A stretch of 24,517 nt of DNA from a virus. Location of the stretch: the IMG/VR virus record IMGVR_UViG_3300036715_000304, positions 1 to 24,517 of that record, one strand, 5' to 3'. The notes below the pieces were generated by a model. The model saw only the letters and a list, made by a program, of their open reading frames with translations, ran no database searches and was not told the DNA's origin. The translations under genes and the position numbers were made by a program. Shown piece after piece: positions 1-24,517 of this stretch. Position 1 is the first letter of the stretch. Each line of letters starts with the position of its first letter.

Positions 1-268
1 TGAGTTGCTTCACCGTATTAAACCAATCCTGCAAATTTGAAATCGCAATCAAGCGTTCCATAATCTCAGGTCGGCTACCAGATTTACGCACATAATCAGT
101 AGCTAACATGCTTGTCTGATTAATTGCAAAATCTTTAAAGTACCCTTCAAGAATCAATTTCTTAAAGTGTGGATTCTTTTCTAGCTCTTCTAGCGCATTA
201 GCTAGTTCAGCCCAATATGTATTTTCTTCTTCAAATAGCTTCATTTCATCTGGAGTTAGATTGCTCAT
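1..268 (-). CDS. Conserved phage protein of unknown function (C-terminus cut by window edge)
   Basis: An open frame starts at ATG 268-266 and remains open for 89 codons to the left edge, so the C-terminus is missing. The start is well supported by AGGAAGG about 7 bases upstream. The visible part is acidic and helix-rich, beginning MSNLTPDEMKLFEEE, with a central stretch EKNPHFKKLILEGYFKD that I recognise only as typical of small conserved proteins near phage head genes. I assign no function. It is the first gene after a near-consensus promoter and a leader hairpin, so it probably opens the operon that follows the ejection-type genes. It could be a scaffold or head accessory protein, but nothing visible proves that. 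Confidence 0.85.
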   Translation of the reverse strand, partial: MSNLTPDEMKLFEEENTYWAELANALEELEKNPHFKKLILEGYFKDFAINQTSMLATDYVRKSGSRPEIMERLIAISNLQDWFNTVKQL

Positions 269-287
269 TATGAGTTCCTTCCTAGTT

Positions 288-316
288 AGTAGTTACATGC
301 AATATCGCATACTACT
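288..316 (-). promoter_or_regulatory. 5' leader stem-loop
   Basis: AGTAGT (288-293) pairs with ACTACT (311-316), and ATGC (297-300) pairs with GCAT (307-310) around the 6-base loop AATATC. A 3-base bulge (TAC, 294-296) separates the two stems. The predicted transcription start of the promoter at 319-346 falls near base 312, so the hairpin would form at or very close to the 5' end of the transcript, just before the ribosome site at about 276-282. Such 5' hairpins can stabilise phage mRNAs. That role is inferred here. Confidence 0.5.
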
Positions 317-318
317 GG

Positions 319-346
319 ATTATACATAACTATATATTTATGTCAA
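319..346 (-). promoter_or_regulatory. Near-perfect sigma70 promoter
   Basis: On the minus strand TTGACA (346-341) is followed by a 16-base spacer and TATAAT (324-319). Both hexamers are exact consensus, and the spacer is one base below the optimum. It lies immediately after the stop codon of the transglycosylase gene (351) and points at the gene starting at 268. Host RNA polymerase should recognise it without phage factors, so that operon could be transcribed early or independently of the rest of the late genes. Confidence 0.8.
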
Positions 347-350
347 TACT

Positions 351-968
351 TTACGTAAAATAGTTATTTGTAAAAGCATTATTACTAAATGGATTACTCT
401 TCATAAACGCACTAACTGGAATATTTATTTTTAATGGTTGTTCTGTAGAAGTTGGTCTACTGCCAAGTAGTAATCTCTGTTGATTTAGCGTATCCTTATC
501 AGCCTTATATTGTGCTTCCAATTCTGCTCTATTATCTATCATAGCTGATACAGGCTGCATAGGTTTTGATTGAACAACTGGTTGTATCTGAGTACCTGTT
601 ACCTTACTTAGGTAATCTCTTGTCTCTTTCGGAGCTGCTTCCACTCCTTGCTTATCTAAATTACCTTGTCCCCAGTTGTATGCCATAACAGCTTTATTAA
701 CATCACCGTCATACTTACCTATCAACATAGACATATGCTTACCGTAAGCATCAGCACTTTTTACTGGATCAAACCTATCCTGCTCTGTATATCCATAATC
801 CTTCATAGTAGCCGGCATGAACTGCATCAATCCAGCAGCACCTGCAGGACTAACAGCATCAGCCCTACCACCAGACTCTGCATACATCTGATTAACAGCT
901 ATATCTGCTGGTATATTATACTTAGCTGCTGTATCCCTGATCAGCGATTCATACTGACTATTACTCAT
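351..968 (-). CDS. Virion-type lytic transglycosylase (SLT domain)
   Basis: The N-terminal 130 residues form a lysozyme-like SLT transglycosylase domain that cleaves the glycan strands of peptidoglycan. Visible motifs are AESGG with the likely catalytic Glu31, GAAGLMQFMPAT (residues 43-54) and AYNWGQGNL (near residue 97). There is no signal peptide or membrane segment. The remaining 75 residues are a polar tail ending in Asn- and Phe-rich sequence. It lies in the portal-proximal cluster rather than in the lysis cassette, so I infer a virion-borne enzyme that opens the cell wall during DNA ejection; the separate endolysin at 11375-11992 probably serves lysis. Its ATG directly follows the stop codon of a 10-codon ORF (TAAATG), and its ribosome site (AAGGG) lies inside that ORF, so translation is probably coupled. 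Family assignment is firm; virion location is inferred. Confidence 0.9.
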   Translation of the reverse strand: MSNSQYESLIRDTAAKYNIPADIAVNQMYAESGGRADAVSPAGAAGLMQFMPATMKDYGYTEQDRFDPVKSADAYGKHMSMLIGKYDGDVNKAVMAYNWGQGNLDKQGVEAAPKETRDYLSKVTGTQIQPVVQSKPMQPVSAMIDNRAELEAQYKADKDTLNQQRLLLGSRPTSTEQPLKINIPVSAFMKSNPFSNNAFTNNYFT

Positions 969-1001
969 TTACTTACCCTTAGGTTTTTTCTTACAAGCCA
1001 T
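969..1001 (-). CDS. 10-residue micro-ORF MACKKKPKGK (stand-alone copy)
   Basis: ATG 1001-999 to TAA 971-969 encodes MACKKKPKGK. An in-frame TAA directly precedes the ATG, so this is a complete separate ORF and not the end of a longer one. It has a good ribosome site (AAGGAG, about 6 bases upstream). The same peptide forms the C-terminus of the upstream 49-residue gene with four synonymous third-base differences and no amino-acid change. Its stop abuts the start of the transglycosylase, so it may also act as a translated leader. The function of the Cys/Lys-rich peptide is unknown. Confidence 0.6.
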   Translation of the reverse strand: MACKKKPKGK

Positions 1002-1039
1002 TTATATCTCCTTATATAACTATATTTAATATTAACTAC

Positions 1040-1189
1040 TTATTTACCTTTTGGTTTTTTCTTGCAAGCCATCTTTGCCTCCTTTTTTATAGTACCACCA
1101 TAACTATGTTTTATACTCTGTCCTTCACCAGTACCGTACATCTGTACACCAGCCTCAGTAGCAGCTTTACTAGCTAAACCCTCTTCCAT
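1040..1189 (-). CDS. 49-residue protein ending in MACKKKPKGK
   Basis: ATG 1189-1187 to TAA 1042-1040 encodes 49 residues. The start is supported by TAGGAG about 6 bases upstream, which also contains the stop codon of the preceding gene. The protein begins MEEGLASKAATEAG, carrying the GLAxKAA motif seen in neighbouring genes, and ends in MACKKKPKGK. A strong internal ribosome site (AAGGAGG) lies 5 bases before the in-frame ATG at 1072-1070, so the decapeptide could also be made on its own from this gene. It has no membrane segment. Function is unknown; position suggests a minor virion or ejection component. Confidence 0.75.
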   Translation of the reverse strand: MEEGLASKAATEAGVQMYGTGEGQSIKHSYGGTIKKEAKMACKKKPKGK

Positions 1190-1198
1190 ACCTAACTC

Positions 1199-1678
1199 CT
1201 AGAACGTATGACGTATCTGTGCCAAAGCGTAAGAAATTTTGTTATCAGGATCTAAGTTGACATTACCACTAACTGATGTATTAGGATTTATCTGGTAACC
1301 TGCGTAAGCTCCCTTATACCCATCATCACCAAAATAACCACCAACATAATGACCGTTATTGTGGTTATATGTAACATTGTTATTATTAGTTGACACACCA
1401 TAGGCAGGCAATTCCCTGATATCCCTAGATAGTTCTAAACTACCTCTACCTACAGGTACAGACATACCAGCACTTACTTCTTTAGTCTCTGGACGTAATC
1501 TATCAAGAGCATTATAGGATTCATTAAACCCATCAACACGACCAGTATATCCTCCTGCTAAGAAGGCAGCAAGTCCTGAAGGAGCACTGCTAAGTTTAGC
1601 ATCTATCCCTACATTCATACCATCATTTGTAGTTGAAAGCGCTCTAGGAGAGGCTGTAAAATTATCAATTAATGCCAT
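1199..1678 (-). CDS. Small virion protein with a beta-barrel-like C-terminal half (unknown)
   Basis: This 159-residue protein has no signal peptide. From about residue 65 it is rich in Gly, Tyr, Asn and alternating polar and non-polar residues in apparent hairpins (for example GSLELSRDIREL, HYVGGYFGDDGYKGAYAGYQ, TSVSGNVNL). It ends SYALAQIRHTF, a strand pattern with terminal Phe typical of outer-membrane barrel proteins. The Asn repeat NNNN (near residue 98) is probably a loop. It lies in the portal-to-transglycosylase cluster, so I infer a virion or ejection protein that may interact with the outer membrane. It could equally be a soluble beta-rich head or tail protein. A moderate ribosome site (AAGGTAAGG) supports the start at 1678. 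Confidence 0.75.
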   Translation of the reverse strand: MALIDNFTASPRALSTTNDGMNVGIDAKLSSAPSGLAAFLAGGYTGRVDGFNESYNALDRLRPETKEVSAGMSVPVGRGSLELSRDIRELPAYGVSTNNNNVTYNHNNGHYVGGYFGDDGYKGAYAGYQINPNTSVSGNVNLDPDNKISYALAQIRHTF

Positions 1679-1694
1679 ATTATACCTTACCTTA

Positions 1695-2459
1695 TTACTT
1701 AAACCATCCAGCTACTTTAGCGGCCAATCCTTCAGGAGGACCGTCATACACAGCAGTAGGTACAGCACCCTCTGGTAGTTCATTGTTCAACCACTGTTGA
1801 TGCATTCTATCAGTAGCTGCTTGATTATAACCCCAACCACTTTGTGCTGGTTGTTGTAGTTGTACCTGTGGTTGAGCAGCTGGCGCTTGTGCTTGACGAG
1901 AAGCCATCTCTTCTGTACCAAGTCTATGTATATCAGCTTCTTCTCTAGCTATCCACATATCTGCAGCTTTCTGTGTCTTAGGACCATCAATACCATCTAT
2001 TTTGAGATTAGTGCCTAGTCGTCTATTCAACATACGCTGTTTTTCCATAATATCTTCGTTAGGAGTTATTTTTATACTAGATGAAACGTATGTATTAGGA
2101 ACTACTACTTTATTAGACGAGGAATAGATATTAGCATTACCACCATCTAAATCCCAATTACTTGCTTTGTCAAATATATTTACTTCAGGAGTAGCTACAC
2201 GCATAGACTGCGGTACCATAGCACTTACTTTTTGTGCTGAATCTGGATAGCTATTCCACTCATTATTGAATGCAACATCTTGTTGATGCTTCAATAATCC
2301 TCTTTGTGCATCCATATACGCATCTTCAAACGACATCTTTGGTTGCATAGAAACTACAGGAGTAGATACTGTAGTATTAGGAATTACAGGAACAGGTACT
2401 ACATAGTTACCAGTTTTAGCAGCGTATCTTGTAATAGGTTGTGATCCAACTATACTCAT
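1695..2459 (-). CDS. Peptidoglycan-binding-domain protein, probable ejection/virion protein
   Basis: This 254-residue protein contains a compact match to the peptidoglycan-binding fold (PG_binding_1 type) at about residues 138-170: the helix QRMLNRRLG followed by the signature KIDGIDGPKTQKAADMW. Flanking regions are low-complexity and Gln/Pro/Ala-rich (about residues 185-210). The extreme C-terminus, EGLAAKVAGWFK, carries the GLAxKxA motif shared with neighbouring genes. There is no signal peptide. Its start lies 2 bases after the stop of the upstream 86-residue gene, with no strong ribosome site, which suggests translational coupling. With the nearby transglycosylase it may form a split cell-wall-penetration pair, one binding and one cutting. 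That pairing is inferred; the binding-domain signature is seen directly. Confidence 0.75.
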   Translation of the reverse strand: MSIVGSQPITRYAAKTGNYVVPVPVIPNTTVSTPVVSMQPKMSFEDAYMDAQRGLLKHQQDVAFNNEWNSYPDSAQKVSAMVPQSMRVATPEVNIFDKASNWDLDGGNANIYSSSNKVVVPNTYVSSSIKITPNEDIMEKQRMLNRRLGTNLKIDGIDGPKTQKAADMWIAREEADIHRLGTEEMASRQAQAPAAQPQVQLQQPAQSGWGYNQAATDRMHQQWLNNELPEGAVPTAVYDGPPEGLAAKVAGWFK

Positions 2460-2461
2460 AA

Positions 2462-2722
2462 TTACATTCCCATAGCAGCTTTACCTGCTAACCCTTGTGT
2501 AGGAACTGCCTGTGGTTGTTGTGGAGCTTGAGCCATCTGTTTAGCTAATGCGATAGCTTGTTCTATCAGTTGCGTAGGTACACCTGCTTCAGCCAGTTCT
2601 TCAGGAGTAATACCTTGCATCAACAACTGAGCTAGTTCTTCAACTGTAGGCATTTGCTGACCTATACCACCTGTACCCTCAGCTGCTGCTTTCTGTGCTA
2701 AACCCATTTCTTCTTCACCCAT
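2462..2722 (-). CDS. 86-residue portal-adjacent protein with GLAxKAA motif at both ends
   Basis: This small acidic, helical protein has a core of the form VEELAQLLMQGITPEELAEAGVP (residues 28-50), a short helix-turn-helix-like pattern common in small phage head proteins. The motif GLAxKAA occurs at residues 7-13 and again at 77-83, next to the end. A Gln/Pro linker (about residues 66-75) precedes the second copy. AAGGAG lies 7 bases before the ATG. It is the first gene after the portal. I do not recognise the family well enough to name a function; a minor head or portal-associated protein is the simplest reading. Confidence 0.75.
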   Translation of the reverse strand: MGEEEMGLAQKAAAEGTGGIGQQMPTVEELAQLLMQGITPEELAEAGVPTQLIEQAIALAKQMAQAPQQPQAVPTQGLAGKAAMGM

Positions 2723-2803
2723 GTCCTACTCCTTATCTAATTAACTGTGGCATCTGGTCTTGTATGTATAACTGTATCTGATACCTTTCGCCACATATTC
2801 TTA

Positions 2804-4786
2804 CTACTTTTTACCGTTCATAACGTCAAAAGATTTTTTATCTAACTCTGCTAGATATTCAGCATGTAACTTACTCATCTCATTATCATGTCTAGCTTGT
2901 AATTCTTGCATTCTTTCTCTAGCACTCACACCACTATCTCTCTCTAAGAACTCTAGATCTGATAAATCAGCATTACTATTTAAATTCCTAGCCTTAGCAG
3001 CTTCAACTTGTACTTTCTGTTGTTTCAACTGAGCACTAATTTCATACTCTTGCGCTTTAGCTATTCTATCAGTAACATCAGCTCTCATCAGGTCTATCTC
3101 AGCTTTCATTTTCTCCATAGCCAACTGCTTCATCTGTTGTTCCATAGGATCCTGTTGAGGTTCATATCGTCTCAATTTAGCAGCTTGATCAGGCAATCTA
3201 CTTAGTTCTAGAATCTGTGCCATCAACTCTTTCGTAATAGCAGGATCTAGTCCAACACCCAACGTTTGCAACAGAAAACTTAATTGTTGTACTTTAGCTG
3301 CATCATCTTCAGCAGTACTGATCGACAAATCAATATCTACACTACCATCCAAGTCATCCCTACGAACAGGTACAAACTCTTCATTAGTAATCCTAACTAC
3401 TTCTTCCTCTTCCAAGAACTCAGCATTGTATACCATCCACTTTCTCAGTAGTGGCTTAACTAGATTCTCAGAAATGTTCCTCACAATATTCATTCTACGT
3501 ACTGAGGTAGCATCCATAGCACCTCTAGCACCTGTAGCTGTCTGACCTAGACTAGCACCATTGATCCCACCACTGAAACTCTTAACACCAGTTAAACTCT
3601 CAATCTCATTGTTCATCAGACCAAGCATATCAAATGCAGAGCTAGGTAATGGGTTAAAACTACCTTGCCAGAAATCATCTCTAGTACCATTGTACTCAAA
3701 ACTCTTACCAGATAGATATTTCTTTCTATTCACTGGATCTAGTGCACCTTTCCTTACACCTACCTGACCATTGTTACTCTGTGCCATATTATCAATCAAA
3801 CCACGCATAATCGCAGTCTTAATCTTCTGGTTATCACCAATCAATTCAGCATTAGCTTCACCAAATATATGAAACGGTACAGCATTGAATGGTACTACAA
3901 GGAATGGTGGTTTACCATCAGGATATGGATTATCCTGCAACCGAATAATTGTGTCATTCACCCAAGCACATACAATAGGTTCAGCTACACCATCTTCATC
4001 TACATCATAGTTACCCCAGTACTCATGTACAATCACTTTCTTACGAGCATCATCTTTGAACTGGAACCTTGTTTGATCTTCTGGTCTATAGTCATAATCA
4101 TAGCTAGTTTGACCTAGACTCTGAGCTACTTTACTTAAATTCTTATATCTACCATCTTTCTTCAACGTAGATATATCTGTCTCATATCTATAGATGACGA
4201 ACTGGCACTTGTCCATGTCATCTTCACAAGTAGGATCGATGTAAATATCCTCATTCCTACAAACCTTCGCTGTAGGCTGGTTTCTTTTAACAACAGTCTG
4301 TTCTTCTTTTCTGGTAGTAATGAATTGATTACCATATTCATCAACTTCAACTACTTCTACCTCAGCCATTACCTTCTCTTCTTGGTAATCCCAGCCTGTC
4401 TGGATAATCGCAGTACCTTCTCTATCCAGTACTTTCACAGCCTTAGCCATGAAGTTATACCTATCAAATTTTCTACAGAACTGTGTATTCAGCAATAGTT
4501 CGTTCTGCCTAGCAGCATGTACATCTTCTGCTGTAATTGGTAAACACTTAACTACATCTGAACTACTTACAAACGGATCGATAATACTAGCATGTTGCCA
4601 TTCACTCTGCTTCTTAATGTCTCTACTGACAATAGCAGACTTACCAGCCTCTTCGTTGCCGTACTTCTCACCATTGTGCTGATTAATCCATTCCCTACGC
4701 TTCATATCCCACGTCTTTTTCGTAGGTGTAGCATTAGTTAGATCAGCCTTCAGAGATTGGAGTAGTTTTGCTTTATCAACTGCCAT
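2804..4786 (-). CDS. Portal protein
   Basis: At 660 residues this has the size and composition of a podovirus-type portal, the dodecameric ring at the capsid vertex through which DNA enters and leaves. The N-terminal half has the WxxxRxEWINQHNG opening followed by an alpha/beta wing and stem. A region around SGGINGASLGQTATGARGAM (about residues 410-430) resembles the conserved segment of P22/N4-type portals. The last 110 residues are a long charged coiled coil (from about QQMKQLAMEKMKAEI to KLHAEYLAELDKK), consistent with a barrel or tail-side extension. It starts after a weak AAGGT ribosome site. It is separated from the terminase by about 18 kb of tail, lysis and fibre genes and preceded by a 299-bp non-coding gap. 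I am sure it is a phage head-tail connector and fairly sure it is the portal. Confidence 0.85.
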   Translation of the reverse strand: MAVDKAKLLQSLKADLTNATPTKKTWDMKRREWINQHNGEKYGNEEAGKSAIVSRDIKKQSEWQHASIIDPFVSSSDVVKCLPITAEDVHAARQNELLLNTQFCRKFDRYNFMAKAVKVLDREGTAIIQTGWDYQEEKVMAEVEVVEVDEYGNQFITTRKEEQTVVKRNQPTAKVCRNEDIYIDPTCEDDMDKCQFVIYRYETDISTLKKDGRYKNLSKVAQSLGQTSYDYDYRPEDQTRFQFKDDARKKVIVHEYWGNYDVDEDGVAEPIVCAWVNDTIIRLQDNPYPDGKPPFLVVPFNAVPFHIFGEANAELIGDNQKIKTAIMRGLIDNMAQSNNGQVGVRKGALDPVNRKKYLSGKSFEYNGTRDDFWQGSFNPLPSSAFDMLGLMNNEIESLTGVKSFSGGINGASLGQTATGARGAMDATSVRRMNIVRNISENLVKPLLRKWMVYNAEFLEEEEVVRITNEEFVPVRRDDLDGSVDIDLSISTAEDDAAKVQQLSFLLQTLGVGLDPAITKELMAQILELSRLPDQAAKLRRYEPQQDPMEQQMKQLAMEKMKAEIDLMRADVTDRIAKAQEYEISAQLKQQKVQVEAAKARNLNSNADLSDLEFLERDSGVSARERMQELQARHDNEMSKLHAEYLAELDKKSFDVMNGKK

Positions 4787-5085
4787 ATCAATACCTTAAA
4801 TTATTATTAGTGTAGTATATCATTACTTATTAAGTTTATCCAGTGATCTTAACCTAGATATACCTAAGCAGAAATAAGTATAATTATAATCATGTTCCAG
4901 TAATTACTACATAGTGCTTACAACTTCAAACCATGTAATGTAATGTAACTCAATCATATATACATTATTATAGTTTGATATAATACTATACTTTAAACAC
5001 TATTTACATAACTAACCAACTACAAGTAAAAGAAGTAGGAATAAAGCAATAAGAGTTATTATAACTGATCACTATACAACCCAAA
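4787..5085 (-). other. 299-bp AT-rich non-coding gap upstream of the portal
   Basis: This is the longest non-coding stretch in the window and holds no convincing ORF on either strand (only 9- to 16-codon ORFs without ribosome sites). It contains the 9-mer TAATGTATA on the minus strand (4967-4959), three ATGTA units in tandem on the plus strand (4933-4947), TATAAT boxes without good -35 partners (minus strand, 4972-4967 and 4888-4883), and an extended -10 (TGATATACT, 4822-4814) close to the portal. A perfect 7-bp inverted repeat, CACTATA/TATAGTG (5070-5076 and 5089-5095), flanks the stop codon of the upstream gene. I read the gap as the regulatory region of the portal operon. Confidence 0.6.
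4959..4967 (-). promoter_or_regulatory. Candidate phage-specific promoter element TAATGTATA
   Basis: The minus strand reads TAATGTATA, 172 bases before the portal start codon. As I recall, this equals the tAATGTAtA element described for middle and late promoters read by the sigma-like gp36 of phage phiEco32. I found no other exact copy by eye in the window, although near-matches of 7-8 of 9 bases occur inside genes. It overlaps a TATAAT (4972-4967), so host sigma70 use is also possible. The match is short, and kinship with phiEco32 is not shown here. Confidence 0.4.
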
Positions 5086-5095
5086 TTATATAGTG
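5070..5095 (-). repeat. Inverted repeat at the end of the fibre-assembly gene
   Basis: CACTATA (5070-5076) and TATAGTG (5089-5095) are perfect inverted copies around a 12-base spacer that contains the gene's TAA stop. The stem is AT-rich and not followed by a T-run, so it is a poor intrinsic terminator. It may be an RNA-processing or 3'-end-protecting hairpin, or chance. Confidence 0.3.
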
Positions 5096-5508
5096 GTATT
5101 ATCTACTAGATAATACTTAGGTAACTGCGATACAAAATCATCTACGCTTGTAATAGGCATTTTTAGTAATTCATAAGCCTTAGTCCAGATAGTATCTTGC
5201 CACTCCAATAAGCCATATGCCTCTGCTTTCCATACATTACTATTCACAAACTGCGCGACTTCAGCAAAGTCGCGATAATCATACTGTTTTGCAGTTTGAT
5301 CCAGTAAAGTATAAACAGCAGACTTAGCTTGTTGCGCGAGTTGTTCTGGTGTAGGTGTGTCCAATTCGGGGGTGTTTCCTTCAGCAAACCAGGCAAGGAT
5401 AGCATCTCTTTCGCTGTTACCTGGTGCATCAGGGACTAACATATTTCCGTTTAATAACCAACCACTAGGTTTGGTTTTAACTGATATAATTTCAATCGCG
5501 TTAAACAT
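5086..5508 (-). CDS. Tail fibre assembly-like protein
   Basis: This 140-residue protein follows the last fibre gene. It begins with a short beta-rich region that includes GWLLNGNMLVPDAPGNSERDA. The C-terminal helical half has YRDFAEVAQFVNSNVWKAEA then YGLLEWQDTIWTKAYELL (residues about 78-115). The pattern of an aromatic-start helix, a WKAEA core and a WxDxxW helix is the one seen in DUF4376-type domains of fibre-assembly and fibre-associated proteins. Such proteins usually help the adjacent fibre fold or trimerise. It probably serves the 364-residue fibre directly upstream. There is no signal peptide or membrane segment. The chaperone role is from family resemblance and position only. Confidence 0.65.
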   Translation of the reverse strand: MFNAIEIISVKTKPSGWLLNGNMLVPDAPGNSERDAILAWFAEGNTPELDTPTPEQLAQQAKSAVYTLLDQTAKQYDYRDFAEVAQFVNSNVWKAEAYGLLEWQDTIWTKAYELLKMPITSVDDFVSQLPKYYLVDNTTI

Positions 5509-5521
5509 TACTTAATCCTTT

Positions 5522-6616
5522 TTATAACTCTGCTGAAAGCATAAAATAATCGCCTGACCCCATAGCAAAACTTGCATTGGTAGCTGCTGCTGTTGCGTCA
5601 AATGTTAATCTAGCTGTATTTACGGTAGGCGTATCAAGCGTAAGTTTTTCAGCGTTACTATAAGTAACATTAGACAAACTAGATGTTATACTCGGCACCG
5701 TACGCATTGTTGTGTAGTTCAACTGATAGGACATATATGCACCTTGTGCGTAGGCGCCGAAGCTACCGCTCAGTCCGGTAAATTTCTTTAAGTATCGCTC
5801 GCAAGCCTCAATTTCTCCGCCAAACTCCCCGTCATACGGATGCCAACCGTTAGTGGCAACTGAACCGTCTTCAATCTTGACTTGAGCAATATCAAATGTT
5901 CCTGATTGCTGCCCTAAGTTAGCTGTGTCTCCATTATAGTTACTGCCAGCATCAAACCAAAAAGCTACAACAGTAGATGATGTTTGTGGTCCATCTGTTC
6001 CAAGCGTTCTCCCAACAATAGATGGCATAGTAAGAGTAATTACCTTTCTTTGCCAAGTTGTTGTTAGTGGTACTTGTTGTGCTCCTATAGAATATACAGT
6101 TGCGCTAGGGTTTCCTCCAGTTCCATGTCTTTGCCAAAACTCAATAGCAATATTTTTATTAGCATCTGCTTTCGCCCAGAACGATAGAGTTACTGTTTTT
6201 CCGGACAATAGGGCAACATTTTCAATAGGCTGCCACTTATAAACATTGTTACTTGATCCAGCCGCGCTATTAACAACCGTTCTACTGAAATACGTCGCAT
6301 TAAATAGCGCTTTTTCTGTATCACCACATACCACCTGGGAGTGCGTTTTAGTCGAACCGGAGGAATAATTAGCCCATCTATTATCAGAACCGTAGCCTGT
6401 TGCAGTTTGGCTTGTACTGTAATCCCACTTATCAAAATTACCGTTGATTAAGTAGTTTCTTCTACCACCTTTCTCTCTTACAACAAACGCAGTAGTAGCC
6501 AATTGAGTTGTGTTTGTACCTGATGCTGCTGTGGGAGCAGTAGGAGTTCCTGTAAATGCAGGAGAATCTACATTAGCTTTTACAGAATTAAGCTGATCCA
6601 GTGAATATTCGATCAT
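5522..6616 (-). CDS. Tail fibre protein with carbohydrate-binding-like module
   Basis: This 364-residue fibre begins with a short linker and the repeat unit FTGTPTAPTAASGTNTTQL followed by ATTAFV (residues 21-45), which is also present in the upstream 659-residue fibre. A receptor-binding domain follows, of the type starting NYLINGNFDKWD (residue 54 on), with DNRW, TVTLSFWAKAD and a closing IEDGSVAT...EIEACERYLKKF. This is a well-known beta-sandwich layout in phage tail proteins, thought to bind sugars. The last 90 residues are a short Ser/Thr-rich tip. It starts 4 bases inside the end of the 120-residue gene. It is probably a distal fibre or tip subunit. The region around 5740-5900 looks more GC-rich than its surroundings. 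Confidence 0.85.
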   Translation of the reverse strand: MIEYSLDQLNSVKANVDSPAFTGTPTAPTAASGTNTTQLATTAFVVREKGGRRNYLINGNFDKWDYSTSQTATGYGSDNRWANYSSGSTKTHSQVVCGDTEKALFNATYFSRTVVNSAAGSSNNVYKWQPIENVALLSGKTVTLSFWAKADANKNIAIEFWQRHGTGGNPSATVYSIGAQQVPLTTTWQRKVITLTMPSIVGRTLGTDGPQTSSTVVAFWFDAGSNYNGDTANLGQQSGTFDIAQVKIEDGSVATNGWHPYDGEFGGEIEACERYLKKFTGLSGSFGAYAQGAYMSYQLNYTTMRTVPSITSSLSNVTYSNAEKLTLDTPTVNTARLTFDATAAATNASFAMGSGDYFMLSAEL

Positions 6617-6975
6617 AGTGCAAGTTCTCCTATTTTCTTTGGTCTAAAGTATTCCTTAGTAATACCATCCATATCAACATAGCTTATTGGTACGTCATAC
6701 GGATACACAGACTTATATAAAGCAAGAGCTTCTTCATTAGCGAATAACTCATCGTATGTCCCTAATGGTCGCATAGATTTTAGAGTGCCAACAAATGCCA
6801 ACTCCTCATCCGTAAGAACAGACATAGCTAAACTACCGTTTTCATTCTTAATTACTGGAGTAGTTTGAATAGTCCATCCAATTACGTTATCGTGCGCATC
6901 TTTAACTTTATAGCTTTCAGGAAGTTCATCCATAAAAGCTTTAGTATCTTTACAATAGGTTATTACGTAATTCAT
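6613..6975 (-). CDS. Small fibre-module protein of unknown function
   Basis: A soluble 120-residue protein lies between two fibre genes, with GAGGATT as its ribosome site and a 4-base overlap with the next gene. It begins MNYVITYCKDTKAFMDELPE. Motifs such as SVLTDEELAFVGTLKSMRPLGTYDELFA suggest a mixed alpha/beta fold, with no signal peptide or membrane helix. I do not recognise a family with certainty. Small proteins in this position are often fibre chaperones, adaptors or fibre-associated factors, and the gene's tight packing between two fibres supports a role in their assembly or attachment. Confidence 0.7.
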   Translation of the reverse strand: MNYVITYCKDTKAFMDELPESYKVKDAHDNVIGWTIQTTPVIKNENGSLAMSVLTDEELAFVGTLKSMRPLGTYDELFANEEALALYKSVYPYDVPISYVDMDGITKEYFRPKKIGELAL

Positions 6976-7008
6976 CGAATAATCCTCAAAGTTTTATTAT
7001 TTAGTAGT

Positions 7009-8988
7009 TTATGCAAGTAATGCCTCGTACGCTGTCAAAGCCCTATCATATACACGGAAATTTGAAATATGCCCATTGAAGGTATGATATACGGTATCCG
7101 TTGATGTGTATGACCCTATCCTTACAGTGGAACAACTACTGTTACATGTAGATGTAAGTATATTATGTGTATTTGCCGCAAAACCGACTTGAATTCCATT
7201 CTCATACACATAGTGTCCCGCATTACTAGCCACTTGTGCTACTCTATATCTGGTTCTTGGTAGTGCCGCATTGAATGAAGCTGATATATCGGCCACGTTG
7301 CTCGCTATAGATGAGTAGCCACCCGTTGTCATAAAAACTAAACCGATATGGTCGGTTCCAGACGGATACATCGCCCAAGCCCATTGGTTGCCGCCATAAT
7401 CACCAAATACATCAATATCGCATAAAACGCTAATAGCGCCATTTACCCCAATATTTGGTATATTACCGGCTTGTGTAAAATTTAATATATCAGCTGTTCT
7501 AGTAACAGCACTAGCAACAGTAGGAATATATGATGTAGTAAAAGACCATGTTTCTAGTTGCGCCCCAAATACGTACACACCTGATGAGCCATCACCTGCA
7601 TATGCCCCAGTACCTAATCTGGTTGTTTGTAAATAAAAACTTGTAGATACCTTAGCTGCAGTTGTTGTTGTAGCGGAAACTCTAAACCAACCATTAGCCA
7701 GAGGAGTAATGGTAGAAGATATAGTAGATGTATTGCCTGGAGTAGCCGTTACAGCAGACAAATCAAAATCTGCTACTATAGGCGATGACGGAGTAGAAGA
7801 CTCGTAAGAATTGAGCCTAAACTTGGTGGATTCTGCGGCTTTAACAAAACAACTAAAGGTTAACGTAGAAGACGAAACTGTTAGTGTCTGCGAAATGTAG
7901 TGAAGATTAGTAGAGCTATCCTCTACAATTTTATCAGCCAAATTCGTACCGTACGGGTCAAGTGTAGCTGTGGTATTGGCTGATACTGTAGCGTTTGTTT
8001 GTCCCCAGACTGAATTATCGAATTGTTCACTATACGTTAATAAATTTGTACTGGAACCTTCATTCAAATAACCCTGCTTCTCGAATCGTGGAGTATCTAC
8101 TCCAGCAACTTGCAACATACCGTACCTATCAATATACGTAGCAGTAGATGATCTTGTAAATGTTACATTGCCAACACCTAATTTCATTGCTAGTGAATTT
8201 TTAAGAGGCAAGTCCAATAGTGGGGAATTAATATTACCGATAGCCTGCAATAAATCAGCGTTGTTTGCTTTCAAGTTATCCGCGGTTGTAACAAATGCTG
8301 TTGTTGCTACTTGGTTATTACTTGTACCTGGGGTGGCTGTTGTAGTGCTAATACTACCATTTACCTGTAGCTTGTCAACACCATTGTCCGTGTCGGTGCC
8401 AAGCAAGACATTCCCCGAATTTTTCGCTGAAACTACTTTGCGCCAGACAGACCAAGACCCGCCATCGTTGTTGCGCTCAAATATTTTACCGGCATTGGCA
8501 TCCCATCCGCGCGCTACTTGTGTGCCGCCTGGGTAATTGGGATCGCTATATCGTATAGTCTCTACCATCCACCAGCCAAGAGTAGGAGCATCTGTGGAAT
8601 CTTTAATCTGGCAAATAGACGAGTAACCTGGCTGTGTATTATTGAATAAGCCGGAACACGTACCACCACCACCATTACTAACCAATGACATCGAGAGATA
8701 ACCAGCAGACTGCACTAGCTTATTTGCATTGGTGACAAAAGCCGTGGTAGCCAATTGGGTTGTACTTGTACCAGCCGTAGCAGTTGGTGCTGTAGGTGTT
8801 CCAGTTAACGCAGGTGAAGCTAAAGGTGCCTTAGTTGGATCAACAATTTGTTTAACTGTACCATCTGAGTGTTTAACATAAGCCACCGCATCAGCAGTGT
8901 TAATTGCAAGTTCATTAGTTGCAAGACTAGCTGCTGCTGGTACTGTACCTGCTGTATTATTATGTTTTGGCAAAATAGGACTAGCCAT
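7009..8988 (-). CDS. Large multidomain tail fibre with C-terminal LamG/lectin-like domain
   Basis: This 659-residue fibre has clear modular order. An N-terminal attachment region of MASPILPKHNNTAGTVPAAA type with GTVKQI comes first. Next is the repeat ALTGTPTAPTATAGTSTTQL plus ATTAFV (about residues 58-85), then a knob-like region ending ERNNDGGSWSVWRKV (about 170-185). A second, shorter repeat GTSNNQVATTAFV follows. Then comes a beta-sandwich domain opening VTFTRSSTATYIDRYGMLQV and STNLLTYSEQFDNSVW, typical of spike-fibre sugar-binding domains. The end is a concanavalin/LamG-like domain, GHISNFRVYDRALTAYEALLA. Its ATG overlaps the stop of the upstream fibre (TAATG). It is probably a receptor-binding fibre. 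The middle part (8380-8540) is visibly more GC-rich, suggesting a swapped-in domain. Confidence 0.9.
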   Translation of the reverse strand: MASPILPKHNNTAGTVPAAASLATNELAINTADAVAYVKHSDGTVKQIVDPTKAPLASPALTGTPTAPTATAGTSTTQLATTAFVTNANKLVQSAGYLSMSLVSNGGGGTCSGLFNNTQPGYSSICQIKDSTDAPTLGWWMVETIRYSDPNYPGGTQVARGWDANAGKIFERNNDGGSWSVWRKVVSAKNSGNVLLGTDTDNGVDKLQVNGSISTTTATPGTSNNQVATTAFVTTADNLKANNADLLQAIGNINSPLLDLPLKNSLAMKLGVGNVTFTRSSTATYIDRYGMLQVAGVDTPRFEKQGYLNEGSSTNLLTYSEQFDNSVWGQTNATVSANTTATLDPYGTNLADKIVEDSSTNLHYISQTLTVSSSTLTFSCFVKAAESTKFRLNSYESSTPSSPIVADFDLSAVTATPGNTSTISSTITPLANGWFRVSATTTTAAKVSTSFYLQTTRLGTGAYAGDGSSGVYVFGAQLETWSFTTSYIPTVASAVTRTADILNFTQAGNIPNIGVNGAISVLCDIDVFGDYGGNQWAWAMYPSGTDHIGLVFMTTGGYSSIASNVADISASFNAALPRTRYRVAQVASNAGHYVYENGIQVGFAANTHNILTSTCNSSCSTVRIGSYTSTDTVYHTFNGHISNFRVYDRALTAYEALLA

Positions 8989-10150
8989 TAGAATGTACCA
9001 CCATCGACTATGCTTGAACTATTATAATAGTCTGTTCCAGCAACAGCAGCTATGAGTGATGAACCAGATTTTTTGATGATAGTTCCGTCAGTTAATGAAC
9101 TTAGGTTTGCGCCAGTACCGCCATAAGCAAGACCAATAATTGAACCAGTCCATGTACCAGTTGTGATTGCACCAAGAGTAGTGATTGAGGTTTGGCCAGC
9201 ATAGTTGCTTGCGATATCTACACCAGTACTACTAATAGATACTCGGTTTGCTGTACCCAGGACGAACAAGGTATTTCCAGACTTACCTAAACCATTGCCT
9301 GTAGTAATTGAACCAGCACCACTAAAGTTCACCCATATTATATTAGTTGTGTCTAGTGTGCCACCTTGGTCAATCGGGCATACAAAACCTAAGTCAGCAT
9401 TAACCGTGCCTTGTTCCACGAAACAATAAGCGCCTACCAATTCATTCCATGTATCCGCATCTGGTGCACGTGTCCATGTACCAGACGAGACAATATAAAT
9501 CCCGTTTTGGCTTGCCGTTGATTGATCTTTAACAAGTACACGGTCACCAGCATTTAATGCAATACCATCAATGGTCATTGTACCACTTAATGGTGATATA
9601 TTAGCTGTAGTAGCAGCTTTAACTGATTGTTTAGGATCTAAGCCTTGAACAGCATTATCAACATAGTTTTTATTAGCTGCATCCGTTCCATTTACAGGTG
9701 TAGCCACGTTAATAACTGTATAATTATTTGCATTAACCGATGTAATAGGTGCAGCAAGCGAGCTTAATGGGGTGGCATTAACTGTTGACTGGAAGTCACT
9801 AATTTTTGACGCTGCTAGTGTTGGGATATCTGTTATTGCTAAAGTAGTACCAGCTGTTACACGACCTTTAGCATCGACTGTTACTTTTGGGTAAGTTCCA
9901 GCAGTTACACCTGTTGTAGCAAGGGTTAAAGCAACACCACCAGACAATGTACCTGTACCTGTTGCATCGCCTGTTACTGTAAATGGATCTGCTTTTTTAG
10001 AGTAAAGTCCAGAACCGCCAATAGCAACAACTGCATTACCAGTTGCTCCAATAAAAAGTGTATTACTGTTTTCCGAATATGCTAACTCACCAACTAGCAA
10101 ACTCGATGGTGTTGCTGTTGTCTGTGAGCGCTTAATTTGAATATTTGCCA

Positions 10151-10151
<1 letters not shown>
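8988..10151 (-). CDS. Tail fibre protein
   Basis: This 387-residue fibre starts MANIQIKRSQTTATPSSLLVGELAYSENS in outline, a common N-terminus of phage fibre and neck-fibre proteins. It is followed by repetitive beta strands (TVTGDATGTGTLSGG, GVTAGTYPKVTVDAKGRVTA), then a segment GTDAANKNYVDNAVQGLD and a domain with SGTMTIDGIALNAGDRVLVK and ASQNGIYIVSSGTWTRAPDA, seen in many tail fibres. It ends VDGGTF, the same kind of ending as the collagen-like protein just upstream. The codons for that end (GGTGG) double as ribosome site for the next gene. It starts by TAATG overlap with the collagen-like gene. It is probably the shaft that links to the larger fibre. Confidence 0.85.
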
Positions 10152-10833
<682 letters not shown>

Positions 10834-10881
10834 TGTCTACCACCATTTAACTTATTAATGGATTCACCATATTTAAGGTAA

Positions 10882-10890
10882 ATTATAACA
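10882..10890 (-). promoter_or_regulatory. Candidate extended -10 promoter of the fibre module
   Basis: In the 72-bp gap between the Rz stop and the 104-residue gene, the minus strand reads TGTTATAAT, a consensus TGn plus TATAAT. There is no convincing -35 at 16-18 bases. Extended -10 promoters can act without one. In AT-rich DNA a chance match is possible. Confidence 0.35.
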
Positions 10891-10905
10891 TATAACTACA
10901 ACAAA

Positions 10906-11373
10906 TTAGTTCAACTCGTGTGTAACACCTACTGCCCAGTCATGGCAGGTGTTTGCGTATCTTGCTGCATCATCAGCGTCTTTTGCCATTTGGACAAGAA
11001 GGTTGATACTCTCTCCTGAAAGTTCGGTTGTGGTGGCTGTACCTGTACACTGGCAGGAACTATTGGCTTTGGGCACGGTGTTACTACGGGTACTGGTTGA
11101 GTGCTGCAACCATTCAATATCAGAAGCAAGCTTGATATTTTTATCATGTTCATCATTAATTGATTTTTCTTTAATTGCATTATCCACCTCGATTTGTGTA
11201 TTCAATTGGCTGAGTTCATGCTCTTTATCCATGGCAATTTTGGCTTGATTTGCATATGCCTCATTCCAGGTAGCATGAAGTTGTGCAATCTCGGCATTAA
11301 GTCTCAATCCATTCATGTACCAACCAGCAAAGAAACTGATAGCCATTGCAGCAACCGTTGAATAAATCCACAT
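10906..11373 (-). CDS. Rz-like inner-membrane spanin
   Basis: This 155-residue protein has one N-terminal membrane helix (residues 1-21, IYSTVAAMAISFFAGWYM) and a long charged helical region (about 24-95) as in i-spanins of the Rz type. It ends in a short region with Cys residues that could form disulfides. Spanins fuse inner and outer membranes in the last step of lysis of Gram-negative cells. It starts one base after the endolysin stop, with GAGGA as ribosome site inside the endolysin's last codons. A lipoprotein gene is nested in another frame (10929-11180), the classical Rz/Rz1 layout, which makes the assignment secure. Confidence 0.9.
   Translation of the reverse strand: MWIYSTVAAMAISFFAGWYMNGLRLNAEIAQLHATWNEAYANQAKIAMDKEHELSQLNTQIEVDNAIKEKSINDEHDKNIKLASDIEWLQHSTSTRSNTVPKANSSCQCTGTATTTELSGESINLLVQMAKDADDAARYANTCHDWAVGVTHELN
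10929..11180 (-). CDS. Rz1-like outer-membrane lipoprotein spanin (nested in Rz)
   Basis: An 83-residue ORF lies wholly inside the Rz gene in a different frame. The start at 11180 has a strong ribosome site (GAGGTGG) a few bases upstream. Residues 1-24 form a lipoprotein signal with Lys4 and Lys5, a hydrophobic core ISSLLLIL and the lipobox LNGC, so Cys25 should be lipidated. The mature part is Pro-rich at its start (VPVVTPCPKPIVPASVQVQP), as in Rz1 proteins. It pairs with Rz to span the periplasm. Internal ATG codons just downstream (residues 9, 10 and 12) are weaker choices because the ribosome site fits the first ATG. Confidence 0.88.
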   Translation of the reverse strand: MQLKKNQLMMNMIKISSLLLILNGCSTQPVPVVTPCPKPIVPASVQVQPPQPNFQERVSTFLSKWQKTLMMQQDTQTPAMTGQ

Positions 11374-11374
11374 A

Positions 11375-11992
11375 TTAGTAGAGTTCCTCGTATTTCTTAG
11401 CGCGTTCGTATACTAATTTAATATATCCACGGTTAATATCATACGGACTTTGTCCATATCCTTTGAATGCTTTGTGGCTTTTTACACTAGTTAACTCAAC
11501 ATTACCATACCACACATTAGGATTACAATTTGGTGTCATACTACATTTTAAACGTTCTTTACGCAAACCCCCAATACCACCATTATATGATGATAATGCC
11601 ATTTGATAATTATCTTCTGGCGTTGAGGTATCTAGAATCTGTTTACTGATGTCATGCATATAAACCACTAATCCACGCAGCTGATATTTTGCTTGATATG
11701 GGTGATCAAACGACCAGTTACCCCAATCAATCTCCGGGTGTTTAGATTTGATTTCATCAATTGCATCGAATGTTTTAGTCTTGGTGAATTGACTTAAACC
11801 TACACCCCATTCTCTATCAGTTTTAAGTTCAGCATTTGGCGACCAGCATTTAGGTGATTTAAGCGATGTACAACTTTCTTGCTCGACCTGCCCAGCTAAT
11901 AGAACTGGTTTATAGTGGTCTTTCCAATATGCAACCTGTTCTTGTTTAAGAACAGGTATGTATGTAATCGCATTGGCTGGTATGGCATCCAT
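11375..11992 (-). CDS. Endolysin, lytic-transglycosylase/lysozyme-like
   Basis: This 205-residue protein has SLT-type motifs. QVEQESC contains the likely catalytic Glu39, EWGVGLSQF (near residue 61) replaces the usual GLMQ block, and ALSSYNGG (near residue 132) matches the conserved AYNxG. There are four or more Cys residues, but no signal peptide or membrane helix, so it probably accumulates in the cytoplasm and is released by the holin. Position between the holin candidate and the spanins identifies it as the lysis enzyme. It degrades the glycan strands of peptidoglycan. Its start is one base after the holin stop (TGATATG). Its family differs clearly in sequence from the other transglycosylase at 351-968. 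Confidence 0.85.
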   Translation of the reverse strand: MDAIPANAITYIPVLKQEQVAYWKDHYKPVLLAGQVEQESCTSLKSPKCWSPNAELKTDREWGVGLSQFTKTKTFDAIDEIKSKHPEIDWGNWSFDHPYQAKYQLRGLVVYMHDISKQILDTSTPEDNYQMALSSYNGGIGGLRKERLKCSMTPNCNPNVWYGNVELTSVKSHKAFKGYGQSPYDINRGYIKLVYERAKKYEELY

Positions 11993-11993
11993 A

Positions 11994-12284
11994 TCAGTGT
12001 CCAGTTGACATTAACATACTGATAGTTAACGAAAACGCAGCTACCATTATGGAAGCACCCAAAAAGACCAACCCGCTTCCTGTTGCCGATTGAACTGCTT
12101 GTTCTGCAATTGCGCCCATATCAACATAAGGTAATAAGATCTTACGGATAACATGAGTTAACCCGGCAGCCAACATACCTAATGAAAGAACACTAATGAA
12201 CTCTATCAGTAAGCTATCATTAACAATATAAAGAAAAATAATAGCTGGAACAAATAAGAAGAATAACCGTTTATCAAATTTCAT
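11994..12284 (-). CDS. Holin candidate, three membrane helices
   Basis: This 96-residue protein has three hydrophobic segments: about residues 7-24 (LFFLFVPAIIFLYIV), 27-47 (LIEFISVLSLGMLAAGL) and 70-92 (GLVFLGASIMVAAFSLTISM). The N-terminus is basic (MKFDKR). Length, helix count and its place directly before the endolysin fit a class I holin that opens the inner membrane at the lysis time. It starts 4 bases after the stop of the outer-membrane barrel gene, and the ribosome site GGATGG lies in that gene's last codons. Confidence 0.75.
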   Translation of the reverse strand: MKFDKRLFFLFVPAIIFLYIVNDSLLIEFISVLSLGMLAAGLTHVIRKILLPYVDMGAIAEQAVQSATGSGLVFLGASIMVAAFSLTISMLMSTGH

Positions 12285-12288
12285 AATT

Positions 12289-12933
12289 TTACCATCCGTA
12301 CGTTATTTTGATCTGAGGAACTGATTCATCAAGGCCTTTAACATACCCTTTATTAAGATATAACTGCTGTTCTATACCCACACTAAAGGATTTATTAAAG
12401 CTATACATAATAGATGGTTGTGCTAACCACTGCGCTTGTCCTTGGTTAGGTGCAGACACATCAATAAAACCATCAAATGCAAAATTGTTACCGAGATCAA
12501 CACGAGCAAAACCAAATAAGTAAACACCATCACCTCTCAGGTTATCTATACGGTAATAAACATCTGCGCCAACAAAGCCTTTGCTATTAAACCAGTCGTA
12601 ACCAATACCTAAGTTGGTGTTGCTATACCCTTGCGCGTTTTGTAACTGCCCTGCCAAGTGTAAACCAGTACCAAGATGACCTACAATACGACTGACGCTA
12701 TAGGCTTTTGAGTCGTTGAAGCTCTGTAAGTCGATGTTAGCGTACAACAACCCCAGACTACCAGCGTTGATGGTGTCTAGGCTTAGGATATTGCGTTGGT
12801 GTTCACCAGTAACATAACCATCACCAACTAGGTAAGATATTGTTGTGCGTTGAAAATCAGCAGCATCAGCATCTTTGAATAATGCTCCCCATAGAATTGA
12901 GGTTGCCGCTAGTAGTGTTAAAATAAATTCCAT
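12289..12933 (-). CDS. Phage-encoded outer-membrane beta-barrel protein, Tsx-like
   Basis: This 214-residue protein has a probable signal peptide (hydrophobic core about residues 3-19, cleavage near KDADA-ADFQ). The rest consists of alternating beta strands with aromatic girdle residues, for example NTNLGIGYDWFNSKGFVGAD, YLFFGFAR-type strands and QPSIMYSFNKSFSVGIEQQL. It ends PQIKITYGW, a terminal strand closing on an aromatic residue as required for outer-membrane insertion. Strand pattern and length recall the Tsx/OmpK nucleoside-channel group. AAGGAG precedes the ATG. It is encoded inside the lysis cassette, between a membrane-anchored periplasmic protein and the holin. A role in blocking superinfection, in lysis or in nucleoside uptake are all possible. 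The barrel call is strong and the Tsx link moderate. Confidence 0.75.
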   Translation of the reverse strand: MEFILTLLAATSILWGALFKDADAADFQRTTISYLVGDGYVTGEHQRNILSLDTINAGSLGLLYANIDLQSFNDSKAYSVSRIVGHLGTGLHLAGQLQNAQGYSNTNLGIGYDWFNSKGFVGADVYYRIDNLRGDGVYLFGFARVDLGNNFAFDGFIDVSAPNQGQAQWLAQPSIMYSFNKSFSVGIEQQLYLNKGYVKGLDESVPQIKITYGW

Positions 12934-12936
12934 TTT

Positions 12937-13425
12937 CTACTCCTTGTCATGTACATCACATACCACCACTACATCTTGCACTGGTAATAAGCGAGTAATT
13001 GTCTTAATTGGGTTAACTTTATATGTTGCCCAAGGCCTATATTCATAGCGACCTACTAAAATATCTTTAGGCACTTTTTTATTAAAAGTCATTACCTTAT
13101 TGAAGCCGCTACCAAGTGTATAGGTAACGTGACTGCCATAGACATATTCACCTTCTACACCATTGTAATCCATCATACCATCTAGGTCGTGCCAACGTTC
13201 TTGTACAGTTATTATCAAATCCTTTGTAGATCTTACATAACGTATAAAACTATATTCCCTGTTATCACATTTAGACCATTTCGCTTCATTGGCTATATAA
13301 TTAACTTCTAATGGATCAGGTTCAATAGTCCAGTAGCCTAAAACTGCTACTACCAGTACAAGCGTTGCAAGAATTAAACGATTAAACCACTGAAAGTAAT
13401 AAATCTGTCTATCAATCTGCGACAT
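12937..13425 (-). CDS. Membrane-anchored periplasmic protein of unknown function
   Basis: This 162-residue protein has a short N-terminus, one membrane helix (about residues 15-32, LILATLVLVVAVLGYWTI) and a 125-residue domain that should lie in the periplasm. That domain is beta-rich with many aromatic residues, and has one Cys near its start (SKCDNRE) and one near its end (VVVCDVHD), which could form a disulfide. It starts by TAATG overlap with the upstream gene, with the GGGGGTGG of that gene's final glycines as ribosome site. I do not recognise the family. It is encoded between a coiled-coil membrane protein and an outer-membrane barrel and may act with them. Confidence 0.7.
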   Translation of the reverse strand: MSQIDRQIYYFQWFNRLILATLVLVVAVLGYWTIEPDPLEVNYIANEAKWSKCDNREYSFIRYVRSTKDLIITVQERWHDLDGMMDYNGVEGEYVYGSHVTYTLGSGFNKVMTFNKKVPKDILVGRYEYRPWATYKVNPIKTITRLLPVQDVVVVCDVHDKE

Positions 13426-13709
13426 TAGGAACCACCCCCAAGTACTGTTAATACTTTAATTCCATATCCAGACATTAAGAAACTTATAACAGCAGCACCA
13501 CCTAGAATATACTTAACTGCACTACTAACAGTATTGGTTAAACCCTGAACAGCCTTTGTCAAAGCATCAACATCGCCACGTAAATCACCGTGCTTTTCAG
13601 AAAGTCCATTAATACGGTTATCTAGGTTTTGCTTTAATAGGTCAAGCTCACCTTTAAGTTGTAGGTAATTCACATCGGTGATGCGCCTATTAAATGATTC
13701 TTCTGCCAT
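13425..13709 (-). CDS. Coiled-coil membrane protein, holin/XhlA-like candidate
   Basis: This 94-residue protein has an N-terminal coiled coil (about residues 15-60, with YLQLKGELDLLKQNLDNRIN) and one C-terminal hydrophobic segment (about 66-91, YILGGAAVISFLMSGYGIKV). The layout resembles XhlA-type haemolysin/holin accessory proteins. It is the first gene of the lysis cassette and is preceded by a good sigma70-like promoter (13744-13772). It could be a second holin, an antiholin or an anchor for the next two envelope proteins. Its Gly-rich end supplies the ribosome site of the next gene. Confidence 0.65.
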   Translation of the reverse strand: MAEESFNRRITDVNYLQLKGELDLLKQNLDNRINGLSEKHGDLRGDVDALTKAVQGLTNTVSSAVKYILGGAAVISFLMSGYGIKVLTVLGGGS

Positions 13710-13743
13710 TATGTACCCTTTATACCTAAAATAATTATTATAT

Positions 13744-13772
13744 ATTATCTATCTATTGATGATATGTGTCAT
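13744..13772 (-). promoter_or_regulatory. Sigma70-like promoter of the lysis cassette
   Basis: On the minus strand ATGACA (13772-13767, 5 of 6 consensus) is followed by exactly 17 bases and GATAAT (13749-13744, 5 of 6). The predicted start near 13737 gives a short leader of about 28 bases before the ATG at 13709. It lies in a 74-bp gap, one of the few between genes here, at the head of the cassette. Confidence 0.6.
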
Positions 13773-13783
13773 CCATATAATGC

Positions 13784-14221
13784 TCATGTTAACCATCGTT
13801 GAATCTCTTCTTTAGCTTGCTCTTTGGTAATATCTAATTTATAGGAAGCATCTGCAAGATCATTTGCCATATCATCTAAATTAGCACCAGATTTAACCTG
13901 TTCCGCATAAGCCTGTGCTTCAGCTTCTAATCGGTAACTACGTACAAATAGATAAAGCAAACTATGTAATCCAATTCCAGCAATAGCTACAGGTGCTAAT
14001 GCATAGCCTAAATTCTCATAAGTACCTGCAACTAGTAATGCAGAAAACATTAACCAAATAGTTAACATTTTATACCATTGTTTAACATGCGTGTACTCAT
14101 GGTTATGAACACCTATATCATCTTTACATCTAGATCGTATTCTTACTACAAATGCGTTGGTTTTACCGTTTACACTTGGAGGTAAGTTATCAGTATATAT
14201 AGTTAAATGTGGAAGAATCAT
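13784..14221 (-). CDS. Membrane protein with HExxH zinc-metallopeptidase motif
   Basis: This 145-residue protein contains HNHEYTHVKQW with HEYTH at residues 41-45, the zinc-binding and catalytic motif of gluzincin-type peptidases. Two hydrophobic segments follow (about residues 53-66 and 72-93). Then comes RLEAEAQAYAEQ, where Glu99 or Glu101 could be the third zinc ligand, as in the ExxxD/ExEA elements of M48-like enzymes. It is far shorter than normal M48 proteases, so it may be a minimal membrane peptidase. GGAG precedes the ATG. It lies between the spikes and the lysis cassette. Substrate and role are unknown; envelope proteins of the host are plausible targets. The motif is seen directly and activity is inferred. 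Confidence 0.7.
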   Translation of the reverse strand: MILPHLTIYTDNLPPSVNGKTNAFVVRIRSRCKDDIGVHNHEYTHVKQWYKMLTIWLMFSALLVAGTYENLGYALAPVAIAGIGLHSLLYLFVRSYRLEAEAQAYAEQVKSGANLDDMANDLADASYKLDITKEQAKEEIQRWLT

Positions 14222-14256
14222 AGTTTAACTCCATCAAATCTTTGTTACATCTTATT

Positions 14257-16419
14257 TTACGGTCTATAGTGGGCAATATTATTAGTAGCCTTAAATACAG
14301 AGCTTCTTATAGATCCAACACCTACACCACCATTTACATTAGTAACAGTAACCAGTATATCTGATCTACTACACCATGTAGATGCAGGATAACTTGCCCC
14401 AAAATTTGCTATAGTAGGCACTTCACTATTTTGACTAACTTCAATATAACCAGCAAAAAGTCCAACAGTACCAGTATCTTGGTAGTTAGTACCGGTTATT
14501 TTTATTTTCACTATAGCACGGGTAGTGTTTACAGTATAAGTATAACTACCTATATTTATATTTGTTGTACGTGATAGATCATTACCATATTGTATAGTAA
14601 ATTCCCAACATATATTACTAGCCAATGGGGATATAGAATTTCCGGGGAGTGTAAAACTCTGTAATACTAATCCTTCAGTTAATGTCACTGATGCAGGATT
14701 ACCATAAGTTATGTCTGGTAATAGATTAAATCCAAAATCCTTAATATACTGACCTACACTTAAAGATGGTGTAGTATTATCAGCATACTTACCACCTACA
14801 AGCGGAAAACCACCAAAGCTATGTAACTTATTTGGGTACATTTCTAAAATAGCCATATTAAAAACAATTGGATAATTTAGTACTGAAATATCGTTGTTAA
14901 TTACTTGTACAGTAGTGTTAGGTTCTGAAGTTAAACCATAACTAAAAGACTCATAACTAGTAATTATATTTCCTTCTACTCTTGCACGATCATGGTATTG
15001 ATCGAATCTTACTCCAAAGTAATAAAACCCTTGAATTGTGTTATTGCGTATAGTATTGAAACGTGTAATAGATTTATTGTAAATACCAGTATTAAACTTA
15101 CCTGTAATCTTATTACCTTCTACTAAACAATTATTTTGACCTTCTGCTAACTGGATTCCTATAGATGGGGTAGATGCTCCAGTGGAAGCAAATGTGTCTG
15201 TAACATACCCAGCGTGAAGTATTACATTATTATTTCTAATAATACCACCAGAAGAAAGTAGTGCAAGTTCTATACCAGTATATTCACAATATATTTCATT
15301 ACCCTCTAGTACCATATGATTTACAAAGTTACTACTTAAACAAATACCACCAACTACTTTGCAGTTTACTATAGAACATTCATAAGAATTTCCGATATTA
15401 CCAACCACCCCAAATTGACCATCACCTACGTAGTAAGATGCAGCCATACATAAATCTTGGATGTGTATATTTCGCACAAGACTTAAATTTGAAGAACTAA
15501 GATTACGAACGGTAGCAGATGATATACTACCAGGATAACCACGTTTTAAACTAATATGATTATCGGAGAATACTTCTACTATCTCATCTACAAAAGAGTA
15601 GTCTGGAATACTAGTACCAGACACAGTGGATTCTACTATAACAATATCACCTATAGAGAAGCCTGAACTATCTGCAACAGCTAATTTGCGCATACTTCCT
15701 GAGTTATAACCACCTATTACAGCAACACGAGTACCAAATGATGAATAGTTGTCTGTAGTAAGTACATCTGTTTTTGTGCTGTTAGGGGCTACTGCAAAAG
15801 TAAATGGGGAAGTGGTTTCGTAGCTATAACCCTCTCTACCAGGCTCGTTATAAAAAGAAATGTTTCTTACTATGGCTTTATCTCTACTTTCACCCTTAAT
15901 AGTGCTATTTGAGTATACAACTATGGGGTCTGTAGTACAGTAAAAAGCATCTGAATTAGGGTAGAATATAGATGTACTATTCTTGTGTGCGCTAGTTAAA
16001 GCAACAAAATCATTTGTTATTCCATCACCTTTAGCTCCGAACCACTTAACGTTAATAGCCCCATTATACTGCCTTACCCAGCAACCACTACCAGTATTAC
16101 TGCCAGTAAACCAGTTAGTTAATTGTACTTGATCGTTCCAAGCACTAGGAAATACTTTATTAGGATCGATAATAGTACCGCCATTATGTTCGCTTTTCAG
16201 TTTATTACTATCCCAGTAAAATACCCCACCTCCACCTTCAATATCTGAATGGTAGTTAAGTACATTCAAAACACCTACTGTTGGTGTACTCATTAAGTTT
16301 GCTACTGATGATACTGTCTTAGCAATGAACTCACCTTGCTTAACATTAGCTAATACTGTATTCTCTAACGCCAACTCTACTGAATTGTCATTAGTATTTG
16401 TAATTCTAAACTTTGCCAT
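14257..16419 (-). CDS. Tail spike 3, parallel beta-helix
   Basis: This 720-residue spike has the N-terminal anchor shared with the other two, including VLNYHSDIEGGGGVFYWD, HNGGTIIDP, CWVRQYNGAINVKWFGAKGD in short pieces (residues about 50-132). The pectate-lyase-type entry GAKGDGITND follows. A long right-handed beta-helix comes next (about residues 150-540), with repeated N-rich turns such as IIRNNNVIL, CLVEGNKITG, TIRNNTIQG and RVEGNIIT. The C-terminal 180 residues are a different beta domain ending NNIAHYRP. Such spikes bind or degrade capsule or LPS. AAGGA precedes the ATG, and a good promoter lies upstream (16453-16481). Its C-terminal domain differs from those of spikes 1 and 2, so its sugar target is probably different. 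Confidence 0.92.
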   Translation of the reverse strand: MAKFRITNTNDNSVELALENTVLANVKQGEFIAKTVSSVANLMSTPTVGVLNVLNYHSDIEGGGGVFYWDSNKLKSEHNGGTIIDPNKVFPSAWNDQVQLTNWFTGSNTGSGCWVRQYNGAINVKWFGAKGDGITNDFVALTSAHKNSTSIFYPNSDAFYCTTDPIVVYSNSTIKGESRDKAIVRNISFYNEPGREGYSYETTSPFTFAVAPNSTKTDVLTTDNYSSFGTRVAVIGGYNSGSMRKLAVADSSGFSIGDIVIVESTVSGTSIPDYSFVDEIVEVFSDNHISLKRGYPGSISSATVRNLSSSNLSLVRNIHIQDLCMAASYYVGDGQFGVVGNIGNSYECSIVNCKVVGGICLSSNFVNHMVLEGNEIYCEYTGIELALLSSGGIIRNNNVILHAGYVTDTFASTGASTPSIGIQLAEGQNNCLVEGNKITGKFNTGIYNKSITRFNTIRNNTIQGFYYFGVRFDQYHDRARVEGNIITSYESFSYGLTSEPNTTVQVINNDISVLNYPIVFNMAILEMYPNKLHSFGGFPLVGGKYADNTTPSLSVGQYIKDFGFNLLPDITYGNPASVTLTEGLVLQSFTLPGNSISPLASNICWEFTIQYGNDLSRTTNINIGSYTYTVNTTRAIVKIKITGTNYQDTGTVGLFAGYIEVSQNSEVPTIANFGASYPASTWCSRSDILVTVTNVNGGVGVGSIRSSVFKATNNIAHYRP

Positions 16420-16452
16420 TACGCAATCCTTACTTAAGGTTTAATTTTAACT

Positions 16453-16481
16453 ATTATAACTATTTGTATTATTTATAGCAA
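16453..16481 (-). promoter_or_regulatory. Sigma70-like promoter upstream of spike 3
   Basis: On the minus strand TTGCTA (16481-16476, 4 of 6) is followed by exactly 17 bases and a perfect TATAAT (16458-16453). It sits in the 121-bp gap between spikes 2 and 3, with a predicted start near 16446, about 27 bases before the ATG. Confidence 0.55.
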
Positions 16482-16500
16482 ATAAGTTAGTCACAGTATA

Positions 16501-16520
16501 TACAACACTGGTAGGTTGTA
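16501..16520 (-). repeat. Short hairpin in the gap between spikes 2 and 3
   Basis: TACAAC (16501-16506) and GTTGTA (16515-16520) are perfect inverted copies around an 8-base loop, extendable by ATAT/ATAT with a one-base bulge. It starts about 20 bases after the spike 2 stop. There is no T-run on the minus strand, so it is not a standard terminator; it may protect or process the 3' end of spike 2 mRNA. Confidence 0.35.
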
Positions 16521-16540
16521 ATATTTTGGTGTAGTAATAC

Positions 16541-18118
16541 TTATTTTGCTGAATAAGAAAGTTTAATATCTATAACATCCCCAGAGCCGTAAGTAACTGG
16601 ATATCCTGATCTTAGTGATTGCCCTGAATAGCCAATTGAAAAAGCGCTCTCACCACCTCCAATTGATATATTGGCATTGTAGTCTTTAGCTCCGCTTGCT
16701 GAATAAAGCAAACAATGCAATGCCCTCTGATTATAATTTGGGGTTGCTGTATAAGGTAAAGAAAAGTACCACCCTGTTGAACTATTACCGTATACTGTAT
16801 TTGCTCCCATAACAACTCTAATAATTACAGTAACAATATTTCCATCGCGTCTATAAAAACTAGTTATTGATCCATCAGCAATTGATGGCTGTGTGCCAGA
16901 AGGTTGATACCAATTTGGCGTATACGCAGTAGTATTTTGAGTGAACAAATTACTATTACATGTAGAATCCTCAGTTATTCCTGCACCAAATAAGCAAGAT
17001 TGGTCAAAATGAATTCCTTGAGCATTAGTTAATACCACTGGACCAGAGAAAGCTACATTTGAAAAACTCATATCAGAGCCTGATACTACAGTAGTATCAT
17101 TAATACTTGCCACCCTGCCATTTGTGATATGGAAAAGGCCGCTACCTGAACCAATCGGACCTGTGAGCAAAAAGTTTCTAATATAAAAATTTGTTAGCGA
17201 GCAACCATTTCCTGCATATTTTGAAGCTAGATCAAATAATCCACCTGATAACCAAATACCATCAAAGAACTTTGGTTTTGGTCCAGATTGCTCACCAATC
17301 TTAATTGCGGCAACATTAGTAGGGTCATATGTAGTACCTTCAAAATCAATAATATTAGCGCCTCCACCAGCATCTTTAGCAAACTCTAAACAAGGACCTT
17401 GTGATGTTGCAACTCTACAATGCTTAATTATTTGAGAGTAACCAGGGGCGACATAAAATCCCCTACCCGAATACATAGCACCATTAGCCTCTAAATCAAT
17501 ATATTCAATAGCAGACAAATCATTTACAACAACTTGATCACCGTTAAAATTCTTTAATAATTTAACACTACGCTTTCCTCCCTCTCCTACCCATTTTTGT
17601 CCAGTTAAGGTGCTTAATGTAGCTGTTTGAGCATAACTACCAGCCTCAAAAAAGACTGCTCCAGATACTCCTGCAGCATTAATTGCATTTTGTATTGCTA
17701 ATGTATCATCAGTAACTCCATCACCTTTAGCACCAAACAACTTAACATTTACAACACCATCATACTGCCTACGCCATACACCTGTGCCAGATAGTTTACT
17801 GCCATCAAACCAAGTGGCGCGTTGTGTTTGGTTGCTCCAATCAGTTGGAAAGAAAGCTACTGGACTAATTACAGTGCCGCCATTATGTTCAGTAGCATTA
17901 CCTGTAGCATCCCAGTAAAATACACCACCACCGCCTTCTAGACCACTGTGGTAGTTAAGTACATTAACTGCACCAGTTGTAGTAGCAGTATCTAATTTAC
18001 TAATACTTGCAACTGTCTTAGCCACAAACTCATTTGTGCTGCACTCCATAATTACTGAAGTGTCTAGTAGCATTTGAACTGAGTCATTTGCTGTATTTTT
18101 AATCTTTAGATTAGACAT
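16541..18118 (-). CDS. Tail spike 2, parallel beta-helix
   Basis: This 525-residue spike has the shared N-terminal anchor (VLNYHSGLEGGGGVFYWD, HNGGTVISP, GVWRRQYDGVVNVKLFGAKG; residues about 54-132). A classical pectate-lyase superfamily start follows, GAKGDGVTDDTLAIQNAINA, then a beta-helix to about residue 400. The C-terminal beta-sandwich (about 410-525) starts SFYRRDGNIVTVIIRVV and includes a YFSLPYTATPNY strand, similar in layout to the C-terminus of spike 1. It is the shortest of the three. AAGGA precedes the ATG. It probably trimerises and binds or depolymerises a surface polysaccharide; catalytic residues cannot be assigned by eye. Confidence 0.92.
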   Translation of the reverse strand: MSNLKIKNTANDSVQMLLDTSVIMECSTNEFVAKTVASISKLDTATTTGAVNVLNYHSGLEGGGGVFYWDATGNATEHNGGTVISPVAFFPTDWSNQTQRATWFDGSKLSGTGVWRRQYDGVVNVKLFGAKGDGVTDDTLAIQNAINAAGVSGAVFFEAGSYAQTATLSTLTGQKWVGEGGKRSVKLLKNFNGDQVVVNDLSAIEYIDLEANGAMYSGRGFYVAPGYSQIIKHCRVATSQGPCLEFAKDAGGGANIIDFEGTTYDPTNVAAIKIGEQSGPKPKFFDGIWLSGGLFDLASKYAGNGCSLTNFYIRNFLLTGPIGSGSGLFHITNGRVASINDTTVVSGSDMSFSNVAFSGPVVLTNAQGIHFDQSCLFGAGITEDSTCNSNLFTQNTTAYTPNWYQPSGTQPSIADGSITSFYRRDGNIVTVIIRVVMGANTVYGNSSTGWYFSLPYTATPNYNQRALHCLLYSASGAKDYNANISIGGGESAFSIGYSGQSLRSGYPVTYGSGDVIDIKLSYSAK

Positions 18119-18146
18119 TGTTATTCCTTTTTGTTAGTTAGAGCAC

Positions 18147-18200
18147 CTAAGCATACGCTGTAAATGTCAATGTAAAACTGCTAGTATTACTGTAACCCAT
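18147..18200 (-). pseudogene. Relic of a second tail-spike C-terminus
   Basis: In the 83-bp gap after spike 1, ATG 18200 to TAG 18147 reads MGYSNTSSFTLTFTAYA, and the frame is open back to 18257 with no ribosome site. The sequence looks like the closing beta strand of a tail fibre or spike, and resembles the true end of spike 1 (FFTLTYITN). I read it as a leftover C-terminus from a recombination that replaced the receptor-binding end of spike 1. Confidence 0.45.
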
Positions 18201-18201
18201 G

Positions 18202-20217
18202 CTAATTTGTGATGTACGTGAGTGTAAAAAACAAATATCTGCCAGTTCCAGTAGGAGTTACCGGAACGGTAAGCAAAGCTAGACTGTTCTGTGGCGACAC
18301 AAAATTTATTGTACTACTTCCAGCATAAACCATAGCAACAATACCTGAACCAGGTATAGCAATATTTGAACTTGCTACAGACCCTACAGCTGTAGCAATA
18401 GGCACGTAAGGTAACCCAGTGATGATTAAATCACCTGTTGCCCCTTCTGTGCTAAAGTTTGAAAAATACGCATATACTGTTACTACACTGCCCCTTTTTG
18501 TAAAAAATGCGTTATTAGTTACGGCAGTTGTAGGTGCGGCAGTTGACCCTGTTAGTGTCAAAACTACATTTGAAATATTAATATCAGTGGCATGAATTAC
18601 ATCCCCACCAATCCTACCATTAACACCACTTACGGACAAATTTGATGTAGCTCCGCCAACGTAGGTAATAAGCCCATCTGATACAACATTGTTCAGTGTA
18701 AATGTTTGAGTATTAATACTTCCGCCAGTACCATTTAAATAGATACCTAAATTAGTTACAGAAGGACTGCCAGTTAGGTTGAAATCCCTTACTACTAATC
18801 CATTGATAATATCTCCAACCCAATTCATAGAACTTTGATTTGCACAAAGGACAAGTCCATTCTGAGATAGGTTTTCGCAACCACGTGCTTGCCCAGATAT
18901 GACAATACCTTTTAAGGTATGACCCCTACCTCCAATATTATCAACAACCATAGAAGAACCATTGTTATAATATTTTCTAAAAGTAACTAAATTTGAAGTT
19001 TTGTTTGTTGCGTCAACTTGAGCATTTAGGTTTATCTTAACATTCCGAATAGCACCAGGAGCCGCAATAACACCAGTAATAGTAAAATCAAATGCAACTA
19101 GCGCCTCGTAAGGATTCTGGTCACCAGATTCAGAGTATCTTCCAGCAGTTGTGTAGGTTAAATTTATGTTTTCAATAGTGTTTGCGCTTGATGTATATGT
19201 GTTGTCTGGCTGACAAGAAATTAAACAGTCGCTAAACTTACCACCATGTGATGAGTCAATCCACACATCATGGTTTGATGCATTTACGTTGTAGTACACA
19301 CGCCCTGTATTTTTTGCTATAACATTACGTATTATTACACCATTACCACTAGACCCAAAATAAAAACCATAGTAAGTATTTAGTAAGTTTATATTTTCAA
19401 TTAATATCCTACTGCAAGGAGAAGTATCTCGTGTAAGGACATCATTAGCCCCAGACATTAAATTTGACCCAAAAAATCTGTAGCAACCAGACGCTAAAAT
19501 GTTACGGATTATAACATTCTTTGTACCAGACATTATGTTTATGGCAATCTCACCGCCAAGAGTAGAAGATAGTGAACCTAGACTTCCAATAATGTTCAAG
19601 TTTTCAATTTCAAAACCATCGCAGTTTACAATTTGGAATAGAACCTTATGATTACCACCAGAATTTATACAGGTGATTGTTGCGCCATTACCAACAATAC
19701 GTACATTTTCGCAGTTAGAAAACACAAGTAAGTTTTCTGCGCTAGTAGCCCAATCTACTATATAGTTTATACCTTGCTCTAGTTCTAGAGTGCCACCACC
19801 TATCGAGTTTATATAGGTGACAGCAGCCATCAAACCAGAAGAGTTTGTAGCACCAAACCATTTTACATTTACTGCTCCAGTGTATTCACGTTTCCATACA
19901 CCTACACCTGTAGTAGCTGCTGTAAAATAAGCCGTTTGGTTAGCATCCCAATTAGTAACTAAACTAACTTTATCTGGATCAATTACCGTACCACCATTGT
20001 GTAGAGTCTTACTGGCATCTGCATCGTAGAAGAATACACCACCGCCACCATCACCTTTAGTATGGAAACCAAGTACTTGAATAGCTGTACCTTTACTAGC
20101 TGTAGCTAGATCTGCAATAGTAGCAACTGAACTAGCTAGTACCACTCCATTAGCATTTTTACTAAACACTAGTTGACCATCTAATGTTCTGATCTCATTT
20201 ACACTTAATTCACTCAT
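18202..20217 (-). CDS. Tail spike 1, parallel beta-helix
   Basis: This 671-residue spike has the shared N-terminal anchor (VLGFHTKGDGGGGVFFYD, HNGGTVIDP, GVWKREYTGAVNVKWFGA; residues about 47-127). A beta-helix follows with repeated turns such as NVRIVGNGATITC, FEIENLNIIGS, NVIIRNILASG and RILIENINLLNT (about 165-560). The C-terminal domain (about 565-671) starts FFTKRGSVVTVYAYFS and contains DLIITGLPYVPIAT, a layout shared with spike 2. The usual GAKGDGxTDD entry is reduced to GATNSSG. It is the most upstream of the three spikes, 13 bases after the 327-residue tail protein, with a weak GGGG-type ribosome site. Role as for the other spikes. Confidence 0.92.
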   Translation of the reverse strand: MSELSVNEIRTLDGQLVFSKNANGVVLASSVATIADLATASKGTAIQVLGFHTKGDGGGGVFFYDADASKTLHNGGTVIDPDKVSLVTNWDANQTAYFTAATTGVGVWKREYTGAVNVKWFGATNSSGLMAAVTYINSIGGGTLELEQGINYIVDWATSAENLLVFSNCENVRIVGNGATITCINSGGNHKVLFQIVNCDGFEIENLNIIGSLGSLSSTLGGEIAINIMSGTKNVIIRNILASGCYRFFGSNLMSGANDVLTRDTSPCSRILIENINLLNTYYGFYFGSSGNGVIIRNVIAKNTGRVYYNVNASNHDVWIDSSHGGKFSDCLISCQPDNTYTSSANTIENINLTYTTAGRYSESGDQNPYEALVAFDFTITGVIAAPGAIRNVKINLNAQVDATNKTSNLVTFRKYYNNGSSMVVDNIGGRGHTLKGIVISGQARGCENLSQNGLVLCANQSSMNWVGDIINGLVVRDFNLTGSPSVTNLGIYLNGTGGSINTQTFTLNNVVSDGLITYVGGATSNLSVSGVNGRIGGDVIHATDINISNVVLTLTGSTAAPTTAVTNNAFFTKRGSVVTVYAYFSNFSTEGATGDLIITGLPYVPIATAVGSVASSNIAIPGSGIVAMVYAGSSTINFVSPQNSLALLTVPVTPTGTGRYLFFTLTYITN

Positions 20218-20230
20218 TCTATAACCCCGA

Positions 20231-21214
20231 TTAAACTATGGTCCAACTACTACCTACAGGTACGACAACTTCTACATTTGTATTAATAACAACAGGTCCT
20301 GCTGTCATAGCATTCTTACCAGTAGTAATATCATAACTAGTAGTAATAGCAGTGTCATTCTCATAGAACACCTCATTACCACCATTACCACTAGCACCGC
20401 CACCACCAATTCCGGCTGCTTTACTAATAACTATACTACTAAATTCTATTAGTTTAACTATACCATCAGTAGCACTAGTGTAAGCTCTTACTTTCATAAC
20501 TACTGGATTATCTAATACTTCATCAATAGTTACTGATGCATTAAACATAGCTTCGCTATTTGTATTATTTGCCATATTCAGATACTTAGTAGCAGTACCA
20601 ATAACCTCTAGGGTATTTGCATTATACATCTCAAATATTACTGCAAACTGCTGATTACTACCATCTGATCTAGTAAATACTAAATTATTTAAAAAGCTGT
20701 AACTACCACTACGTTTGAATATTATTGAATTAACACCTAGATCTAATAATCCTGTATTACTACTAGGTGTTGTAGTAGTCCATGTAAGTTCTGTAGGAGA
20801 TACGGAGCTTTCAGATAATACTGCATTCATCTGTGAACCAAATGCAGCACTAGCACTACCTAAACTTGCAATAGCTTCTTGTTGTGTAGCTATTAATTCT
20901 CTAATATCTGCTACACTCATAATATCATTATTGAAGTATTCAGCTACTAACCGCATTTCTACTACTGTATTAGCAACCCAATTAGTAGCACTAGCACCAC
21001 GTTGGACAGTAACTTCATTACCAGCTGTAGCAACTACTTTAACTACTTCTCTAAATACTTCTACACCATTATTGAAATCCACTAATGTTAAATAGCAGCT
21101 ATCTTTAGATGTCATGATAAATGGTAAAGGATTAACTAACATCATAGTATTACTAGAAGCTAGCACACTTGTAGCTAACCTTGTATTGTAGTTATTAGCA
21201 AATAGTACTGCCAT
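20231..21214 (-). CDS. Tail protein with fibre-type N- and C-terminal domains
   Basis: This 327-residue protein begins MAVLFANNYNTRLATSVLAS, an N-terminal domain found in many phage tail proteins, with EVVKVVATAGNEVTVQRGAS and NTVVEMRLVAEYF completing it (residues 1-95). A helical Ala-rich linker (about 100-130) follows. Next is a beta domain with LDLGVNSIIFKRSGSYSFLN and a Gly-rich stretch GGGGASGNGGNE. The end is ITTSYDITTGKNAMTAGPVV plus VEVVVPVGSSWTIV, a short C-terminal module widespread in tail fibres. It probably forms the base to which the spikes attach, as it directly precedes them. It starts 1 base after the upstream stop codon. Confidence 0.8.
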   Translation of the reverse strand: MAVLFANNYNTRLATSVLASSNTMMLVNPLPFIMTSKDSCYLTLVDFNNGVEVFREVVKVVATAGNEVTVQRGASATNWVANTVVEMRLVAEYFNNDIMSVADIRELIATQQEAIASLGSASAAFGSQMNAVLSESSVSPTELTWTTTTPSSNTGLLDLGVNSIIFKRSGSYSFLNNLVFTRSDGSNQQFAVIFEMYNANTLEVIGTATKYLNMANNTNSEAMFNASVTIDEVLDNPVVMKVRAYTSATDGIVKLIEFSSIVISKAAGIGGGGASGNGGNEVFYENDTAITTSYDITTGKNAMTAGPVVINTNVEVVVPVGSSWTIV

Positions 21215-21215
21215 A

Positions 21216-21527
21216 TTAGTAATCCTTTATCTTTACTTTAAACTCGTCTTCTTTGACCAGTCCTTGATTTGTTCTAACTCTTAAGGTAACTTTGTAACCT
21301 TCACCAGTTATACCACCACGTAAGTATACCTTAACTCTAGTACCATTGTCCAATAAATACTTTGTATCTACAACCATATCATTTATATCAACTTTATCAG
21401 AGGTATATTTAGAAGCCTCTGCTTTTTCAATATCTACTACATAGTCACCTACATCTAGGAACTCTGTATACAATACATCATATCCCAAATATTCATCTGG
21501 TTGTTTTACAAACTTCCCTAATTGCAT
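21216..21527 (-). CDS. Small fibre-tail adaptor-like protein
   Basis: This 103-residue protein begins MQLGKFVKQPDEYLGYDVLYTEFLD in outline. It continues with RVKVYLRGGITGEGYKVTLRVR and EDEFKVKIKDY. This pattern (FVKQPxExLxYDV, then VYLxGGxxGxxYKVTxxVxTxxG, then xExFxVxVKD) is common in small tail proteins that precede fibre or spike genes, and I believe they act as adaptors between fibre and tail. The ATG lies inside the end of the upstream gene, with GGAG at a good distance. The family likeness is fairly strong and the adaptor role is known only from related phages. Confidence 0.75.
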   Translation of the reverse strand: MQLGKFVKQPDEYLGYDVLYTEFLDVGDYVVDIEKAEASKYTSDKVDINDMVVDTKYLLDNGTRVKVYLRGGITGEGYKVTLRVRTNQGLVKEDEFKVKIKDY

Positions 21528-22057
21528 GTTAACTCCATATCATTAACAGTTCTAATAGAATACATAGTATTAGTATAGTAAGGTACATTCAACATACGAC
21601 ACTCTTCAGCAGCTAAACTACGCTGAACTAATACAGCTCTTTCCACATTACTAATAGCACTATTAGCAAAACTATACATATTGGCAGTATTAGTTAATTT
21701 TCCAAAACTACTTGTTATACTGTAAGCATTTACTCTATAGTTACCAGTAACTAGTAATTTACCACTAGACATACTTATGGATTTATTACCACCTTCCTGT
21801 ACCAAACAGTTACCACCTAGGTTTGAACCTAGCATAGTACTATTTAGTCCCTTATCAGGAATACATCTACTATTATAATCTACAGATAAACTACCAGTAC
21901 CAGGACTAAATCCTAGCTGTATACTATTTGCTAGTCCATACCCATAACTATTACTACTTGCGTAAACTACTTTAGCACCAAAGTAAGTACTAGAATTAAG
22001 GATAGCAGTTACTCTCTGCCGTCCTTCTGACAAACTAGCAGCATCACCTAGTTCCAT
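21518..22057 (-). CDS. Tail protein with lectin-like C-terminal pattern (unknown)
   Basis: This 179-residue, Ser/Asn/Tyr-rich beta protein has no signal peptide or membrane helix. The middle reads like repeated beta strands (NSIQLGFSPGTGSLSVDYNS). The segment ISNVERAVLVQRSLAAEECRML (about residues 134-155) resembles the closing strand and helix of concanavalin/LamG domains, as in the end of the large fibre at 7009. It starts 1 base after the upstream stop, without a strong ribosome site, and overlaps the next gene by 10 bases. A small receptor-binding or decoration protein of the tail is likely. Confidence 0.65.
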   Translation of the reverse strand: MELGDAASLSEGRQRVTAILNSSTYFGAKVVYASSNSYGYGLANSIQLGFSPGTGSLSVDYNSRCIPDKGLNSTMLGSNLGGNCLVQEGGNKSISMSSGKLLVTGNYRVNAYSITSSFGKLTNTANMYSFANSAISNVERAVLVQRSLAAEECRMLNVPYYTNTMYSIRTVNDMELTCN

Positions 22058-22058
22058 A

Positions 22059-22448
22059 TTAGTCTAAACTAATCTTGATGTAACCAGCGGGAACTACTAC
22101 ATTATTCCACACTGATACTGTTTGAGGAGGATCAAAGTCACCATAAGCTAACATAGTCCCACCATTAGTATCAGGACTATCAAAAATACCCCAATGCGTA
22201 ATAGTACAACCAGCACCAGTAACTATTCCGAAATCACATGTAATATTATTTATAATATAACTATTAGTAGATTCATAGAATGTAATCAATTTACGTGAGT
22301 ATTGTGTCATAATAGAGGCTTCAACACCAGGACCAGCATCAGTAGGTGTACTAGTGAATAATGCTAGATATACTGGAGCAGTTCCCCTAAATTCCCTATT
22401 TAGTACTTGGTTTTCCAAGTAGTTACTAAAACAACCTACAGTAGCCAT
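22059..22448 (-). CDS. Conserved phage tail fibre-like protein
   Basis: This 129-residue protein begins MATVGCFSNYLENQVLNREFRG, followed by VYLALFTSTPTDAGPGVEAS and a closing THWGIFDSPDTNGGTMLAYG plus VVVPAGYIKISLD. This layout (short helix, xLNxxFRG, then VYLALFTSxPTDAG, then HxGIFDxxxGG) is a widespread small phage tail family. It probably forms part of the tail tip or spike base. AAGGAG lies 6-7 bases before the ATG. I can name the family type but not a proven function. Confidence 0.75.
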   Translation of the reverse strand: MATVGCFSNYLENQVLNREFRGTAPVYLALFTSTPTDAGPGVEASIMTQYSRKLITFYESTNSYIINNITCDFGIVTGAGCTITHWGIFDSPDTNGGTMLAYGDFDPPQTVSVWNNVVVPAGYIKISLD

Positions 22449-22457
22449 ACAATCTCC

Positions 22458-23156
22458 TTAAACAAAACCTTTCTTATACAATCTATTCTCATCAAATGTA
22501 TCATAATCATACATGGTATCAATTGTACCTTCTAATTCTTTACACACTGCTTCATATTTATTTAGATAATTCATACTTTCATCACCTATTTGAGTAACAC
22601 TCTTAATAGTTGAGTACCCTCTATAAGCAACATACATTCTAAGCGCTTCCATAAAATTAGTACTTAATGGTAATACATCTAATAACTTAACAGTAGGTGG
22701 AGCACATGTATAGGAAATGTACAGACTCTTAACATTATCTTCATTCTTACCACATACCACAAACGTATTATAAGCAACTGTACGTACAAATAGTTTATTA
22801 TATGCACCTTGTCTATATTGATATTCTATATTCTTATCATCTACTGGAACATCTACATAACTATCAGTAGTTATATTAATCATAGATAACGCATTATCAG
22901 GTAACTTAATTGTACCTAGTTCATTAATACCTGCAGTAGCTGTATCATATAGTTCTACATCAGCCTCATATACATCTACCTTAATAGGAAATTTAGTGTA
23001 CAATGAAACAAGCCCTTGATTAACAAAGCTTAACACTGTAGCCATATTAACTTTTTGATCGCTAGTATCATTAGCAGAGTTAGTACCTACATCACGTAAA
23101 GCAATCTGCCGTAAATCACTAACAGCTACATCTAATATAAAGTCTAATACTTTCAT
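22458..23156 (-). CDS. Head-tail adaptor-like protein
   Basis: This 232-residue protein starts with helices VAVSDLRQIALRDVG and VNMATVLSFVNQGLVSLYTK. Then come beta strands with DVYEADVELYDTATAGINEL and a helical C-terminus with LPLSTNFMEALRMYVAYRGYST and YLNKYEAVCKEL. This is the usual pattern of phage adaptor proteins that bind below the portal and connect to the tail. AGGAAGGTG precedes the ATG. It follows the terminase directly, although the portal itself is far away. Assignment is from pattern and position, moderately sure. Confidence 0.7.
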   Translation of the reverse strand: MKVLDFILDVAVSDLRQIALRDVGTNSANDTSDQKVNMATVLSFVNQGLVSLYTKFPIKVDVYEADVELYDTATAGINELGTIKLPDNALSMINITTDSYVDVPVDDKNIEYQYRQGAYNKLFVRTVAYNTFVVCGKNEDNVKSLYISYTCAPPTVKLLDVLPLSTNFMEALRMYVAYRGYSTIKSVTQIGDESMNYLNKYEAVCKELEGTIDTMYDYDTFDENRLYKKGFV

Positions 23157-23191
23157 ACACCTTCCTACAATTTACTATAGTATAACACAAA

Positions 23192-24517
23192 CTAGAATAC
23201 AGTACTACCAGGTTTATTAACTTCTCTATCTTCTAGATCACCAGTCCAAATCATACCCTCATCATCTACCACAGTATGTCCCTCATACTGTACCTCACCG
23301 CTACCTGGTATAATATCTATCAGACCTAGCTGACTAATAACGTCACAGAAGTCATCATGATCACTAAACCCTGTATGTGTAGCACCTCTTAATTGTTTCA
23401 GTGCTTCCTTCATATCAGGTGTATCTTTCAATTCATTAGGGAAATATATCTTACCATTTTGGAACTGTGGCACCATATATCTGAACCTCTCATGCTTACT
23501 ACCAGCATTCCTACTTCTGATACCCTCTTTACTACCTGTAGCACCCTTTTGTCTTGCAAATGTAAAGTATCTATTAGTAACCATCATCTTTTGCTTCAAG
23601 GCATGTAAATGTAGTAGTTGCTGGCCATCTACCTCAATACCTGTTTCAACTACTCTACCACCTTTACTCCACGACATAACCAACCTAAACAACGCATTAT
23701 GTTGATCATCAATATCCATCTTCCGTAGCACCAAATCTAGTAGATAGTAATCCCAGTTGCTACTAACAGCCCATACACCTATCCCACAGAAGTCACTACT
23801 AGAAGCACTAGTTGTAGTTAAGTCAGTAGTAATATACAAACTATATCCACCTAAATTAGGCAACAGTAACTTCCTGTCATACCACTGAATTAGATCATCA
23901 GGAACTAACCTATCCTCTTCATTACTAACCCTTAGCATCAACTCCTGGTTAAACGCTCTGGTAGTACCTGTAGCTACCGCATCTAGATATCTACTCATAA
24001 CACTATCATAGTCATGCATATCAGGCCATAAACCTACGAAATTCTCCCTAGGCATACCTTCATATATCTCTTTACATATTGGTGTAACTAGCGGAGTAAA
24101 ACCACCACTCTCTACCATCATATACACAGGATCTCTCTTATGGAATGGGGTGTTAACTAGTATGAACTGTGTATTCTTAGCTCTCATAGCATTCTTAGCA
24201 TCACTAGTTAAAGCAGTTACCACATTATGCATAATGGTATCAGAGTAAGCATCAGCTTCATTCTTAATAGTATCATCACCTATAATCAACCCATATCTAT
24301 CACCAGTAACAGGATTCCGTGAACCTGAACGGATACCACCGCCCTGCACACCCTTAAACTTGATCAGCATGTGCCTCTTCTCAATAGGTTCAGTACCTTT
24401 CCTAACTAACTCCACTTCACTCTCAGTACATCTAATAGTCTCGAACCATTGATTAGCAAATAGACTCTTCTCTAGCACACCACCCATCAGTTTAGCCTGA
24501 TCCCTAGCACCACCTTG
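23192..24517 (-). CDS. terL: Large terminase subunit (N-terminus beyond window edge)
   Basis: An open frame of 442 codons (441 residues plus stop) runs from the right edge to TAG at 23192; 10 codons lie before the first visible ATG, so the gene begins outside the window. Counting from that ATG (24487), the ATPase part shows YGLIIGDD (residues 65-72, Walker B) and ILVNTPFH (109-115, the coupling motif). The Walker A is not in view. The C-terminal RNase H-like nuclease shows ITTDLTTT (Asp222), GIEVDGQQ (Glu285) and SDHDDFCDVIS (near residue 385), good candidates for the metal-binding acids. The protein packages DNA into the procapsid through the portal. It heads the visible late operon and is followed 35 bases later by the adaptor gene. 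Confidence 0.92.
   Translation of the reverse strand, partial: QGGARDQAKLMGGVLEKSLFANQWFETIRCTESEVELVRKGTEPIEKRHMLIKFKGVQGGGIRSGSRNPVTGDRYGLIIGDDTIKNEADAYSDTIMHNVVTALTSDAKNAMRAKNTQFILVNTPFHKRDPVYMMVESGGFTPLVTPICKEIYEGMPRENFVGLWPDMHDYDSVMSRYLDAVATGTTRAFNQELMLRVSNEEDRLVPDDLIQWYDRKLLLPNLGGYSLYITTDLTTTSASSSDFCGIGVWAVSSNWDYYLLDLVLRKMDIDDQHNALFRLVMSWSKGGRVVETGIEVDGQQLLHLHALKQKMMVTNRYFTFARQKGATGSKEGIRSRNAGSKHERFRYMVPQFQNGKIYFPNELKDTPDMKEALKQLRGATHTGFSDHDDFCDVISQLGLIDIIPGSGEVQYEGHTVVDDEGMIWTGDLEDREVNKPGSTVF

Follow-up and report, generated by a model that had tools for sequence, protein, structure and literature searches.

Does a ten-codon reading frame, found twice in tandem in a viral genome fragment, encode a peptide that is made and kept by selection, and in what process would such a peptide act? 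The 24.5-kb viral fragment in question (IMG/VR record IMGVR_UViG_3300036715_000304, positions 1 to 24,517, here called the window) carries a 49-codon ORF and a 10-codon ORF about 1.6 kb downstream of the portal gene, followed by the gene for an SLT transglycosylase. Its portal is N4 gp59-like, sharing 63% identity with the corresponding protein of Alteromonas phage AD45-P1, which points to a probably N4-like (Schitoviridae-type) source. A preliminary description, made from the letters of the window alone, had noted that the decapeptide MACKKKPKGK is encoded twice and had suggested that the peptide itself is selected.

Window locus and nearest relatives

Both copies of the decapeptide were confirmed, each behind a strong ribosome site (Table 1), and they differ at four third codon positions, all silent, and at no amino acid. 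As described earlier, copy 1 is also the in-frame C-terminus of the 49-codon ORF, with an internal Shine-Dalgarno sequence of its own, and copy 2 is a complete, unannotated 10-codon gene. The 49-aa ORF had no match at E 0.001 among PHROG and Pfam profiles, small ORFs neighbouring MACK gave PHROG matches at noise level, and positions 1–3000 of the window, searched as DNA in phages, gave no match.

Table 1. Coordinates of the features at the MACK locus of the window.
Feature	Position	Strand	Remarks
MACK micro-gene copy 2, MACKKKPKGK	969..1001	-	10 codons + TAA, free-standing complete ORF: ATG GCT TGT AAG AAA AAA CCT AAG GGT AAG TAA; sequence and family evidence
Shine-Dalgarno AAGGAG, copy 2	1008..1013	-	sequence
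MACK micro-gene copy 1, MACKKKPKGK	1040..1072	-	doubles as C-terminal tail of the 49-aa ORF: ATG GCT TGC AAG AAA AAA CCA AAA GGT AAA TAA; sequence
Internal Shine-Dalgarno AAGGAGG, copy 1	1078..1084	-	5 nt ahead of copy 1 ATG; sequence
49-aa ORF MEEGLASKAATEAGVQMYGTGEGQSIKHSYGGTIKKEAKMACKKKPKGK	1040..1189	-	small basic family: MEQGLA..MVYGxGEGQNTKHYYAG + Lys/Cys-rich tail
Shine-Dalgarno AGGAG, 49-aa ORF	1196..1200	-	sequence
AAGGG within copy 2	976..980	-	7 nt ahead of transglycosylase ATG; possible ribosome site
SLT-domain transglycosylase, 205 aa	351..968	-	PF01464 E=3e-24; PHROG matches: lysis, internal virion protein
Portal protein (SU10_portal / N4 gp59-like), neighbourhood anchor	2804..4786	-	PF23899 E=2e-143

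The tandem pair is not conserved, since each of the two nearest relatives has one copy. One of them (L059) has MACK solely as the tail of the 49-mer, with a weaker AAGGA where window copy 1 has its internal AAGGAGG, and directly followed by a lysozyme-like gene. The other (L003) has it solely free-standing, as MACKKKPKVNK, where deletion of a single A (1 nt) relative to window copy 1 changes only the last residues to VNK. In both, a different, lysozyme-like gene takes the transglycosylase's place. The tandem arrangement stressed in the preliminary description is thus incidental. Frameshift or absence of a copy in relatives, which had been named there as grounds for rejecting selection, does occur in these two, and is outweighed by the family-wide evidence given below. 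Window copy 2 differs at 1 base from the L059 copy and at 4 from window copy 1, so that the two copies of the window seem to stem from separate allelic lineages; judged from the sequences, copy 2 may have arrived together with the transglycosylase.

The motif GLA(S/A/Q/G)K was seen near the ends of three adjacent small proteins of the window (2722-2462, 2459-1695 and 1189-1040, all on the - strand), and also in the IKPE family described below.

Sequence searches and family definition

The transglycosylase, used as query, gave no related loci, and the portal was therefore used instead, which returned 80 related loci. The MACK family was defined as short Lys-rich ORFs that open with ATG-GCN-TGY-AAR behind a Shine-Dalgarno sequence, contain no acidic residue and have Lys as their last residue, a definition that fits window copies 1 and 2. 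A strict scan was run to completion over 2.9 million viral contigs with the pattern AGGAG + ATG-GCN-TGY-AAR-NNN-AAR...AAR-stop, allowing a spacing of 4–9 nt. Lys at positions 4 and 6 and the AAR that precedes the stop are thus imposed by the pattern, whereas the reading frame is left free.

Census and composition

ATG-GCN-TGY-AAR occurred at 10 distinct sites in the window locus and the portal loci, the window's two among them, and nine of these open 8–15-codon Lys-rich ORFs with a ribosome site (MACKPKKK, MACKSKGKKGK and MACKTKKKGTGKKGK among them); the tenth, in L041, does not. An unbiased census of K/R-rich Shine-Dalgarno micro-ORFs across the 80 related loci (~950 kb) yielded 17 distinct ORFs, six of which begin with MACK, and the same census on five codon-block shuffles yielded no MACK. 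A first scan of viral contigs gave at least 39 distinct MACK micro-ORFs with a ribosome site among the matches listed. The strict scan matched 72 contigs, with a short in-frame ORF of 8–18 codons in 71, representing 55 distinct peptides, all Lys-terminated. Residues at the free positions were K (48%), G (18%), P (12%), T (7%), S (6%) and R (3%), with zero Asp/Glu. Third-position codon choice varies over genomes of 28–63% GC while the peptide type is kept. A degenerate DNA pattern for the longer start MACKKKPKG was found in one viral contig.

Controls and evidence of selection

The permuted order MCAK matched no contig in the viral scan. Exchange of Cys for Ser (MASK, AGY codons) matched 51 contigs, of which 49 have longer genes of ordinary make-up and two a short ORF. 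Short ORFs were therefore found in 71/72 MACK vs 2/51 MASK contigs (Fisher P ~1e-30); both sets include repeated families, so that contigs are not fully independent, and the contrast holds regardless. The AGGAG-ATG spacing was 6–7 nt in 51 of the 71 MACK ORFs, within the 4–9 nt allowed. Nearest-neighbour links of similar ORFs, scored from codon 5 onward, gave 77 silent vs 95 replacement changes, where 24% silent is expected (P ~3e-9), and the test is conservative because links between probably unrelated members were kept.

The single-residue swap and the permuted control are decisive against chance. The proposal that the peptide is the unit of selection is borne out by the silent-site excess, both in the window pair (4 silent, 0 replacement) and in the family, together with these controls. 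MACK is very probably translated and selected as a peptide, translation itself being deduced from the sequence.

Distribution among phages

MACK was present in 7 of 54 related portal loci. A free MACK ORF was not found in the stretches read of Pollock, AD45-P1, LUZ7, LIT1, EcP1, RpoP-V12, CRP-143 and the pelagiphages. CRP-143 and Javan253, which among cultured phages come closest to two of the MACK-bearing contigs, are without a MACK ORF in the stretch read, and one contig (L356), compared with phages by Megablast, gave no match. MACK is regarded as accessory because its presence is patchy and the cultured relatives checked are without a free MACK ORF.

Genomic neighbourhood

The nearest large upstream genes of the strict set matched the portal families phrog_156 (9/39) and phrog_1216 (7/39) and the head-tail adaptor phrog_332 (5/39), sets that may overlap; further upstream matches were to major head and minor head families. 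Nearest large downstream genes matched the N4-type phrog_2120 and scaffold and major head/capsid families. Among genes more than 4 kb off in the same contigs, phrog_156 and phrog_1216 were each found in 1/46 (9/39 near vs 1/46 far, Fisher P 0.005). Downstream genes and their distances differ widely between loci, and some MACK members lie outside head modules. The preliminary description had suggested looking in related phages for similar micro-ORFs upstream of the transglycosylase. MACK ORFs do recur, but the transglycosylase is an incidental neighbour and not their conserved partner, being replaced in L003 and L059 as above; across phages it is portal, connector, scaffold and capsid genes that most often lie beside MACK.

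Two further observations concern the surroundings. A family of 60–67 aa (IKPENKGKFTxYCK..GVTxxCIxEGLASK) lies directly or shortly downstream of MACK in L036, L044, L050, L058 and L196, and a member tested against Pfam gave no match. In L340, long stretches without called ORFs flank the MACK ORF, which a recoded stop codon might explain.

Proposed function

We propose that MACK is a cationic micropeptide, translated late, that helps to assemble heads or to package DNA, a role to which we assign a probability of about 0.4. The peptide would be made late, alongside the head proteins. Removal of Met would leave an Ala-Cys-Lys-rich cation, whose charge could hold it to DNA, RNA or acidic surfaces while heads are assembled or genomes packaged, and the lone Cys near the N-terminus might serve dimerisation, metal binding or contact with a partner thiol. 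Where a copy fused to the 49-aa protein and a free copy occur together, they would provide one cationic module in two forms. In support of a head role, the unit recurs in many unrelated phages with a well-spaced ribosome site, its codons drift while the peptide is kept, and head genes often adjoin it. A purely virion role leaves the members away from head genes and the few bacterial copies unexplained.

A wider reading, tentative and somewhat unlikely, is that MACK peptides form a widespread class of genetically encoded polycations that has so far gone unrecognised, their genes being some of the shortest conserved coding genes of viruses. They would serve phage head assembly or genome condensation, with the Ala-Cys N-terminus making a specific contact, and would also be chromosomally encoded in some bacteria.

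Alternative explanations

The peptide may instead be directed at the host, acting on host RNA, ribosome, a nuclease or a regulator, with the head-gene setting reflecting late transcription only. The phage copies outside head modules agree with this, as do cellular copies in a few bacterial genomes. Bacterial and archaeal genomes totalling 257 Gb yielded only 13 matches to the strict pattern, and MACK is therefore concentrated in viruses. Some of these matches are clear. Two Goldiibacteriota MAGs have MACKKK(A/V)KKKKK followed by a terminator, and an Endomicrobiales MAG (L321, near 6726) has MACKKKAKKKKKKK and then a second Lys-rich micro-ORF, MAKKKKAKKKKKKK, a tandem pair as in the window. In a deltaproteobacterial group, three genomes from a single phylum (L318, L329, L448) have MACKTK...KKK conserved directly ahead of tRNA-Asn(gtt), and a fourth MACK ORF is found in a further genome. 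These bacterial copies could be cellular genes or mobile-element relics. Portal, connector and scaffold genes, however, adjoin MACK in unrelated phages, and we consider a host target unlikely.

A translational control element, in which the micro-ORF draws in ribosomes and tunes the next gene's expression by coupling, reinitiation or lysine/proline-dependent pausing while the peptide is inert, is quite improbable. At the window such control would be well placed, as the TAA of copy 2 directly abuts the transglycosylase ATG (968) and the AAGGG inside copy 2 is at the right distance; in several other loci the MACK stop and the next start abut or overlap. Against this, L090, L120 and L173 have a hairpin and T-run immediately 3' of MACK, with the next called gene on the opposite strand. 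An automatic terminator test missed L090 and added L112 and L379, the latter also with the next called gene on the opposite strand, and in this test terminator-like hairpins followed 7/93 MACK ends vs 2.5% of long-ORF ends. With such hairpins after MACK in at least four viral contigs, MACK is not simply the next gene's leader, and a regulated gene downstream is no constant feature, as L090, L120, L173 and L379 show. The very variable downstream genes and distances also speak against control, as does the Ala-Cys kept after Met while codons vary, the Cys-to-Ser pattern losing the micro-ORF class. A leader-only role is not general, and control of next-gene translation is an alternative for some loci.

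It is very improbable that MACK is what remains of the Lys/Cys tail of the 49-aa family after decay or detachment, retained through a chance duplication. This family (33–57 aa) was found in ~20–25 of 54 N4-like portal loci, members including the window ORF and those of L012, L013, L016-L019, L023, L025, L029, L033, L044, L050 and L055, and an unannotated member is present in the cultured phage AD45-P1 (L331, about 8743-8910). A composite family query gave no match in phages, a null that is uninformative because the query was a construct whose basic tail may have been lost to masking. Many members end in Lys/Cys-rich tails, and in the window and L059 the MACK sequence is itself such a tail. Most MACK genes in other phages are, however, free-standing, with silent-site drift and well-placed ribosome sites.

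A chance or compositional artefact of A-rich sequence, conceivable in that lysine is encoded by A-rich codons and strings resembling a Shine-Dalgarno sequence form close to AAR/GAR codons, is refuted by the shuffles (0), MCAK (0) and MASK (nearly all long genes), and the family persists at 54–63% GC.

Comparison with known systems

Protein J of phiX174 is a small basic DNA-binding capsid protein that acts in genome packaging. MACK, with its putative packaging role, resembles J in being very small and Lys/Arg-rich, whereas J is longer and arginine-rich, has an aromatic C-terminus and comes from single-stranded DNA phages. Pelagiphage proteins encoded between scaffold and capsid (HTVC168P gp29, MYGKKKAKGKKMLKGG...), annotated as hypothetical in cultured phages, are likewise small, lysine-rich and in the head-gene block, but are 33–35 aa long, start with MYGK or MYKS and have no Met-Ala-Cys-Lys signature. 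Another class of micro-ORF (12–15 codons; L215, L256, L268, L281, L296) opens with MYGK or MYPK, continues with Lys and Gly, and resembles the start of these longer proteins.

Leader-peptide and coupling micro-ORFs are short, with a strong ribosome site, and some run directly up to the next gene. MACK shares these features, occasional abutment included, but at some loci it is the final gene ahead of a terminator, and its amino-acid signature does not depend on the gene that follows. The small phage genes reported in the catalogue of Fremin, Bhatt and Kyrpides 2022 (cited in PMC11323111) are, like MACK, unannotated.

In the openly readable literature searched, the peptide strings tested returned unrelated papers only, none in a phage context. 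Phages are already known to encode small basic proteins; against that literature, the MACK signature and size range appear to be new. The family could stay unseen because 8–18 codons fall below the cut-offs of the usual gene finders and protein-family libraries; the decapeptide is itself shorter than the 20-residue minimum of the profile searches used here. With a simple signature, clean controls and genes that are easily deleted or recoded, a direct test of whether MACK is made and needed is practical. If MACK does act in head assembly or packaging, present models of how phages build their heads would be missing a part.
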